Of a DNA stretch of 64,000 nucleotides, positions 1-64,000 are shown piece by piece. The translations under genes were made by a program, and so were the position numbers. Source of the DNA: Acidisoma silvae (GTDB lineage Bacteria; Pseudomonadota; Alphaproteobacteria; Acetobacterales; Acetobacteraceae); assembly GCF_020618775.1 (NCBI RefSeq), contig NZ_JAESVB010000001.1, positions 558,001-622,000 on the forward strand. Reading direction: 5' to 3'. The notes below the pieces were generated by a model. The model ran no database searches. It saw only the letters and a list, made by a program, of their open reading frames with translations, and had not been told where the DNA came from. Every line of letters begins with the position of its first letter. Within the stretch, counting starts at the first letter, position 1.

Positions 1-1
1 C

Positions 2-637
2 GCCGCGCATCATCTGCCGCCGGAAGCGATGCCCGTCATTCTCATGCCCGGCAGCCGGGTGACCGAGATTACGCGGCTGATGCCGGTTTTCGCGGAAGCC
101 TTGGCCATGCTGGCGGCCCGCTTTCCGCATCTGGTGCCGGTCATGCCGGTGGCGGCCTCGGTCGCGCCCAAGGTGACGGCCGCCGTCGCGTCCTGGCCGG
201 TGAAGCCGATCCTGGTGACGGATGTCGATGGCAAGCATGATGCCTTCGCCGCCGCCCATGTGGCGCTGACGAAATCCGGCACATCGACGCTGGAACTGGC
301 GCTGGCGGGCGTGCCGATGGTGGTGACCTACAAGGTCAACCCGATCACGGCGGCCATCGTCAAACGCGTGGTGAAGGTCTCCTACGCCGCCATGGTCAAT
401 CTGCTGGCGGGGCGGGAGGTGGTGCCGGAACTGATCCAGCAGACCTGCACGCCGACGCGACTGGCCGACGAGGTTGCCCGGCTGCTGAACGATTCAGGGG
501 CGGCCGAAGCGCAAAAGGCCGCCTTCGCTGCCGTCATGCACAGCCTGACGCCCGCCCATGGGCTGCCCTCGGAAGCGGCGGCCGATGCCGTGCTGGCCCT
601 GATGGCAGGGCCGGCCGGTCACTCCGCCGGGTTATAG
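2..637 (+). CDS. lpxB: Lipid-A-disaccharide synthase, 3' part only
   Basis: C-terminal 211 residues of a GT19 enzyme that joins UDP-2,3-diacylglucosamine to lipid X, giving the lipid A disaccharide on the inner face of the cytoplasmic membrane. The frame is open from base 2, so the true start lies before the window; the ATG at 29 is internal. Seen: the LMPGSR loop that opens the nucleotide-sugar-binding half, and TKSGTSTLELALAGVPM followed by VVTYKVNP, the usual donor-site signature. The stop at 635-637 runs 19 bases into the convergent oxidoreductase gene. The family assignment rests on these motifs alone, since the N-terminal half is missing. Confidence 0.87.
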   Translation, partial: AAHHLPPEAMPVILMPGSRVTEITRLMPVFAEALAMLAARFPHLVPVMPVAASVAPKVTAAVASWPVKPILVTDVDGKHDAFAAAHVALTKSGTSTLELALAGVPMVVTYKVNPITAAIVKRVVKVSYAAMVNLLAGREVVPELIQQTCTPTRLADEVARLLNDSGAAEAQKAAFAAVMHSLTPAHGLPSEAAADAVLALMAGPAGHSAGL

Positions 638-1602
638 AGGCCGGAAGCGGTGACAAGGGCGTTGGAGCGGTCCATCGCCTCTTTCACGGCAATCGCCGCC
701 GCCAGCGCGCGGCGCCCGGCGGCTGCATCGACCAGGACAGGGGCGCCGTCGAGGACGGAGGCATAGAAGGCCTCATGCTCGGCGGCGAGGCTGTCATGAT
801 CTTCCCAGGCCATGTCCTTCATCGAAAATTCCGGCATGCCCGGCACCGGAAAGCCGCCGCCCTGGCCGCGCACGATGGCCGTCAGCTTGCGGCCGGCGAA
901 ATCGACCGCCAGATAGCCGCTCTGCGCGAAGATACGCATCCGCCGTTCGGTCTTCAGCGAAATGCGGCTGGCGGTGATGGTGGCGACGCAGCCATTGGTG
1001 AAGCGCACGCGGGCATTGGCGATATCCTCATGCGCGCTGGCGACGGCCGCGCCCACGGCGTCCACGCTTTCGATCGGCGCATCGACCAGCGCCAGGATGA
1101 GGTCGAGGTCATGGATCATAAGGTCGAGGATGACCGAAACATCCGTGCCGCGCGGCTTAAAGGGCGCGACGCGCACGGCTTCCAGATACAGTGGCTTGCC
1201 CATCCGGGCCGAGACGGCACCATGAGCGGCCGAAAACCGCTCCAGATGGCCGACCTGCAGCACGACGTCATGCTCGCGGGCCAGCGCCGCCAGACTATCG
1301 GCCTCTTCCAGGGTGGAGGCGATCGGCTTTTCGATCAGCACATGGCGGCCGGCGCGAATGGCGCGGGCCGCGATCTCGTAATGGGCTTCGGCGGGCGTCG
1401 CGACGATGACGGCGTCCGACGCCGCGATCAACTCATCCAGCGGCAGAGGCGGCGCGCCGGCTTCCCAGCCCACGCTGCGCGCCCGCTCCGGGTCGCGGTC
1501 AAAAACGCCGACAAGCTGCGCGCGGGGGGTGCTTGCAGCCTTCAGGGCATGGTAGCGCCCGAAATGCCCGACCCCGGCCACACCAAGCTTCACGGTTTCC
1601 AT
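619..1602 (-). CDS. Gfo/Idh/MocA-family NAD(P)-dependent oxidoreductase
   Basis: 327-residue dehydrogenase. The N-terminal Rossmann fold is visible as GVAGVGHFGRYHA at residues 7-19, and the family's catalytic Glu-Lys-Pro as HVLIEKPIAST near residue 100. The C-terminal half is the alpha/beta substrate-binding domain, with an HDLDL stretch near residue 170. The ATG at 1602 (METVKLGVAG) is preferred because the fold starts directly after it; an in-frame start at 1635 adds an unlikely arginine-rich leader. The gene converges on lpxB with a 19-base overlap, and in many alphaproteobacteria a gene of this family follows the lpx cluster. The substrate cannot be told from sequence; a sugar or nucleotide-sugar role in envelope synthesis is inferred from position only. 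Confidence 0.82.
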   Translation of the reverse strand: METVKLGVAGVGHFGRYHALKAASTPRAQLVGVFDRDPERARSVGWEAGAPPLPLDELIAASDAVIVATPAEAHYEIAARAIRAGRHVLIEKPIASTLEEADSLAALAREHDVVLQVGHLERFSAAHGAVSARMGKPLYLEAVRVAPFKPRGTDVSVILDLMIHDLDLILALVDAPIESVDAVGAAVASAHEDIANARVRFTNGCVATITASRISLKTERRMRIFAQSGYLAVDFAGRKLTAIVRGQGGGFPVPGMPEFSMKDMAWEDHDSLAAEHEAFYASVLDGAPVLVDAAAGRRALAAAIAVKEAMDRSNALVTASGLYNPAE

Positions 1603-1831
1603 CGGTCGTATCCGTCCAGTCGCATGAGGCCCCAAGGGGGCCGGTGACGTCGGGCCGCAGGACTAGCACCTGACAGCCATCCGTCAACCAATCGTGCCGT
1701 TAACCAAACGGAGCATCGTGGCGGAAATCAGCCCGAACGATGCCAGCACTTGCCATGCTGTCATCTGGCCGCCATACCTCCGCGCCAAATATAGTCTAGC
1801 AGAGTCTGATAACCGGGGGCCTTCCGCCGCT

Positions 1832-3409
1832 ATGCTTTATTTCAGCCGGCTCAAGGCCGCCGCCGTGTTCGGGGCCTGCCTGATCGGCATCCTGTTGTGC
1901 CTGCCCAATTTCTGGTCTGCGCCGAAGAACGGGATGCCTTGGCCTCAGATTCATCTGGGCCTCGATCTGCGCGGGGGCAGCTTTCTGCTCATGCAGGTCG
2001 ATATGGATGCCGTGGCGAAGGAAAAGCTGGGCAGCACGGTCGATGAGGTGCGTCAGGATTTCCGCAAGTCCAGCATCGGCTATACGCGCCTGGCCGCAGA
2101 CGTTGCCGCCAATCAGGTGCAGATCGGGCTTCTGGACCCGACCCAGCGCCCGGCCGCCATCGCCGCCCTGAATGACCTGCTGGTGCCGCCCAATGGCCCC
2201 GGCAGCCTGGCGGATTTCAACGTCAGCGGCGAGGGCACCAACCTCATCCTGACCTTGTCGCAGCCCGCCATGCAGGCGCGCGCCACGGCCGCTGTCACGC
2301 AGTCGATCGAAATCGTCCGCCGCCGCATCGACAGCACCGGCATCGTCGATCCGCAGATCGCCCAGCAGGGCGACAACCGCATCATGGTGCAGTTGCCCGG
2401 CATCACCGACCCGCAGCATATCAAGAAGCTGCTGGGCGAGACGGCGCATATGACCTTTCATCTCGTCGATGAAAGTGCGAACGCCAATGGCGGCGGTCCG
2501 GCGCCCATCGGTGACGCCTTCCTGCCCATGCAGGGCGACCCCAATAACAAGATCGCCATCCAGCAGGCCGTCATGGTCGATGGCGCGGATCTGACGAATG
2601 CCCAGGCGGGGCAGGATCCGCAGACCGGCGGCTGGGTGGTGAATATCACCTTCGACAGCCTCGGCTCGCGTCAGTTCGCCGATGTCACCAGCGCCAATGT
2701 CGGCCACCCCTTCGCCATCGTGCTGGATAACGAGGTCATCAGCGCCCCCGTCATCCGCGAGGCCATCACCGGTGGAAGCGCCCAGATCAGCGGCAGCGCC
2801 AATGCCCAGGCCGCGACCGATCTGGCTTTGCTGCTGCGCGCGGGCGCCCTGCCGGCACCGCTGACGGTGATCGAGGAGCAGAGCGTCGGGCCCGAACTGG
2901 GTGCGGATTCCATCCGCGCCGGTGCCATTTCGCTGATCGTCGGCTTCCTGCTGGTCATCTTTTTCATGGCCGGCGCCTATGGCCTGTTCGGCTGGTTCGC
3001 CAATATCTCCCTCGTCGCCAACCTGATCCTGATGATGGGCATCCTGTCGCTCATCGGCGCGACGCTGACCCTGCCCGGCATGGCCGGCATCCTGCTGACG
3101 CTGGGCATGGCGGTCGACGCCAATATCCTGATCAACGAGCGCGTCCGCGAAGAGGTGAAGAACGGCCGCAGCCCGCTCCAGGCTTTGGAAGCCGGCTATA
3201 AGCGCGCCTATGGCACCATCATCGACAGTAACGTGACGGCGCTTCTGGCCCACGTCATGCTGTTCATCTTCGGCTCCGGCCCGGTGCGCGGCTTTGCCGT
3301 CACCATCACGGTCGGCATCGTCACCACGCTGTTCACCGCGACGGTTTTTGCCCGGCTTCTGACCTCGCGCTGGTATATCCGCCGGCGCCCCACGGCGCTG
3401 CCGGTTTAA
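1832..3409 (+). CDS. secD: Protein translocase subunit SecD
   Basis: 525-residue membrane subunit that works with SecF beside SecYEG and uses the proton gradient to pull exported proteins through late in translocation. Seen: an N-terminal membrane helix (FGACLIGILLCLP), the SecD signature GLDLRGGSF near residue 45, the large periplasmic P1 region, then a block of five membrane helices with the RND-type sequence GMAVDANILINERVREE. The ATG at 1832 is chosen because it begins the usual MLYFSRLK-type terminus; an upstream in-frame ATG at 1694 would add 46 atypical residues. secF follows after 11 bases. No yajC precedes it, although yajC-secD-secF is the common order. The 229 bases up to the divergent oxidoreductase should hold promoters for both. 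Confidence 0.96.
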   Translation: MLYFSRLKAAAVFGACLIGILLCLPNFWSAPKNGMPWPQIHLGLDLRGGSFLLMQVDMDAVAKEKLGSTVDEVRQDFRKSSIGYTRLAADVAANQVQIGLLDPTQRPAAIAALNDLLVPPNGPGSLADFNVSGEGTNLILTLSQPAMQARATAAVTQSIEIVRRRIDSTGIVDPQIAQQGDNRIMVQLPGITDPQHIKKLLGETAHMTFHLVDESANANGGGPAPIGDAFLPMQGDPNNKIAIQQAVMVDGADLTNAQAGQDPQTGGWVVNITFDSLGSRQFADVTSANVGHPFAIVLDNEVISAPVIREAITGGSAQISGSANAQAATDLALLLRAGALPAPLTVIEEQSVGPELGADSIRAGAISLIVGFLLVIFFMAGAYGLFGWFANISLVANLILMMGILSLIGATLTLPGMAGILLTLGMAVDANILINERVREEVKNGRSPLQALEAGYKRAYGTIIDSNVTALLAHVMLFIFGSGPVRGFAVTITVGIVTTLFTATVFARLLTSRWYIRRRPTALPV

Positions 3410-3420
3410 GGACTACAGAG

Positions 3421-4395
3421 ATGCGCTTCTTCTATCGGCCGCTCTTCCGCCTGGTGCCGGACGATACCCGCATCAAGTTCATGCGGGGCCGCTTCGCGGG
3501 TCTGATGGTCTCGGCCGTCCTCTCGCTCGCCTCCATTGGGCTGTTCTTCTATCCCGGCCTGCGCCTCGGCATCGATTTCAAGGGCGGCGTCGTTATGGAA
3601 GTCCGCACCGCGCAGCCGGTCAGCTTCCCGGCGGTGCGCGCGGCGCTGGCCGGGCATGACCTGCCGGATGCCGGTCTTCAGGCTTTGGGTGGCAAGAACG
3701 AAATCATGATCCGCCTCGAAAGCCGGGCGAATGCCCAGGCGACGGATGCGGCGGTCGCCCGCGTTCATGCCGCGCTGGATCAGGTTTCGCCCGGCAATCA
3801 GGTGCTCAGCACCAGTGCGGTCGGCGCCTCGGTCTCGTCCCAGCTGTTCCGCCAGGGGCTGATGGCGCTTGGTCTCAGCCTGCTGATGATCCTGATCTAT
3901 ATCTGGTTCCGGTTCGAATGGCAGTTCGCCGTCGGCGCGGTGGTGACGCTGCTGCTCGACATCACCAAGACGATCGGCTTCCTGGTCATCACGCGCCTGC
4001 AATTCGACCTGGTGATGGTCGCGGCGATCCTGACCGTGCTCGGCTATTCCACCAACGACAAGGTGGTGGTCTATGACCGGATGCGCGAAAACCTGCGCAA
4101 ATACAAAAGCATGCCGCTGCGCGAGTTGATCGACATGTCGATCAACGAGACGCTGAACCGGACGCTCGGCACATCCATGACGGTCTTTCTGGCGGCCCTG
4201 CCGCTGGCGATCTTCGGCGGCTCCTCCATCGAGGATTTCGCCATCGTCATGCTGTTCGGCATCGTCGTCGGCACCTCCTCCTCCATCTTCATCGCAGCCC
4301 CCATCCTGCTGTTCCTGGGGGAGAAGCGGCTGCGGCGCGATACCCGTCCGGCGAAATCGGAAGATCCGAAGAAAGTTCAGGCCCGCGCCCGCTGA
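3421..4395 (+). CDS. secF: Protein translocase subunit SecF
   Basis: 324-residue partner of SecD. Seen: a first membrane helix around residues 25-45, the hallmark GIDFKGGVVMEVRT near residue 50, a short periplasmic domain, and the C-terminal helix bundle with VLGYSTNDKVVVYDRMREN, the SecF form of the RND proton-path motif. The length is typical. The start ATG lies 11 bases after secD in one transcription unit, and the C-terminus ends in a basic cytoplasmic tail. A short GCCGG/CCGGC hairpin follows the stop without a T-run, so it is a poor terminator. Confidence 0.96.
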   Translation: MRFFYRPLFRLVPDDTRIKFMRGRFAGLMVSAVLSLASIGLFFYPGLRLGIDFKGGVVMEVRTAQPVSFPAVRAALAGHDLPDAGLQALGGKNEIMIRLESRANAQATDAAVARVHAALDQVSPGNQVLSTSAVGASVSSQLFRQGLMALGLSLLMILIYIWFRFEWQFAVGAVVTLLLDITKTIGFLVITRLQFDLVMVAAILTVLGYSTNDKVVVYDRMRENLRKYKSMPLRELIDMSINETLNRTLGTSMTVFLAALPLAIFGGSSIEDFAIVMLFGIVVGTSSSIFIAAPILLFLGEKRLRRDTRPAKSEDPKKVQARAR

Positions 4396-4437
4396 CCCTA
4401 TTATCCGCCGGTATGTTCCGGCGCTAAGCTCGCGCCT

Positions 4438-5976
4438 ATGGGCGCACAAGCAGATACGCAGACCGATATCGACCTTGATCTGACGGAGGCGCCCCAGCCA
4501 GGGGGGCCTGCGCCGGTGCCTCCGCAGCCAGCGGCATCCGCGCCGGGGGCATCCGCGCCGGCGGCGCCCCAGCCGGGGGCGCCCCAGCCGGTCCGCCCGC
4601 CCGATGTCATGGTCCCCATGCCGCTCGGCCTCATGCTACAGCTCGGCATGCGCGCGCATGAGGCAGGCAAGGCCCAGGAAGCCGAGGCTATCGCCTCCAA
4701 CCTTCTCCGCGCCGCGCCGCAGGACGGGCGCGTTCTGCATCTGGCGGGCATTATCGCCTTCAAGGGCAATCGGCAGCCTCTGGGCATCCAACTTCTGGAG
4801 CGGGCGATCACGCAGGAGCCGGCCAACCCGCTCTATGTCCGCAATATCGCCGAAATGTATCGCGTCACCGGCCGGCTGGACGCGGCTATGCGCGCCATCA
4901 GCCGGGCCATCGCGCTGCGGCCCGATGACGCTGTCTGCTATCACAACCAGGCCGTCATCCTGCATGAAAGCGGCCGCATCGCCGAGGGTCTGGCCAGTTC
5001 GCGCCGCACCGCTGCGCTCAAGCACGACATGCCGGGCGCCCATTTCGCGATTGCCGAGGCGCAGCTTCTGCTCGGCGAGTTTGCGGAGGGCTGGGAGGAA
5101 TACGAGTGGCGCTTCCGCATGGCCGGCGTGCCGCCGGTGATGCCAGCCGCCGTGAAGCGGGATCGGCCGCAATGGGGCGGGAGCCGATTGGAAACGGGCC
5201 GCCTGATGATGATCGGCGATCAGGGTTTCGGCGATGTGCTGCAATTCAGCCGCTATATCCCTTGGGCGGTCGGTCGTGGCCAGCCGACCTTTTTGGCCAC
5301 CAGCAAGGAAATGGCGCCCGCCATCCGCCGCATGTTTCCCGATCTGGAAATCCAGACGCGCTGGGCGGATTGCAGCGATTTCGCGGCCTATATTCCGCTG
5401 TCCGGCCTGCCGCGCCTTTGCGGCACGCGGATCGACACCATCCCGCCGGTCGTGCCGCTGCCACTGGACCCCGAGCGGGCCGAGGCCTGGACCGCGCGCC
5501 TGAACGACAGCCTACCTTTGGGCCTGAAGCGCGTCGGCATCGTCTGGGCCGGCCGCCCGACCCACAAGAATGACCGCAACCGCTCCATCGCTTTCGCGAC
5601 ACTGATGGCAACGCTCGGCAATCTTCCCGGCATCGCCTTCGTCAGCCTGCAGAAGGGGGACCGCACGGCAGACCTCGCCGGCTATCAGGGGGCGGCGCCG
5701 CTCTTCGACGCGGCCCCGCATATTGAGACCTATGAGGATACGGCAGCCGCCATCGCGGCGCTGGACGTCGTCGTGACGGTCGATACCTCGGTCGCGCATC
5801 TCACCGGCCTGGTCGGCAAGCCGGGCTGGGTGCTGCTGCCCTTCACGCCCGATTGGCGCTGGCTGCGGGAGAGGACGGACACGCCCTGGTATCCGTCTCT
5901 GCGCCTGTTCCGCCAGCAGGCGCATGGGCAATGGGATGCGCCGCTGGCCGCCGTCGCGGCGGCGCTGGTGGGTTAG
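4438..5976 (+). CDS. TPR protein with glycosyltransferase-like C-terminal domain
   Basis: 512 residues. Residues 15-60 are a low-complexity Pro/Ala/Gly linker encoded by imperfect 15-base repeats. About residues 65-210 form tetratricopeptide-type helical repeats (for example GRLDAAMRAISRAIALRPDD). The C-terminal part (about 330-510) contains VTVDTSVAHLTGLVGKPGW and LLPFTPDWRWLRERTDTPWY, a pattern recurrent in alphaproteobacterial TPR proteins with a GT9/GT41-like (heptosyltransferase or O-GlcNAc-transferase-like) fold. The product may therefore be a cytoplasmic glycosyltransferase acting on a protein or surface glycan; acceptor and donor are unknown. It lies 42 bases after secF, and its stop abuts the stop of the convergent VOC gene. 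Confidence 0.75.
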   Translation: MGAQADTQTDIDLDLTEAPQPGGPAPVPPQPAASAPGASAPAAPQPGAPQPVRPPDVMVPMPLGLMLQLGMRAHEAGKAQEAEAIASNLLRAAPQDGRVLHLAGIIAFKGNRQPLGIQLLERAITQEPANPLYVRNIAEMYRVTGRLDAAMRAISRAIALRPDDAVCYHNQAVILHESGRIAEGLASSRRTAALKHDMPGAHFAIAEAQLLLGEFAEGWEEYEWRFRMAGVPPVMPAAVKRDRPQWGGSRLETGRLMMIGDQGFGDVLQFSRYIPWAVGRGQPTFLATSKEMAPAIRRMFPDLEIQTRWADCSDFAAYIPLSGLPRLCGTRIDTIPPVVPLPLDPERAEAWTARLNDSLPLGLKRVGIVWAGRPTHKNDRNRSIAFATLMATLGNLPGIAFVSLQKGDRTADLAGYQGAAPLFDAAPHIETYEDTAAAIAALDVVVTVDTSVAHLTGLVGKPGWVLLPFTPDWRWLRERTDTPWYPSLRLFRQQAHGQWDAPLAAVAAALVG

Positions 5977-6375
5977 CTACCGCGACCCGAAGCGCTGCCG
6001 CGCCGCCTCGGTCGCCGGCATATACAGCGATACGGCCGTGCCTTCGGGGTCGCGGAACTGAAAGGTCTTGTTGCCCCAGGGCATCGTCTTCAATTCATGG
6101 ACGAGGGGCACTTTGTCTTTCAGCCGCGCGTAATCGGCATCGATATCCGCGACCTGAAATTCGATGTATGCGGTGCGATTGGCGGCGGGTTCCGCGCTGC
6201 CCGCCTGCCACAAAGCCACGGTTTCGACCGCGCCGATGGCGAGCGTTGCGGCGGGGGTGACGATCTCGGCGAAAACCGGGGCCAGCCAGTCGGCGCTAAG
6301 CCCGGTCACCATCTCGTAAAACGAGACCGTGCGCTGGATGTCGGCGGTGATGAGGCGCACGGATGCGAGTTTCAT
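5977..6375 (-). CDS. VOC (glyoxalase/bleomycin-resistance) family protein
   Basis: 132-residue vicinal-oxygen-chelate protein. The opening VRLITADIQRTVSFYEMVTG and the C-terminal FQFRDPEGTAVSLYMP are the two beta-alpha-beta-beta-beta signatures of the fold. The ATG at 6375 is chosen because the fold begins there; the frame stays open upstream to 6573 but reads as basic junk across the intergenic region. It is transcribed divergently from a WYL-type regulator across a 91-base gap containing a good dyad, so that regulator probably controls it. Ligand and reaction cannot be inferred. Confidence 0.82.
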   Translation of the reverse strand: MKLASVRLITADIQRTVSFYEMVTGLSADWLAPVFAEIVTPAATLAIGAVETVALWQAGSAEPAANRTAYIEFQVADIDADYARLKDKVPLVHELKTMPWGNKTFQFRDPEGTAVSLYMPATEAARQRFGSR

Positions 6376-6431
6376 GGTCAATCCTTTGAAGCAGGCCAGC
6401 CAAGGACGGCGGCGGCTTCTTGTCCCACAGC

Positions 6432-6457
6432 CCTGCTGACAGCATCCTGGCAGCAGG
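6432..6457. promoter_or_regulatory. Inverted repeat, candidate operator of the WYL regulator
   Basis: Two 11-base arms, CCTGCTGACAG and CTGGCAGCAGG, pair at 10 of 11 positions around a 4-base spacer. The dyad ends 9 bases before the regulator's start codon and lies in the gap between it and the divergent VOC gene, the usual place for an autoregulatory site. The operator role is inferred from symmetry and position. Confidence 0.5.
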
Positions 6458-6466
6458 AGTGAGCCC

Positions 6467-7180
6467 ATGCGCCCGACAGACCGATTGTTCCAGATTATCC
6501 AGATCCTGCGCCGGTCGACCCAGCCGACCACGGCTGCCGCTTTGGCGGAGGAGCTGGAGGTGTCGAAACGCACCGTCTATCGCGACATCGCCCAGCTGAT
6601 CGGCCAGCGCATTCCGATCGAAGGCGAAGCAGGCTTCGGCTATGTGCTGGCGTCAGACTATGACCTGCCGCCGCTGATGTTCACGCCTGACGAGATCGAG
6701 GCGATCATGCTTGGCGCGCAATGGGTCATCGGCCGATCCGATCCCGATCTGTCCAAGGCCGCGCGTGATGTCATGGCCAAGATCGCGGCGGTCATCCCCG
6801 AACATCTGCACCCTTTCGCCGAGGTTCCGAGTGTGGGCGCAAAACCAGCTATCGGGGAGCAGGTTAGCGGCGTCGATACGACAATGCTGCGCTCGGCCAT
6901 CCGCCATGGCCGCAAGCTAAGCCTGCACTATCACTCGGAAGCCTGCCAGGACAGCACGCGCACCGTCTGGCCGGTGCTGCTGGGCTATTCCGACTCGCAT
7001 TGCCTGCTCATCGCCTGGTGCGAATTGCGGAAGGATTTTCGGCACTTTCGCGGCGAGCGGATTATGGGCGCGGAGATGCTGGACGAAAGCCACGGCCTGC
7101 ACGCTGGCGAACTCAGGCGCCGCTACCGGCTCTGGCGCGAGGCTCGTCTTACCGCCTCGCGCCTCGCGGAAAGCGCTTAG
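6467..7180 (+). CDS. HTH/WYL-domain transcriptional regulator (YafY type)
   Basis: 237-residue regulator. The N-terminal HTH_11 winged helix is visible at residues 1-60 ([20 protein letters not shown], recognition helix SKRTVYRDI). The C-terminal WYL-like domain spans about residues 135-230 ([14 protein letters not shown], then [30 protein letters not shown]), with the family's Trp-Cys-Glu-Leu-Arg stretch. Such proteins bind dyads near small VOC or stress genes. The divergent VOC gene and the dyad just upstream are its likely targets. Its stop overlaps the end of the convergent SDR gene by 4 bases. The effector is unknown. Confidence 0.85.
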
Positions 7181-7920
7181 CCGCGCCCGATGAAGGGCAT
7201 ATTCGTCGCCATGACGGTGATGAACTGCACATTGGCGTCCGCCGGCATGCCGGCCATGAACAGGATGGTGCGGCCGACATCGTCCACATCCATGCGCGGC
7301 TCGATCGCCATGCGCCCGTCGGCCTGCGGCACGCCCGCCGTCATGACCTTCGTCATGGCGGTTGCGGCATTGCCGATATCGATCTGCCCGCAGGCGATAT
7401 CGAAAGCGCGGCCGTCCAGCGAGATCGATTTGGTCAGGCCGGTCACCGCGTGTTTGCTGGCAGTATAGGGGGCCGAGCCCGGACGCGGCGCATAGGCCGA
7501 GATGGAGCCGTTATTGATGATGCGGCCGCCCTGCGGCGCCTGATCGCGCATCAGCCGGAACGCAGCGCTGGCGCAGAGAAACATGCCGTCCAGATTGACG
7601 GACATCGTATCCCGCCAATTGTCCCAGGTCAGGTCGCCGAAATTGATCGAGCGGGCGGAAATGCCGGCATTGTTGAACAGCACATCCAGCCGGCCATGGT
7701 CTGCGGCAATACGCGCGAACAGGGCATCGACGCTCGCCGGATCGGTGACATCGGCCGCCACCGGGATAGCCGTCCCGGCCTTGGCCAGTGCCGCAGTTTC
7801 CTGCAGCGCTTCCATCCGCCGGCCGGCGAGATAGACGGTATCACCGTCACCCAGCAAAGCGAGGGCGGCGGACTGGCCGACGCCGCTGCCGGCACCGGTG
7901 ACAAGACAAATACGGTTCAT
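7177..7920 (-). CDS. Short-chain dehydrogenase/reductase
   Basis: 247-residue classical SDR, probably NAD(P)-dependent. Seen: the cofactor motif VTGAGSGVG at residues 7-15, NNAG near residue 88, a catalytic Ser in [10 protein letters not shown], and YTASKHA as the YxxxK pair. The length is normal. Its start overlaps the xthA stop by 4 bases (ATGA), so the two are co-transcribed and translationally coupled. The substrate is not evident; a link to DNA repair is not implied by the operon alone. Confidence 0.85.
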
Positions 7921-8726
7921 AGGGCGAGCTCCACCAATACGGGCACGTGATCCGAAGCCTGGGTCCAGCCTCGTGCCTCTTTTAAAATTTCGTGGCGCGT
8001 GAGGGCGCCTTTCAGATCATGCGTGACCCAGACGTGATCCAGCCTGCGGCCCTTATTGGCCGCTTCCCAATCCTTGGCGCGATACGACCACCACGTATAG
8101 AGCTTCTGGTCGGCTGGCACGAAATGCCGCAGCCCGTCATGCCAGCAGGTATCCTGCCATTCCGTCAGCAGCGCGGTTTCGACCGGCGTGTGCGAGACGA
8201 TCTTGAGCAGCTGCTTATGGCTCCAGACATCATGCTCCAGAGGCGCGATATTGAGGTCGCCGACCAGAACGGCGCGCGTCAGTTTGGGCGTCTTGGCGAA
8301 ATGGTCGCGCGCGGCAGCGACGAAATCGAGCTTATGGGCGAATTTCGGATTGAGTTCGGTATCCGGAATATCGCCGCCGGCGGGTACGTAAAAATTATGG
8401 ATGACAAGCGGGCCGCCGGGCAGGTCCAGTTCCACGGCCAGATGGCGGCAATCCTCTTTTCCCACCCAGTCCTGCGTATCCTCATGCCGGCGCATGGGCG
8501 TTTTCGAGAAGACGGCGACGCCGTTATAGCCCTTCATGCCCCGGAACAGCACGTGGTCCATGCCCAGCACCTTGGGCAGGTCCAGCGGGAACAGGTCATC
8601 CGGGCATTTGGTTTCCTGAAGACAAACGACGTCGGGGGCGAGCTTGTCGACCACGTCCTTGAGCAGCCCCTGCCGCAGGCGGACGGAGTTGATGTTCCAG
8701 GTGAGAATGCGGAGTGTTTTGGCCAT
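7917..8726 (-). CDS. xthA: Exodeoxyribonuclease III / AP endonuclease
   Basis: 269-residue Mg-dependent nuclease of the exonuclease III group, which cuts 5' of abasic sites and trims 3' ends in base-excision repair. Motifs in order: [12 protein letters not shown] at the N-terminus, [11 protein letters not shown] (metal-binding Glu), [24 protein letters not shown] (Asp/Asn of the active site), RLDHVWVT and [10 protein letters not shown] at the C-terminus (catalytic Asp-His). The ATG at 8726 is chosen over an in-frame TTG two codons upstream. An SDR gene follows with a 4-base overlap. The 170-base gap upstream is mostly filled by a paired palindromic repeat. Confidence 0.93.
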
Positions 8727-8774
8727 GATCAAAGGGATAGCCCGGCCCTGGGCTTAGGGAAATCCCTTCCCGAC

Positions 8775-8873
8775 GTCATCCGCGTGCTCGTCACGCGGAT
8801 CTACCCGCTGCGGCCCCCAAACATCGTCTAGGCGCCACACCGGGTAGATGCGCGGCATGAAGCCGCGCATGAC
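8775..8873. repeat. Paired palindromic repeat, copy A
   Basis: Two 32-base halves in inverted orientation (8775-8806 and 8842-8873), each beginning GTCAT and ending ATCTACCC on its own strand and each folding into a small hairpin. The halves differ at 8 of 32 positions, but two of these pairs are compensatory within the stem (C-G to G-C and T-A to G-C). The middle resembles that of copy B at 56336. It sits between the end of the glycolytic operon and xthA, with nothing coding in it. Confidence 0.8.
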
Positions 8874-8896
8874 GGATTAAGTTAACCGCGTGGAAA

Positions 8897-9586
8897 TCAG
8901 ACGATCTTCACGGTCACCGGCGGCAGGCCGGAGATGATGCCTTCCAGCACATCGCCTGCCGTCACGGCGGCGACACCTTCCGGCGTGCCGGTCATGATCA
9001 GGTCGCCGGGGGCGAGCGTCACGAAGGTCGAGAGCGTCGCGACAATCTCCGGAATGCTCCAGATCATATCGGCGAGGTCGCCCGACTGGCGTTCTTCGCC
9101 ATTGACGTTGAGCAGCACATGGCCGTCCTCGCCGTATTTCGGGCCCAGTTCCTTGGCCGGAACCATCGCGCCGATCGGCGCGGAATGGTCGAAACCCTTG
9201 CCCATGTCCCAGGGTTTGCCGGCTTTCTTGGCAGCCCCCTGGAGATCGCGGCGGGTCATGTCCAGCCCGGCGGCATAGCCCCAGATATGGGTTTTGGCCG
9301 TTTCGACCGGAATATTCGCGCCGCCCGTACCGATGGCGACCACCAGCTCGACCTCATGATGCAGGTCGGCCGTCTGCGGCGGATAGGGCATGTCGGCGCC
9401 GCCCGTCAGGATGGCATCGGCCGGCTTGGTGAAGAAGAAGGGCGGCTCGCGATCCGGGTCCGCGCCCATTTCGCGCGCATGGGCCGCGTAGTTGCGGCCG
9501 ACGCAGAAGATGCGGCGGACGGGGAATTCCCCGCCGCCACGTACCGGCACGGCCGCCTGGGGCGGCTGAGGGATCACATAGGCCAT
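8897..9586 (-). CDS. Fumarylacetoacetate hydrolase family protein
   Basis: 229 residues of the FAH fold (2-keto-acid hydrolase, isomerase or decarboxylase group). Seen: IFCVGRNYAAHAREMG near the N-terminus, the metal-binding His-Glu-x-Glu in LHHEVELVVAIG, GLDMTRRDLQ, and GDLIMTGTPEGVA near the C-terminus. The ATG at 9586 lies 2 bases after the pgk stop; an upstream start inside pgk is less likely. It is the last gene of the tkt-like-gap-pgk unit. The reaction on a small 2-oxo acid or acylpyruvate is inferred from family; the exact substrate is open. Confidence 0.87.
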   Translation of the reverse strand: MAYVIPQPPQAAVPVRGGGEFPVRRIFCVGRNYAAHAREMGADPDREPPFFFTKPADAILTGGADMPYPPQTADLHHEVELVVAIGTGGANIPVETAKTHIWGYAAGLDMTRRDLQGAAKKAGKPWDMGKGFDHSAPIGAMVPAKELGPKYGEDGHVLLNVNGEERQSGDLADMIWSIPEIVATLSTFVTLAPGDLIMTGTPEGVAAVTAGDVLEGIISGLPPVTVKIV

Positions 9587-9588
9587 GC

Positions 9589-10776
9589 TCAGGACTCCAG
9601 AGCGGCGACGCCGGGCAGCGTCTTGCCTTCCAGCCATTCGAGGAAGGCGCCGCCGGCCGAGGAGACATAGCTCAGCTCGTCGATGACGCCGGCCTGGCGA
9701 AGGGCGGACACCGTATCGCCGCCACCGGCGACGGAGCGGAGCTTGCCTTCCTGCGTCAGATCGGCGACGGCCTTGGCCACCTTCATGGTCGAGGCATCGA
9801 AGGGCTGAATCTCGAAAGCGCCCAGCGGACCGTTCCAGACCAGGGTCTTCATGTCCTGAAGGCGGGCAATGATGAGGTCGGCGGAAGCCGGACCCACATC
9901 CAGCGCCATGCCGTCATGCTCGGCATCGACGGGCAGGATTTCGGTCGCGGCATGCGCCTTGAATTCCTGGGCCACCGTGCCGTCCACCGGCAGCAGAATC
10001 TCGCAGGAACCCGCGGCTGCCTGGGCCATGACCTGCCGTGCCGTCTCATGCAGGTCTTTTTCCTGCAAGGATCGGCCGACCGGCATGCCCTTGGCGGCCA
10101 GGAAGGTATTGGCCATGGCGCCGACGATCACCAGAACATCGACTTTCCCGACCAGATTGCCCAGCAGGTCGAGCTTGGTCGAAACCTTGGACCCGCCGAC
10201 GATGGCCATCACCGGCCGTTCCGGCTTGGAGAGGGCGGCTTCCAGCGCTTCCAGCTCCGCCTGCATCAGCCGGCCGGCATAGCTCGGCAGGTGATGGGCG
10301 ACGCCTGCGGTGCTGCCATGGGCGCGATGGGCGGCCGAGAAGGCGTCGTTCACATAAAGATCGCCGAGCTTGGCGAGAGCGGCAGCGAAAGCCGGGTCGT
10401 TCTCTTCCTCGCCCTTGTGGAAGCGGGTGTTCTCCAGCAGCAGCACGTCGCCGTCCTGCATTTTCGCAACCGCTTCCTCGGCGACCGCGCCGATGCAGTC
10501 ATCGGCGAAAGCCACCGGCTTGCGCAGCACCTCCGCCAGCGCTTCCGCCAGCGGGGCGAGGGACATTTCAGGGACGCGCTTGCCCTTCGGCCGCTCGAAA
10601 TGCGAGAGGACGATGACCCGGCCACCGCGGTCGGCGATGTCCTGGATCGTCGGCGCGACACGCTCCACGCGGGTCATGTCGCTGATATGGCCGTCCCGCA
10701 TCGGCACGTTCAGGTCGGCGCGCACAAGCACGCGCTTTCCCTTTACGTCAGCCTGATCGAGCGTCTTGAAAGTCAT
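9589..10776 (-). CDS. pgk: Phosphoglycerate kinase
   Basis: 395-residue glycolytic/gluconeogenic kinase interconverting 1,3-bisphosphoglycerate + ADP and 3-phosphoglycerate + ATP in the cytoplasm. Seen: [14 protein letters not shown] at residues 16-29, [37 protein letters not shown] (nucleotide side), [11 protein letters not shown] and the C-terminal GGGDTV phosphate loop. The length is standard. It lies 36 bases after gap and 2 bases before the FAH gene, and is expressed with both. Confidence 0.97.
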
Positions 10777-10812
10777 GGCGCGGTCCCTGAGCGTCAGTTG
10801 TGCAGCGTCAGA

Positions 10813-11826
10813 TCACAGCGCGCCGAAAGCGGCGGCGGTGTCGGACATGCGGTTAGAGAAGCCCCATTCATTGTCGTACCAGGCCAGAACGCGGACCAGA
10901 TCGCCATCGACCACGGCCGTCTGCGGCGCGTCGAAGGTGCTGGAAGCCGGGTTGTGGTTGAAGTCGGAGCTGACCAGCGGGTCGGTATTGTAGCCGAGGA
11001 TGCCCTTCAGAGCGCCTTCCGACGCTTCCTTCATGACCGCGTTGATCTCTTCCTTCGTGGCCTTCTTGGCGAGGTTCACGTCGAGAGAAACCAGCGACAC
11101 GTTCGGCGTCGGTACGCGGATGGCGGTGCCGTCCAGCTTGCCCTTCAGTTCCGGCAGCACGAGGCCGACGGCGCGCGCGGCACCGGTCGACGTCGGGATC
11201 AGGGACAGAGCGGCGGCGCGGGCGCGGTGCAGGTCCTTGTGCAGGGTGTCGACCGTCTTCTGGTCGCCCGTGTAGCTGTGGATCGTCACCATATAGCCGC
11301 GCAGGATGCCGAAATTGTCGTTCAGAACCTTGGCCACCGGCGCCAGGCAGTTTGTGGTGCAGGACGCGTTGGAGATGACGGTCATGTCGGACGTCAGCGT
11401 CTTGTCGTTGACGCCATAGACGATGGTCGCGTCGACGCCATCGGCCGGGGCCGAGATGATCACCTTGCGGGCGCCGGCGGCCAGCAGCGGCAGCGCCTTT
11501 TCCTTGCTGGTGAAGATGCCGGTACACTCCATGGCCACATCGACGCCCTGCAGCGGCACCTTGGACGGATCGCGCTCGGCGGAAACTTTGATGGGTGCAT
11601 AGGTGCGACCCTGATGGGTGATGACGAGGCTGTCGCCTTCGACCTTCACGTCGCCGGGGAAGCGGCCATGAACGCTGTCATAGCGGAACATATGGGCATT
11701 CGCCTCGACCGAGCCGAGGTCGTTGATCAGGACCGGGGTGACGTCGGTCCGGCCGCTTTCGATCAGGGCGCGCAGCACGAGCCGCCCGATACGGCCGAAA
11801 CCATTGATCGCTACCGTCACTGCCAT
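10813..11826 (-). CDS. gap: Glyceraldehyde-3-phosphate dehydrogenase
   Basis: 337-residue phosphorylating GAPDH. Seen: the NAD-binding INGFGRIGRLVLR at residues 7-19, the active-site SNASCTTNC with nucleophile Cys156, and the C-terminal AWYDNEWGFSNRM. The ATG at 11826 is preferred over an in-frame start at 11868: it has AGGAG 9 bases upstream and gives the standard terminus. It lies between the transketolase-like gene (38 bases upstream) and pgk (36 bases downstream), the common alphaproteobacterial order. Confidence 0.97.
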   Translation of the reverse strand: MAVTVAINGFGRIGRLVLRALIESGRTDVTPVLINDLGSVEANAHMFRYDSVHGRFPGDVKVEGDSLVITHQGRTYAPIKVSAERDPSKVPLQGVDVAMECTGIFTSKEKALPLLAAGARKVIISAPADGVDATIVYGVNDKTLTSDMTVISNASCTTNCLAPVAKVLNDNFGILRGYMVTIHSYTGDQKTVDTLHKDLHRARAAALSLIPTSTGAARAVGLVLPELKGKLDGTAIRVPTPNVSLVSLDVNLAKKATKEEINAVMKEASEGALKGILGYNTDPLVSSDFNHNPASSTFDAPQTAVVDGDLVRVLAWYDNEWGFSNRMSDTAAAFGAL

Positions 11827-11864
11827 AGTCTGCTTCTCCTCATGTTGAATGCCCGTTCGGGGCA

Positions 11865-13757
11865 TCAAAGCTTCTTTTTTACCGCGATCACCAGCGCTTC
11901 CGCCGTGACCTCGAAATATTCACCCGGCCGGGCGGCCGAAAGCCCCAGGCTCGCAGCTCCGATAAACTGTCCGCGCTCGCCAAGCCAGCGGCCCCAGCCG
12001 AAATCGGACCCTGCCTCCACCGCTAGACGGGGGGCGTCGCCCAGGACATCGGCCCGATAGGCATCGTTCTGGTTGGCAAATAGGGACCAGCACGGCAGAG
12101 AGACGACTGCAACGGAAATTCCTGCGTCAGCCAGCAGACGCCTGGCTTCCATGGCGACCGTCAGTTCCGCGCCACTCGCGATCAAAGTCGCAGCGCGCGC
12201 ATCATACAAGCCCGCCGCGACATAGCCGCCCCGCGCGCATGCGTTTTCTGTCGTGTCCTGCCGCCAGCGCGCCATGGGCTTGGCCGTATGCAGCAGAACG
12301 CTGGGCCCGTCATCCCTCTGCAAGGCCAGTTCCCAGCATTCCGCCGTCTCTATGGCGCAGGCCGGGCGGAAGACGAGCAGGTTGGGAATGGCGCGCAGCG
12401 AGGGCAGGGGCAAGGCGGCCGCTGCTGCCGGATCATTGTAGTCTTCGGACAGGATATGGATGGCACGCCGGCCCTCCCGGGCGAGGGCGCGCAGCGTCTG
12501 CGGCAAAGCATCCGCCGCCGTCGATTTGGTCTCGGCGACCAGCGTCAATCCGCCGTGGGTCGCGGCCCCGGCCAGGACGCCCGGCAAGGCTGTCGCGGCA
12601 GCGCCGAAAGCGACATGGCGGCCCGAGAAATCGCCGGAATCGACGGCGGTCATGCCTTCGATCGGCTCGACCTTCCTGCCGGGTGCCGCACCCGTCAGGT
12701 CCGGGATGGCACTCGCCATGGAGGTGACGCACAGACGCCCGGCGGCCAGAGGCGACAGCGGTTCGGTGATTTCGGCCATGCGCACGCGCTCGGCGCGCAC
12801 CTCGTCACGCCAGCCGTCAGGCAGACGGCCGGCCAGCACGCGCTCGAACTCCGCCACCTGAGCGTGGCGGGCCAGGCGCTTCAGCCAGCCGCGCCGGGCC
12901 GTGGTGGTATGCGACCCGGCGGCGCGCCAGGCTTCGCGGACATCCTCGGCAATGGCGCGCTCCAGCAGCTTCGGCGGGGTCGCCGGCCGCCGGCAGGAAA
13001 TCAGCAGGGGCTTGCGTGCGCGCAGCGCGATGCTGAGCGCGGAGGCGACAGCGGCCGGGTCTTGCGCCGCCACGCGGCGCGTGGCCCAGCCCCAGCTCGC
13101 GAAGCGTTCCAGCATGGCATTGACCTCATCGGCCTCGGCGGCCGGCGGTTCTTCCACCATCACCACCAATTTGGCGAGTTTCAGATCCCCGGCCAGCGAT
13201 GCGGCTTCGTAGCTCAGCCCGCCGGCCAGATCGTCGGGGGAGGACCATAGCCAGACGCGATGATCGACCAGGCTTTTGCCAAAACGGGCGGCCATCATGC
13301 GTTCCGCCAAAGCCTCGCCGACCGCGAAAGCCAGGGCCTGGCCCGGAATGCCGAAAACCTGGTCGACGCCGGGCATGCCGTGGGCGAGTTCCGCCGGTTC
13401 GATGCCGCAGAGTTCCAGGATTACCCGGATGATCTGCCCCTGCTGCCGGCAGGAGACGACGACACGGTCGCGATCCGCCCAGGCCGAGGCCGCCGCGTCG
13501 AAGCGCAGAACGCGGGTCCAGAGCGTGGTTGCGACCTCCACCACCGGGCTTTGCGCCGTCTCTGTGGCAACGACGAGTTCCGGCGGAATGGGCTGGCTGT
13601 CGGCGTCGATCAGGGGCATGGCGGCGCGCGCGACAAGAACCGTGCGCACGGTCTCGGCCATGCGGAGCTGGCGTTCGGGCTGTCGAAGCTGGGCGAGCGG
13701 AGTCGGCTCCGCCCCGTGCGGGACCTTGCGGGCGAATATATCCGCCAGACGGGTCAC
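11865..13757 (-). CDS. Transketolase-like protein lacking the usual cofactor motifs
   Basis: About 630 residues collinear with transketolase. The middle reads LSYEAASLAGDLKLAKLVV where active enzymes have ISHEAASLAG. The C-terminal third is well conserved (LRAIPNLLVFRPA, ARGGYVAAG, IASGAELTVAMEARRLLADA, SVAVVSLPCWSLF). Catalytic signatures appear lost: SSPDDLAGG replaces the GDG...EG metal/thiamine loop, VVSCRQQGQ replaces the GHG segment, GIPGQA replaces GPLGQG, and the region that should carry the catalytic Glu and the HDSIGLGEDGPTH histidines reads AETKSTAAD and SEDYNDPAAA. It occupies the tkt place before gap and pgk. The GTG at 13757 is 4 bases from AGGAGG and fits better than the TTG one codon before. 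Probably a pseudoenzyme rather than a working transketolase. Confidence 0.72.
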   Translation of the reverse strand: MTRLADIFARKVPHGAEPTPLAQLRQPERQLRMAETVRTVLVARAAMPLIDADSQPIPPELVVATETAQSPVVEVATTLWTRVLRFDAAASAWADRDRVVVSCRQQGQIIRVILELCGIEPAELAHGMPGVDQVFGIPGQALAFAVGEALAERMMAARFGKSLVDHRVWLWSSPDDLAGGLSYEAASLAGDLKLAKLVVMVEEPPAAEADEVNAMLERFASWGWATRRVAAQDPAAVASALSIALRARKPLLISCRRPATPPKLLERAIAEDVREAWRAAGSHTTTARRGWLKRLARHAQVAEFERVLAGRLPDGWRDEVRAERVRMAEITEPLSPLAAGRLCVTSMASAIPDLTGAAPGRKVEPIEGMTAVDSGDFSGRHVAFGAAATALPGVLAGAATHGGLTLVAETKSTAADALPQTLRALAREGRRAIHILSEDYNDPAAAAALPLPSLRAIPNLLVFRPACAIETAECWELALQRDDGPSVLLHTAKPMARWRQDTTENACARGGYVAAGLYDARAATLIASGAELTVAMEARRLLADAGISVAVVSLPCWSLFANQNDAYRADVLGDAPRLAVEAGSDFGWGRWLGERGQFIGAASLGLSAARPGEYFEVTAEALVIAVKKKL

Positions 13758-13968
13758 CAAACCTCCTCAACGGTCTTTTGGGCGCGTCGCATGAGGGTTT
13801 TTAGCCGGGCCTAGCCGATGAGCAAGCCCTGCCGCGCGATCGCACGGCTCCGCGAGCCGCCTCACCTTCACGCGACCCGGCCTGTGAAGCCGGTATCCGC
13901 CGCCAAAATGCAGCTCACCGCAGCGTCTTAGGGAAGGCGCGCGATCAAGATTAAAAAGGGGTAATTCC

Positions 13969-14772
13969 ATGAGGAACGATCAGACTCATAGCAATCGCTG
14001 GCTTCTTTCGACGGCCTGTGGCCTCGCCTTGCTGACGGCATCCGGTACCGCGGCGCTCGCGCAGAACGTGCCGACGACCGACGCGACGGCCCCGCAGGGC
14101 TCAGGTGCCGCGACCCAGGTCATCCTGCTCAAGCCCGGCCAGGAAGCGGGCACACCGACCGTCAGTGCCTCCGACACGGCGCCCAATCCGGCGGCATCGA
14201 CCCAGGATGCCCATTTCGTCTGGGCGGCGTCGGCTACGAATCAGGCCGAGGTTGAATTCGGCAAACTAGCCCAGGCGCGAGGCCAGACGACCAACGAGCA
14301 GAATTTCGGCCAGATGCTGCAAGCCGATCACGCAAATTCCGAGCAGGCGCTGACGCCCATCGCGGAAACGCTGATGCTGAAGACCTCGCCGGGTCTGAGC
14401 CCGATGCAGATCTCGCTTCTGCAACAGCTCCAATCGGTGCCGGCGGATCAGTTTGATATGACCTTCAATCAGGCCATGGTCCGTGCTCATCAGCATGCCA
14501 TCGCGGTCTTCCGCCAGGAGGCCATGGCGGGGCAAAATCCGCAGCTGCGCGCCTATGCGCATCAGACGCTGCCGGCGCTGGAAAATCATCTCCAACTCGC
14601 GCAGAGCATGAGCCCGATGCCGATGCCGGGACCGGCTATGGCATCCATGGCCCCGGCTCCGGTCGACGTGCCGCCGCCGTCATCTGTGGTCAATCCCCCG
14701 GTCTCGGGCAATCCCGACAGTTCGGCTGATCAGCTGAACGGGCGGGTGCTTCAGTTCAACGGTCAGTCCTGA
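13969..14772 (+). CDS. DUF4142-type exported protein
   Basis: 267 residues with a signal peptide (hydrophobic WLLSTACGLALLTASGTAAL, likely cleaved after Ala31). The central region, about residues 80-215, is a ferritin-like helical DUF4142 domain: DAHFVWAASATNQAEVEFG, LQADHANSEQAL, RAHQHAIAVFRQEA, LPALENHLQLAQ, with the typical spaced histidines. The tail is rich in Pro, Met and Ser. It is predicted to be periplasmic and of unknown biochemical role. AAGGGG lies 7 bases before the ATG. Its last 10 bases overlap the convergent rsmA. The 211 bases separating it from the divergent transketolase-like gene show no clear promoter. Confidence 0.8.
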   Translation: MRNDQTHSNRWLLSTACGLALLTASGTAALAQNVPTTDATAPQGSGAATQVILLKPGQEAGTPTVSASDTAPNPAASTQDAHFVWAASATNQAEVEFGKLAQARGQTTNEQNFGQMLQADHANSEQALTPIAETLMLKTSPGLSPMQISLLQQLQSVPADQFDMTFNQAMVRAHQHAIAVFRQEAMAGQNPQLRAYAHQTLPALENHLQLAQSMSPMPMPGPAMASMAPAPVDVPPPSSVVNPPVSGNPDSSADQLNGRVLQFNGQS

Positions 14773-15626
14773 TCGGTGGCGATACCTGGCTCGGCGACAA
14801 GCCGGGCCAGCGTGTCGAATTCAGCGACCGATAGGGTTTCCGCGCGCCGCGTCGGCTCGATTCCGGCGCGGCGCAGCAGGGCCTCGCCGCCCAGCGGCTT
14901 AAGCGAGGCGCGCAGCATCTTCCGGCGCTGGCCGAAGGCATGCTGCGTGACTTTTTCCATGGCGGCGAAAAGCGCCGGTTCAGGCTGAACCTCGTGCGGG
15001 ATCATCCGCACCACGGCCGACCAGACTTTGGGCGGCGGCGTGAAGGCCTCCGGCGGCAAGCGCATCGCCAGCACCGTGCGGCAGGTCCATTGCGCAAGGA
15101 TGGACAGGCGGCCGTAGGCATCCGTATCGGGGGCGGCCGCGATTCTTTGCGCGACCTCTTCCTGGAACATCAAAACCAGCTGTTCATAGGCGCGGATGTC
15201 GCGCAGCCAGCCGATCAGCAGCGGCGTGCCGACATTATAGGGCAGATTGGCGATGACCTGCCGCGGTGCGGGTGTCAGATCGGCGGCCCGCAGTTTCAAT
15301 GCGTCGCCGCTCACGACCTTCAGCCGCCCCGGATAAAATTCCGCAAGTTCTTCTGCCACGGCCACGCCGCGCGGATCGATTTCGATGGCGGTGACCGTCT
15401 CGGCCGGCGTCTCCAACAGGGCGCGCGTCAGACCGCCGGGGCCAGGCCCCACTTCGATCACATGCCGCCCGGTCAGATCGCCCGCCATGCTGGCAATGCG
15501 CGCGGTCAGGTTGAGGTCTAGCAGAAAATGCTGCCCCAAAGCGTGTTTCGCGCGGAAGGAATGCCGCGAAATGACATCCTTCAGCGGCGGCAGAACAGGC
15601 GCCGCCGAAGGCTGGGTCTCGGTCAT
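14763..15626 (-). CDS. rsmA: 16S rRNA (adenine1518/1519-N6) dimethyltransferase
   Basis: 287-residue KsgA-type enzyme dimethylating two adjacent adenines in the 3' hairpin of 16S rRNA late in small-subunit assembly. Seen: HALGQHFLLDLNLTARIA at the start of the fold, the SAM loop IEVGPGPGGLTRALL, acidic IEIDPRG, the catalytic NLPYNVGTPLL, and a C-terminal helical domain with GQRRKMLRASLK. Its start overlaps the surA stop by 4 bases, so it closes the lptF-lptG-lptD-surA-rsmA run. pdxA, which separates surA and rsmA in enterics, is absent. Confidence 0.96.
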   Translation of the reverse strand: MTETQPSAAPVLPPLKDVISRHSFRAKHALGQHFLLDLNLTARIASMAGDLTGRHVIEVGPGPGGLTRALLETPAETVTAIEIDPRGVAVAEELAEFYPGRLKVVSGDALKLRAADLTPAPRQVIANLPYNVGTPLLIGWLRDIRAYEQLVLMFQEEVAQRIAAAPDTDAYGRLSILAQWTCRTVLAMRLPPEAFTPPPKVWSAVVRMIPHEVQPEPALFAAMEKVTQHAFGQRRKMLRASLKPLGGEALLRRAGIEPTRRAETLSVAEFDTLARLVAEPGIATDQD

Positions 15627-16933
15627 TCTTTGTCTTGCATGATCTGGATGGAACCCTGGCGATGCAGGTCATCCAGCGTCTGCTGCGCGGCCAGGCCGAC
15701 GCGGGACTGAAACAGCTGGTCGGCGATCTGGGTGCGTGTCGGACCCACAGCAGCTTGGGTGTCGCGTGAGCAGATCATGACCGCCGACACGCCGTTATCG
15801 GCGATCAAGGGCGGGCTGACCCGGCCCACGGGCAGGTTGGATAGCAGCGTCTGGAAGGCCGCCGGCGTCACCTGGGCCAGATTGACGGGACCGGGATTGG
15901 CCGGCTTCACGTTGCCGGCCGCCTTATTCGCCGCTTCCACGTCATCGCAGCTTTTGGCCGAGACTTCGATCGCGTGCAGCTTCGCCATCGTGTCGCGCTG
16001 CTGCTGCGTCGGGTTCTGTTCGTTTAGGGGCGAGGAGAAGGGCAGGAACACCTGACGGACGTTCAGGATGATATTGGCGCTCGCGCCGTTATTCGTCTGG
16101 CCGGCCTGCTGCGTGCCGCGTAGCTGCACGATGACGATGCCCCCGGCGACAGGCACCGGGTTGCTGACGGCGCCGATGGGCATCTGCGTGACCAGCTGGG
16201 CGACCGCCGGGTCGAGCTGATCGGCTCCGACCCAGCCAAGCGCGCCGCCTTGCAGCGCGGTTTCGCCTTGGCTGAACTGGGCGGCGATGATGGGGAAGGG
16301 GGCGCCGGCACGAAGCTGCTGGATGACCGACTGGGCAAAGCGATCGGCGCCCGGGGCGGCGGCCGGGCTGTTGATGGGGATAAAAATCTCGCCCACGTTA
16401 TATTGCGGGGCGCCTTTCTTGTCCGTCATCAGCTTGAGCTGGCGATTGATATCGGCATCCGTCGGGCGGCCCATGCCGCCGACCACCTGCCGCAGAACCT
16501 GGTTCCAGCCGATCTGCGTGCGGATCTGGGAGATCAGCGTGCCGGGATCGACCCCGAGCGCGCGCAGCTTCTGCTGCAGCACGCCGGGCGCCATGTTGTT
16601 GTTGTGCTCGATCTCGCCCAGGGCCGAGGCGACCTGCTTGTCGTTGACGACGATACCGCGCCGCAGGATTTCCTGAAGTTCCAGCCGCTCGTTGATCAGC
16701 TGCTGCAAAATCTGCGGCTTCAGCCGATCGACGACATCCGTGCCGCCCTGCTGGCCGGTGGCCAGCGCAAAGAAGCGGGCGCGGTTGTCGACATCGTCAT
16801 TGGTGATGACGTCGCCATTGACCACGGCGGCGATCGAGGCGGTCTGCGCTTCCGCGCGGGGTACGGTCATGCTGGCCAGCGCGAGCCATGCCGGCACCGC
16901 CGCCAGGCAAAGAAGTTTCAGGCGGAAGGACAT
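15623..16933 (-). CDS. surA: Periplasmic chaperone/peptidyl-prolyl isomerase SurA
   Basis: 436 residues with a signal peptide (LLCLAAVPAWLALASM, cleavage likely after AEA near residue 29). A SurA N-terminal chaperone domain follows (VVNGDVITNDDVDNRARF), then a parvulin domain (NVGEIFIPINSP, ALQGGALGWVGADQLDPA) and a weaker second repeat (VRQVFLPFSSP). It escorts unfolded beta-barrel proteins, LptD among them, to the BAM complex. The ATG at 16933 is chosen because the signal peptide starts there; the open frame upstream to 17203 overlaps lptD and is unlikely to be translated. It lies 34 bases after lptD and overlaps rsmA by 4. Confidence 0.92.
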   Translation of the reverse strand: MSFRLKLLCLAAVPAWLALASMTVPRAEAQTASIAAVVNGDVITNDDVDNRARFFALATGQQGGTDVVDRLKPQILQQLINERLELQEILRRGIVVNDKQVASALGEIEHNNNMAPGVLQQKLRALGVDPGTLISQIRTQIGWNQVLRQVVGGMGRPTDADINRQLKLMTDKKGAPQYNVGEIFIPINSPAAAPGADRFAQSVIQQLRAGAPFPIIAAQFSQGETALQGGALGWVGADQLDPAVAQLVTQMPIGAVSNPVPVAGGIVIVQLRGTQQAGQTNNGASANIILNVRQVFLPFSSPLNEQNPTQQQRDTMAKLHAIEVSAKSCDDVEAANKAAGNVKPANPGPVNLAQVTPAAFQTLLSNLPVGRVSPPLIADNGVSAVMICSRDTQAAVGPTRTQIADQLFQSRVGLAAQQTLDDLHRQGSIQIMQDKE

Positions 16934-16967
16934 GGCTGCGTTCGAAGCTCCTGGAAACCTTGGCATG

Positions 16968-19265
16968 CTAGAGTGCGTTAAACCCAATGGCGCCGATTGT
17001 CTTGAAAGTGACGGTGAAAAGAACGGTGGTGGACCCGTTCTCACCCGCGATGGTCGTATTGGTGTGGATATAGCTGAGATTGAGTCCCAGGCAGTCATTC
17101 TGCCAGCCGATGCCGACATTGGTGCTGTCCAGCTTGCTGGTCTCAATATTCTGCTGCACCGCGCCGTTGAAGTTCCAGCCGCCGTGCTGGGCGGTGAGGC
17201 CAAAAGTCACTTCGCTGCGCGGGGTGTAATATTCGGACGGCGGCGGGCTGCCGTCGTAATAATAATAGGGATCGACCGCCGAATAGAGATAGCCGGCGGT
17301 CACGCGCAACGCCGGGACACCTGCTGAGACGAAGGTATCCGTGTATTTATCCTGCAGGCTCGTGTGATCCAGCCGGGTGCGGTAGGTGAAGTCCAGCCAG
17401 CTCGTCGGCGTATAGGTCAACCGCGCCACGATGTCCGAGACATTGCCGGTCAGGCCCGAATCGGGCGCGAATGTATCATCCGCATGCGTCCGGTAGGACT
17501 GGCCGACCAGGCCTTCCAGGCGCGAGCCATTGTTGAAATACCACGCGCTTTCGAAGCCGACATTGGCGCGCATGCCGTTTTCCAGCCGGTCGATGCCAGG
17601 GTATTTGTTGAAGCCGAAGAGGTTCGCATCCGTGAACTGGAAGTCGTAGCTGTCTTCGTTCGGAATATTGGTGACGTTGACGTCGTTGCTGATGATGGGC
17701 GCGGCAATGAGCTGAATGATCGGCTCGAACAGCTGCGACCCCAGCGCGCCGGATTCGTTCATGATCGGATAGCGGTAGTTGACCGCGAATTGCGGCAGGC
17801 CGCGCAGCTCGGACGCATGCGTGTTCGACGTGTCGTAGTTCGGGAACTCGTTGATATTGTCGGCGTTATAGCCGGCAAGATCGACATGGGCCTCGGCGCT
17901 CCATTGTTCGCCGATGCCGTCCTGGAAGGGCAGGTTGTAGTCGCCGCTGATGGCCGCGCGCTGGGTATTGGTGCCGGAGGTGCGCAGGATATTGAAGGCG
18001 CTGGCATTGATGCTGGTGGTGCCGCCCCAGCCGTCCGGATCGCCCTTATAGGCATAGGCGGCATAGGGCAGGACCAGCGGCAGTTCGCTGTCCGTCACGC
18101 TGCCGACAAGGCCCTGGTAGAAGCTCGACTCGATGCGCGCGTATGACCCGTGGCCGAAGCCTTCCAGGTAAAGCTCGCTTTCCAACTCGTTCGTATTCGG
18201 CAGGATCGAGTAGTCGTTCAGATAGGCGACGGAGGACGCGCGGGACACATTGAAGCCGGCGTGCCAGGCGCTATCCAGGTCGAAGGTGCCGTTCGCGAAC
18301 AGCGCGCCCTGCATATTGCCCTTATCCAGGCCGGCGGAGGCGTCGATATTCATTTCGCCGAAATTGAAGCTGTGGCGGACCTTCAGGTCTCCGGCCAGGC
18401 CTTCGTCGCTCGACAGGATCGGCGTGATGATGGCGTCGGTCGATTTGTCGACGACCCAGTAATAGGGAATCTCGGCGAAGGCGCCGATATGACTGTTATA
18501 GCCGGCGCTCGGGATCAGCAGGCCGCTGGTGCGCGGTGCGGTCGGATCGGGATGCGCGAAATACGGCAGCCAGAGGAATGGCACGCCGTACAGCTCCATC
18601 GTCGCATCTTTGTATTCGATCATGTGATGCTGGATGTCCTGCGTCGCCGAACGCGCCGTCACCTGCCACAGCGGGTAGCTGTTGGGGTGCTTGTCGCAGA
18701 CGTCGCAGGCCGTATATACGGCGCGGCTGAGTTCGTTGACCTTGCCTTCGGTCCGGCGGCCGCCATTGGCCGCCAGCTTGGCGTTCAGCGGCAGGGTGAT
18801 GTTCATGGCGCTCATCACGCCGTTGGTCATATCCTGGCTCAGCTCGGCATAGTTGGAATAGACCACCTGACCGTCGGGTGAGACCAGCACGACATGGCCC
18901 ACCGCATCCGCGATATTGGTATTGCGGTCGAACAGCACGCGGTCGGCAAATAGCACATGCCCCGCCTGCCAGGCTTCGACATGGCCGGACAGCGTGACGA
19001 TATTCGTCTTCTGATTGTAGTCGATCCGGTCCGCCTTGAAGGTCACCGGCTGCTTGCGGTCAAAAACCGGTCCGGCGGCGCGGGCATCCTGAATCAGCTG
19101 CGGCGCGACGGCGGTCAGCGACAGCAGCGATACGGCACCCAGCAGCACGCGGCGGCAAAGCGCCTGCCGCAAGGCCTGACGGCGCGGCAGCCGTTCGCCA
19201 GCGAGGCGCGGGCCAGCGAGGCTTCGGGTCTTGCGCCCCCGCTTAGGGGGAGAAGTCTGAGACAT
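16968..19265 (-). CDS. lptD: LPS-assembly protein LptD
   Basis: 765-residue outer-membrane barrel that inserts lipopolysaccharide into the outer leaflet with LptE. A long basic leader and hydrophobic core (VLLGAVSLLSLTAVAPQ) precede an OstA-type N-terminal domain (PVTFKADRIDYNQKTNIVTL). Then come the CDVC pair and PYFAHPDPTAPRTSGLLIP, typical of alphaproteobacterial LptD, and many amphipathic strands of the barrel to the end. The ATG at 19265 has GAGGG 8 bases upstream and is preferred over a TTG at 19280 that would overlap lptG by 4. The position between lptG and surA supports the call. Confidence 0.93.
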   Translation of the reverse strand: MSQTSPPKRGRKTRSLAGPRLAGERLPRRQALRQALCRRVLLGAVSLLSLTAVAPQLIQDARAAGPVFDRKQPVTFKADRIDYNQKTNIVTLSGHVEAWQAGHVLFADRVLFDRNTNIADAVGHVVLVSPDGQVVYSNYAELSQDMTNGVMSAMNITLPLNAKLAANGGRRTEGKVNELSRAVYTACDVCDKHPNSYPLWQVTARSATQDIQHHMIEYKDATMELYGVPFLWLPYFAHPDPTAPRTSGLLIPSAGYNSHIGAFAEIPYYWVVDKSTDAIITPILSSDEGLAGDLKVRHSFNFGEMNIDASAGLDKGNMQGALFANGTFDLDSAWHAGFNVSRASSVAYLNDYSILPNTNELESELYLEGFGHGSYARIESSFYQGLVGSVTDSELPLVLPYAAYAYKGDPDGWGGTTSINASAFNILRTSGTNTQRAAISGDYNLPFQDGIGEQWSAEAHVDLAGYNADNINEFPNYDTSNTHASELRGLPQFAVNYRYPIMNESGALGSQLFEPIIQLIAAPIISNDVNVTNIPNEDSYDFQFTDANLFGFNKYPGIDRLENGMRANVGFESAWYFNNGSRLEGLVGQSYRTHADDTFAPDSGLTGNVSDIVARLTYTPTSWLDFTYRTRLDHTSLQDKYTDTFVSAGVPALRVTAGYLYSAVDPYYYYDGSPPPSEYYTPRSEVTFGLTAQHGGWNFNGAVQQNIETSKLDSTNVGIGWQNDCLGLNLSYIHTNTTIAGENGSTTVLFTVTFKTIGAIGFNAL

Positions 19266-19276
19266 TAGGCGGACCC

Positions 19277-20389
19277 TCAACCGTCTTCGAGGTGCAGAAG
19301 CAGCGACAAGGCAAGCATCAGACCGGCAGCCGCTGGCGCCCAGGCGGCCAGCACCACCGGCAAGGCACCGGACTGTCCGAATTGCTGCGCCACCTGCGAT
19401 AGCATGAACAGCGCGAAGCCGGATGCGACGCCGCCACCGATCATGCGGGCAATACCGCCTCGGCGGCTCGTCTGCATTGAAAATCCGGCGGCGACCAGAG
19501 ACATCGTCGCGCAGAGCAGCGGCAAGGCCAGCAGGGCCTGGAAGCGCAGGCGATGGGCGACGGTCGAAAACCCGGCCTTTTGCAGAACGCGAATGAAGCC
19601 CGGCAATTGCCAGAAAGACAGCGCATCAGGGGCGGCGAAGCTTTGCTGGATGCGATTGACGTTCAGCTCGGTCGGCAGGGACATGGATTGCGGCGCCGTC
19701 GGAATCTGTCCCGGAATCAGCACGCGCGCGTCGGTCAGCACCCAGTCGCCCGGCAGCAGCCGGGCGCTCTGCGCCTCGATCCGGTCGATCATCTTGTCAT
19801 TCGCGCCGATGCGAAACACGGTCATCGGCCCCGTCGTCAGCACGGCCTTGCGCATCATCACGCTGGTCGCGTGAATGATGGCGACGCCGCCATGCTGGCG
19901 GGTTTCATCGCCCTGGCGCAGCCAAAGCTGGCCGCCGTTGAGGGCAAGGGGTCCGCCGCCGGCATCCAGGAACGTCTCCTCCAGCGCATTCGCCTTTGCA
20001 AAAAGCGCGGCCGAGACCGGGCTTACCGCGACAACCCCGAGAACGCCAAGGCCGAAGGCACAGAAAATTGGGCCGAGCAGGAACTGGAAGGCGGACAGCC
20101 CGGCCGCGCGGGCGACCACCAGTTCGGAGGAGCGGGCCAGGCGCCAGAAGGCCCAGATACCGCCCAGAAGCACGGCGAAGGGCATGATTTCCAAAATCGC
20201 CCAGGGCATGCGCAGCAGCGCCATCTCGACCACCAGCGCGAAACTGGCGTCCGGCCGCGTGGCCGAACGGCGCAGCAGTTCCAGGAAGTCGAATAGCGAT
20301 ACCAGCCCGGTCAGCGCGCCGAGCATGGCGGTGACCGAGAACATGAAAAGCCGGCTGATATAGACGGCGAGGATGCGGGACAGGAACAC
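19277..20389 (-). CDS. lptG: LPS export ABC transporter permease LptG
   Basis: 370-residue YjgP/YjgQ-family permease, one of two membrane subunits of the LptB2FG transporter that extracts lipopolysaccharide from the inner membrane. Seen: N-terminal helices ending in the coupling segment FLELLRRSATRPDASF, helices with LARSSELVVARAAGLS, a periplasmic beta-jellyroll in the middle, and three C-terminal helices. It starts with GTG, 5 bases after the lptF stop. The LptG rather than LptF assignment rests on order and on resemblance to the usual second gene; the paralogues are similar. Confidence 0.9.
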   Translation of the reverse strand: MFLSRILAVYISRLFMFSVTAMLGALTGLVSLFDFLELLRRSATRPDASFALVVEMALLRMPWAILEIMPFAVLLGGIWAFWRLARSSELVVARAAGLSAFQFLLGPIFCAFGLGVLGVVAVSPVSAALFAKANALEETFLDAGGGPLALNGGQLWLRQGDETRQHGGVAIIHATSVMMRKAVLTTGPMTVFRIGANDKMIDRIEAQSARLLPGDWVLTDARVLIPGQIPTAPQSMSLPTELNVNRIQQSFAAPDALSFWQLPGFIRVLQKAGFSTVAHRLRFQALLALPLLCATMSLVAAGFSMQTSRRGGIARMIGGGVASGFALFMLSQVAQQFGQSGALPVVLAAWAPAAAGLMLALSLLLHLEDG

Positions 20390-20394
20390 GGGCG

Positions 20395-21567
20395 TCAGAC
20401 CTCGGCGCGGCCGGTGGGGGGCGTCACGGTCTCAGCCATCGGCGGCACGCGAATCCGTTCCGGGCGGAACATCAGCCAGGCCGCGATGACTCCGGGCAGA
20501 ATGGCGGCGATCCATACCAGCGGCAGAAAGGCGCTGCTGCGCGCGGCCAGATTGCCGACGCTGAGCCCCAGCGCCACCAGGCCCACGGTGATGCCGACGG
20601 CAATCGCCGGCCGGGCGAAACCGCCATGGCGGCGGAAGGCGCCGGTCAGGACCGAGGCAAGTGCGACCAGGGCGTAGGAAATGACGGTGAAGGGCTCGGA
20701 CAGGCGCCGATGCGCTTCCGCCCGCCATTTGGGAATGTCCTGCGGCAGCAATTCGCCGGGGGTCGGATGCAGCAGGTCATGCAGCGAGACTTCGGAATCG
20801 TCGCGAAAGCGCTGGTCGTCGTCGCTGGCGCTGGAGGACAGATTGATGGTGTTTTCGCTGAAGGTCAGCAGGTTCAGGCGGCCGGACTTCTTGTCCACCT
20901 CCTGCCGCGCACCATTGAACAGGATCACCTGCGGGCCCGTGCGGCCGGGCTCGATCCGGCCGCTCTGGGCGATGATCGTCGCCGGATTCGCAGGGTTGCG
21001 CTCGTCATCCACCATGATGCCGTGCAGGTCGCCGCTGGGATCGCGCTTGCGGACATAGACAGTCAGATTGTTCGAAATCGTGGTGAAGACGCCTTCCTGA
21101 ATCAGGAAGGCCGCAATGCGGTTGCGGATTTCGAACTGATATTCGCGGAAGGCGGTGAAACTGGCCGGCACGATCCAGATATTGAGCCAGAGGCAAAGCA
21201 CCGCGACGCCGGCCGCCAGCACCAGGGTCGGCCTGGCGAGTGCGAAGGGCGACAGGCCGGCCGCGCGCATCACGGTCAATTCACGGTCGCCCGACAGCCG
21301 CTGATAGATGAACTGAACGACCACGAACATCGTAATCGGCAGGATGACGGCGACGAAACTTGGCACCAGCAGCACGGTCAGCCGCAGGAAGACGAAAGGC
21401 GACAGGCCGCGATTGACGATCAGCTCGACGAAGCGGAGCGACTGCGTCAGCCAGATCAAGGCAACCAGCGCCAGCGTCACGGCCACCAGCGCGCCCAGGA
21501 TCTGACGCAGAATATAGGTGTCGAGCCGCGTCAGCGGGTTACGGAACAGGGAAGGGGCAGCGGCCAT
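20395..21567 (-). CDS. lptF: LPS export ABC transporter permease LptF
   Basis: 390-residue paralogue of LptG. Seen: an N-terminal helix block with LDTYILRQILGALVAVTLAL, the conserved FIYQRLSGDRELTVMRAAGLS cytoplasmic segment (residues about 85-105), a periplasmic domain including FLIQEGVFTTISNNLTVYVR, and C-terminal helices. It begins the leftward lptF-lptG-lptD-surA-rsmA unit. The 143-base gap to the divergent membrane-protein gene should carry its promoter, though no clear -10/-35 pair stands out. Confidence 0.9.
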   Translation of the reverse strand: MAAAPSLFRNPLTRLDTYILRQILGALVAVTLALVALIWLTQSLRFVELIVNRGLSPFVFLRLTVLLVPSFVAVILPITMFVVVQFIYQRLSGDRELTVMRAAGLSPFALARPTLVLAAGVAVLCLWLNIWIVPASFTAFREYQFEIRNRIAAFLIQEGVFTTISNNLTVYVRKRDPSGDLHGIMVDDERNPANPATIIAQSGRIEPGRTGPQVILFNGARQEVDKKSGRLNLLTFSENTINLSSSASDDDQRFRDDSEVSLHDLLHPTPGELLPQDIPKWRAEAHRRLSEPFTVISYALVALASVLTGAFRRHGGFARPAIAVGITVGLVALGLSVGNLAARSSAFLPLVWIAAILPGVIAAWLMFRPERIRVPPMAETVTPPTGRAEV

Positions 21568-21710
21568 CAGCGGTGATCATATCCTTGATTCGACGCGGCA
21601 GCGCCACCCGGAGGGCGCGCTTGTATCGGAGCCTGCGGGATTTCACAAAAAGACCCTGCGAGCCGATCCGATGCCTGCCATCGGCCGGCAGTTACGGCTA
21701 TAGGAGACGG

Positions 21711-22313
21711 ATGACAAAAACGAAGCCGCCGGTCGCGCGGTCGCTGCGATCTCCTGGGCGCCGTTCTTTCGGGCGTCGGCTGCGGGATGGCGTGCTTCTT
21801 CCTCTGGCTCTGCTGCTCGTCGCTTTCGAGATCGGCCTCCAGGCCGGCGCGCGTGTGCTGCGCCGCTGGAAACCCGTGCGGATGCTGGAGCTCACGATTG
21901 GCCGGCTGCCGCCCTGGGCTATCTTGCCGCTGTTCATCATCCCGGAAGCGATGAGCCATATCGGCGGCTTCTACGCCGCCTATCTGCTGGCGCATCGCAA
22001 GCTTTTGGCGGCGACCCTGGTCGCCGTCCTGGTCAAGGGCGTGGGTCTGCTGATCGCCTTGTGGATTTATCAAGCCTGCCGTCCTGCCCTGATGACGATC
22101 AGATGGTTCGCATGGGTGCATGGCAAGGTTGAGGCAGCGCGCGACTGGGCGATGGGGCGCATGCGTCACCCTTTGTCACAATTGCGTCGGGCCATGCGGC
22201 GCGTGCGGGCGACGCTTTTGGCGCGCCCGTTGGAACCAGGCGCGCGCCACAGTGGCCGCCGCCTTGCCGCCATCCGCATCCGCCTGCTCAGCCGCTTGCG
22301 CTGGCGGCGCTAG
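21711..22313 (+). CDS. Uncharacterised integral membrane protein
   Basis: 200 residues, not recognised as a named family. A basic N-terminus (residues 1-30) leads into a helix DGVLLPLALLLVAFEIGLQA. Two further hydrophobic segments follow, APPWAIL-like LPPWAILPLFIIPEAMSHIG and AATLVAVLVKGVGLLIALWI. The last 70 residues are very basic (RRAMRRVRATLLARP...). It probably lies in the inner membrane with a cytoplasmic basic tail. The ATG at 21711 has TAGGAG 4 bases upstream, which decides the start over an upstream in-frame ATG at 21573. It is divergent from lptF and convergent with nudC (1-base gap). Any link to envelope assembly is positional only. Confidence 0.68.
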   Translation: MTKTKPPVARSLRSPGRRSFGRRLRDGVLLPLALLLVAFEIGLQAGARVLRRWKPVRMLELTIGRLPPWAILPLFIIPEAMSHIGGFYAAYLLAHRKLLAATLVAVLVKGVGLLIALWIYQACRPALMTIRWFAWVHGKVEAARDWAMGRMRHPLSQLRRAMRRVRATLLARPLEPGARHSGRRLAAIRIRLLSRLRWRR

Positions 22314-22314
22314 G

Positions 22315-23259
22315 TCAGGCGCCGGCCGCCAGCCAATCCTCGATCAGGCGGCGGGCAATGCTGTCCGGCCCCGGCAGAAGGAACCCATGCGCGTCCGGAT
22401 TCCGGCACATATCGCGGCTGAACCACCGTGCATCGTCCAGTTCGGCATCATGGAAGGTGATCTCTTCCGAAAGCCCCTCGGCATAGAAGCCGAGCATCAG
22501 CGATTGCGGAAAGGGCCAGGGTTGGCTGGAATGATAGCCGACAGCGCCGACGCGCACGCCCGTTTCCTCAAAAACTTCGCGCCGCACGGCTTCCTCTAGG
22601 CTTTCGCCCGGCTCCACGAAGCCGGCGAGGGTCGAATACATGCCCTCCTTGAAGCGGGAGGCATGGCCCAGCAGCACGCGGTCGTCCTTGACCACCAGCA
22701 TGATCACGGCGGGGTCCGAGCGCGGGAAATGATCGGTGCCGCAGCCCTTGCAATGCATGACATGCCCGGCGCTGGTCGGCACGCAGGCACTGCCGCACAC
22801 GCCGCAGAAACGGGTGCGGCTTTGCCAATGCACCAGCCCGCGCGCATGGGCGAGAATCGAGGCTTCGTCCGGCGTCAGCAAACCGCCGTGATGGCGGATG
22901 TCGCCAAAGGTGCCGTCCGGCACTGCAAGAACCGTCAGCGGGTCTTCAAGATGATGCAGGTCGAGCGTGAAGACGGGCTTTTCCTGCCACAGGCCCAGAA
23001 AAATCCAATGCTGGTCGGTAATGCCCCAGCCCACCGTATCGGCGGGCGAGAAGAAGCGCACGGCCTCCCCATGAAACAGGCTCTGCGCTCGCCAGATGGG
23101 GGCGACCACCGCCTGGGATGAGGCAAGAAGCGACGCGATATAGTCATCGTCGCCCCGTCTCTCGGCGGCTCGGTCGAGCGGGCTGCCCGTATAGACATTG
23201 GGGCGGGAGGGATGGATGCGGGAGAAGGGCGATGTCTGGGGCACAAGCGTTCGTCGCAT
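22315..23259 (-). CDS. nudC: NAD(+) diphosphatase (NudC-type Nudix hydrolase)
   Basis: 314-residue Nudix enzyme that cleaves NADH/NAD and removes NAD caps from RNA. Seen: an N-terminal NUDIX-like domain, a four-Cys zinc ribbon (RFCGVCGSAC ... MHCKGCGTDHFPR), the Nudix box GFVEPGESLEEAVRREVFEE followed by TGV, and SQPWPFPQSLM, which is diagnostic of the NudC subgroup. The start is uncertain: ATG at 23259 or at 23286, neither with a strong ribosome site. The longest open frame (23343) is excluded because it would overlap the SRP RNA gene on the other strand. Confidence 0.92.
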   Translation of the reverse strand: MRRTLVPQTSPFSRIHPSRPNVYTGSPLDRAAERRGDDDYIASLLASSQAVVAPIWRAQSLFHGEAVRFFSPADTVGWGITDQHWIFLGLWQEKPVFTLDLHHLEDPLTVLAVPDGTFGDIRHHGGLLTPDEASILAHARGLVHWQSRTRFCGVCGSACVPTSAGHVMHCKGCGTDHFPRSDPAVIMLVVKDDRVLLGHASRFKEGMYSTLAGFVEPGESLEEAVRREVFEETGVRVGAVGYHSSQPWPFPQSLMLGFYAEGLSEEITFHDAELDDARWFSRDMCRNPDAHGFLLPGPDSIARRLIEDWLAAGA

Positions 23260-23291
23260 GGCACAGGCGACCGGACAAGTCGTCATGACGC

Positions 23292-23320
23292 TTGCGCGAA
23301 GCCTGCCCTGGCGGCTAGAG
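23292..23320 (+). promoter_or_regulatory. Candidate promoter of the SRP RNA gene
   Basis: TTGCGC at 23292-23297 and CTAGAG at 23315-23320 are 17 bases apart, and the RNA begins 11 bases later. The CTAGA(T/G)-type -10 is seen at strongly expressed alphaproteobacterial stable-RNA promoters. The match is partial, and the call depends mainly on position. Confidence 0.4.
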
Positions 23321-23330
23321 AACCGCGTCA

Positions 23331-23425
23331 GGGGGGTCGGCAACGGACGAGCGCCTTGCCAACCCGGTCAGGTCCGGAAGGAAGCAGCCGCAACGAGTTC
23401 CGCTCGGGTCGGTGTCCGGCCCCCC
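23331..23425 (+). ncRNA. ffs: Signal recognition particle RNA (4.5S type)
   Basis: About 95 bases with the nearly invariant SRP domain IV core, GGTCAGGTCCGGAAGGAAGC at 23367-23386, holding the GGAAG tetraloop region and the A-rich symmetric loop. The ends close: GGGGGGTCGG at 23331-23340 pairs with CCGGCCCCCC at 23416-23425. A short CTTTT run follows at 23427, consistent with termination. The RNA binds Ffh and targets nascent membrane proteins to FtsY/SecYEG. It lies between divergent nudC and dnaX, a frequent alphaproteobacterial place. The exact ends are estimated from the terminal stem. Confidence 0.95.
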
Positions 23426-23520
23426 GCTTTTCCCGAAATCGTGATCGTCTTCAGACCCGTGTGTCGGGTGCCATGCTTCGGCACTTGCTTTGGCCGTCGT
23501 CCTATCGTCTAGAAGGTCGC

Positions 23521-25515
23521 GTGACCGAAACCGATCCCACTTCCGAAGACCTGCTGCCGGAACCGCCCGCCACCGGCCCCGGCCTGTTCGGCGATGAGCC
23601 GCCGCAACCCGCTGTGCCGCCGTCGACCGCGCCGGCGCAGGCGGCACCCTACCGTGTTCTGGCCCGCGCCTATCGCCCGAGTCGCTTCGAGGATCTGATC
23701 GGCCAGGACGCCATGGTGCGCATCCTGCGGCGCGCCTTCGCGACCGGGCGCATCGCCCATGCCTTCATGCTGACGGGCGTGCGCGGCACCGGCAAAACCA
23801 CCACCGCCCGCATCATCGCCCGCTGCCTCAACTGCACCGGCGCGGACGGGCAGGGCGGCCCGACGGCCGACCCATGCGGTGTCTGCTCCAATTGCCGGGC
23901 GATCATGGCCGACCGCCATCCGGATGTGGTGGAGATGGATGCCGCCAGCCGCACCGGCGTCGATGACGTGCGTGAAATCATCGAGGCGACGCGCTTCCGC
24001 CCGATGGAAGCGCGGGTGAAGGTCTTCATCATCGACGAAGTGCATATGCTGTCGCGCAATGCCTTCAACGCGTTGCTGAAGACGCTGGAAGAGCCGCCGC
24101 CGCATGTGAAATTCGTCTTCGCGACGACCGAATTGCGCAAGGTGCCGATCACGGTTCTGTCGCGCTGCCAGAAATTCGACCTTCGCCGTATCTCCACCAC
24201 CGAACTCACTGCCCATTTCGGCCGCATCGCCGAAGCCGAAGGCGTCTCCGTTTCACCCGAGGCCTTGGAGATCATCGCCCGCGCGGCCGACGGCTCGGTG
24301 CGAGACGGCCTGTCCCTGCTCGATCAGGCGATCGTCATGGGCGCGGTGCAGGATGGGCCGATTACCGCCGAGGCGGTCGCCGATATGCTGGGCCTGGCCG
24401 ATCAGGGTCTGGTTTTCGACCTGTTCGAGCGGATCATGACCGGCGAGGCCGCTGCCGTGCTGGCGGCGCTGGACCAGGCGCATGAGCGCGGCGCCGATGC
24501 CGGGCTGGTGTTGCAGGATCTGCTGTCGCTCACCCATAATCTCAGCCGGTTGAAGGCCTCGCCCACCCTGCGGAACAGCCCCGACCTGCCGCAGATCCTG
24601 CGCGGGCGCGGCGCGGACCTCGCCGATCGCCTGTCTATCCCTGTCCTCGGCCGGGCCTGGCAGATGCTGCTGAAAGGCGTGGCCGAGGTGGAACAGGCGC
24701 CGGACCGCCGTGCGGCGGCCGAGATGGTGCTGATCCGCCTCTGCTTCCTGTCCGATCTGCCCGGACCCGGCGATCTGGTGAAGCGCCTGACGGGCGGCGG
24801 AGACATGCCGCGCTCGTCGTCGCCGATCCCCGGCCTGCCTGCGGGCGGCGATTGCGGCCCGCGTGCCGTCATGGGGGGTGGTGGCGGCATGGCCATGCTG
24901 CGCGCCGTGCCGGATGCCGCGCCCATGGATGTGATGCCCGCGGCCGCGCCGCAGGCGATGGCCCTGCCGGAGATGCCGGAACCCGCGCCTTTCGTGGCCA
25001 TGCCGGCCAGCTTCCGCGAAGTCATCTCTCTGGTGCGGGAGCTGAAGGAGATGCAGCTCTACGGCCATCTTCTGCATTCCGTGCATCTGGTCCGTTTCGC
25101 CGCCCCCGTGATCGAAATCCGGCCGAAGCCGGATGCCCCGCGCGACGTCTCGGCTAAGCTTGCGGCTTTGTTGCAGGATGCGACCGGCCAGCGCTGGACC
25201 ATCGCCATCTCGACGGGGGACGGCGACCCCACCATCGACGAGCAGCGCACGGCGGCCGACAATCAGCGGGAGACCGAGGCGTCTCGGCATCCCCTGGTGC
25301 TCGCCATCATGGACGCCTTTCCGGGGGCCAGGCTTGAAGGCGTGCGCGACCCGATGGCCGACGAATACCGCCTGCCGCCCTTGCCGCAGACGGATGATGC
25401 GGAAGCCGATGCCGGGGAGGATAACGGGCCGGGCGCCTTGCTGCCCGACGACCTGCCCGATTTCGCGCCGCCGGATGCGGAGCCGATGGACGATACCGAC
25501 ATGGAGATTGAGTGA
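23521..25515 (+). CDS. dnaX: DNA polymerase III subunit tau/gamma
   Basis: 664-residue clamp-loader ATPase. After a short acidic/Pro leader, the AAA+ core shows Walker [12 protein letters not shown] (residues 86-96), a Cys zinc module (Cys105, 119, 122, 125), IIDEVHMLS (Walker B) and [10 protein letters not shown] (sensor region). The C-terminal part, with Met/Ala/Pro-rich linkers and an acidic tail, resembles tau. The GTG at 23521 is chosen: the frame is open to 23212, but that leader would run through the SRP RNA. No A-rich slippery site for a programmed frameshift was found. The stop overlaps the ybaB start by one base. Confidence 0.94.
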
Positions 25516-25838
25516 TGAAGAACCTCGCCGGCCTGATGAAGCAGGCCTCCCAGATGCAGCAGAAGATGCAGGACATGCAGTCCGCGCTTGAAACCGCCGA
25601 AGTCGAAGGCCAGGCCGGTGCCGGCATGATCACCGTCGTGCTCAGCGGCAAGGGCGATCTCAAGCGCATCAAGATCGACCAGAAGCTCGCCGATCCGAAC
25701 GAGATGGAAATGCTGGAAGACCTCATCCTGGCAGCCCATGCCGATGCGCGCCGCAAGGTCGAGGCGATGGCGGCGGAAGAGATGCAGAAAGCGACCGGCG
25801 GATTGCAGCTGCCGGGCGGCATGAAGCTGCCTTTCTAA
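25515..25838 (+). CDS. ybaB: YbaB/EbfC nucleoid-associated protein
   Basis: 107-residue small DNA-binding protein. The N-terminal Met/Gln-rich helix ([19 protein letters not shown]) and [39 protein letters not shown] are the usual family features, and it ends with LPGGMKLPF. It binds DNA as a dimer and accompanies recR in most bacteria. The ATG at 25515 shares its first base with the dnaX stop (TGATG), so translation is coupled; a GTG one codon earlier is possible. recR follows after 25 bases. Confidence 0.95.
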
Positions 25839-25863
25839 GCCACCGGCCTGTAAGACCCGTCGC

Positions 25864-26457
25864 GTGGGTGGTCCTGAAGTCGAGCGGCTGATCGGGCTGT
25901 TGTCGCGCCTGCCGGGCCTGGGGCCGCGCAGCGCGCGCCGGGCCGCGCTGAAATTGTTGCAGCAGCCGGAAACGCGGATGCTACCGCTGGCCCAGGCCTT
26001 GGTCGATGCCGCCGGCGCCGTCCGCGTCTGCCGCATCTGCGGCAATCTGGATGCGCAGAACCCTTGCGCCATCTGCTCGGACCGGCATCGGGACCACAGC
26101 CTGATCTGCGTCGTGGAAGGGATCGGCGATCTCTGGGCCATCGAGCGCGCATCGGCCCATCGCGGCCTCTATCACGTACTGGGCGGCGTGCTGTCGCCTT
26201 TGGGCGGCGTCGGTCCCGAGGATCTCACCATTCCGGCTTTATTGTCGCGCGTCGCCGATGGGTCGGTGCAGGAGGTCATCCTGGCGCTGGGCGCGACCGT
26301 GGACGGTGCGGCGACCGCGCATTTCCTGGCGGATCGTCTGGCGGCAAGTGGCGTCACCGTCAGCCGGGTCGCGCAGGGCGTGCCGATCGGCGGGGCGCTG
26401 GAAGTGCTGGATGACGGCACGCTGTCCACCGCCCTGCGGGCGCGCCGTCCGGCATGA
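25864..26457 (+). CDS. recR: Recombination mediator RecR
   Basis: 197-residue protein that, with RecF/RecO, helps load RecA on gapped DNA. Seen: the helix-hairpin-helix LIGLLSRLPGLGPRSARRAA at residues 9-28, the zinc module VCRICGNL ... CAICSDRHRD, and a Toprim domain beginning ICVVEGIGDLWAIE, with LSPLGGVGPEDL and EVILALGATVDGAATA. It starts with GTG at 25864. It is third in the dnaX-ybaB-recR set, a widely conserved order. Confidence 0.95.
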   Translation: MGGPEVERLIGLLSRLPGLGPRSARRAALKLLQQPETRMLPLAQALVDAAGAVRVCRICGNLDAQNPCAICSDRHRDHSLICVVEGIGDLWAIERASAHRGLYHVLGGVLSPLGGVGPEDLTIPALLSRVADGSVQEVILALGATVDGAATAHFLADRLAASGVTVSRVAQGVPIGGALEVLDDGTLSTALRARRPA

Positions 26458-26589
26458 GCGGTCGTCATTGGCCGGCCGGCAAAGACGGCGCGGCCAGCGA
26501 TATGATGTGTTAATGTGTTTTACAATGAATAGGTTGATCTGGTTTTCAGACACAGCCAATTTGCGGCACGGCCTTCAGGGAGACGACAG

Positions 26590-27051
26590 ATGAAACGGCT
26601 TAACCTTATGCGCTTCGCGGTGCCTGTGACTGCGGTGGCGCTGCTCGCCGGCTGCGCGGCACCGACGCCGACCGGCCCCACCATCACCTCCGTCCCGCCT
26701 GCGGGCAAAAATCTGACCCTGTTCCAGAACGAGGATTACAGCTGCCGCAACTATGCGCAGCAGGCCGTCGCCTATCCGGCGGCGACGCAGAAGACGCAGC
26801 AGAACGGTGTGGTAACGGCGGCTGTCGGCACCGGCATCGGCGCGGCGGCCGGCGCGCTGCTGGGCGCGGCGGCAGGCAATGCGGGCATGGGTGCGGCGAT
26901 CGGCGCAGGTGCCGGTCTGCTCGGCGGTTCGGCCGTCGGCGCTGGCCAGACCCAGCGGGCCGGCCAGGGCCTACAGCAGATCTACAACAACGCCTATGCG
27001 CAGTGCATGACGTCCAAAGGCAACGGCATCGTCACGGGTTACGGTTATTAA
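26590..27051 (+). CDS. Glycine-zipper lipoprotein
   Basis: 153 residues. A lipoprotein signal peptide ends in the lipobox LLAGC (Cys22). The mature part has a conserved DYSCRNYAQQA segment and then a glycine zipper of about 55 residues (GTGIGAAAGALLGAAAGNAG and onward). It closes with QQIYNNAYAQCMTSKGN, whose Cys could pair with the one in DYSC. The family is probably attached to the outer membrane; its function is not established. GGGAGACGAC precedes the ATG. The 132 bases upstream include TACAAT at 26521, a possible -10 without a convincing -35. Confidence 0.82.
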   Translation: MKRLNLMRFAVPVTAVALLAGCAAPTPTGPTITSVPPAGKNLTLFQNEDYSCRNYAQQAVAYPAATQKTQQNGVVTAAVGTGIGAAAGALLGAAAGNAGMGAAIGAGAGLLGGSAVGAGQTQRAGQGLQQIYNNAYAQCMTSKGNGIVTGYGY

Positions 27052-27070
27052 TCGCTAAACGGGCTTTAAT

Positions 27071-27094
27071 GCGCGGAGGGAGTTCTCTCCGCGC
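27071..27094 (+). terminator. Hairpin after the lipoprotein gene
   Basis: GCGCGGAG (27071-27078) and CTCCGCGC (27087-27094) form a perfect 8-bp stem, 19 bases after the stop codon. No T-run follows, so it may stabilise the 3' end or be a weak terminator. Confidence 0.4.
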
Positions 27095-27112
27095 AAATCG
27101 CCCCCATCTAGT

Positions 27113-27153
27113 TTGCAATGGGCCATGCCGGTGTGACGGGCATGGCAATGCAA
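27113..27153 (+). promoter_or_regulatory. Leader stem-loop upstream of csbD
   Basis: GCCATGCC (27122-27129) pairs perfectly with GGCATGGC (27139-27146). Beyond a small internal loop, TTGCA (27113-27117) pairs with TGCAA (27149-27153). The stem ends just before the ribosome site GGAAGAAGGGG and 20 bases before the start codon. It could be an operator dyad or an RNA hairpin affecting translation; sequence alone does not decide. Confidence 0.4.
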
Positions 27154-27173
27154 CTGGAAGAAGGGGCTGCACT

Positions 27174-27638
27174 ATGAATCAGGACCACGTCGAAGGTGCC
27201 TTTTCCGAAGCGAAAGGTACCATCAAGGAAGGTATCGGTAACCTGACGGGCGATGCCAAGACGGAAGCCGAGGGCAAGGTCGATCAGTTTGCCGGCCGCG
27301 CCCAGCAGACCTGGGGCGACGCTCGCGATGCGATCGATTCCGCAGCGGCAACCGCTGCCGAGGCCGTTTCCGAGGCCGCAAGCCATGCACCCGGCAAGTT
27401 CCGCGACACGGCGGAGAGCGTGAAAGCGACTGCCAGCCAGGTCGGCAGCAAGGTCTATGAGGCCGGTTCCTCGGCCGGTCAGACCATCGCCAGCACGGTG
27501 AAGGAGCAGCCTCTGCTGAGCCTGATCGGCGTGGCCGCCATCGGCTATCTGGCGGGCTATCTGCTGCATTCGCCGTCCAGCCCGTTCACGGCCGAACCCG
27601 AGCCCCGCTACCGCCGCGCGATCCGCCGCTGGAGCTGA
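27174..27638 (+). CDS. CsbD-family stress protein with C-terminal membrane helix
   Basis: 154 residues. The N-terminal 55 residues are a CsbD domain (VEGAFSEAKGTIKEGIGNLT, then GDAKTEAEGKVDQFAG). The middle is Ala/Ser/Glu-rich helix with repeated AEAVSEAASHA/SVKATASQVGS-like heptads. Residues about 120-140 are a glycine-zipper membrane helix (LLSLIGVAAIGYLAGYLLH) like that of ElaB/YqjD-type ribosome-associated proteins, so the product looks like a CsbD-DUF883 composite anchored in the inner membrane. Start ATG 27174 has AAGGGG 7 bases upstream. Stress induction is usual for CsbD genes but not shown here. Confidence 0.82.
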   Translation: MNQDHVEGAFSEAKGTIKEGIGNLTGDAKTEAEGKVDQFAGRAQQTWGDARDAIDSAAATAAEAVSEAASHAPGKFRDTAESVKATASQVGSKVYEAGSSAGQTIASTVKEQPLLSLIGVAAIGYLAGYLLHSPSSPFTAEPEPRYRRAIRRWS

Positions 27639-27644
27639 AACAAC

Positions 27645-27722
27645 GTCATCCCCGTGCTTGTCACGGGGATCTTCTTTTGCCGACGCCCAGATAAGAAGAT
27701 CCCGGCTCAAAGCCGGGATGAC
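27645..27722. repeat. Paired palindromic repeat, copy C
   Basis: The left half (27645-27676, GTCATCCCCG...ATCTTCTT) and right half (27693-27722, read on the other strand GTCATCCCGG...ATCTTCTT) face each other across 16 bases. Each half is itself a hairpin. The ATCTTCTT ends match those of the GIY-YIG element at 60963-61335. It starts 7 bases after the csbD stop and lies between convergent genes, so it may also act as a two-way terminator. Confidence 0.8.
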
Positions 27723-27759
27723 GTCTGTCACGGGCGGTCCCGCGACAGTCTGATAAACA

Positions 27760-28572
27760 CTAACCCTCAGAAATCTCGGTTTCCGCAGGCAGAATGCTTG
27801 AAACCGCTTCGCTGAACTGAACCGCGTCCGGCATCTCTGTCACCGAGCCATCCGCCAGCATCGGGCGCCAGGCGCCCCCGGACAGAATTTCGCACGGCTG
27901 AAAGCGCGTCTTATAGGCCATCTTGCGACTCTCAGCGACCCAATAGCCCAGATAGACATAGGGCAGGCCCATCGCCCGCGCCTGATGCACAAGATTGAGT
28001 ATCGTGAAGGTGCCGAGCGATTTGAAGGCTCCGTCCGCTTCATAGAAGCTGTAAACGGCCGAGAGCCCGTCTCCCAATTTGTCCACCAGGCAGCAGCCGA
28101 CCAGGCGCTGGGCCGGATCGCGAAACTCCGTCAGAAAAGTTTCGATCGGCGTATCTTCCACCATGGCGCGGTAATCGTAGAAGCTCATCGCCGCCATATC
28201 GCCGTCGCCATGTCGCGCACGCTGGTAGCGCTGGAATAGCTGGAACTGCTCCACCGTCGCGATGGCCGGTACCTCGCGGCCGGTCAGCGCCAAATTGACG
28301 CGCGCAATGCGGCGCAGCCCGCGATCAGGCTCGAACAGGTTTACAGGAATCCGGATTGGCACGCAGGCCTTGCAGCTCGGGCATACCGGCGCATAGGCGA
28401 TGTTGTGGCTGCGGCGAAAGCCGGCGCGGGACAGCCGATCATGCAAGGCTTCCGAATCGGGGCCGGTAAGTTCCGTCACCACCTTGCGTTCAGTGCGCCC
28501 CGGCAGATAGGGGCAGGGCAAAGGCGCGGTCGTGTAGAAGAAATTCGGTCGGCGGATCGTCCGGTAGTTCAT
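27760..28572 (-). CDS. bpt: Aspartate/glutamate leucyltransferase (N-end rule)
   Basis: 270-residue Bpt/Ate-type enzyme transferring Leu from Leu-tRNA to N-terminal Asp or Glu, which marks proteins for ClpAP. Seen: APLPCPYLPGRTERKVV near the N-terminus with the conserved Cys-Pro-Tyr, FRRSHNIAYAPVCPSCKACV, AVYSFYEAD, and VYLGYWVAESRKMAYKTRF near residue 215, the acyltransferase core. The length is usual. It converges on csbD across palindromic repeat copy C, and the RDD gene is the next gene upstream on the same strand (65-base gap). Confidence 0.93.
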   Translation of the reverse strand: MNYRTIRRPNFFYTTAPLPCPYLPGRTERKVVTELTGPDSEALHDRLSRAGFRRSHNIAYAPVCPSCKACVPIRIPVNLFEPDRGLRRIARVNLALTGREVPAIATVEQFQLFQRYQRARHGDGDMAAMSFYDYRAMVEDTPIETFLTEFRDPAQRLVGCCLVDKLGDGLSAVYSFYEADGAFKSLGTFTILNLVHQARAMGLPYVYLGYWVAESRKMAYKTRFQPCEILSGGAWRPMLADGSVTEMPDAVQFSEAVSSILPAETEISEG

Positions 28573-28637
28573 CGCCGCTTTAAGCCTCCCGCCTCAGGCG
28601 TCACGCTGTCTCAGGCCCTTGTCACACAGCATCTTCG

Positions 28638-29105
28638 TCACCAGCGGCGCGGTGCCACCGCACCGGCGCGCACGACGACGAGTCCTGAGATCATGTCATG
28701 GATGGTCCGGCGGCGATGGGTAAAAAAAGCGATACCCAGCCAAATCACACCGGCCAGCAACGTCAGATACAGCAACACCGTAAAGGCGATGCCTTGCAGC
28801 AGCGTCGGCCGGCCAAGATCGTCCGCGCGGCGGGTCTGAAGCCCGGCGAGCATCTGGCCTGGAGTGGCCATAGCGGGGCTCGCCATGAAACAGGCCTCGT
28901 AGATCAGTCCGACGATCAGGACGAGATGCGCCGGTCCATGCAGAAGCCCCAGGCTCATGACATGGATGACGGCGAAACTGACGGAAAGGCTGAGCGTCAG
29001 AAGCATGATCAGAAGGCTGTCGGCGATGAACGCGCCGACCCGGCGGCTGGGCACGCCCCAGGTCAGGCTGTCATCGTCGATCGGCATGGCGTTGATCGTT
29101 GTCAC
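28638..29105 (-). CDS. RDD-family membrane protein
   Basis: 155 residues. The RDD signature RRVGAFIADSLLIML at residues 21-35 (Arg, Asp, Asp spacing) begins the first of three helices; the others are VLIVGLIYEACFMASPA and IAFTVLLYLTLLAGVIWLGI, and RRRTIHDMISGLVVV closes the domain. The function is uncertain (some RDD proteins act as ion exchangers). The GTG at 29105 overlaps the stop of the acylase gene by 4 bases (GTGA); an internal ATG at 29087 is an alternative. Confidence 0.8.
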   Translation of the reverse strand: MTTINAMPIDDDSLTWGVPSRRVGAFIADSLLIMLLTLSLSVSFAVIHVMSLGLLHGPAHLVLIVGLIYEACFMASPAMATPGQMLAGLQTRRADDLGRPTLLQGIAFTVLLYLTLLAGVIWLGIAFFTHRRRTIHDMISGLVVVRAGAVAPRRW

Positions 29106-31432
29106 GAATGCGACTGTGGCATGATCCTGATCTGGCGGGAAACAACATTCGGTTCCGGTCCGAGTTGCACGCGGCCGCCCGCGCGCCAGCGTTGCAGGAA
29201 ATCGAAAGCATGGGGGTCCAGGATATCGCCGGACTGACCCGGCGCGATGACGAAAAGACTGCGGTCCAGATTGGCGATGTCATAGACCCCGCGCAGTTCC
29301 GGCCCTTGCACGGCGGTGAATTCCTGCCGGCGCGGGCCGAAGCCAGGGGCCGCGACATTGATGGTGCTTGCGTCACCGCCCACCGAAATCATCGTCCGGC
29401 CCAGAAAGCCCAGCAGCGGCAGCCGGGCCAGCACGGGATGCGCGAAGAGCGCGGCATGCACATTGCCCCAGCGCCAGTCATCCGCGTCGGTGCCGTAGAA
29501 ATGCTTGAGATCGGCGACCGCATGTTCCAGCGACTGGTGCAGCAGCGGCCTGCAATCGCTCTGGCACCATAGATCGGCCGCGCTATGGCCCGGTGGGGTG
29601 CCGGCCGGCGGGGGCAGCAGCAATGACTGGACGAAACTGTCCATCAGCACCGGCGCACTATCCGGGTCCACGCCGCCGGCCGTCAGCACCGCATTGCCGA
29701 AATCATGAATCCAGGCATTGAAGATCAGCGGCTGCGGCAGATCGCGCGTCATGCTGCCGTCCCAATGATGCAGCAGGCCGAGGGCCTTGGCGGCCGGGTC
29801 ATCGGCCGGCACCGTCACGCCGGTCAGCACGGGCAGCAATCGGCGCGCATAGTCGCTGACCACATCCATCTGCATGCCGGCAAAACGGGCGAGGGTCTGC
29901 GGGCGCTGCGCCGCCAGCAAGTCGCGGATGCGGGTGCTGCGCCAGTCGCCATAGACGTCACGGCTGATATTGACCGGAAAGCCGGGGCGCACCGTCGGCT
30001 CATTGGCATTGACCAGCACGCCCGAGGGCGGATTGACGCTATGGGGCAAGGCTTCGCCGGCCGCCCAGCCGGTCCAGTCATGCGCGCCGTCCGCGCCGTC
30101 CTGCGGCCAGGCGCCGTCGCCGGCGCGGCGGAGGGGAATGCGCCCCGTTGTATAGAGGGCGATATTGCCGCCGGTATCGACCGCCATCAGATTCATCACC
30201 GGGCTGGTGATCTGCGGCGCCGCGCGCCCGACATCCGCGACGCGACTGGCATGGTCCAGCATCAGCAGACCGTCGGCGTCGGTGTCATGCGGGGCAAGAT
30301 TGCCCATATCCACCGCCAGCACCGTATGGGCGGCAGGGTCGTCTGCAATCACCGGCCCGTGGCGGGTCGTCAGCACGTCCATCACCACATCGGCCGCGCC
30401 ACGCACATGAATGACCTCGCGGCGATGGCCGAAGGGCTGCGGCCCGCCGGGTGTCTCGTAATGCTGCCCGTCCGCCGTCACGTGTTCGATGAAAATGTCC
30501 TGCGTGTCCCCACCCGCATCGGTGAAGGTCCAGGCGACATGGTCGTTATGGCCGATCAGCACGAAGGGCAGGCCGGGTACGGTGGCGCCGGCCAGCATGC
30601 CGCTGGGCGTGTCGATCCGCGCCAGATACCAGATGCCGGGAAAGCCGAAGGCCAGATGCGGGTCGCCCGCCAGCAAAGGCTGGCCGGTATCGGTATGCGC
30701 GCCAGAGACGGCCCATTCGTTCGACGCCTGGGCCGGCAGCGTGAAGGGGGCTGGGAACTGCCGGATCTGGCTCAGCGCATTGGCCGCGAGCTTGGTGACA
30801 GACACCGGATAGGCTGGGCCTGCCAGCGCCTGATCGGCTGGCGGCACGGCGGCACTGGCCGCCGGCCAAAGGGACTCGATCTTGTCCTGCGGCAGCTTGC
30901 CGGACAGTGCGAGCCGGGCCAGTTCGGTGCGCCAATTGCCCGAAAGCCACAGGCCCATGGTCTTGCCCCAGAGCAGGCTGTCGACCACCGTCCAGGGCGC
31001 CGGCTTGCCGAGGAGCAAATATTCCGGCGCGGTGAAGCGGCCGCGCTTTTGCAGCCAGGCATTCACGCCATCCGCATAGGCCTGAAGCTCCGCCTTGGCC
31101 TTGGGCGAGAGGTCGCGCAGATCGGCTTCGGCGCTGGCGCGGATGCCCAGCATCCGCATTTCGCGGTCATTCGGGAGGGCGGCGGCCCCGAGCAATTGCG
31201 CCAGATCGCCGCCAGCGGCCCGGCGCATCAGATCCATTTGAAAGAAACGGTCGCGGGCGTGGATATAGCCGAGCGCCGCCGCCGCATCGGTATCCGACCC
31301 CGCGCGGATGAAGGGAATGTCGTTGCTGTCGAAGGTGACGCCGACCGGGTCGGTGACGGCGGCCAGTTGCAGCGTGTCGTCCTGCGGCGGCAGAATACGC
31401 CAGATCAGCGCGGCCAGACCCACCACCAGCAA
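29102..31432 (-). CDS. Penicillin acylase family Ntn-hydrolase
   Basis: At least 776 residues of the penicillin/cephalosporin/AHL acylase family, a precursor that cuts itself so that an internal Ser becomes the N-terminal nucleophile. The alpha part shows IPFIRAGSDTDAAAALGYIH and ARDRFFQMDLMRR. The likely nucleophile lies in AQASNEWAVSG, followed by LLAGDPHLAFGFPGIWY and IGHNDHVAWTFTDAGGDTQD. The 3' end holds VYDIANLDRSLFVIAPGQSG. The substrate may be an amide such as an acyl-homoserine lactone, but this is not determinable. First usable start is TTG at 31432; coding sense seems to continue upstream (see findings). It is followed by the RDD gene with a 4-base overlap. Confidence 0.85.
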   Translation of the reverse strand: MLVVGLAALIWRILPPQDDTLQLAAVTDPVGVTFDSNDIPFIRAGSDTDAAAALGYIHARDRFFQMDLMRRAAGGDLAQLLGAAALPNDREMRMLGIRASAEADLRDLSPKAKAELQAYADGVNAWLQKRGRFTAPEYLLLGKPAPWTVVDSLLWGKTMGLWLSGNWRTELARLALSGKLPQDKIESLWPAASAAVPPADQALAGPAYPVSVTKLAANALSQIRQFPAPFTLPAQASNEWAVSGAHTDTGQPLLAGDPHLAFGFPGIWYLARIDTPSGMLAGATVPGLPFVLIGHNDHVAWTFTDAGGDTQDIFIEHVTADGQHYETPGGPQPFGHRREVIHVRGAADVVMDVLTTRHGPVIADDPAAHTVLAVDMGNLAPHDTDADGLLMLDHASRVADVGRAAPQITSPVMNLMAVDTGGNIALYTTGRIPLRRAGDGAWPQDGADGAHDWTGWAAGEALPHSVNPPSGVLVNANEPTVRPGFPVNISRDVYGDWRSTRIRDLLAAQRPQTLARFAGMQMDVVSDYARRLLPVLTGVTVPADDPAAKALGLLHHWDGSMTRDLPQPLIFNAWIHDFGNAVLTAGGVDPDSAPVLMDSFVQSLLLPPPAGTPPGHSAADLWCQSDCRPLLHQSLEHAVADLKHFYGTDADDWRWGNVHAALFAHPVLARLPLLGFLGRTMISVGGDASTINVAAPGFGPRRQEFTAVQGPELRGVYDIANLDRSLFVIAPGQSGDILDPHAFDFLQRWRAGGRVQLGPEPNVVSRQIRIMPQSHS

Positions 31433-31666
31433 TCCGACGACGGCTCCGGCCCATGCCAGCCGGCGTCGCCAGCGGCGCGGCAGAAGGCTGATACGACGGG
31501 GTTTGCCTGGCTTTTTGGCCCTGGGCGCGTTCTGAGCGATGGTCTCGGTCCCCGTGGTTGAAAGCGGCCGCTTGTCAGGTTCATGAGTGTCGCAGAAGAT
31601 TCAAGCGCAGTCTTCATGACAGGCGCCGCCAGGTGCCGGAACCAGACGGATCACAGGAGGCTTTCC

Positions 31667-32506
31667 ATGCAGCCGCGCCAGAAGACCCTGCGCTATCTCC
31701 TCGCTGATGGCTTTCATGACATGGCCTATGTGGCTTGGGGAGAGCCGGATCGCCCGCCCGTCGTCTGTGTCCATGGGCTGACCCGCCAGGGGCGGGATTT
31801 CGACCGGCTGGCGCGGGCCTTGGCATCCGATTTTTATGTTCTTTGCCCGGACCTGCCGGGTCGCGGCCGGTCGGACTGGCTGGCCGGGCCGGATTTCTAT
31901 CAGCCGCTGACCTATGTGACCGCGCTGGCCGCCTTGCTGGCCACCCTGCCGCCGGCTGTGCATTGGGTTGGTACTTCCTTGGGCGGCATCTGCGGCATGA
32001 TCCTGGCGGCGCAAGGCAAGACGCCGCTGACCAAACTGGTGCTGAACGATGTCGGTCCCTTCATCCCGGCGGCGGCCATCGCGCGCATCCAGCACTACAT
32101 GCAGCCGGCGCCTGTTTTGCCTGACAGGGGCGCGCTGGAAGCGTTGCTGCGCGTCATCCATGCTTCCTTCGGCGTGCCGGACGATGACGGCTGGGCCGAG
32201 ATGGCGGAGCATTCCGGCCGTGACCTGGCGGAAGGCGGCATCACGCTTCACTACGACCCAGCGATCGGCGAGGCCTTTAACGGGCAGCCCGCCGCCGACG
32301 TTGACCTGAGCATGTTCTGGGAAAAGATCACGATACCGACTTTCACGATCCGTGGCGCGTTGAGCGATCTCCTTTTGCCGGAGACGCTGGCGGCGATGGA
32401 GAAAGCCGGATCGCGCAGTCTGGTTCTGCCCGAAATCGGCCACGCGCCGTCCCTGATGGATGACAAAACCATCTCCGCCATCCGGGGGTTTCTGCTAGAA
32501 AATTGA
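31667..32506 (+). CDS. Alpha/beta-fold hydrolase
   Basis: 279 residues. Seen: PPVVCVHGLTRQGRDFDRLA (oxyanion region), LCPDLPGRGRSDWL, the nucleophile elbow VGTSLGG (Ser near residue 103), and LPEIGHAPSLMD with the catalytic His. The family covers esterases, lactonases and dehalogenases; no specific substrate is indicated. The ATG at 31667 has a full AGGAGG 6 bases upstream, which decides against an upstream in-frame ATG at 31583. It is divergent from the acylase gene, so the short region between them may serve both. Confidence 0.85.
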   Translation: MQPRQKTLRYLLADGFHDMAYVAWGEPDRPPVVCVHGLTRQGRDFDRLARALASDFYVLCPDLPGRGRSDWLAGPDFYQPLTYVTALAALLATLPPAVHWVGTSLGGICGMILAAQGKTPLTKLVLNDVGPFIPAAAIARIQHYMQPAPVLPDRGALEALLRVIHASFGVPDDDGWAEMAEHSGRDLAEGGITLHYDPAIGEAFNGQPAADVDLSMFWEKITIPTFTIRGALSDLLLPETLAAMEKAGSRSLVLPEIGHAPSLMDDKTISAIRGFLLEN

Positions 32507-32627
32507 TGCGGCCCCCGCATAATGCACAGCTTCCTTCCCCCAGCGCATAGCCGGGGGAGGGCATGAGCCATAATTTCACTTGCGCCCGGGGGCTGTGGAC
32601 CCCATAACCCGCCGCCTTGGCCCCAGG

Positions 32628-32650
32628 GGACATGCTACGGTGGCATGTCC
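32628..32650 (+). promoter_or_regulatory. Inverted repeat in the speD leader
   Basis: Perfect 8-base arms GGACATGC and GCATGTCC around a 7-base loop, ending 33 bases before the speD start. A smaller GGGG/CCCC hairpin lies at 32589-32603. They may be an operator or leader-RNA structure; no known riboswitch consensus was recognised. Confidence 0.4.
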
Positions 32651-32683
32651 AACAGGCCGTCTACTGGTTGAGGGAGCATGCGC

Positions 32684-33145
32684 ATGAACGCACTTGCCCG
32701 ACTGGGGATGGTCTCGGATTTCCCGAGCGAGAACCAGACGTCTGCAACGGCCGATCAGGCTGAAGAGCAGAAGGATTATTGGATCGAACGCGACGGGCAG
32801 CGCTTTGCTGGCGTCCATCTACTGGTCGATCTTTGGGGAGCGAGCAACCTCGCCGAACCGGATCATATCGACCGTGCGCTGCGCGAAGCCGCGACGGTTT
32901 CCGGTGCGACGATCCTGCATTCGCACTTCCATCACTTCTCGCCCAACGGCGGCGTGTCCGGCGTGCTGGTGCTGGCGGAGAGCCATATCTCCATCCACAC
33001 CTGGCCTGAGAAGAACTTCGCTGCCATCGACATGTTCATGTGCGGCGACTGCGACCCCAATCGCGGCATTCCGGTGCTGGAAGCGGCCTTCTCGCCGTCG
33101 CGCATTGACCTGGACGAGCAGCGCCGCGGCAGCCGCGGCGAATAA
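32684..33145 (+). CDS. speD: S-adenosylmethionine decarboxylase proenzyme
   Basis: 153-residue class 1 bacterial AdoMetDC. It supplies the aminopropyl donor for spermidine. The precursor cleaves itself at Glu99-Ser100 in LAESHISIHTWPE to create the pyruvoyl cofactor. His in HSHFHHFSPNGG and Cys in MFMCGDCDP are the other conserved active-site residues. The C-terminal tail is short and basic. ATG 32684 is favoured over 32678 because AGGGAG is then 7 bases upstream rather than 1. speE follows after 102 bases that contain a strong hairpin. Confidence 0.95.
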   Translation: MNALARLGMVSDFPSENQTSATADQAEEQKDYWIERDGQRFAGVHLLVDLWGASNLAEPDHIDRALREAATVSGATILHSHFHHFSPNGGVSGVLVLAESHISIHTWPEKNFAAIDMFMCGDCDPNRGIPVLEAAFSPSRIDLDEQRRGSRGE

Positions 33146-33188
33146 GTCTTTCTACGCCTCTCTCTCTCCCTACCGAATACCAGGCCGT

Positions 33189-33219
33189 CCCGTTCGCCAT
33201 GATACGCATGGCGGGCGGG
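33189..33219 (+). other. Intercistronic stem-loop between speD and speE
   Basis: CCCGTTCGCCATG (33189-33201) pairs with CATGGCGGGCGGG (33207-33219) over 13 bp including two G-T pairs, with a 5-base loop ATACG. No T-run follows, so termination is unlikely. The stem ends 28 bases before the speE start; mRNA processing or translational control is possible. Confidence 0.5.
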
Positions 33220-33247
33220 CCAGCGCCTATCGACCTGGAGCCCCGGC

Positions 33248-34114
33248 ATGGCAACTGACAGCTGGCTGAACGAGACCCTGTACCCCGGTTGGGGCCAGCG
33301 TTTTCGCGTCACGCGCGAATTGGCGCGTGTGCAAAGCGACTTTCAGGACATCGTGGTCTTCGAAAGCGAATCCCACGGCCGCGTGCTGGTGCTGGACGGC
33401 GCTATCCAGATCACCGAAGGCGATGAATTCGTCTATCAGGAAATGCTGACGCATGTGCCTTTGCTCGCGCATGGCAATGCGAAGCGCGTGCTCATCATCG
33501 GCGCCGGTGACGGCGGCGTGCTGCGCCGTGTGCTGGAACACAGCACCGTCGAAAAGGCTGTGATGTGCGAGATCGACGGCGAAGTCGTGCGCCTGTCGAA
33601 GGAATTTCTGCCCTCGATCGCGGGCGACGCCTGGACCAATCCGCGCGGCGAAGTGATCATCGGTGACGGCATCGACTATGTGCGGCGTGCGCCGGATGCG
33701 AGCTTCGACGTCATCATTGTCGATTCCACCGATCCGATCGGCGTCGGCGAGGTTCTGTTCACCGATGAATTCTATCAGAACAGCGCCCGCATCCTGACGG
33801 AAGGCGGCCTGATCGTGAATCAGTGCGGCGTGCCCTTCATGCAGGCCGACGAGCTGCGTGAAACCAGCCTGCGCCGCCGCCAGTTCTTTCCGCATGTCGG
33901 CGCCTATGTCGCGGCCGTGCCGACCTATGTGGGAGGCTTCATGACGCTGGGCTGGGCCGGCAAGCAGCCCGGTACCGCTACGGTCGATGTGTCAACCATC
34001 CGTGCGCGGGCCGAGACGGCGGGCATTTTGGGCAACACCCGCTACTGGACGCCGGAAGTGCATTTCTCGGCCTTCCAACTGCCGCCTTATATCGCCGAGC
34101 ATCTGCCGGCCTGA
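33248..34114 (+). CDS. speE: Spermidine synthase (polyamine aminopropyltransferase)
   Basis: 288-residue cytoplasmic enzyme moving the aminopropyl group from decarboxylated AdoMet to putrescine. Seen: QITEGDEFVYQEMLTHVPLL, the nucleotide loop LIIGAGDGGVLRRVLEH, EIDGEVV (acidic residue for the donor), the catalytic IVDSTDPIGVGEVLFT, and YWTPEVHFSAFQLP at the C-terminus. The length is standard. It is paired with speD as a two-gene spermidine unit and followed 18 bases later by crcB. Confidence 0.96.
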   Translation: MATDSWLNETLYPGWGQRFRVTRELARVQSDFQDIVVFESESHGRVLVLDGAIQITEGDEFVYQEMLTHVPLLAHGNAKRVLIIGAGDGGVLRRVLEHSTVEKAVMCEIDGEVVRLSKEFLPSIAGDAWTNPRGEVIIGDGIDYVRRAPDASFDVIIVDSTDPIGVGEVLFTDEFYQNSARILTEGGLIVNQCGVPFMQADELRETSLRRRQFFPHVGAYVAAVPTYVGGFMTLGWAGKQPGTATVDVSTIRARAETAGILGNTRYWTPEVHFSAFQLPPYIAEHLPA

Positions 34115-34132
34115 TCGAAGAAGGTCGGCGAT

Positions 34133-34528
34133 ATGAACGCGACGACCTATCTTTTGGTGGCAGCGGGCGGTGCCTTGGGCACCGTCGGCCGCGCCTGGCT
34201 CGGCCTTTTCGTCGGCCGCACGCTGGGCTTCGGCTTTCCCTTGGGAACGCTGATCATCAATATCCTGGGCTCGGCCGTTATCGGCATCGTGGCGGCGACG
34301 GCGCTGCCGTCCAGCCGCTCGATCGTCGGCCCAGAACTCCGCGTCTTCCTCATGGTCGGCATCTGCGGCGGTTTCACGACCTTCTCATCCTTCAGCTTGC
34401 AGACATTTGAATTGCTGCGGGAAGGGCGTGCGGCGGCGGCCTTCGCGAATGTCGCGCTCTCCGTTGTCATTTGCCTGATCGTCACCGCCGTCGGCTATCT
34501 GGGTACCGCGTCGCTGCTGTCGCGCTAA
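34133..34528 (+). CDS. crcB: Fluoride ion channel CrcB/Fluc
   Basis: 131-residue four-helix membrane protein that forms dual-topology dimers and lets fluoride leave the cell. Seen: GGALGTVGRAWLGL in helix 1, PLGTLIINILGSAVIGI in helix 2 (conserved Asn), and GICGGFTTFSSFSLQT with the Phe box and sodium-site break in helix 3. The spacing to speE is only 18 bases, with GAAGG as ribosome site, leaving no room for a fluoride riboswitch; it is presumably read through from speDE. Confidence 0.94.
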   Translation: MNATTYLLVAAGGALGTVGRAWLGLFVGRTLGFGFPLGTLIINILGSAVIGIVAATALPSSRSIVGPELRVFLMVGICGGFTTFSSFSLQTFELLREGRAAAAFANVALSVVICLIVTAVGYLGTASLLSR

Positions 34529-34549
34529 CCGCTGTACCTGCCGCGTCAT

Positions 34550-35443
34550 TCACAGAATGGCGAAACGCTCCAGGATCAATCGCCGCAGGTGACGGAAGGC
34601 AGGATTGTCGTTGTCGCTCAGCCAGGCGGTATGTAACTCGGCCTGGGTTTCAGGCTCCTCCTCGAAATTGCGGAAAACGACGTCCTGCGCCCTCAGTTTC
34701 TGGGTGGAGTAGGGAACGATCGCCAGTCCAAGCCCGACACCGACAAGACTGACCATCGTGTGCGTCTGGCCAACATATTGGACGATGCGCGGAGCAACTT
34801 CCGCGCGTGACAGAACTTCGCTGACGCGCCCATGCAGATAGGGATTGCTGTCGGCCGCATACATGATCAGATCCTGATCCGTCAGATAGCGTAGTCTTGG
34901 CGTCGGGCCGGTCGCCAGAGGGTGATCGGCATGCGCGGCCAAAATGAACGGTTCTCTGATGACGCGGCAGACATCCATCCCCGTGCGATCGAAGGGCGCC
35001 TGGACGATTGCCAGATCAATTCTATTGTAGCGCAGCGCTTCGATCTGCGCGGCCGTCGGCAATTCGTTCAGGGTGATTTTGACGTCCGGCAAATCGTTCC
35101 TGGCGAGATAGGCAAGCTGGGGCAGAAAGCGATAGCTGGACCCTTGCGTGAAGCCGACGGTGATGGTGCCGGACACGCCCTGTGACATCAGCCGCGCCGA
35201 CCGGACGGCGCTATCCGCAAGTCTGATGATCTGACGCGCCTCTTTCATGAAACTGCGACCGGCCGAGGTCAGCCGGACGGACCGGCTGGTGCGCTCCAGC
35301 AGTTTTACGTCGATTGCGGTTTCCAGAATTCTGATCTGCCGGCTGAGCGGCGGCTGCGTCATGTTCAGGCGCTGCGCTGCACGGCCGAAATGCAATTCCT
35401 CGGCAACAGCCAGGAAACAGCGCAATTGGTTCAACTCGAACAT
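34550..35443 (-). CDS. LysR-family transcriptional regulator
   Basis: 297 residues. The N-terminal winged helix-turn-helix contains HFGRAAQRLNMTQPPLSRQI (residues 18-37). The C-terminal periplasmic-binding-like effector domain (about 90-295) includes TITVGFTQGSSYRFLPQL and GVGLGLAIVPYS. ATG 35443 has GGAG 7 bases upstream and starts the fold; the open frame reaches 35539 without protein-like sequence. It is divergent from the dehydrogenase operon across 207 bases with a perfect dyad, the standard layout for a LysR regulator of its neighbour. The effector is unknown. Confidence 0.9.
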   Translation of the reverse strand: MFELNQLRCFLAVAEELHFGRAAQRLNMTQPPLSRQIRILETAIDVKLLERTSRSVRLTSAGRSFMKEARQIIRLADSAVRSARLMSQGVSGTITVGFTQGSSYRFLPQLAYLARNDLPDVKITLNELPTAAQIEALRYNRIDLAIVQAPFDRTGMDVCRVIREPFILAAHADHPLATGPTPRLRYLTDQDLIMYAADSNPYLHGRVSEVLSRAEVAPRIVQYVGQTHTMVSLVGVGLGLAIVPYSTQKLRAQDVVFRNFEEEPETQAELHTAWLSDNDNPAFRHLRRLILERFAIL

Positions 35444-35537
35444 TTTCGCTCCGCCACACGGATCATCAGGACTTCGAGAGCCCCGCTCCGCGCAATAAAA
35501 TATGGCGCGCGTTATTGATCCAATGTTTGAATTGATC

Positions 35538-35554
35538 AAGTCAAATTATGACTT
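35538..35554. promoter_or_regulatory. Dyad between the LysR gene and dehydrogenase operon
   Basis: AAGTCA-AATTA-TGACTT is a perfect 6-5-6 inverted repeat containing a T-N11-A core typical of LysR sites. The palindrome TTGATCAA (35532-35539) touches it. The region is AT-rich compared with its surroundings. It lies 94 bases from the LysR start and 96 from the dehydrogenase start. Confidence 0.5.
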
Positions 35555-35650
35555 AGACAGGTAATGGAAACCCGGTTAGGTGACAAAACTGTAAGGGAAA
35601 CTCCAAGAAATCACGGATTTCATCGTTCTTGAGGCGAAGAGGCTCCCCCT

Positions 35651-36355
35651 ATGCCGATTTCTCCACCGGGTTCGTCCCGACGGGCTTTCCTTCTCAAAAC
35701 CGTTGCCATGATCCCGGCCATGACTTTGGCGGGAACCGCTTTGGCGGGGCTTGCCCAGGCCGCTGATGGCGGGCCGTCAGGCTATGCGCCGAGCTTCTTC
35801 ACCGCCGATGAATTCGCCTTTGTCACCGCCTTCGTCGATCGCCTGATCCCGGCAGACGAAGAAGGCCCCGGCGCCGTCGAACTTGATGTGCCGAACTTCA
35901 TCGATCTTCAGATGAACACCACCTACGGCCATGGCGGCCTGTGGTACATGCATCCGCCCTTCCGGCAGGCGCCGGCGACCTTCGGTAATCAACTCGGCCT
36001 GCCGCCGCGCGAAATCTACCGCCAGGGCATCGCCGCCGCCGAAACCGCCATCCAGGCCAAATACGGCAAGCGTTTCACCGACATGACTGCCGGCGAGCGC
36101 GATACGGTCATCACCGCGATGCAGAAGAAGGCGCTGGCCATGGCGCCGGTGCCGGCCTCCATGCTGTTCGGCCAGTTCCTGACCAATACTAAGGAAGGCT
36201 ATTTCAGCGATCCCATCCATGGCGGCAATCGCGGCATGGCCGCCTGGAAGATGATCGGCTATCCCGGCGCGCGCGCCGATTTCACGGACTGGGTGGATCG
36301 CTACGGCGCCAAATACCCCTTTGGTCCTGTTTCAATCACCGACCTCGGGGCCTGA
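35651..36355 (+). CDS. Gluconate 2-dehydrogenase-like small subunit, Tat-exported
   Basis: 234-residue subunit-III family protein that accompanies the FAD subunit of membrane dehydrogenases and carries it through the Tat pathway. A Tat signal is clear: SRRAFLLK at residues 9-16, then a hydrophobic stretch to about residue 37. The body has FFTADEFAFVTAFVDRLIPA, HGGLWYMHPPF and DPIHGGNRGMAAWKMIGYPGA, which are family features. The FAD subunit starts 3 bases after its stop and the cytochrome gene follows. The LysR gene upstream is its likely regulator. Exact sugar or sugar-acid substrate is not deducible. Confidence 0.87.
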   Translation: MPISPPGSSRRAFLLKTVAMIPAMTLAGTALAGLAQAADGGPSGYAPSFFTADEFAFVTAFVDRLIPADEEGPGAVELDVPNFIDLQMNTTYGHGGLWYMHPPFRQAPATFGNQLGLPPREIYRQGIAAAETAIQAKYGKRFTDMTAGERDTVITAMQKKALAMAPVPASMLFGQFLTNTKEGYFSDPIHGGNRGMAAWKMIGYPGARADFTDWVDRYGAKYPFGPVSITDLGA

Positions 36356-36358
36356 CCC

Positions 36359-38137
36359 ATGCGCGACATTACGATGAAACACACCGACGCCGTCATCATC
36401 GGCTTCGGCTGGACCGGCGCGATCATGGCCAAGGAACTGACGGAGGCGGGGCTGAAAGTCGTCGCTTTGGAGCGTGGCCCCAATCGCGACACCTATCCCG
36501 AAGGCGCCTATCCGTCCTCCATCGACGAACTGACGCATAACAGCCGCAGCGAATTGTTCCAGCGCCTGGCCAAGACCACGTTGAGCATCCGCTACACCGC
36601 CAATGACGAGGCGGTCCCCTATCGCCAGCTGGCGGCCTTCCTGCCCGGCACGGGCGTGGGTGGCGCCGGCCTGCATTGGTCCGGCTGCCATTGGCGCATC
36701 ACGCCGGAGGAACTGCGCCTGCGCAGCCGTTACGAGGAGCGTTACGGCAAGAACTTCATCCCCGAAGACATCACGATCCAGGATTGGGGCGTGACCTATG
36801 AGGAGCTGGAGCCGCATTTCACCTTCGCCGAGAAGGTCTTCGGCACGTCCGGTCAGGCCTATAAGGTCAATGGTGAGATCGTCGGCGCCGGCAATCCTTT
36901 CGACGCCGATCGCTCGACGCCTTTCCCCCTGCCGCCGATGAAGAACACCTATTCGGCGACGCTCTTCGGCAAGGCCGCCGCCGAGGTCGGCTATCATCCC
37001 TTCGATATCCCGTCCGCCAATGCGTCGCAGGCCTATACCAATCCCTATGGCTGCCAGATGGGGCCTTGCACCTTCTGCGGCTTCTGCTCGGGCTATGCCT
37101 GCTACAATTATTCCAAGGCCTCGCCGAATGTGAACATCCTGCCCGCGCTGCGGCAGGTACCGCATTTCGAGCTGCGCGCAGAATGCGACGTCGTGCAGAT
37201 CCTGACCGACAGCACAGGCAAGAAAGCGACCGGCGTGCTGTATGTCGATGCCGCCGGCAACCGCGTGACGCAGCCGGCCGATCTCGTGATCCTCGGCACC
37301 TTCGCCTATAACAACGCCTATATGCTGCTGCTGTCGAAGATCGGCACGCCCTATGACCCGTCAACGGGCGAAGGCGTTATCGGCAAGAACTTCGCCTATC
37401 AGAACGAGAACAGCATCGCGACCTTCTTTGACGACAAGACCTATACCAATCCCTTCATCGGGGCGGGCGGCAATGGCGTCGCGGTCGATGACTTCAACAG
37501 CGACCATTTCGACCACGGCCCGCTCGGCTTCGTCGGCGGCGCGCCCTTCTGGGTCAATCAGGCCGGCACCAAGGCCATCGGCGGCGGCCCGCTGCCGGAC
37601 GGCACGCCGGAATGGGGCTCGGGCTGGAAGAAGGCGGTGAAGGAGAACTTCACCCATGTCGTCTCGATGAACGCGCATGGCACCAATATGTCCAACCGCG
37701 CCAATTTTCTCGATCTCGACCCGACCTATAAGGACTATCTGGGCCGCCCGCTGCTGCGCCTGACCTTCGATTGGCATGACAACGACTATAAGATGGCGGC
37801 CTTCACGGTCGACAAGATGAAGAAGATCGCCGAGGCGATGAACCCGAAGGCGATGAAGGTCTCGGTCAAGAAACCGGGCCAGCATTTCGATATGACCCAT
37901 TACCAGACCACGCATATGGGCGGCGGCGTCATCATGGGTGACAATCCCAAGACCAGCGCCGTCAACCGCTATCTGCAAAGCTGGGACGTCTCCAACCTCT
38001 TCGTTGTCGGATCATCTGCCTTCCCGCAGGGCCTGGGCTATAACCCGACAGGGACGGTCGCGGCGCTCACCTATTGGTCGGCCAAGGCCATCCGCGAAAC
38101 CTATCTCAAAAACCCTGGCCCGCTGGTGCAGGCATGA
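36359..38137 (+). CDS. GMC-type FAD dehydrogenase subunit (gluconate/sorbitol dehydrogenase-like)
   Basis: 592-residue catalytic subunit. The FAD-binding GFGWTG lies at residues 15-20, and GTGVGGAGLHWSG near 98-110 completes the dinucleotide region. QTTHMGGGVIMGDNP and LGYNPTGTVAALTYW at the C-terminus hold the catalytic His and flavin contacts. A cluster of five cysteines (232, 237, 240, 243, 248) matches the iron-sulphur-type segment of three-subunit FAD dehydrogenases that pass electrons to cytochrome c. There is no signal peptide of its own, so it would be exported with the Tat subunit just upstream. It oxidises a sugar, polyol or aldonate in the periplasm. Confidence 0.9.
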   Translation: MRDITMKHTDAVIIGFGWTGAIMAKELTEAGLKVVALERGPNRDTYPEGAYPSSIDELTHNSRSELFQRLAKTTLSIRYTANDEAVPYRQLAAFLPGTGVGGAGLHWSGCHWRITPEELRLRSRYEERYGKNFIPEDITIQDWGVTYEELEPHFTFAEKVFGTSGQAYKVNGEIVGAGNPFDADRSTPFPLPPMKNTYSATLFGKAAAEVGYHPFDIPSANASQAYTNPYGCQMGPCTFCGFCSGYACYNYSKASPNVNILPALRQVPHFELRAECDVVQILTDSTGKKATGVLYVDAAGNRVTQPADLVILGTFAYNNAYMLLLSKIGTPYDPSTGEGVIGKNFAYQNENSIATFFDDKTYTNPFIGAGGNGVAVDDFNSDHFDHGPLGFVGGAPFWVNQAGTKAIGGGPLPDGTPEWGSGWKKAVKENFTHVVSMNAHGTNMSNRANFLDLDPTYKDYLGRPLLRLTFDWHDNDYKMAAFTVDKMKKIAEAMNPKAMKVSVKKPGQHFDMTHYQTTHMGGGVIMGDNPKTSAVNRYLQSWDVSNLFVVGSSAFPQGLGYNPTGTVAALTYWSAKAIRETYLKNPGPLVQA

Positions 38138-38148
38138 GGGGCAGACCG

Positions 38149-39471
38149 ATGAAACTCCGCCATCTTCTCACGGGTTTCGCCCTCGCCCTGTCCCTGCCTG
38201 CCTTCGCGCATGGCGCGAATGCGCAGACGACGAACGGCAGCGCCGATGCGGCGACCATCGCCCAGGGCCAGTATCTGGCCCGCGCGGGGGACTGCGCCGC
38301 CTGCCATACCGCGCCGGGCGGCAAGCCCTTCGCGGGCGGCCTGCCGATCCAGACGCCGTTCGGCAAGGTCTTCACCTCCAACATCACGCCGGATGCGGAC
38401 ACCGGCATCGGCAATTGGAGCGAGCAGGATTTCGCGCGCCTGATGCGCACGGGCGTGCTGCCGTCGGGCGGCGCGGTGCTGCCCGCGATGCCCTATCCGT
38501 CCTATGCGCGTGTCTCGGACGCCGACATGAAGGCGCTCTACGCCTATTTCCACCAGGGCGTTCAGCCGGTGGCGCAGCAGAACACGCCGTCCACCATTCC
38601 GCTGCTGGGGATCGGCCGCTATCCGCTGCGGGCCTGGGGCTGGATCTTTGGACCCGGTGCGGGCGTGGCGGAGACCAGCACGACATCGGCCGATATCGGC
38701 GGTTCGGATGCGCCCTCCGTCGCGCGTGGCGAATATCTCGTCGAGGGTCTGGGCCATTGCGGCGCCTGCCACACGACGCGCGGCATCGGCATGCAGGAAA
38801 CGGCGCTGACCGGCACAAGCCCCAACTATCTGGCCGGCGGCGGCGCGGTGGACGGCTGGGTGGCGCCGAGCCTGCGCGGTGACAATGCAACGGGCCTCGG
38901 CCGATGGCGCGAGGATGACATCGTCGCTTTGCTCAAGACCGGCCGCAACCAGCACACGGCGATCTTCGGCGGCATGAACGACGTCGTGGCCGATTCGATG
39001 CAATTCATGTCGGACAACGACCTGCACAGCATCGCCAAATACCTGAAGTCGCTGCCGGCGCAGCACGCCGATGCCGCGTCCTATACCTATGACGACACGC
39101 AATCCAAGGCGCTGTTCGCGGGTGACGCCAGCGCACGCGGCGCGCAGATCTATGTCGATCGCTGTGCCGCCTGCCATCGCACGGACGGGCAGGGCTATGC
39201 CCGCACCTTCCCCGCCCTGGCCGGCAATCCGGTTCTCCAGACGAATGACCCGACCTCGATCATTCATATCGTGCTGTCCGGGTCACGCCTGCCCGGCATT
39301 GCGACCGCACCGTCCTCCCTCGTCATGGGGCCCTATGCGAAGGTGCTGAACGACCAGGAGATCGCGGATGTCGTGACCTTCATCCAGACCAGCTGGGGCA
39401 ATAAGGGCAGCACGGTCACGGCCGATCAGGTCAAGGCCATGCGGAACACGGCGACGCCGGTCTCGCCCTGA
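38149..39471 (+). CDS. Triheme cytochrome c subunit of the membrane dehydrogenase
   Basis: 440 residues with a signal peptide (LLTGFALALSLPAFAHGANA) and three haem c sites: CAACH at 49-53, CGACH at 204-208 and CAACH at 339-343. It accepts electrons from the FAD subunit and passes them to ubiquinone in the inner membrane, as in acetic-acid-bacterium gluconate, sorbitol and alcohol dehydrogenases. ATG 38149 has GAGGGG 7 bases upstream; an earlier ATG at 38134 overlaps the stop of the FAD gene. There is no long C-terminal anchor; the last residues are polar. Confidence 0.92.
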   Translation: MKLRHLLTGFALALSLPAFAHGANAQTTNGSADAATIAQGQYLARAGDCAACHTAPGGKPFAGGLPIQTPFGKVFTSNITPDADTGIGNWSEQDFARLMRTGVLPSGGAVLPAMPYPSYARVSDADMKALYAYFHQGVQPVAQQNTPSTIPLLGIGRYPLRAWGWIFGPGAGVAETSTTSADIGGSDAPSVARGEYLVEGLGHCGACHTTRGIGMQETALTGTSPNYLAGGGAVDGWVAPSLRGDNATGLGRWREDDIVALLKTGRNQHTAIFGGMNDVVADSMQFMSDNDLHSIAKYLKSLPAQHADAASYTYDDTQSKALFAGDASARGAQIYVDRCAACHRTDGQGYARTFPALAGNPVLQTNDPTSIIHIVLSGSRLPGIATAPSSLVMGPYAKVLNDQEIADVVTFIQTSWGNKGSTVTADQVKAMRNTATPVSP

Positions 39472-39489
39472 CCGAAACACCCGGCGGCG

Positions 39490-39768
39490 CTACGGCGCCG
39501 TCGGTTTTCGTGCGGCGTGTCGGACCCGCAAGATGACGACCTCATCGCCCTGTACCCGGTATCGCAGAATATAAGGATGCGTCACCACAATCTCTCGCAA
39601 GGCAGAGCCCGTGACGATCCTCCCGCGATGCGGAAAGTGGTGGAGGGCTTCGCCTGTTCTTAGAAGAGAGTCGGCGAGGTGCCGTGCTGCGTAAGGGTTG
39701 AATTCAAAAAGATAGTCATAGGCGCGGCTGACACCGCGCAGCGCCGCATCAGTCCAAATGACGCGCAT
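39490..39768 (-). CDS. ParE/RelE-superfamily toxin
   Basis: 92 residues of the small RelE/ParE fold: VIWTDAALRGVSRAYDYLFE (first two helices), FPHRGRIVTGSALREIVV and YILRYRVQGDEVVILRVRHAARKP (the C-terminal beta strands with the usual ILRVRHAARK). Ribosome-dependent RNase or gyrase-directed activity cannot be told apart here. The start lies 3 bases after the antitoxin stop. The final bases are 18 from the stop of the convergent cytochrome gene. Confidence 0.85.
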   Translation of the reverse strand: MRVIWTDAALRGVSRAYDYLFEFNPYAARHLADSLLRTGEALHHFPHRGRIVTGSALREIVVTHPYILRYRVQGDEVVILRVRHAARKPTAP

Positions 39769-39771
39769 GCC

Positions 39772-39951
39772 TCAGCGTTTCGGCGGGGACGATTTCCGGC
39801 CTTCGGCCAAGTCTTTCAGCCAAACACGAACTTTATGATGAGGCACGGTGTTGCCGGCAGCAATCTCTGCTTCCGCCTCAGCATCTAGGCGGGCTTCCAA
39901 GGCTGTATCTTCTTCTAGATCGAAAACCGATTTCGGTGCGGGATCGGCCAT
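39772..39951 (-). CDS. Short antitoxin partner of the ParE-like toxin
   Basis: 59 residues. It is acidic at the N-terminus (VFDLEEDTALEARLDAEAEA) and ends in VPHHKVRVWLKDLAEG, where the VPH-x-x-V-x-x-WL segment recurs in antitoxins of this kind. The basic tail KSSPPKR is short. GGAGGG lies 6 bases before the ATG. Placed directly before the toxin with a 3-base gap, it fits the usual antitoxin-first order. The assignment rests mainly on size, composition and position. Confidence 0.72.
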   Translation of the reverse strand: MADPAPKSVFDLEEDTALEARLDAEAEAEIAAGNTVPHHKVRVWLKDLAEGRKSSPPKR

Positions 39952-40007
39952 AGCAAACCCTCCGTTGCGGGAGCGAGTTTAGCACAAAGTCGAAGATGGC
40001 AAGAAGC

Positions 40008-41315
40008 TTACGCCTGCCGCAGTAGCGCGCCCGCGAGATAAAGCGAGCCGCAGACCAGCACGCGGGCGGGTGCGGCGGCCGCTTCGGCGGCCAACTGGCT
40101 GAGTGCCTCGGCCACCGTGCCGCCGGCACGCGCCGCGCCGCCCGAGGCCAGGATTACATCCTCCACCGACAGCGCCAGATGCTGCTCGGGCTCGGCCACT
40201 GCCCAGACGGAGGCGGCGAAAGGCAGGATGGGTTTCAGGAATTCGGCCGCGTCCTTGCCCTGCTTCATGCCGATGACGAGATGCAGCGGGCGATCCGCCC
40301 AGCCTGTCAAATGCTGTGCCAAAGCGGCGCCGGCGCCGGGGTTATGCGCGCCGTCCAGCCAAAGCTCCCAATCGGTCGGCAGCAAGGAGGCCAGGGGGCC
40401 GCCCAGTCTCTGCATGCGCCCGGCCCATTCGGCCCGCGCCAGCCCTGTGGCGAAGGCGCGGTCGGGGATCATCAGGCCGGAGGCGCGCAGGGCGGCCACC
40501 GCGATGCCGGCATTGTCGTATTGATGCGGCCCAACCAGAGACGGAAAAGGCAGCGCCAGGCTGCCATGGGTATCGGTGAAGTCTAGCCCGTCCGCCGTGG
40601 GCGCGATATGCCAATCCTCGCCACGAGCCGCAAAGGGCGCGCCGCGCTCGGCCGCGATACGGGTGAAGACCGCCAGCACCTCCGGCTTCTGCACGCCCGT
40701 CACCACCGGCACGCCCGGCTTGATGATGCCGGCCTTTTCGGCGGCGATGCCGGTCAGGCTGTCGCCCAGGAAATCCCGATGGTCGATGGAGATCGAGGTG
40801 ATGGCGCAGGCCGCCGGACGGTCCACGACATTGGTGGCGTCGCCGCGTCCGCCCAGGCCCACTTCCAGGATGCAGAGATCGGCCGGGTCTTCGGCGAAGA
40901 GCACGAAAGCGGCAGCGGTAATGACCTCGAAGACGGTGATCGGCGCACCGTCATTGGCGCGCTCCACCAGTTCCAGCGTATCGGCCAGGCGGCGATGCGA
41001 AACCAGCCCATCCGCCAAGCGGATGCGTTCGTTGAAATCGACCAGATGCGGCGAGGTATAGACCTGAACCCGCAAACCGGCCGCTTCGGCGATGGCGCGG
41101 GCGAAGGCGCAGGTACTGCCCTTGCCGTTGGTGCCCGCGACATGCAGCACAGGCGCCAGTTTCTGGTGCGGATCGCCAAGCTTGCCCAGCAGGGTGAGCA
41201 AGCGCCCCATATCGAGGTCGATCGCACGCGGATAGAGGCTGAGCAGCCGCTCCAGAATGCCGTCGACGCGCGGATCCTGGCTCCGTTCCCGCTCGCGAAT
41301 GGCGAGGCCGGCCAT
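40008..41315 (-). CDS. folC: Folylpolyglutamate/dihydrofolate synthase
   Basis: 435-residue Mur-ligase-like ATPase that adds Glu to dihydropteroate (forming dihydrofolate) and extends folate polyglutamates. Seen: P-loop LHVAGTNGKGSTCAFA, YTSPHLVDFNERIRL, LEVGLGGRGDATNVV, ISIDHRDFLGDSL, AAEKAGIIKPGVPVVTG, and DGAHNPGAGAAL in the C-terminal domain. It is last in the pyrF-trpFBA-accD-folC run, 14 bases after accD. Confidence 0.95.
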   Translation of the reverse strand: MAGLAIRERERSQDPRVDGILERLLSLYPRAIDLDMGRLLTLLGKLGDPHQKLAPVLHVAGTNGKGSTCAFARAIAEAAGLRVQVYTSPHLVDFNERIRLADGLVSHRRLADTLELVERANDGAPITVFEVITAAAFVLFAEDPADLCILEVGLGGRGDATNVVDRPAACAITSISIDHRDFLGDSLTGIAAEKAGIIKPGVPVVTGVQKPEVLAVFTRIAAERGAPFAARGEDWHIAPTADGLDFTDTHGSLALPFPSLVGPHQYDNAGIAVAALRASGLMIPDRAFATGLARAEWAGRMQRLGGPLASLLPTDWELWLDGAHNPGAGAALAQHLTGWADRPLHLVIGMKQGKDAAEFLKPILPFAASVWAVAEPEQHLALSVEDVILASGGAARAGGTVAEALSQLAAEAAAAPARVLVCGSLYLAGALLRQA

Positions 41316-41329
41316 CGTTTCTGCGCCCC

Positions 41330-42226
41330 TTAGGCGGCGAGGTCGGATGAGGTCGGCGGCACAGGGACGTCCACCGGCACCGGCGGCAGCAGCAGGCTGG
41401 CCACGCGGATCAGCGTGTCGCGCAGATCCGCGCGGCGCGAAATCATGTCGATGATGCCGTGGTCATACAGATATTCCGAGCGCTGGAACCCGTCCGGCAG
41501 CTTTTCGCGCACCGTCTGTTCGATCACGCGCGCACCGGCAAAGCCGATCATGGCACCCGGCTCGGCGATCTGGATATCGCCCAGCATGGCGAAGCTGGCG
41601 GTCACGCCGCCGGTCGTCGGGTCGGACAGAACGACGATATAGGGAAGCCCCGCTTCCTTCACCATCTGTGCCGCGATGGTGGTGCGCGGCATCTGCATCA
41701 GGCTGATGGCGCCTTCCATCATGCGCGCGCCGCCCGAGGCGGTGTACATGATGAACGGCGCCTTTTGCAGCACCGCCAGCTTGGCGGCGGCGACGATGCC
41801 TTCACCGACGGCGGCACCCATGGAGCCACCGAGGAAGCCGAATTCCATGGCCGCCACGACCGCCTTGCGGCCACCGAGAAGACCATGGCCGACGACGATC
41901 GCGTCATCCAGCTTGGTCTTGTCGCGGGCGTCCTTCAGCTTGTCCGTATAGCGCTTCTGGTCGCGGAAGCGCAGCGGATCCTGCGGCACGCGCGGCGTGT
42001 CGATCTGCGTGAATTGGCCGTCGTCGAAGGTCCAGGCCAGGCGTTCCTTGGCCGAGGCGCGCATATGATGGCCGCAATGCGGGCAGACCTTCAGATTGGT
42101 TTCCAGATCGCGCTGGAAGATCATCTGCTGGCAGGCCGGGCATTGGTGCCAGAGATTGTCCGGCACTTCCTTGCGGCCGAGCAGGGTACGGATCTTGGGG
42201 CGGACGATATCGGTGAGCCAGCTCAT
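41330..42226 (-). CDS. accD: Acetyl-CoA carboxylase carboxyltransferase beta subunit
   Basis: 298 residues. It transfers the carboxyl group from biotin to acetyl-CoA with AccA, the committed step of fatty acid synthesis. A C4 zinc ribbon lies at the N-terminus (HQCPACQQM ... KVCPHCGHHM). The crotonase-fold core shows EFGFLGGSMGAAVGEGIV, TASGGARMMEGAISLMQM, SDPTTGGVTASFAMLGDI and EPGAMIGFAGARVIEQT. ATG 42226 (MSWLTDIVRPK) is chosen over the longer frame to 42361, which overlaps trpA. trpA lies 37 bases upstream and folC 14 bases downstream. Confidence 0.97.
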   Translation of the reverse strand: MSWLTDIVRPKIRTLLGRKEVPDNLWHQCPACQQMIFQRDLETNLKVCPHCGHHMRASAKERLAWTFDDGQFTQIDTPRVPQDPLRFRDQKRYTDKLKDARDKTKLDDAIVVGHGLLGGRKAVVAAMEFGFLGGSMGAAVGEGIVAAAKLAVLQKAPFIMYTASGGARMMEGAISLMQMPRTTIAAQMVKEAGLPYIVVLSDPTTGGVTASFAMLGDIQIAEPGAMIGFAGARVIEQTVREKLPDGFQRSEYLYDHGIIDMISRRADLRDTLIRVASLLLPPVPVDVPVPPTSSDLAA

Positions 42227-42263
42227 CTGCGGTCTCTCAACTCCATAACGGTGAAGGGCTGGG

Positions 42264-43090
42264 TCAGGCCGCCACGCGGACGCCGCGCACGGCCTCCGCC
42301 AAGGCGCGGACCTGATCCAGCACGGCATCGACCGTGCCGGGAAGGGCTCGTCCGTCCTCATCGAGGGTGCGGGCGAGGGTATCGATCAAGGCGGAAGCAA
42401 CGATGGCGGCATCCGCGATTTCGGTCGCATTGGCCGCCTGTTCGGGGGTGCGGATGCCGAAGCCGATGGCGATCGGCAGATCGGTGAATTTCCGCACGCG
42501 CGGGATGGCAGCGGACAGGTCGGCGGAGCTCGCCGTGCGCGTGCCGGTGATGCCGGCGATGCTGACGTAATAGACGAAGCCGGAACTGCCTTCGAGAACA
42601 TAGGGCAGCCGGCTCTCGTCGGTCGTCGGCGCCACCAGCCGGATGATGTCGATTCCCTGGGCTGCCGCATGCGGGGCCAGCAGATCGGCTTCCTCGGGCG
42701 GCAGGTCGACCGCGATCAGCCCGTCGACACCGGCGGCCGCAGCGTCCTGGCAGAAGGCCTCGGGACCGTAAGCCACGATCGGGTTTAGATAGCCCATCAG
42801 CACGATCGGCGTACGGTCATCCGCCTCGCGGAAGCGGCGCACCATGGCCAGCGTGCCTTTGAGAGTTGCGCCGGCCTTCAGGCCGCGCTGGCCGGCCAGC
42901 TGAATGATGGGGCCGTCGGCCATCGGGTCGGTGAAGGGCATGCCGATTTCGATCAGATCGGCACCGGCCGCCGGCATCCCGGCCAGAATCGCCTGGCTGG
43001 TTTCCAGATCGGGGTCGAAGGCTTCCAGGAAGGGGATAAGCGCGCCGCGCCCTTCCTTCTTCAGGCTGGCGAAACGTGCGGCAATCCGGC

Positions 43091-43094
<4 letters not shown>
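42264..43094 (-). CDS. trpA: Tryptophan synthase alpha chain
   Basis: 276-residue TIM barrel that splits indole-3-glycerol phosphate to indole, which tunnels to TrpB. Seen: [15 protein letters not shown], the catalytic Glu in [33 protein letters not shown] with the catalytic Asp, [15 protein letters not shown] and [12 protein letters not shown] at the phosphate end. It starts with GTG at 43094, overlapping the trpB stop by 4 bases (GTGA). Confidence 0.96.
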
Positions 43095-44322
<1,228 letters not shown>

Positions 44323-44326
<4 letters not shown>

Positions 44327-45012
44327 GAGACCCCCTGACCGGTGCTCTCATACTCCGCAGGCTTGCCGGCCGAAAGGCCGCGACCCGCGTTTCGTGACGC
44401 CGTTATGAAATTCCTGATGCGCGCCAAATCCTTAATGCCAGGGCTGCTTTCGACGCCGGAGGAGACGTCCACCGCTGTCGCACCGGACGCGATGATGGCC
44501 TCGCCGACGTTTTCGGGCGTCAGCCCGCCCGCCAGCAGCCAGGGCAGGGACGGTGTCCAGCCGGCGAGGATCGACCAATCGAGCGCCGTTGCATTGCCGC
44601 CCGGCCGGTCCGCGCCCGGTGGCGGCTTGCTTTCGATCATCAGCGCGTCCAGCCCCACGCCGGCCGCCTCGGCGGCGGCAAGTTCCTCGCGGGCTGAGAT
44701 GCCGCGCGCCAGCCAGACCGGCCGGCCGAAGCGGGCGCGCACAGCCTGCGCCAGATCCGGCGTGCCATAGATCTGGAAGATATCCAGCGGCATCGACTCC
44801 AGGACTTCGGCGATCTGATCCAGTTCGGGTTTCACGAACAGGCCCACGGCCGGTGGCCCGTCGGGCCGCACGGCGCGGATGACAGCCGCCTGGGCTGGCG
44901 TCACGAAACGCGGGGAACGCGGAAAGAAGACGAAGCCCGTGTAATCCGCGCCGGCCTCGACTGCCGCCTCATAGGCGGTGGCATCGTTCAGGCCGCAGAT
45001 TTTGACTTTCAT
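44323..45012 (-). CDS. trpF: Phosphoribosylanthranilate isomerase
   Basis: 229-residue TIM barrel. Seen: [20 protein letters not shown] with the catalytic Cys, [55 protein letters not shown], and [20 protein letters not shown] with the phosphate-binding site. The ATG at 45012 overlaps the pyrF stop by 4 bases, and its own stop overlaps trpB by 4. About 20 residues after the last barrel helix are a polar extension. Confidence 0.95.
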
Positions 45013-45719
45013 GACGATCCGCCAGTCGCCAGATCGGCGGCAATGGCGGCGGCAGCGCCGGCCGGGTCGGCAGCGCCCGTAATCGGCCGGCCGATAACCA
45101 GCCAATCGGCGCCGGCGCTCATCGCCTCGCGCGGTGTCAGCGTGCGCGCCTGATCGCCGATATCGGCACCCAGGGGACGGATGCCCGGCACGACCAGCAA
45201 AGGCTCCGGCCCGATTTCGGCGCGAAGCATGGCGACTTCCTGGGGGCTGCACACCAGCCCGTCCGCGCCGGATTTCAGCGCCATCCTGGCGAGGCGCAGA
45301 ACCTGCGCCGCCGGACTGTCCGCGACTCCGGTCTCAGCCAAAGCCTCGGCCGAAAGGCTGGTCAGAACGGTGACGGCCAGCAGTTTGGGCCGGGCCGGGC
45401 CGGCGGCCTCGGCGGCGTTGCGCGCGGCGGCGATCATGGCCGAACCGCCGCCGGCATGAAGCGTCAGCATCGCGGCGCTCAGCGGCAGCACGGCCTTCAC
45501 CCCGCCCGCGACAGTATTGGGGATGTCATGCAGCTTGAGGTCGAGGAAGACCGGCCGGTCGGTCACGGCGCGCACGCCGGACTGCCCATGGGCAAGATAG
45601 AAGGCGAGGCCGAGTTTCAGCAGGCCGACATGATCGCCCAATTGCGCGGACCACTGCTTGGCCGTGGCGAGATCCGTCGTGTCGATGGCCGCGATGATCG
45701 GGTTGGCGGGTTTGGTCAT
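45009..45719 (-). CDS. pyrF: Orotidine-5'-phosphate decarboxylase
   Basis: 236-residue last enzyme of UMP synthesis. Seen: IIAAIDTTDLATAKQWSAQL at the N-terminus, the catalytic Asp-Lys-x-x-Asp in FLDLKLHDIPNTVAGG, DGLVCSPQEVAMLR, and VPGIRPLG with WLVIGRPITGAADP for phosphate binding. It is placed between lapA (5 bases upstream) and trpF (4-base overlap), joining pyrimidine and tryptophan synthesis in one unit; both pathways draw on PRPP. Confidence 0.95.
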   Translation of the reverse strand: MTKPANPIIAAIDTTDLATAKQWSAQLGDHVGLLKLGLAFYLAHGQSGVRAVTDRPVFLDLKLHDIPNTVAGGVKAVLPLSAAMLTLHAGGGSAMIAAARNAAEAAGPARPKLLAVTVLTSLSAEALAETGVADSPAAQVLRLARMALKSGADGLVCSPQEVAMLRAEIGPEPLLVVPGIRPLGADIGDQARTLTPREAMSAGADWLVIGRPITGAADPAGAAAAIAADLATGGSS

Positions 45720-45724
45720 GGTCT

Positions 45725-46093
45725 TTAGGCCTCAGGCGGGGGCAGGGGAGCGGAAACGGTTCCGGCCATAACGGGGGTACGAGCCGGCGGCATCATGGTC
45801 ACCGGCATAATAGGGGGCGCGTGTCGCAGCTCGGCCTCGGCCAGTTGCGCCTGTAGGCGGCGCACCTGCGCCTCCGCCCGGCGCGCGCGGCGACCGAGAC
45901 CCAAATGGTCCAGCCAGACGATCAAAGCGCCCAGCAAAAAGGCGAGGGCCATACCGATGAGGATAGCGACCGACAGCGGCAGGCTTGCCGCGTAATCGGT
46001 GGGCCAGAAGCCGAGCGTCACTGTTTCCCGGTTCGACAGGCCGAACACGATGAGGATCAGGACGAGGATGAGAGCGGGGATCAAGCGGAGCAT
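45725..46093 (-). CDS. lapA: LapA-domain inner-membrane protein
   Basis: 122 residues: helix 1 LIPALILVLILIVFGLSNRE, the conserved ETVTLGFWPTDY turn, helix 2 LPLSVAILIGMALAFLLGAL, then a coiled-coil-like RRARRAEAQVRRLQAQLAEA and a Pro/Met-rich tail. In enterobacteria LapA is in a complex linked to LPS regulation; here only the DUF1049 domain is certain. It lies 5 bases before pyrF. Confidence 0.83.
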   Translation of the reverse strand: MLRLIPALILVLILIVFGLSNRETVTLGFWPTDYAASLPLSVAILIGMALAFLLGALIVWLDHLGLGRRARRAEAQVRRLQAQLAEAELRHAPPIMPVTMMPPARTPVMAGTVSAPLPPPEA

Positions 46094-46169
46094 GGCGGGA
46101 GTGTAAGCGATCAGCGCGGATGGGGGAAATATGCGCGGCTCACACTCTCACGATAAAGGCGAACCGCAG

Positions 46170-46256
46170 TCAGTGGTGGCGAATCCACCATTGAGCAACA
46201 ATAGCCACCGCACTGAGTGCGAGCGGAAGAACCCAAGCAACGGTGTCAACCGACAT
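46170..46256 (-). CDS. Putative 28-residue single-helix membrane peptide
   Basis: MSVDTVAWVLPLALSAVAIV followed by AQWWIRHH: an acidic N-terminus, a 17-residue hydrophobic helix and a basic end, as in true small membrane proteins. Its ATG directly follows the stop of the 82-residue membrane gene with no gap, which suggests coupled translation. No family recognised. Local base composition is lower in GC than in neighbouring genes. Confidence 0.42.
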   Translation of the reverse strand: MSVDTVAWVLPLALSAVAIVAQWWIRHH

Positions 46257-46505
46257 TTAATCGACGAGCCTCCCTGGGAACGCTTGTGCGACAATATGCA
46301 ACCATACGCCGAAAAAGCACCAGCAGGCGACCACAAAAACAAGATGCCATCTATAGGGATCTGGGGAACGATGCTCAGTAATACCAACCCCGGGCACGAC
46401 GAAGGCGGCGACGACGGCGCTGACCGCCAATGAGTTGAAAAAGCTCGCAGCGAGCTTCAGCTTTTCATTGCGCGCCGTTTTGCCCAAAGGGCGTTGGCGC
46501 GTCAT
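46257..46505 (-). CDS. Small two-helix membrane protein, uncharacterised
   Basis: 82 residues: a basic start (RQRPLGKTARNEKLKLAA), helix 1 about 20-40 (FFNSLAVSAVVAAFVVPGVG), a polar loop HRSPDPYRW, helix 2 HLVFVVACWCFFGVWLHIVA. Similar small proteins of unknown role are common. It lies 8 bases after ihfB and directly before the 28-residue peptide. The region is near 50% GC while the flanks exceed 60%, so this pair may be a later arrival in the ihfB-lapA interval. Confidence 0.65.
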   Translation of the reverse strand: MTRQRPLGKTARNEKLKLAASFFNSLAVSAVVAAFVVPGVGITEHRSPDPYRWHLVFVVACWCFFGVWLHIVAQAFPGRLVD

Positions 46506-46513
46506 GGCGCAGA

Positions 46514-46819
46514 TTACTCGCCCTTGCCGCCGGGAATCGGGCCGCGATTGACCCGGCTGCGGAGTTCCTTGCCGGCCTTGAAGAAGGGCACGACTTTCTC
46601 ATCCACCGCGACCGCTTCACCGGTACGCGGATTGCGGCCCGTGCGGGCCACCCGCTGCTTGACCGTGAAGGCCCCGAAGCCGCGCAGTTCCACCCGTTCC
46701 CCCCGGGCCAGCGCCACGCTGATCTGGTCGAAAATGGTGCCGACGATGGTTTCCACATCCTTGGCGGTCAGGTGCTGATTGGCTTCAGCGAGTGCGGCGA
46801 TCAGCTCAGACTTCGTCAT
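46514..46819 (-). CDS. ihfB: Integration host factor subunit beta
   Basis: 101-residue HU/IHF-family DNA-bending protein. Seen: [20 protein letters not shown] helices, [33 protein letters not shown] and the minor-groove arm [13 protein letters not shown] with the key Pro. It forms a heterodimer with IhfA. ATG 46819 with GAAGG 8 bases upstream is preferred to an ATG 5 codons earlier. It follows sppA after 89 bases. Confidence 0.95.
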
Positions 46820-46908
46820 GCGGCTGGCCTTCACCCTTTTCTCAGCGGAACGCTATCAGGTTACGCGCCAAGACGAGGTCGCGATGCCGACCCGTTGTCC
46901 AAGGCGCG

Positions 46909-47823
46909 TCAGTCGATGGAAGGCTGCCAGAGTGCCAAGGCGCCGTCAAGCGGAACTGTCTGGGAAAACAAGAGATTAGCCAGTCCGTTCAGCCGAAATC
47001 CCAAAAACGAGACCCCTGTCTTTCGCGCGTGCACATCACGCGTCGGCAGGTCCGTCGGAATTTTTTTGGCTGAGGCCAACCAGGCTCGGGCGTCATCCTC
47101 CCCACCGATCTGATCGACAAGGTGCAAGCCGATCGCTTGCCGCCCGGTATAGGCGCGGCCGTCGGCCAGCTTTTTCACGTCATCGAAGCTCATATGGCGG
47201 CCCGTGGCGACCATGCCGACGAATTGGTCATACAGGTCCATGAGCAGGGATTGCAGCGCCACATGGCCGGCCGGTGTCATCGGCGCGGAATAGCTCGGCT
47301 GGCCTTTCAGCGGGCCGGAGACCAGGGTCTGCACATCGATCCCGAGCTTATCCAGGAGGCCGGAAAATTCCGGCGCTTCCATGATGACGCCGATGGAACC
47401 CGTGATGGTCGATTGCCGCGCAAAGATGCGGGCGGCCGGCACGGCGATCATATAGCCGGCCGAGGCCGCTGTACCGCCCATGACGGTCACGACCGGCTTC
47501 ACGGCCGCCACTTTCGCGACGGCATCGTGCAGTGCCTCACCGCCGGCGACCGACCCGCCCGGGCTGTCGATCTCCACCATCAGCGCCGCGACATCGGGGT
47601 CAGCGGCGAGGGCGGAGACAGCCCGCACCCGCTTCTCGTCGTCGGTGATGATGCCGGTCACATGCAGCACGGCGACATAGCGGCTGCCCGGCAGCGGAAA
47701 GCCGATGCGGCCGACGACCGCGATGGCCGCCAGGACCACGGCCAGCACCGCGACGACGCGCCAGGTGATCAGCCGCCGCTTGAGCCGGCGCCGGTCGAGA
47801 ATGAGGTCGGTTTCAAGGCTCAT
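46909..47823 (-). CDS. sppA: Signal peptide peptidase SppA (36K type)
   Basis: 304-residue membrane-anchored serine protease degrading leftover signal peptides. A basic start (LDRRRLKRRLITWR) precedes one helix VVAVLAVVLAAIAVVGRIG. The ClpP-like domain shows VEIDSPGGSVAGGEAL, the nucleophile Ser in GGTAASAGYMIAVPA, SIGVIMEAPEFSGLLDKLG, and a Lys in VSGPLKGQPS as the probable general base. ATG 47823 is chosen over 47877, which would lie in the rpsA terminator. It starts just after that terminator and should head its own transcription unit with ihfB. Confidence 0.93.
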   Translation of the reverse strand: MSLETDLILDRRRLKRRLITWRVVAVLAVVLAAIAVVGRIGFPLPGSRYVAVLHVTGIITDDEKRVRAVSALAADPDVAALMVEIDSPGGSVAGGEALHDAVAKVAAVKPVVTVMGGTAASAGYMIAVPAARIFARQSTITGSIGVIMEAPEFSGLLDKLGIDVQTLVSGPLKGQPSYSAPMTPAGHVALQSLLMDLYDQFVGMVATGRHMSFDDVKKLADGRAYTGRQAIGLHLVDQIGGEDDARAWLASAKKIPTDLPTRDVHARKTGVSFLGFRLNGLANLLFSQTVPLDGALALWQPSID

Positions 47824-47840
47824 GCAGGGATTTGTCCAAA

Positions 47841-47891
47841 CCAAAAGAAAAGGCCGTGGGCAGCGCTTTCGCGCCACCCACGGCCCCTTTT
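47841..47891 (-). terminator. Rho-independent terminator of rpsA
   Basis: On the minus strand GGCCGTGGG (47885-47877) pairs with CCCACGGCC (47860-47852), with more GC pairing inside, and is followed by TTTTCTTTT. It lies 30 bases after the rpsA stop. An AAAA run on the 5' side would let it work weakly in the other direction. Confidence 0.88.
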
Positions 47892-47920
47892 ACCCAGGCC
47901 GTGAGGCCGAGGTCGAGAGA

Positions 47921-49639
47921 TCAGTCGGTCTGCTGGTTACGGCGACGGATCGCCGCACCCAGGATGTCACCCAGCGAGGCACCGGAGTCGGCGGAGCCGA
48001 AGTCCTGAATGGCCTGCTTGTCTTCGTCCATTTCCTTGCCACGGATGGTGAGCGCGAGCTTGCGGGCAGCGCGGTCCACCGAGATGATCTTGGCATCGAC
48101 CTTTTCGCCGACGGCGAAGCGGTCGGGGCGCTGATCACCCTTGTCGCGGGCGAGTTCGGCGCGGCGGATGAAGCCGGTGAGGACTTCGTCAACCGAGACT
48201 TCGACGCCATTGGCCTGCACGGCCGTCACGACGCAGGTCACGATATCGCCCTTGTGGACGCGATCGAACACGCCGGCCGCCGGATCATCACGCAGCTGCT
48301 TGATGCCGAGGCTGATGCGCTCCTTCTCGACATCGACGTCGAGAACCTTCGCCTTGATGACGTCGCCCTTGTTGTAGCGGGTGATCGCCTGCTCGCCGGC
48401 TTCGTCCCAGGACAGGTCGGACATGTGGGCCATGCCGTCGATATCCGCGGTGATCGCGATGAAGAGGCCGAATTCCGTGATGTTGCGGATTTCGCCTTCG
48501 ATCTCGGTGCCGACCGGATGCTCTTCGACGAACTGCTCCCACGGGTTGCGCTGAACCTGCTTGAGGCCGAGGGAGATGCGGCGCTTGGACGCATCGACAT
48601 CGAGCACCAGAACATCGACTTCCTGGCTGGTGGCGACGATCTTGCCCGGATGGACGTTCTTCTTCGTCCAGGACATTTCGGAAACGTGCACCAGACCTTC
48701 GACGCCCGGCTCCAGCTCCACGAAGGCGCCGTAGTCGGTGATGTTGGTGACGCGGCCGGTGAACTTCGCACCCGGCGGATACTTCGCGGCCACACCTTCC
48801 CACGGATCAATCTCAAGCTGCTTCATGCCGAGGCTGATGCGCTGCGTGTCCTGGTTGAAGCGGATGACCTGCACCTTGACGGGCTGGCCGATCTGGAGCG
48901 CTTCGGACGGGTGGTTGATGCGGCGCCAGGCGATGTCGGTGACATGCAGGAGGCCATCGACGCCACCCAGATCCACGAAAGCGCCGTAATCGGTGATGTT
49001 CTTCACAACGCCGTCCAGGATCATGCCTTCCTTGAGGCCTTGGATCAGCTCGCTGCGCTGCTCCGCACGGGTCTCTTCGAGGACAGCACGGCGGGAGACG
49101 ACGATGTTGCCGCGTGCGCGGTCCATCTTCAGGATCTGGAAGGGCTGCGGCGTGCCCATCAGTGGGCCGACGTCGCGCACGGGGCGGATATCGACCTGGC
49201 TGCCCGGCAGGAAGGCCACGGCGCCGCCGAGGTCGACGGTGAAGCCACCCTTGACGCGGCTGTAGATCGTGCCGTTCACGCGCTGGTTGGCGGCATGAGC
49301 CTTCTCAAGGTTGGTCCAGGACTCCTCGCGGCGGGCCTTTTCACGCGACAGCACGATGGAACCGTCACGGTCCTCGTAGCGTTCGACATAAAGCTCGACG
49401 ACATCGCCGATGGCGACTTCCGGCTTCTGGCCCGGCGGGCCGAATTCCTTCAGAGGAACGCGGCCTTCGCTCTTCAGGCCGACATCGACGATGACGGCAT
49501 CGTCGGTGACGCGGAGCACGCGGCCGGAAACGACGGAACCGTCGAAGCCGGTGTCGCGGCCGAGGGTCTCGTCAAGAAGGGACGCAAAATCCTCCTCCGC
49601 GGACATATCGCGTGGGCGGAGGTCGGAACTGGCTGACAT
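47921..49639 (-). CDS. rpsA: 30S ribosomal protein S1
   Basis: 572 residues with six S1 RNA-binding repeats, unfolding mRNA at the ribosome. Repeats 3-6 are clear from KNITDYGAFVDLGGVDGLLH, TNITDYGAFVELEPGVEGLV, RNITEFGLFIAITADIDGMA and VQANGVEVSVDEVLTGFI; repeats 1-2 are divergent (SGRVLRVTDDAVIVDVGLKS). ATG 49639 gives the usual acidic N-terminus; the frame is open to 49735 without S1 character. It lies 267 bases after cmk, with its own promoter and a long leader, and ends at a strong terminator. Confidence 0.97.
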   Translation of the reverse strand: MSASSDLRPRDMSAEEDFASLLDETLGRDTGFDGSVVSGRVLRVTDDAVIVDVGLKSEGRVPLKEFGPPGQKPEVAIGDVVELYVERYEDRDGSIVLSREKARREESWTNLEKAHAANQRVNGTIYSRVKGGFTVDLGGAVAFLPGSQVDIRPVRDVGPLMGTPQPFQILKMDRARGNIVVSRRAVLEETRAEQRSELIQGLKEGMILDGVVKNITDYGAFVDLGGVDGLLHVTDIAWRRINHPSEALQIGQPVKVQVIRFNQDTQRISLGMKQLEIDPWEGVAAKYPPGAKFTGRVTNITDYGAFVELEPGVEGLVHVSEMSWTKKNVHPGKIVATSQEVDVLVLDVDASKRRISLGLKQVQRNPWEQFVEEHPVGTEIEGEIRNITEFGLFIAITADIDGMAHMSDLSWDEAGEQAITRYNKGDVIKAKVLDVDVEKERISLGIKQLRDDPAAGVFDRVHKGDIVTCVVTAVQANGVEVSVDEVLTGFIRRAELARDKGDQRPDRFAVGEKVDAKIISVDRAARKLALTIRGKEMDEDKQAIQDFGSADSGASLGDILGAAIRRRNQQTD

Positions 49640-49761
49640 GTGGCTGTTTCTGTCCTTGATCAGATAGCGCGACACCAGGGGGAGCCGCACAGGGTCTGCG
49701 CATCGGGGCCTGAAGGGACGATCCCCGGCCGACACGGCTTGCCCGCTTGTCGCGCGGGCCG

Positions 49762-49790
49762 GTTAAAAGAGCGAACCGCCTGCGTATCAA
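49762..49790 (-). promoter_or_regulatory. Candidate rpsA promoter
   Basis: On the minus strand TTGATA (49790-49785) and TTTAAC (49767-49762) are 17 bases apart, about 125 bases before the rpsA ATG. A second pair, TTGACT (49842-49837) with TATGTC (49820-49815), has a 16-base spacer. The leader that follows includes a GC hairpin (49741-49759). The rest of the 267-base gap shows no gene. Confidence 0.4.
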
Positions 49791-49906
49791 CACAACGCAT
49801 GAGGTTTGGGCGGAGACATACGCCGAGTTGGCTATGAGTCAAGCAAAAGCCACGCGACGGGTGGCGCATCGCCGTTGCAACGATTGCTTGGCCGCGGGCT
49901 GAGCTC

Positions 49907-50566
49907 TCAGACTCCCAGTTTCCAGCGGATGATCGCTTCCGCCCGGGCCAAGGCGCCGTCGGCGTCGAGATCGCTGGTATCCAGGATCGCGGCATCCTCT
50001 GCGGGGCGCAGGGGTGCCGCCGTCCGTGTGCGGTCGGCCTCGTCCCGCGCGGCCATTTCCGCACGGATCGTCTCGAAATCGGGCACCGCGCCGCCGCGCG
50101 AGACCAGTTCCTGGTAGCGGCGCTGCGCGCGGACATCGAGCCCCGCCGTCACGAAGAGTTTGACCGGCGCATCCGGCAGCACCACGGTTCCGATATCGCG
50201 CCCGTCCAGAACGGCGCCGCCTTGAGCAAAGCGACGTTGAAAATCCAGCAGGGCCGCGCGTACGCCGGGCACCGATGCAACCTTCGCGGCGGCGGCATCG
50301 GCCACGGGGCCGCGCAGGTCCGCACGACTGAGATCCTCCGGGACGAGCGCCACAGCGGCATCCGTTGCTGCTGCGGCGTCGGCGGGGTCAGCGCCCGCGT
50401 CCAGCACACGGCGGCCGACCGCACGATACAGCAAGCCGGTATCGAGATGCGGGACGCCCAGCACCACGGCCAGACGCTTCGCCAAAGTTCCCTTGCCCGA
50501 GGCCGCCGGCCCGTCGATCGCGACCGTCAGCGGCCGTTCGGCGGGGTCATGCATCGCGCCGCTCAT
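49907..50566 (-). CDS. cmk: Cytidylate kinase
   Basis: 219-residue CMP/dCMP kinase. Seen: P-loop VAIDGPAASGKGTLAKRLA at residues 15-33, LDTGLLYRAVGRRVL (substrate), LDGRDIGTVVLPDAPVKLFV, and RDEADRTRTAAPLRPAEDA, the lid arginines. Its start overlaps the aroA stop by 4 bases. The aroA-cmk-rpsA order is widely conserved. Confidence 0.95.
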   Translation of the reverse strand: MSGAMHDPAERPLTVAIDGPAASGKGTLAKRLAVVLGVPHLDTGLLYRAVGRRVLDAGADPADAAAATDAAVALVPEDLSRADLRGPVADAAAAKVASVPGVRAALLDFQRRFAQGGAVLDGRDIGTVVLPDAPVKLFVTAGLDVRAQRRYQELVSRGGAVPDFETIRAEMAARDEADRTRTAAPLRPAEDAAILDTSDLDADGALARAEAIIRWKLGV

Positions 50567-51924
50567 GCCGCGCCGATATCCGCGCCGAGGCCGTGCATGA
50601 GTTCGACGAATTTCGGGAAGCTGGTTTCGATGAAAGCCGCGTCGTCCACGGTGACCGGCGCCTGGGTCGCGAGGCCGAGGACGAGGGCGGACATGGCGAT
50701 GCGATGATCCATATGCGTCTCCACCGTGCCGCCGCCGGCGGGTGCCGCGCCACCGCTGCCGTGGATGATCAGATCATCGCCCTCGATCTCGACCGTGATG
50801 CCGTTGACGGTCAGCAGTGCCGCCGTTGCCGCCAGCCGGTCGCTTTCCTTGACCCGCAGTTCGGACAGGCCAAGGAAGCGGCTGGTGCCATGGGCGAAAG
50901 CGGCCGCGACGGCCAGGACCGGGAATTCGTCGACCATGCTGGGCACGCGGCTGCGCGGCACCTCGACCGCCTGAAGCGGCCCGGCGCGTAGGATGAGATC
51001 GCCTACCGGTTCGCCGCCTTCGATACGTTCATTCGCAATCGTGAGGTCCGCGCCCATGTCCTGCAAGGTCGTGAACAGGCCCGTGCGCAGCGGGTTGAGG
51101 CCGATATTCTCGATGGTGACGGCGGAGCCCGGCACGATCAGGGCGGCGACGATGGGGAAGGCGGCCGAGGACGGGTCACCCGGCACCACGATATCGGCGG
51201 CCGTCAGGCTGGGCTTGCCCTGCAACCGGACGACGCGGCCATGGCCCTGCACCTCGACCGCGACGGTCGCGCCGAAATGACGGAGCATGTTTTCCGTATG
51301 GTCGCGCGTCGCTTCCGGCTCTTCCACCACCGTCTCGCCCTCGGCATTGAGGCCGGCGAGGAGGATCGCCGACTTCACTTGGGCGGAGGCCACCGGCAGG
51401 CGGTAGTGCAGCGGCGAGGGCGTTGCCGTGCCTTCGATCGCCAGCGGCAGGCGTCCGCCGGCGCGACTCGCGAACCGAGCGCCGGTGCCGGACAGCGGGT
51501 CGGTGACGCGCTTCATGGGGCGGCTGCGCAGGCTGCCGTCCCCGGTCAGCACCGCGAAAATCGGATGGCTGGCCAGAATGCCGCAAATCAGCCGCGCGGC
51601 CGTGCCGGAATTGCCCATATCGAGCACATCCTTCGGCTCCTGCAATTTGCCGCGCCCTTGCCCGCGAACATGCCAATGGCCGTTGCCCAACTGCGTGACC
51701 TCGGCGCCCAGCGCCCGCATGGCGTCCGCCGTGCGGAGCACATCCTCGCCCTCCAGCAGGCCGGTGATGCGAGTCTCGCCTTCGGCCAGCGCCCCGAACA
51801 TCAGCGCGCGGTGGCTGATGGACTTGTCGCCTGGCACGCGGATCCGGCCCGTCAGAGCGCTCTGTCCCCGCCGGCTTGTCAGGGGGCGTGCCGCGATAGG
51901 GGCGGTTTTTGCGGAATGATCCAT
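50563..51924 (-). CDS. aroA: 3-phosphoshikimate 1-carboxyvinyltransferase (class II)
   Basis: 453-residue shikimate-pathway enzyme making EPSP. Seen: VPGDKSISHRALMFGALAEG, ITGLLEGEDVLRTADAMRAL, LDMGNSGTAARLICGIL, SRPMKRVTDPLSGTGARF, PVASAQVKSAILLAGLNAEG, ATRDHTENMLRHFGA, and SELRVKESDRLAA. Overall likeness is to the class II enzymes such as that of Agrobacterium CP4 rather than to E. coli AroA. ATG 51924 is chosen over a GTG at 51951. It is divergent from the TIGR02300 gene. Confidence 0.95.
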   Translation of the reverse strand: MDHSAKTAPIAARPLTSRRGQSALTGRIRVPGDKSISHRALMFGALAEGETRITGLLEGEDVLRTADAMRALGAEVTQLGNGHWHVRGQGRGKLQEPKDVLDMGNSGTAARLICGILASHPIFAVLTGDGSLRSRPMKRVTDPLSGTGARFASRAGGRLPLAIEGTATPSPLHYRLPVASAQVKSAILLAGLNAEGETVVEEPEATRDHTENMLRHFGATVAVEVQGHGRVVRLQGKPSLTAADIVVPGDPSSAAFPIVAALIVPGSAVTIENIGLNPLRTGLFTTLQDMGADLTIANERIEGGEPVGDLILRAGPLQAVEVPRSRVPSMVDEFPVLAVAAAFAHGTSRFLGLSELRVKESDRLAATAALLTVNGITVEIEGDDLIIHGSGGAAPAGGGTVETHMDHRIAMSALVLGLATQAPVTVDDAAFIETSFPKFVELMHGLGADIGAA

Positions 51925-52040
51925 TAGCTTCTCTTGACGCGAATAAGGCACATGCGAGGAGATGGGGTTTGACAGCGGCGTCTGAGGATGGCAAGGCCGC
52001 CCCCTTTCCGAACACGGCTAATCCCCTGACGAGGCTCCCG

Positions 52041-52379
52041 ATGGTCAAGCCTGAACTAGGCGCAAAGCGCACGTGCGTCTCCTGCGGGACGCGCTTCTAC
52101 GATCTGGGCAAGGCGACGCCCACCTGCCCGAAATGCGGCACCGAACAGCCGCCCGAGCAGCCGCGCCTGAAGCGTGGCGGCACGCCGGTCGATGACCGCC
52201 GTCTGAAGAAGCCGGTTCCGGCTGCCCGTGAGGAAGAGGGCGACGTCGAAGCCGTCGAGGTCGAGGAAATCGCCGAGGACGATGACGTGCTCGACGAGAG
52301 CGCCGACCTGGACGACGATGATGACGCGATCGAGACTGAGATCGAGGTCGAGAAGGACACGGACGAGCGCGACCAGTAA
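52041..52379 (+). CDS. TIGR02300 (FYDLN acid) family protein
   Basis: 112 residues. The N-terminal 40 residues form a zinc-ribbon-like unit, LGAKRTCVSCGTRFYDLGKA followed by TPTCPKCG, with the family's FYDL signature (FYDLG rather than FYDLN). The remainder is highly acidic (EDDDVLDESADLDDDDDAI). Restricted to alphaproteobacteria, usually next to aroA as here; function unknown. ATG 52041 has GAGG 8 bases upstream. A strong terminator follows the stop. Confidence 0.87.
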   Translation: MVKPELGAKRTCVSCGTRFYDLGKATPTCPKCGTEQPPEQPRLKRGGTPVDDRRLKKPVPAAREEEGDVEAVEVEEIAEDDDVLDESADLDDDDDAIETEIEVEKDTDERDQ

Positions 52380-52391
52380 GGTCGGCTTTCC

Positions 52392-52430
52392 CTCCGCCCC
52401 GCCGGTTCGCCGCGCGGGGCGGAGCCTTTT
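52392..52430 (+). terminator. Rho-independent terminator
   Basis: CTCCGCCCCGC (52392-52402) pairs perfectly with GCGGGGCGGAG (52414-52424) around an 11-base loop, followed by CCTTTT, 12 bases after the TIGR02300 stop. Confidence 0.88.
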
Positions 52431-52568
52431 CAAGGTCTCGCCTTGTTGCCCTATCGGCTAGGCATCTCCCTATTTGGCGATGCGGCCTCAAGCCGCTACA
52501 AAGCGCTGGCATCGGTTGTCGCGACGGCGGCCGTAGTTGTCAGGAATGGGAAACCGAGACGTGGGGCA

Positions 52569-54068
52569 ATGTCCGAGGCAAAGCTGAAGCCTAACTTTGC
52601 CTCGGCGATGGTGTCCTTTCGCGGCATTGCCGCCGTTATCGGCATCGCCATCGTCGTCCTGATCGCCGGCTGCATCCTCGTCCTGTTCGAAGGGCGGGCC
52701 GACCTCATCTATCGCGCCAATATGATGGCCGAGAATATTCTCGTCCTGGCCGAGCAGACCGTTCAGATTGAGGTCAGCCGCTACGATATCCGTCTGCAGG
52801 ACATTGCCTCAACGCTGGCGTCGTCGTCGGTGCAGGACGGCATGCTGCCGGGTGTGGACAATCTTTTCGGTGGCATCGCCGAGCGCGAAAGTGCCGGTGA
52901 CATTATTGTCGTCAATGCCGCTGGGCAGGTTCTGATGAGCTCGCGCCCGGAACTGACCAGCAAATACCTCGGCGTGCTCCCGACCGTCGTATCCAGCGCG
53001 CGCTTTGGCGCCAACGGGCTGGGTATCAGCAGCGTCGTCAAAGCCCGGGCGCGTGAGCCCGAGGTGGCGCTGATCCGGCGGGTGCAGGATCAGCGGTCGA
53101 ACCAAACTGTCGACGTTATCGCGATGCTGCCGATGTCCTGGATTCAAGGTGTCTTCAGCCAGATCAAGCTTGGCAATCACGGCATCATCGGGCTGGTCGA
53201 CGCCAACCATATCCTGCTGGCCCGCAAGCCCTTGGTCGCGGAAAAGATTTGTGCGGTCGTGCCGGTACCGCCTGCGCTTGAGCAGGAACCCAATGGCGGC
53301 ATTTACCGGGAATCACGCAAATCGGTGATCGACGGCCACTTCAGGCTTGTTACCGCAAGCCGCGTCGGCGATTTGCCGCTTTACGTTTTCGTTGGCCTGT
53401 CCAAGCAGGATATTTTTCTCGGCTGGAACAACCGCGCTTTGGTGCTGCTGGCTTCGGTCGGCGTTCTGGCGGTGATCGTGGTGGCATTGATGCTCGCCGT
53501 TATCCAGCAGTTGCGAAGCAAACTGCTGCAGGACCGGCAGCTGCATGAATTGAATCTGCAATTGCAGGAACTGGCGCGCACGGATCCGCTGACCGGATTG
53601 CTGAACCGGCGTGGTTTCGACGAAAGCATCGCGCGGGAATGGCGGCGCTGCCGGCGTTCGGCCAAGCCCATCGCGCTGCTGATGATCGATGCCGATTATT
53701 TCAAGCAATATAACGACCACTACGGGCACCAGTCCGGCGACAACGTTCTGCGGATGCTGTCGCGCTGCATCGAAGAAACCATACGCAGGCCCGGCGATAT
53801 CGCTGCCCGCTATGGCGGTGAGGAATTCGCGGTCGTGTTGCCGGATACGCATCGCGAAGGCGCGGTCATGATTGCCGAGACAATCCGGACGAAGCTGTCG
53901 GTTCTGGCGCTCGCGCATGCCCCGCGGAACGACATCGTCACCATCAGCGTAGGGTTGGCCTATGCCGAGGCCGGCGAGATCGAAAGCGTCGAGGCGCTGG
54001 TCGCGCAGGCCGATGCCGCGCTGTATCGCAGCAAGGCCGCCGGCCGCAATCGCGTTACCCTGGCCTGA
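52569..54068 (+). CDS. Membrane-anchored diguanylate cyclase
   Basis: 499 residues. TM1 lies at about 18-41, a Cache/CHASE-like periplasmic sensor at 42-285 (for example IIVVNAAGQVLMSSRPELTS), TM2 near 285-315 (LLASVGVLAVIVVALMLAVI), and the GGDEF domain from about 340: ARTDPLTGLLNRRGFD, LLMIDADYFKQYNDHYGHQS, active site GGEEF 416-420, and inhibitory RxxD (RPGD, 407-410) five residues before it. It should make c-di-GMP with product inhibition in response to a periplasmic signal. ATG 52569 is chosen; the open frame upstream reaches the previous terminator. Confidence 0.93.
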   Translation: MSEAKLKPNFASAMVSFRGIAAVIGIAIVVLIAGCILVLFEGRADLIYRANMMAENILVLAEQTVQIEVSRYDIRLQDIASTLASSSVQDGMLPGVDNLFGGIAERESAGDIIVVNAAGQVLMSSRPELTSKYLGVLPTVVSSARFGANGLGISSVVKARAREPEVALIRRVQDQRSNQTVDVIAMLPMSWIQGVFSQIKLGNHGIIGLVDANHILLARKPLVAEKICAVVPVPPALEQEPNGGIYRESRKSVIDGHFRLVTASRVGDLPLYVFVGLSKQDIFLGWNNRALVLLASVGVLAVIVVALMLAVIQQLRSKLLQDRQLHELNLQLQELARTDPLTGLLNRRGFDESIAREWRRCRRSAKPIALLMIDADYFKQYNDHYGHQSGDNVLRMLSRCIEETIRRPGDIAARYGGEEFAVVLPDTHREGAVMIAETIRTKLSVLALAHAPRNDIVTISVGLAYAEAGEIESVEALVAQADAALYRSKAAGRNRVTLA

Positions 54069-54092
54069 TCCTGGCCTGATCCTGGCCTGTCC
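54060..54092. repeat. Three tandem 11-base units at the cyclase stop codon
   Basis: CTGGCCTGATC occurs twice head-to-tail and a third time as CTGGCCTGTCC. The first unit contains the cyclase TGA stop. Probably a local duplication. Confidence 0.6.
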
Positions 54093-54122
54093 GCAGGCGG
54101 CGGCACGCGGACCCCGCCGCCG

Positions 54123-54491
54123 TCAGGCGGCCGCTGTTTCGGGAACCTCGCCGCCCCTGGGGCCCCAGAAAATCACCCAGGTCGCGAAATCGTCGCTCAT
54201 GTCCAGAAAGAAATGCGGGTTGCCGGCCGGCACGAAGAGCACGTCGCCGGTTTCGGCCGGCATGACGGTGCCGTTATGGTCGAACCGCGCCCGGCCGCTG
54301 ACGACGACGTAAAGCTCGTCCTGCGCATGGGGTGACTGACGGTCCGTGCCACGTGGGGCGAAGATTTCAACCGACATGGTGCCGTGGCGGAAGGCATCAG
54401 CAAAAGGCACGCCTTCCGGCCAGATGGCATCCGGCGGCCCCGGCAGGCGGGCAAGGTGTGCGCTCAAAGAAGCCCTTAGCGTCTCAGCCAT
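54123..54491 (-). CDS. Cupin-domain protein
   Basis: 122-residue single-domain cupin. Motif 1 is RQSPHAQDELYVVVSGRARF (metal-binding His and Glu), motif 2 is GDVLFVPAGNPHFFLD with the second His. Function unknown; small cupins may bind a ligand or act as simple enzymes. It lies 30 bases before ureG on the same strand, so it sits at the head of the last part of the urease cluster only by position. It ends convergently with the cyclase gene. Confidence 0.82.
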   Translation of the reverse strand: MAETLRASLSAHLARLPGPPDAIWPEGVPFADAFRHGTMSVEIFAPRGTDRQSPHAQDELYVVVSGRARFDHNGTVMPAETGDVLFVPAGNPHFFLDMSDDFATWVIFWGPRGGEVPETAAA

Positions 54492-54521
54492 GACCGCCTC
54501 CCTGTCTGCCTGGGGATAATG

Positions 54522-55148
54522 TTACGCCGCGCGGGACAGGCCGCCCTGGCGTTCGATGAAAGCCGCGATATCGGCCACGCCCTGGCCCGCGCGGATATTG
54601 GTGAAGACGAAGGGCCGCTCGCCGCGCATCTTCCGCGAGTCTCTGTCCATCACATCCAGGCTGGCGCCGACATGGGGCGCCAGATCAATCTTGTTGATGA
54701 CAAGAAGATCGCTGCGCGTGATGCCCGGGCCGCCCTTGCGGGGGATCTTGTCGCCGGCCGAAACGTCGATGACATAGATGGTGATGTCCGCAAGCTCGGG
54801 GCTGAAGGTGGCTGCCAGATTGTCGCCGCCGCTTTCGATCAGGATCACGTCAAGGCCGGGGAAGCGTTTGTTGAGATCGGCGACGCCGGCGAGATTGATG
54901 CTGGCATCCTCGCGGATGGCGGTATGCGGGCAGCCGCCGGTCTCGATGCCCAGGATGCGGTCAGGCGTCAGGCTGCCGGCGCGGGTCAGAAACTCCGCGT
55001 CTTCCTTGGTGTAGATGTCATTGGTGATAGCCGCGATGTTGTAGGCCTCGCGCAAAGTCTTGCAGAGCGCATCCATGAGCGCGGTCTTGCCGGTGCCGAC
55101 CGGGCCGCCGATGCCCACGCGAAGCGGGCCGTGGGGTGAAGAACTCAT
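54522..55148 (-). CDS. ureG: Urease accessory GTPase UreG
   Basis: 208-residue SIMIBI GTPase powering nickel delivery to urease. Seen: P-loop [31 protein letters not shown], the metal-binding Cys-Pro-His in [32 protein letters not shown], and the base-recognition [11 protein letters not shown]. The start overlaps the ureF stop by 4 bases. Last gene of ureDABCEFG. Confidence 0.97.
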
Positions 55149-55819
55149 GTGCGGAACAACCTCGTATATTGCGTTTCGTGATGCATGGCGGCGAGGTCAG
55201 CGCGGATGGCGCTGCTGCCGATATCGTCCAATGTCAGGTCGCGGCTTTCATCGCAGACCGCGACGAGGACGGGCTCAAGGGCTGCCAGGATGCGCAGTCC
55301 CGCCTGCTGGCCCAGCGGAATGATGCGCACGGCGGAGGAGACCATATTGGCCGCGAATGTGTGCAGAAAGCCTAAAGTTGCGCGGTCCTCGGCAATGCCA
55401 TGCGCAGCTGCCACGGCGCCGACCGCGACCGGATAGGCGATATCGTCGCCCAGCCGCTGCAATATAGGATGTGGCCAGGCGCGTGCGGCGGCGAGGAAGG
55501 CATTGCCCTGGGCTGTCGTCTCCAGCAGTCGCTCGCGGCAGCCGGGCAGGGCAGCGGCCAGGTCCGCGATCTCGGCCAGCGCGGCGGCGTCACCCGCCGC
55601 GCGATGGGCGTGGCGCAGCAGAATAGCATCCGTGCGCCCGCTGCCTTGTTCCAGGATATCGACGATCCAGCCGACGATGCCGGCGGTGGATTTCGCATCG
55701 CCCGTTTCCACGGCCCATTCGATGCCGTGGCTATAAGCGAAGCCACCCGTGGGGAAGGCCGGCGACAGCCAGGTCAACAGCTTCAGAAAGCCGTCGTCGC
55801 TGAGGGACGCCTCAGTCAT
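55145..55819 (-). CDS. ureF: Urease accessory protein UreF
   Basis: 224-residue helical activator that links UreD with the UreG GTPase. Seen: [66 protein letters not shown] and [22 protein letters not shown] 55819 begins the conserved part; it overlaps the ureE end by 8 bases, inside the DNA for the His-rich tail. It overlaps ureG by 4 bases. Confidence 0.94.
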
Positions 55820-56303
55820 GGTGGTGGTGGTCATCGTCGTCATGATGGTGGTGATGATGGCCGCCGCCGGTGCCGGGCGCATAGGCACCCGATTCCGGGT
55901 CGAAAGGCGCTTCGTTTTCCTCGGCATGGCCGCCGAGCAGTTCGACCATTTCGGCAATGACGTGATCGTAGCGGATGCGGATTTCGCCGGGCAGGAACTG
56001 CACGGGCAGATGCCGGTTGCCCAGGTGCCAGGCGATGCGCATCAGCGCGTCCTCGTCATGGGCGTGGATATCCAGCACGCGTTCCGGCATGGCCTGCACG
56101 GCCAGAATGCGGCCGTCTTCCAGGCGCAACCCATCGCCATGCTTCAAGGCCACGGCCTGCGGCAGGTCCAGCAGGCATTCCGCGCCCGAGACGGTCTTGA
56201 GCAGAAAGCGGCGGCGATGCCGATGGTCATGGTCCAGCAGCACGGCATCCGCCGCTTGGTCCTTCGCCCAGCTTCCTGCCGCCAGATATTCAGTCGCGCG
56301 CAT
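55812..56303 (-). CDS. ureE: Urease accessory nickel chaperone UreE
   Basis: 163 residues. The N-terminal peptide-binding domain (LLDHDHRHRRRFLLKTVSG) and the metal-binding domain with AWHLGNRHLPVQF are typical. The last 15 residues are [15 protein letters not shown], a nickel-storing tail. It follows ureC after 160 bases, much wider than the other gaps in the cluster, because palindromic repeat copy B lies there. The 3' end overlaps ureF. Confidence 0.95.
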   Translation of the reverse strand: MRATEYLAAGSWAKDQAADAVLLDHDHRHRRRFLLKTVSGAECLLDLPQAVALKHGDGLRLEDGRILAVQAMPERVLDIHAHDEDALMRIAWHLGNRHLPVQFLPGEIRIRYDHVIAEMVELLGGHAEENEAPFDPESGAYAPGTGGGHHHHHHDDDDHHHHD

Positions 56304-56335
56304 ATTTACTCTTTCCAGCCACCGTCAAAGGTCGC

Positions 56336-56434
56336 GTCACCCGCGGGCTTGTCCCGCGGGTCTACCCGCTGCGGCGCCCTGACGTCGTGCAAGCGCCCGA
56401 GCGGGTGGATCCCCGGCACAAGGCCGGGGATGAC
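56336..56434. repeat. Paired palindromic repeat, copy B
   Basis: The left half begins GTCACCCGCGG at 56336; the right half ends GGGGATGAC at 56434. Each is a hairpin, and the two halves are inverted copies, both continuing into (T/C)ACCCGCT. The central part (CGGCGCCC...GCGCCC) resembles copy A. It lies between ureC and ureE within the urease operon. Confidence 0.8.
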
Positions 56435-56463
56435 AGTAGGGAGGGCAGGGCGGTGTGCCCTCA

Positions 56464-58170
56464 TCAAAACAGGAAATACCGCTGCGCCATGGGCAGCACG
56501 GTTGCCGGTTCGCAGGTCAACAGCACGCCGTCGGCCCGCACTTCATAGGTTTCCGGGTCAACCTCGATATTCGGCGTCGCATCGTTATGCACCATGCTGG
56601 CTTTGCCGATGCCGCCGCGCGTGTTGCTGACGGCGACAAGCTCGCGCGACAGGCCAAGGTTGCGGCCGATATCGGCGTCGATCGCGGCACCCGAGACGAA
56701 GAGCACGGAGGACAGCGTCAGGCTGCGTCCGAAACTGCCGAACATCGGCCGTGAATGGATCGGCTGCGGCGTCGGGATGGAAGCATTCGGGTCACCCATC
56801 ATCGCGGTCGCGATGGTGCCGGATTTCAGCACCATATCCGGCTTCACGCCGAAAAAGGCCGGATTCCACAGCACGAGGTCAGCCAGCTTGCCGAGTTCGA
56901 TGGAGCCGATATGCTCGGAAATGCCATGCGCGATGGCCGGGTTGATGGTGTATTTCGCGATATAGCGCTTCACCCGGTTGTTGTCGGCCGGGCCGTCGCC
57001 CGCCAGCGATCCGCGCTGCACCTTCATCTTATGCGCCGTCTGCCATGTGCGGGTGATCACCTCGCCCACGCGGCCCATGGCCTGGCTGTCGGAACTGATG
57101 ATCGAGAAGGCGCCGAGGTCATGCAGGATGTCTTCGGCGGCGATCGTCTCGCGCCGGATGCGGCTTTCCGCGAAGGCGATATCTTCGGGGATTTCCGGGT
57201 CCAGGTGATGACACACCATCAGCATGTCCAGATGCTCGTCCAGCGTATTGCGCGTATACGGGCGCGTCGGGTTGGTGCTGGACGGAATGACGTTCGGCAG
57301 GCCGGCGACGCGGATGATATCCGGCGCATGGCCGCCGCCCGCGCCCTCGGTATGATAGGCGTGGATGGTGCGCCCGCCGATGGCGGCGATTGAGTCCTCC
57401 ACGAAGCCGCTTTCGTTCAGCGTATCCGTATGGATCATCACCTGAACGTCGAAGCGGTCGGCAACCGTCAGGCAGTTGTCGATGGCGGCAGGCGTGGTGC
57501 CCCAATCCTCATGCAGTTTCAGGGCACAGGCCCCGGCACGGATCATCTCCTCCAGAGCTTCGGGGCGCGACGCATTGCCCTTGCCGGCGAAAGCCAGGTT
57601 CATCGGCAGGCCTTCGGCCGCCTGCAACATGCGGGCGAGATGGAAGGGGCCGGGCGTGCAGGTCGTGGCCGCCGTGCCGGTGGCCGGCCCGGTGCCGCCG
57701 CCCAGCATGGTCGTCAGGCCCGAGGTCAGCGCCTCATCCACCTGCTGCGGGCAGATGAAATGGATATGGCTGTCGAAGCCGCCGGCCGTCAAAATGCGGC
57801 CTTCGCCGGCAATGATTTCCGTTCCCGGTCCGATGATGATGGTCACACCCGGCTGCGTGTCCGGGTTGCCGGCCTTGCCGATGCCGGCGATGCGCCCGCC
57901 CTTGATGGCGACATCGGCTTTGACGATGCCCCAATGGTCGATGATCAGCGCGTTGGTGATGACGGTATCGGCGGCACCTGCGGCATTGGTGACCTGGGAC
58001 TGGCCCATGCCGTCACGAATGACCTTGCCGCCACCGAATTTCACTTCCTCGCCGTAGGTGGTGAAATCCTTCTCCACTTCGACGAAAAGCTCGGTATCGG
58101 CCAGACGCACGCGGTCGCCCACCGTGGGGCCGAACATATGCGCATAGGCATGGCGGGACATACGGGCCAT
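56464..58170 (-). CDS. ureC: Urease subunit alpha (catalytic)
   Basis: 568-residue catalytic subunit holding the binuclear nickel site. Seen: [12 protein letters not shown] with His135 and His137, the carbamylated Lys218 in [41 protein letters not shown], the flap [14 protein letters not shown] with the proton-donor His, and [17 protein letters not shown] 58170 lies 4 bases after the ureB stop; the longer frame overlaps ureB. Splits urea into ammonia and carbamate in the cytoplasm. Confidence 0.98.
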
Positions 58171-58174
58171 GGGG

Positions 58175-58486
58175 TCAGGCCTCCAGTTTGCCGGAGACAT
58201 CGCCCCGGAAACCATAAATGACGCGGGCGCCGCGAATGGGGATCAGCGTCACCTCGCGGGATTGTCCGGGCTCAAACCGCACGGCGGTGCCGGCGGCGAT
58301 ATCCAGCCGATAGCCGCGCGCGGCGGCGCGGTCGAAGGCGAGGCCCGGATTGGTTTCCGCGAAATGGTAGTGGCTGCCGACCTGCACCGGGCGGTCTCCG
58401 GTATTGGCGACGGTCAGCGTGATCGGCACGGCACCGGCATTCAGCGCGATATCGCCGTCAGCCGGGATCAGTTCTCCGGGGATCAT
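58175..58486 (-). CDS. ureB: Urease subunit beta
   Basis: 103 residues: [18 protein letters not shown] at the start, [20 protein letters not shown] and [20 protein letters not shown] are all signatures of the small structural subunit. It lies between ureA (11 bases) and ureC (4 bases), a separate gene as in most proteobacteria. Confidence 0.97.
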
Positions 58487-58497
58487 GGGCGGCTCCT

Positions 58498-58800
58498 TCA
58501 GCGGATCGGCTGGTGGACGGTGACGAGCTTGGTGCCGTCGGGGAAGGTCGCTTCCACCTGCACGTCATGGATCATCTCGGGGATGCCTTCCATGACCTGA
58601 TCGCGGGTGATGACATGGGCGCCGGCTTCCATCAGATCGGCGACGGTGCGGCCGTCGCGCGCGCCTTCGACCACGAAATCGGTGATGAGCGCGATGGCCT
58701 CGGGATAGTTGAGCACCACGCCACGCTCCAGCCGGCGGCGCGCGACATTGGCGGCCATGGCAATGAGCAGCTTGTCTTTTTCTCTGGGCGTCAGGTTCAC
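58498..58800 (-). CDS. ureA: Urease subunit gamma
   Basis: 100 residues: [20 protein letters not shown] at the start, [20 protein letters not shown], and [20 protein letters not shown] near the end. It starts with GTG at 58800, preceded by GGGAGAGAG. The length is standard. It lies 18 bases after ureD and 11 before ureB. Confidence 0.97.
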
Positions 58801-58818
58801 CTGAAACTCTCTCCCTAC

Positions 58819-59691
58819 CTACAATTGCCAGACGCGCGGCAAGGCAGCGCCGCCCCGCAGGATATCCAGACCCGTCATCACCGCTCGGCGCAAATTGGCC
58901 CCGTCGGTGGCCAGCAGTCTCGCAAGAACAAGGCCATTCCAGGCCGAGACGCCGGCTTCCAGACTATGATCCGGCAGAAGCCCCGGGCCAAGGGCCGCGC
59001 GCAAGGGTTCCACGAAATCCCCGGCATCGGGCCGCACGGCGACGATGGTTGCCATGGCCCGCGCATCGGCGAAGGTGCTGGCCCTGCCCATAAGGGTCGC
59101 CACTTCGCCGTCCAGCCGGGTCGCGTCATGCAGGATGAGCTTGCCGCCGTGGCGGATGACGATGCGGTCACGCAGGCTGATATCCTGCACCGTCTCGCCC
59201 ATCGCCTGCCGCCCGAAGATGAGGCTTTCCACGCCCAGGAAACGGGCGTCGGCGGCCATATCGACCGTCAGCGTCCGGTCCAGCTTGCAGCGGTCGAACA
59301 GGATCGTCTCCTGCGGCAGCCATTCCAGCAGCGCGCCCTCGGCGATGGTGAGGTTGGACCGGATGGTGGCGGGCGGGGAGGCGGGGCTCGCCCTGTAATA
59401 GCGCTCGGCCGCCTGGGTGGTGGTGACGAAATGGCTGCCCGGTCCGGCCTCGATGACGGCCGCCAGGTCATCCCCGCCGGTAATCCCGCCCGAAGTATTG
59501 AGCAGTACGGTCTCAGGGATGCCGCCTGGCTCAGGGCGCGGGTGCCGGGCCTTGAAACAGCCTTCCTGCCGCAGCACCGCCAGCACGGTGTCCGTGCCGC
59601 GCCGGTTGAAGGCGACGCGCAAGCGGCCATAGGCGCGCTGGGCGCGGGCGGAATAAGTGAGCTGGGCGGAATCCATGTCTCTCTGTGGCAT
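58819..59691 (-). CDS. ureD: Urease accessory protein UreD
   Basis: 290-residue scaffold forming the UreDFG complex on apo-urease. Seen: LLNTSGGITGGDDLAA (family hallmark), FVTTTQAAERYYRASP, EGALLEWLPQETILFDRCKL, and MGETVQDISLRDRIVIRHGG. Three starts are possible; ATG 59691 is taken, with ATG 59676 equally plausible and TTG 59709 unlikely. It is the first gene of the leftward urease run, divergent from a toxin-antitoxin pair across 58 bases. Confidence 0.94.
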   Translation of the reverse strand: MPQRDMDSAQLTYSARAQRAYGRLRVAFNRRGTDTVLAVLRQEGCFKARHPRPEPGGIPETVLLNTSGGITGGDDLAAVIEAGPGSHFVTTTQAAERYYRASPASPPATIRSNLTIAEGALLEWLPQETILFDRCKLDRTLTVDMAADARFLGVESLIFGRQAMGETVQDISLRDRIVIRHGGKLILHDATRLDGEVATLMGRASTFADARAMATIVAVRPDAGDFVEPLRAALGPGLLPDHSLEAGVSAWNGLVLARLLATDGANLRRAVMTGLDILRGGAALPRVWQL

Positions 59692-59749
59692 GAACGGCGG
59701 CGGGTTCAAATCCCTGGGTCTCTCAGGGCGTTTGTGCTAATATTGCGGG

Positions 59750-59938
59750 ATGCAGGAAGTTCCGCCCAAGATGTCGGACTTTGTGTCGGCTGAAGAAGCC
59801 GAGGCCTATGACCGCTGGTTTCGTGCCAAGGTCGAGGCCAGTCTTGCTGACACACGACCGACGGTCTCCCATGAAGAGGCTATGGCGCGCATCGAGACAA
59901 TTATCGAAAAAGCCCGGCAAGCGTCCAAGCGCGGATAA
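59750..59938 (+). CDS. Antitoxin of a ParDE/RelBE-type pair
   Basis: 62 residues, with SAEEAEAYDRWFRAKVEASL and a C-terminal EEAMARIETIIEKARQASKR, the usual look of short antitoxins paired with RelE-like toxins. The alternative start is ATG 59771 (MSDFVSAEE), which fits the family terminus and has AGGAAG 11 bases upstream. Its TAA overlaps the toxin ATG by one base. A CCCTG/CAGGG dyad (59712-59728) lies upstream and could be the autoregulatory site. On the strand opposite to the ure and urt genes. Confidence 0.8.
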   Translation: MQEVPPKMSDFVSAEEAEAYDRWFRAKVEASLADTRPTVSHEEAMARIETIIEKARQASKRG

Positions 59939-60213
59939 TGCTGCCTATTCGATGGCGAGAAGAAGCGCTGGAAGAACTCGAGCGGCTGATTTTCGAAATC
60001 GCGCAATCCAATCCAAGATCTGCCGCGCATTTGCGAGATCGTATCGTAAGCGTTGTTCTGCCTTTATCGAAGCATCCTTACCTCTATAGAACGGGTCGCG
60101 TTCCCGGAACGCGCGAATTGGTCGCGCATCCAAACTATATTGTCGTATATAAAATTCAGCCTCATCATATTGAAATAATTTCGGTAATTCACGCGCGACG
60201 GCGCTATCCCTGA
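59938..60213 (+). CDS. RelE/ParE-family toxin
   Basis: 91 residues: PIRWREEALEELERLIFEIA (two helices), HPYLYRTGRVPGTRELVAHP and YIVVYKIQPHHIEIISVIHA followed by RRRYP, matching the ParE-like fold with a C-terminal basic strand. The gene is clearly poorer in GC than urtE and ureD on either side, a sign of transfer. It starts on the last base of the antitoxin stop and ends 6 bases from the convergent urtE stop. Confidence 0.87.
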   Translation: MLPIRWREEALEELERLIFEIAQSNPRSAAHLRDRIVSVVLPLSKHPYLYRTGRVPGTRELVAHPNYIVVYKIQPHHIEIISVIHARRRYP

Positions 60214-60219
60214 CTAACC

Positions 60220-60915
60220 TCACACCGACAGATGCTTGCGCACTTCGGTCTCATCCAGGCTGTCGCGCGCGCCTGCCACGACGATGGACCCGCGATCCAT
60301 CACCGCCAGCGTCTGCGCCAGTTCATGGGCGAAATCGTAATATTGCTCCACCAGCAGGATCGCCATGGTGCCGCGACTGCGCAGCAGAGAAATGACGCGG
60401 CCGATATCCTTGATGATGCTGGGTTGAATACCCTCGGTCGGCTCATCCAGCACCAGCAGGCGCGGGCGCATGACAAGCGCGCGGCCGATGGCGAGCTGCT
60501 GCTGCTGGCCGCCTGACAGATCACCGCCGCGCCGGCCCATCATGCTTTTCAGGATCGGGAAGAGTTCGAAAATCTCTTCCGGAATTTTTCTTTCGCGGCG
60601 GGGTAGGACGGCGAAACCCGTTTCCAGGTTTTCCCGCACGGTGAGAAGAGGGAAGATGTCGCGGCCCTGCGGCACCCAGGCGATGCCGCGCTTGGCGCGC
60701 TCATAGGCCGGCATTTTGGCGATGCTGGTGCCTTCCCAGCGGATATCGCCGCCCGAGATGGGATGCGCCCCCGTTATCGCCCGCAGCAGGCTGGTCTTGC
60801 CGACACCGTTGCGGCCGAGGATGGAGGTGACGGTGCCGAGCTCGGCCTTGATAGAGACGCCACGCAGCGCGATGGCGGCGCCGTAATGCAGATTGACGTT
60901 CTGGACTTCAAGCAT
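60220..60915 (-). CDS. urtE: Urea ABC transporter ATPase UrtE
   Basis: 231-residue LivF-type ATPase. Seen: Walker A GRNGVGKTSLL, VPQGRDIFPLLTVRENLETG, signature LSGGQQQQLAIGRAL, Walker B LLVLDEPTEGIQPSII; the last sequence and the context favour UrtE over a generic branched-chain amino acid transporter. ATG 60915 has GGAGGA 5 bases upstream. It belongs to the urtBCDE run but is separated from urtD by a 434-base stretch containing the GIY-YIG element. Confidence 0.9.
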   Translation of the reverse strand: MLEVQNVNLHYGAAIALRGVSIKAELGTVTSILGRNGVGKTSLLRAITGAHPISGGDIRWEGTSIAKMPAYERAKRGIAWVPQGRDIFPLLTVRENLETGFAVLPRRERKIPEEIFELFPILKSMMGRRGGDLSGGQQQQLAIGRALVMRPRLLVLDEPTEGIQPSIIKDIGRVISLLRSRGTMAILLVEQYYDFAHELAQTLAVMDRGSIVVAGARDSLDETEVRKHLSV

Positions 60916-60962
60916 TGCGGTCCTCCTCCACAAACGTAAGCAGCGTCATACCGCTAAATAGC

Positions 60963-61335
60963 CGTCATGCCCGCGAATGCGGGCATCTTCTTGGGCGCCG
61001 CTACAGAATAGAATCATAAAGGTCATGCCATTCCGGGTTAGTTGTCTCGATCAAGGCCACCTTCCAGGCACGACGCCATTTCTTCAGCGCCTTTTCCCGG
61101 GCGATGGCATTCACGATCTCATCGTGCCGTTCGTAGTACACCAGTTGCTTCAGCCAATATCTCTGCGTGAAGCTCCTTGTTTCACCAGAACGATGCTGGC
61201 TTGAGCGGCCAATCAGATCGGACGTCACGCCGATATACAAAACTCCGTCGCGGCGGTTGGTCATGATATAGACCCAGCCACCTTTCTCCATGATGCGCCT
61301 CGTCTCCAGAAGATGCCCGCTTTCGCGGGCATGAC
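60963..61335. mobile_element. GIY-YIG element bounded by palindromic terminal inverted repeats
   Basis: The ends 60963-60990 and 61308-61335 are inverted copies, 27 of 28 bases identical, each a hairpin GTCATGCCCGCGAA(T/A)GCG ending ATCTTCT. They enclose only the GIY-YIG gene. The ends match the halves of copies A, B and C elsewhere in the window, in which no gene is present. No target duplication is visible at the borders. It lies between urtD and urtE. The mobile nature is inferred. Confidence 0.6.
61001..61291 (-). CDS. Small GIY-YIG nuclease-domain protein
   Basis: 96 residues of the single-domain GIY-YIG family: WVYIMTNRRDGVLYIGVTSD carries the (V)YI...YIG strands, DLIGRSSQHRSG the conserved Arg and His, and AIAREKALKKWRRAWKVALI the catalytic Glu helix; it ends NPEWHDLYDSIL. 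No extra DNA-binding domain is present. Proteins of this type are often annotated as UvrC-like but do not replace UvrC. Coding starts 17 bases inside the right repeat and stops 10 bases inside the left one, so it is the sole cargo of the palindrome-bounded element. Confidence 0.88.
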   Translation of the reverse strand: MEKGGWVYIMTNRRDGVLYIGVTSDLIGRSSQHRSGETRSFTQRYWLKQLVYYERHDEIVNAIAREKALKKWRRAWKVALIETTNPEWHDLYDSIL

Positions 61336-61349
61336 GGAATCATCGCGAA

Positions 61350-62114
61350 TCACCGCCCCAGATACACGTCGATCACCTTCGGATCGGCGCTGACATGATC
61401 AAGCGTTCCTTCCGACAGCACCGAACCTTCGTGCAGCACCGTCACCTTCACGCCGAGTGCGCGCACGAAGGTCATGTCATGTTCCACGACGACGACGGAG
61501 CGCGTGCGGTTGATGTCGCGCAGCAAATGCGCGGTCTGTTCCGTCTCGGCATCCGTCATGCCGGCGACCGGCTCATCCACCAGCAGCAGTTCCGGGTCCT
61601 GAGCCAGCAGCATGCCGATTTCCAGCCACTGCTTCTGCCCGTGCGACAGATTGGCGGCGCGGCGATGACGATGATCGGTCAGCCTTATCGTCTCCAGCAG
61701 CTCCGCGATCTTCTCTTCCTCGCTCTTCTGCTTGCGTGCCCGCAGCGTGAACCAGGGGGAGCGATCACCGGCCAGGGCCAGCAGAAGATTGTCCCAGACG
61801 GTATGATTCTCGAAGGTCGTCGGCTTCTGGAATTTCCGCCCGATGCCGAGCTTGGCAATCGCAGGCTCATCCATCTTCGTGAGGTCTGTGGAAGCGCCGA
61901 ACACGACCTGCCCGGTATCGGGCTTGGTCTTTCCGGTGATGATATCCATCATCGTGCTTTTGCCGGCGCCGTTCGGCCCGATCACCGCCCGCATCTCGCC
62001 CTTCGCCAAGGTGAGAGACAGATTGTTGATGGCCTTGAACCCGTCGAAGGTTTTGTTGACGCCGTTGAGATACAGAAGGTCACCGCTGACGGCCCCGATG
62101 GGTTGCGCGTTCAT
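61350..62114 (-). CDS. urtD: Urea ABC transporter ATPase UrtD
   Basis: 254-residue LivG-type ATPase. Seen: Walker A GPNGAGKSTMMDIITGKT, the UrtD-like QKPTTFENHTVWDNLLLAL, signature LSHGQKQWLEIGMLL, Walker B LLLVDEPVAGMTDAE, and VVVVEHDMTFVRALG. It overlaps urtC by 4 bases. Its stop is 15 bases from the right end of the GIY-YIG element. Confidence 0.9.
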   Translation of the reverse strand: MNAQPIGAVSGDLLYLNGVNKTFDGFKAINNLSLTLAKGEMRAVIGPNGAGKSTMMDIITGKTKPDTGQVVFGASTDLTKMDEPAIAKLGIGRKFQKPTTFENHTVWDNLLLALAGDRSPWFTLRARKQKSEEEKIAELLETIRLTDHRHRRAANLSHGQKQWLEIGMLLAQDPELLLVDEPVAGMTDAETEQTAHLLRDINRTRSVVVVEHDMTFVRALGVKVTVLHEGSVLSEGTLDHVSADPKVIDVYLGR

Positions 62115-63286
62115 GCCGTTTTCTCCCCATCCTCGATATCCGCGCCGGCCTCGGCCAGATCAGCCGTCTGGCCGTCGATGGCGGCCAGACCCTGCTTCTC
62201 ATGCGCGGTCGGCAGCGCCGCGTCATTCCCGGTCCGCCGGGCAAAGGTGCCGACAATGCCTTTCGGCAGGAACAGCGTGACGAGAATGAAAAGGCCACCC
62301 AGCGCATAAAGCCAGGCGCCGGGCAGCGCGCCGGTCAGGATCGTCTTGCCGAAATTCACCAGCACCGCGCCGAGGATGGCGCCCGACAGCGTGCCGCGCC
62401 CACCGACCGCGACCCAGATCACCGCTTCGATGGAATTCGCAGGCGCGAATTCGCCGGGATTGATGATACCGACCTGCGGCACGTACAGCGCGCCGCCGAT
62501 GCCGGCGATGACGGCGGACAGAACCCAGACCACAAGCTTGTAGTATTCCGGCCGGTAGCCCAGGAAGCGCGTGCGGCTTTCGGCGTCGCGCACAGCCACC
62601 AGAACCTGCCCGTAGCGGCTGCCCACCAGCCAGCGGGCGAAGAGGAAGGCACCGGCCGTGAAGATAGCCGAAATCACCATCAGCGCCGTCGTCGTGCTGC
62701 TGCGGTTGAGCGGGAAACCGATAATGTCCTTGAAATCGGTCATGCCGTTATTGCCGCCGAAGCCCATGTCGTTGCGGAAAAAGGCCAGCAGCAGCGCATA
62801 GGTCAGCGCCTGGGTGATGATGGAGAGATAGACGCCCGAGACGCGGCTGCGGAAGGCCAGGAAGCCGAAGACGGCGGCCAGGATCGCCGGCACCACCAGC
62901 ACCATCACCATGGCGAAGGGGAACCAGGCGAAACCATGCCAATACCAGGGCAGCTGCTTCCAGCCGATGAAGATCATGAAATCCGGCAGATTGGCATTGG
63001 CATAAACGCCGCGCGCGCCGATCTCGCGCGTCAGATACATGCCCATGCAATAGCCGCCCAGCGCGAAGAAGGCGGCGTGGCCGAGCGTGAGAATGCCAGC
63101 AAAACCCCAGACCAGATCGACGGCAAGTGCCAGCAGGGCGTAGCAGAGATATTTGCCGGCAAGACCGACGACGAAATCCGAGACATGCAGCGCGCTGGTC
63201 GCGGGCGTCGCCAGATTGAGGATGGCAAGGATGATCGCGACGCCGATGATGATGACCGGCGTGAGGGTCAGGGAAAGGCGGGTCAT
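62111..63286 (-). CDS. urtC: Urea ABC transporter permease UrtC
   Basis: 391-residue LivM-type permease with eight or more helices. Seen: LVWGFAGILTLGHAAFFALG, GVYLSIITQALTYALLLAFF, DAESRTRFLGYRPEYYKL, and VGGRGTLSGAILGAVLVNFG. The cytoplasmic tail of about 45 residues is acidic. ATG 63286 overlaps the urtB stop by 4 bases; the longer open frame lies in urtB. Confidence 0.92.
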   Translation of the reverse strand: MTRLSLTLTPVIIIGVAIILAILNLATPATSALHVSDFVVGLAGKYLCYALLALAVDLVWGFAGILTLGHAAFFALGGYCMGMYLTREIGARGVYANANLPDFMIFIGWKQLPWYWHGFAWFPFAMVMVLVVPAILAAVFGFLAFRSRVSGVYLSIITQALTYALLLAFFRNDMGFGGNNGMTDFKDIIGFPLNRSSTTTALMVISAIFTAGAFLFARWLVGSRYGQVLVAVRDAESRTRFLGYRPEYYKLVVWVLSAVIAGIGGALYVPQVGIINPGEFAPANSIEAVIWVAVGGRGTLSGAILGAVLVNFGKTILTGALPGAWLYALGGLFILVTLFLPKGIVGTFARRTGNDAALPTAHEKQGLAAIDGQTADLAEAGADIEDGEKTA

Positions 63287-64000
63287 GCTTCCACCGCCCG
63301 TCCCTTGACGGGGAACAACCCGCGCGGACGCCGCTGAATGAAGAGGATGATCAGGACCAGGACGACGATCTTGCCGAGCACCGCGCCCGCCACCGGCTCC
63401 AGCCCCTTGTTGACGATGCCCAAGGTCATCGCCGCCAGCACGGTACCCCATAGATTGCCGACGCCGCCGAAGACCACGACCATGAAACTGTCGATGATGT
63501 AGTTCTGGCCGAGGTTCGGAGAGACATTGTCGATCTGCGCGAGTGCCACGCCCGCGACGCCCGCAATGCCTGAGCCCAGACCGAAGGTCATGGCATCGAT
63601 CCAGGGCGTGCGGATGCCCATGCTGGCCGCCATGCGGCGGTTCTGCGTCACCGCGCGCATGCGTAAGCCCAGCGGCGTGAAGCGCATCACCGCCATCAGC
63701 CCGCCCACGACCGCGAAGGCGAAGATGATGATGCAAAGCCGGTTGAGCGTGATGGTGAGGCCACCCACCATGAAGAAGCCGCTCATCCAGTCGGGCGTGG
63801 CCACGTTCTGGTTCTCGGCGCCGAAGCCCGAGCGCACGGCCTGTTGCAGCACCAGGCTGAGACCCCAGGTCGCGAGCAGGGTTTCGAGCGGACGGCCGTA
63901 CAGGAAGCGGATCAGGCAGCGTTCGATCAGAATGCCGATGGCGCCAGCGACGACGAAGGCGACCGGGATGGCGACGATGACGCTGGCACCGAAGAGATCC
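63283..64000 (-). CDS. urtB: Urea ABC transporter permease UrtB, 3' part
   Basis: C-terminal 238 residues or so of a LivH-type permease; the frame is open to the window end, so the start lies outside. Seen: IERCLIRFLYGRPLETLLAT, TWGLSLVLQQAVRSGFGAEN, MRFTPLGLRMRAVTQNRRMA, AGVALAQIDNVSPNLGQNYI and VVVFGGVGNLWGTVLAAM. First of the visible urtBCDE genes; urtA is presumably just beyond the window. Confidence 0.9.
   Translation of the reverse strand, partial: DLFGASVIVAIPVAFVVAGAIGILIERCLIRFLYGRPLETLLATWGLSLVLQQAVRSGFGAENQNVATPDWMSGFFMVGGLTITLNRLCIIIFAFAVVGGLMAVMRFTPLGLRMRAVTQNRRMAASMGIRTPWIDAMTFGLGSGIAGVAGVALAQIDNVSPNLGQNYIIDSFMVVVFGGVGNLWGTVLAAMTLGIVNKGLEPVAGAVLGKIVVLVLIILFIQRRPRGLFPVKGRAVEA

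Follow-up and report, generated by a model that had tools for sequence, protein, structure and literature searches.

A GIY-YIG nuclease gene framed by CGTC REPs in Acidisoma silvae: a candidate minimal mobile unit

Results

The unit in the Acidisoma silvae window

The stretch of A. silvae DNA analyzed here (64,000 nucleotides, the window) contains, at an ABC-transporter junction, a small nuclease gene that lies between two inverted copies of a palindromic repeat (REP). Its features are as follows:

60963..61336, no strand: whole unit, 374 bp, from a CGTC tag to a GACG tag, the tags being its outer edges
60962..60991, plus strand: left end, on the 3' side of the gene, a CGTC-tagged REP (stem 8 bp, loop 4 nt)
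61001..61291, minus strand: GIY-YIG nuclease gene (P0001), 96 aa, PF01541 with an E-value of 2.6e-13
61308..61337, minus strand: right end, on the 5' side of the gene, the REP in inverted orientation

The initial annotation of the window had described inverted ends enclosing a GIY-YIG gene, and this description was borne out. The arms are 30 nt each, 97% complementary and 316 nt apart. Each arm also folds alone into an 8-bp stem with a 4-nt loop, with DNA folding z-scores of -4.1 and -4.9. A 27-mer of the arm, sought with up to three mismatches, was found at two places in the window, both of them the arms of the unit (0.00 expected from 100 shuffles). A single ORF occupies the space between the arms; its product matches the GIY-YIG domain (PF01541, 50.5 bits, E 2.6e-13), and the domain search returned no second domain in the 96-aa protein.

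The ends belong to a described superfamily of repeats

The initial annotation knew of no named system of this kind. The repeats do have a name, CGTC REPs, and come with a published question about their enzyme (PMC3733652). As far as the accessible text of that source goes, this superfamily is characterized by a CGTC or TGTC tag, an 8-9 bp stem, a 4-5 nt loop and a CCA-like tail; its members occur mostly as head-to-head dimers, are spread over five phyla, chiefly in alphaproteobacteria, and include the dRS3 repeats of Neisseria and RPE-4/RPE-6 of Rickettsia (PMC3733652). The ends of the unit have this layout, with a CGTC/TGTC tag followed by an 8-9 bp stem starting with AT and a 4-5 nt loop. 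In 2013, CGTC REPs were stated to "apparently lack a dedicated transposase", and the accessible text reports that no tyrosine transposase gene flanked by them was found (PMC3733652). The nuclease clade described below is tied to CGTC REPs, which contradicts the statement that there is no dedicated enzyme, not the membership of the ends in the superfamily. No GIY-YIG gene linked with REPs was found in the titles and abstract openings of the open-licence literature, a scope outside which closed journals and preprints lie. One gene list holds a RayT gene and a GIY-YIG gene, unlinked in the part of the source at hand (PMC9465073).

CGTC REPs are abundant in the A. silvae genome (5.44 Mb), where GTCATGCCCGCNNNNGCGGGCAT was matched at 168 places with at most two mismatches and the reversed control at 0; a further count gave 165 places. 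A head-to-head dimer without a gene was found at 21 of 30 REP-centered loci, a set that includes the two unit ends and two loci that are one place; two of the 21 dimers have one arm from the other loop class. Many copies and a predominance of head-to-head dimers, as described for the superfamily, are thus found in this genome as well. Three gene-less copies lie in the window:

8774..8874 (arms at 8774 and 8848), no strand: copy A, head-to-head CGTC REP dimer, no gene, 5-nt loops
27644..27723 (arms at 27644 and 27699), no strand: copy B, head-to-head CGTC REP dimer, no gene, loops of 5 nt and 3 nt
56335..56435 (arms at 56335 and 56409), no strand: copy C, head-to-head CGTC REP dimer, no gene, 5-nt loops

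Copies A-C had earlier been read as facing halves with no gene between them, which is correct. They had also been placed in the same family as the ends of the unit; this holds for the CGTC superfamily, but not for the loop class or subfamily, since stems of 9 bp were found in all six arms of A-C and 5-nt loops in five of the six. The different loop class rules these copies out as direct non-autonomous partners of the unit. Gene-less dimers of the nuclease gene's own loop class occur elsewhere in the genome. A. silvae also has another gene of the nuclease's clade, L114, with 5-nt-loop REPs on both sides.

The 4-nt-loop dimers of this genome lie mostly inside units of ~145 bp with imperfect outer inverted repeats that end near CTCTAG (22 dimers aligned). 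These outer repeats, as read by eye, are absent from the nuclease unit, so the spread of the 4-nt-loop dimers may use other ends. The nested palindromes of ~145 bp around the dimers in L001-L030 and L253 have outer repeats TGTCAGGTTT..ATTGAA and TTCAATGAAAACCTGA..CTCTAG with sharp stops. When the L253 dimers were compared with genome G003, neither of the two corresponding places held a 4-nt-loop REP; these are weak empty sites, as one holds another, degenerate REP and the other ~1 kb of different sequence. No contiguous match for the single REP in L253 was found in the same comparison.

The nuclease

Residues Y19, R29 and E54 are invariant among 81 aligned sequences (an alignment from which L113, with a long odd frame, was left out), and Y8 is at least 90% conserved. 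The GIY-YIG superfamily is described, in the accessible part of the source, by the GIY and YIG motifs, a central Arg and a C-terminal Glu (PMC1564403). The window protein carries this set of motifs and is a predicted nuclease. The dN/dS ratio was 0.04-0.21 in 31 of 35 pairs, the others being not computable and synonymous sites often near saturation, and these values point to purifying selection on the protein.

The structure model (pLDDT 89, pTM 0.82) has the UPF0213 proteins 1zg2 and 1ywl as its nearest folds, followed by Slx1, none of them with an E-value below 0.001. The Slx1 lineage is set apart from the UvrC+ lineage by having no C-terminal Asn; N85 is invariant in the 81 sequences and may or may not be the equivalent of the UvrC-lineage Asn. 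No match near the cut-off was obtained with NCBIfam, the PDB sequence search gave weak matches only, and PHROGs returned weak homing-endonuclease matches only (E 3e-4).

REPs frame many homologous genes

Flanking REPs were scored with a strict detector that required a perfect stem of at least 7 bp, a [CT]GTC tag and full 200-bp flanks. The first sample was drawn from the best 80 of 572 confirmed candidates in named genomes and is biased towards the best homologues; after removal of 5 of 82 genes with cut flanks, 77 were scored, consisting of the window copy, L114 and 75 of these top homologues. Outward strict REPs were found on both sides of 31 genes, on one side of 27 and on neither side of 19. 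Sliding control placements, drawn from 81 loci with the window left out, had REPs on both sides in 8 of 5,979 cases and on one side in 171 of 5,979. Chance flanking by REPs is strongly disfavored by this control.

A less biased sample was taken from 144 genomes of the window's class. It comprised 87 genes above 100 bits, 85 of them with full flanks; one of 88 fetched genes of the window's clade (clade 1) fell below 100 bits, two of 87 had cut flanks, and L114 was outside the fetched set. Strict REPs lay on both sides of 17 of the 85 genes and on one side of another 17. An inverted-repeat score of at least 14 was reached in 42 genes, and 47 had either both strict ends or such a repeat; 38 had neither paired strict ends nor an inverted repeat, and 29 had nothing at all. 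When the left flank of one gene was combined with the right flank of another, a score of at least 14 was reached in 2 of 120 draws. The initial annotation had held that the association would be coincidental if most homologous genes lacked these flanks. Many do lack them (19/77 with none; 29/85 with nothing), yet framing is far above chance (31/77 versus 8/5,979).

CGTC REPs are not carried by small GIY-YIG genes in general, as none of the 18 genes sampled from other clades of small GIY-YIG proteins had one nearby (one of 19 was dropped with a cut flank). Five of the same 18 genes reached an inverted-repeat score of at least 14, and it was these that led to a second nuclease/palindrome pair, described below. 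On plasmids, CGTC REPs lay within 250 bp of the homologue in 5 of the 8 records examined, out of 33 with a homologue. A Neisseria gonorrhoeae record (L277) has an unannotated GIY-YIG homologue among dRS3-like CGTC repeats; it is filed as a plasmid, and its size of 2.17 Mb suggests a misfiled chromosome.

Gene and REPs occur together across genomes

Co-occurrence was assessed in the 144 genomes, with the gene counted as present above 100 bits and a genome as REP-positive with at least five REPs of two patterns. Counts were compiled by hand, and the tests treat the genomes, most of which come from different families, as independent. Gene and REPs were both present in 36 genomes, REPs only in 9, the gene only in 10 and neither in 89 (odds ratio 35.6, p 1.3e-16, genomes as independent); the association also held separately in genomes below and above 2.5 Mb. 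The initial annotation had held that equal abundance of the repeats in genomes with no such gene would make the association coincidental. The repeats are not equally abundant there: the gene was found in 36/45 REP-positive and in 10/99 REP-poor genomes.

There are counter-examples on both sides. Nine of the 45 REP-positive genomes have no gene, the largest being G046 with 100 REPs and G090 with 60, and 10 of the 46 gene-bearing genomes have fewer than five REPs of the two patterns. In G154, a congener of G046 that was counted as gene-bearing, the sole copy has a stop codon, as gene loss after spread would give. At the other extreme, G117 has 10 gene copies above 100 bits.

Y1 transposases were considered as the driver of the REPs and rejected. 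In the same 144 genomes the corresponding counts for Y1 transposases were 15/30/21/78 (odds ratio 1.9, p 0.15), so that they do not track the REPs, and no CGTC REP was found in the 3.3 kb around the single Y1 gene of A. silvae.

Nuclease clades pair preferentially with their own palindromes

Fifty units had a strict REP at either end, and in 50 of 50 the two agreed in loop class (4-nt or odd-length). A protein tree of the 93 genes whose loop class was clear, built from 97 columns and weak in most of its branches, also showed the class to be clustered: it required 14 changes, whereas shuffling gave 31 on average and 0 of 500 shuffles went as low. Twenty genomes had a single end class together with five or more REPs; in 18 of them the commonest genomic REP class was that of the gene's ends, and the match was broken in G139 and G151.

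A second clade of small GIY-YIG genes (L257-L273, e.g. L260, L267 and L271; consensus ERRLKGWSRAKKEALIxGDF) is associated with another palindrome, TCAYCCTGAG-loop-TCGAAGGRTGA (core CCTGAG-loop-TCGAAGG). It flanked 9 of 17 genes on both sides and 4 of 17 on one side; among 384 placements the corresponding counts were 0 and 1. Since the motif had been derived largely from these very loci, 9/17 is descriptive and not an independent test. Across the 144 genomes, again taken as independent, the clade 2 gene and its own palindrome gave counts of 8/6/5/125 (odds ratio 33). The cross-pairs were not significant in these genomes, neither clade 2 with CGTC REPs (p 0.11) nor clade 1 with the second palindrome (p 0.77). 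Two nuclease clades thus pair preferentially with two palindrome families. In the A. silvae genome, neither a clade 2 gene (E up to 1e-18) nor the clade 2 palindrome was found. The reading frame apparently enters the right-hand palindrome in about 5 of the 12 clade 2 proteins read.

The unit is found as a whole at different sites

The earlier reading had pointed to the window junction in relatives as a place to look for empty sites. The junction was closed, and the unit missing, in 8 of 8 relatives with both flanks recovered, with gaps between the aligned flanks of -6 to 33 bp; the own-genome paralogue L139 and G008, with one flank only, were excluded from this count. Beyond the unit, 34-76 bases on the left and 3-16 bases on the right were also unaligned with the relatives. 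A second case is the 355-bp unit of G024, which has a REP at either end: the orthologous site in the congener G139 has neither unit nor REPs, the orthologous interval being 494 bp in G024 versus 127 bp in G139.

Eight sphingomonad units were compared with each other. Identity is 95% in the left ends and 96% in the right ends; at third codon positions it is 55%, and in the outer flanks 28-30%. In five of the eight (10 pairs, only those at least 78% identical being listed), homology stops at most 35 bp to the left and 13 bp to the right, mostly within 5. The alignment of L067 and L095 continues for 3.4 kb to the right, and these two may be one shared insertion. A ninth unit with ends of the sphingomonad type is on plasmid pNL2. 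Two copies within one genome (L038 and L042) are 95.4% identical; their left edge lies exactly at CGTC, and homology extends ~50 bp beyond the right REP.

Insertion involves the entire unit and takes place where there is no REP dimer; like an insertion sequence, the complete unit is found at different sites. Neither a target duplication nor a boundary exact to the base was seen, the relatives being too divergent between the genes.

Two further loci were of note. On the Azospirillum lipoferum plasmid AZO_p3 (L281), a GIY-YIG gene flanked on either side by REP dimers separates sufB from sufC, another operon-junction insertion like that at the ABC-transporter junction in the window. In G022 (L250), the reading frame of a GIY-YIG gene continues into that of a SpoU methylase, which may be the insertion of a mobile unit and not a designed fusion. 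A fusion of GIY-YIG with a TrmH-like methyltransferase is reported for Erythrobacter litoralis in the accessible part of the source (PMC1564403), and it may likewise be such an insertion.

Discussion

A nuclease proposed to spread its own REPs

We interpret the unit as a minimal mobile unit of REPs and nuclease that spreads both itself and gene-less REP dimers, and we place the probability of this reading at roughly two in three; cleavage and action in trans are its inferred parts. The initial annotation had proposed an autonomous element with non-autonomous derivatives, similar in logic to REPs and RAYTs, and this proposal is supported by the flanks, the co-distribution and the empty sites.

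The nuclease would recognize the hairpin of its own type of REP, probably when the hairpin is extruded or single-stranded. The GIY-YIG and RAYT enzyme folds are unrelated, so the chemistry must differ. We know of no GIY-YIG enzyme that holds DNA covalently, and host repair or replication would accordingly be needed to complete insertion at the new site. RAYTs cleave at GTAG (PMC3733652, accessible text), and by analogy the nuclease may nick at or near the CGTC tag; such a nick would initiate spreading of the nuclease's own unit and, through action in trans, also of REP dimers that lack a gene. Cleavage, cut position, trans-mobilization and the route of repair are all modeled here on analogy.

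Four other explanations were weighed. The REP dimers could be older and independent, with the nuclease gene invading the spacer of existing dimers in the manner of homing. The framed genes do sit between head-to-head halves, where gene-less dimers have a short spacer, and GIY-YIG is a homing-endonuclease fold, to which the weak PHROGs match (E 3e-4) would correspond. An empty homing target should be an intact recognition sequence, however, and if that sequence is the REP dimer, none was found at the empty sites examined, neither at the window junction in 8/8 relatives nor in G139. The sphingomonad REPs moreover lie inside the shared unit, with outer flanks ~30% identical. We regard homing as unlikely.

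We judge it similarly improbable that another enzyme, Y1 or some unknown one, spreads the CGTC REPs while the nuclease gene rides as a passenger in an enlarged dimer. Such an arrangement would account for the 9/45 REP-positive genomes without the gene, and the outer inverted repeats around the dimers of A. silvae hint at other ends. It would call for no loop-class match, no tracking of REP abundance by the gene and no recurrence in a second clade. Y1 genes do not track the REPs, and the 3.3 kb around the Y1 locus of A. silvae are without a CGTC REP; nor does the accessible text of PMC3733652 report a tyrosine transposase gene flanked by CGTC REPs.

Less likely still is a role in control, in which the nuclease cuts extruded REP hairpins for genome stability or to hold REP numbers down, and is retained in genomes rich in REPs. 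Its fold neighbors UPF0213 and Slx1, the latter a branched-DNA nuclease, would fit such a role at their weak E-values, as would the purifying selection and the co-occurrence of gene and REPs; the framing by REPs, the insertion of one unit at new sites and the 10 copies in G117 would be left unexplained. A chance meeting of a small gene with a repeat as abundant as the REPs of the A. silvae genome is very improbable in view of the 31/77 genes versus 8/5,979 placements and the association across 144 genomes.

Relation to known systems

The REP-nuclease unit most resembles the REPtrons, or RAYT/REPIN systems. In the accessible text of the sources these also consist of tagged palindromes, many of them head-to-head dimers, with matching palindromes flanking the enzyme gene, and they show several subtypes per genome with subclass-specific pairing (PMC6006769, PMC3733652). 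Both defining features of REPtrons differ here, as the tag is CGTC instead of GTAG or GTGG, and the gene between the REPs encodes a protein of the GIY-YIG fold instead of an HUH-tyrosine (Y1) transposase. With the published CGTC REPs, including dRS3 and RPE-4/RPE-6, the repeats share tag, stem, loop, CCA-like tail and dimers; here the REPs have an associated nuclease clade, whereas the accessible text of that paper reports no dedicated enzyme (PMC3733652).

GIY-YIG homing endonucleases likewise have a nuclease gene of this type that spreads, but the present unit has a single domain, its own palindromic ends and empty sites without the repeat. The small Slx1-like and UPF0213 proteins (1zg2, 1ywl, Slx1) are alike in size and fold; the clade of the window protein is distinct from them, with the invariant Asn85, and is often framed by REPs. 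A link with repeats is not mentioned for the Slx1-like group in the accessible part of PMC1564403. Like insertion sequences and MITEs, the unit is a coding unit with inverted ends and many non-coding relatives; unlike them, it has no transposase fold, and its ends are themselves hairpins. No target duplication was seen in the comparison with divergent relatives.

The 96-residue protein with its matching ends is a concrete candidate enzyme for the CGTC REPs. If the proposed reading is true, the unit would represent a class of mobile unit built on this nuclease fold, and the REP/REPIN problem would have been solved a second time by non-homologous means. Very small hairpin nucleases with a target predictable from their own flanks would become available, and many genes annotated as 'GIY-YIG nuclease family protein' would become parts of selfish elements. 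To our knowledge, the GIY-YIG fold does not run any other bacterial element with palindromic ends.

More broadly, we lean slightly towards the view that the RAYTs have a general counterpart of independent evolutionary origin in the small stand-alone GIY-YIG nucleases, among which at least two clades each have their own palindrome family (clade 1 the CGTC REPs, clade 2 TCAYCCTGAG...TCGAAGGRTGA), others may as well, and a single-domain nuclease drives the spread of some of the commonest short repeats of bacteria.

Homologues outside the Proteobacteria were observed on a Planktothrix plasmid (L283) and a Spirosoma plasmid (L284), where they lie among other palindromes (TGTCATTCTGAG... and GTCATCCTGACGACAGGAAGGATGAC), hinting at further nuclease/repeat pairs.
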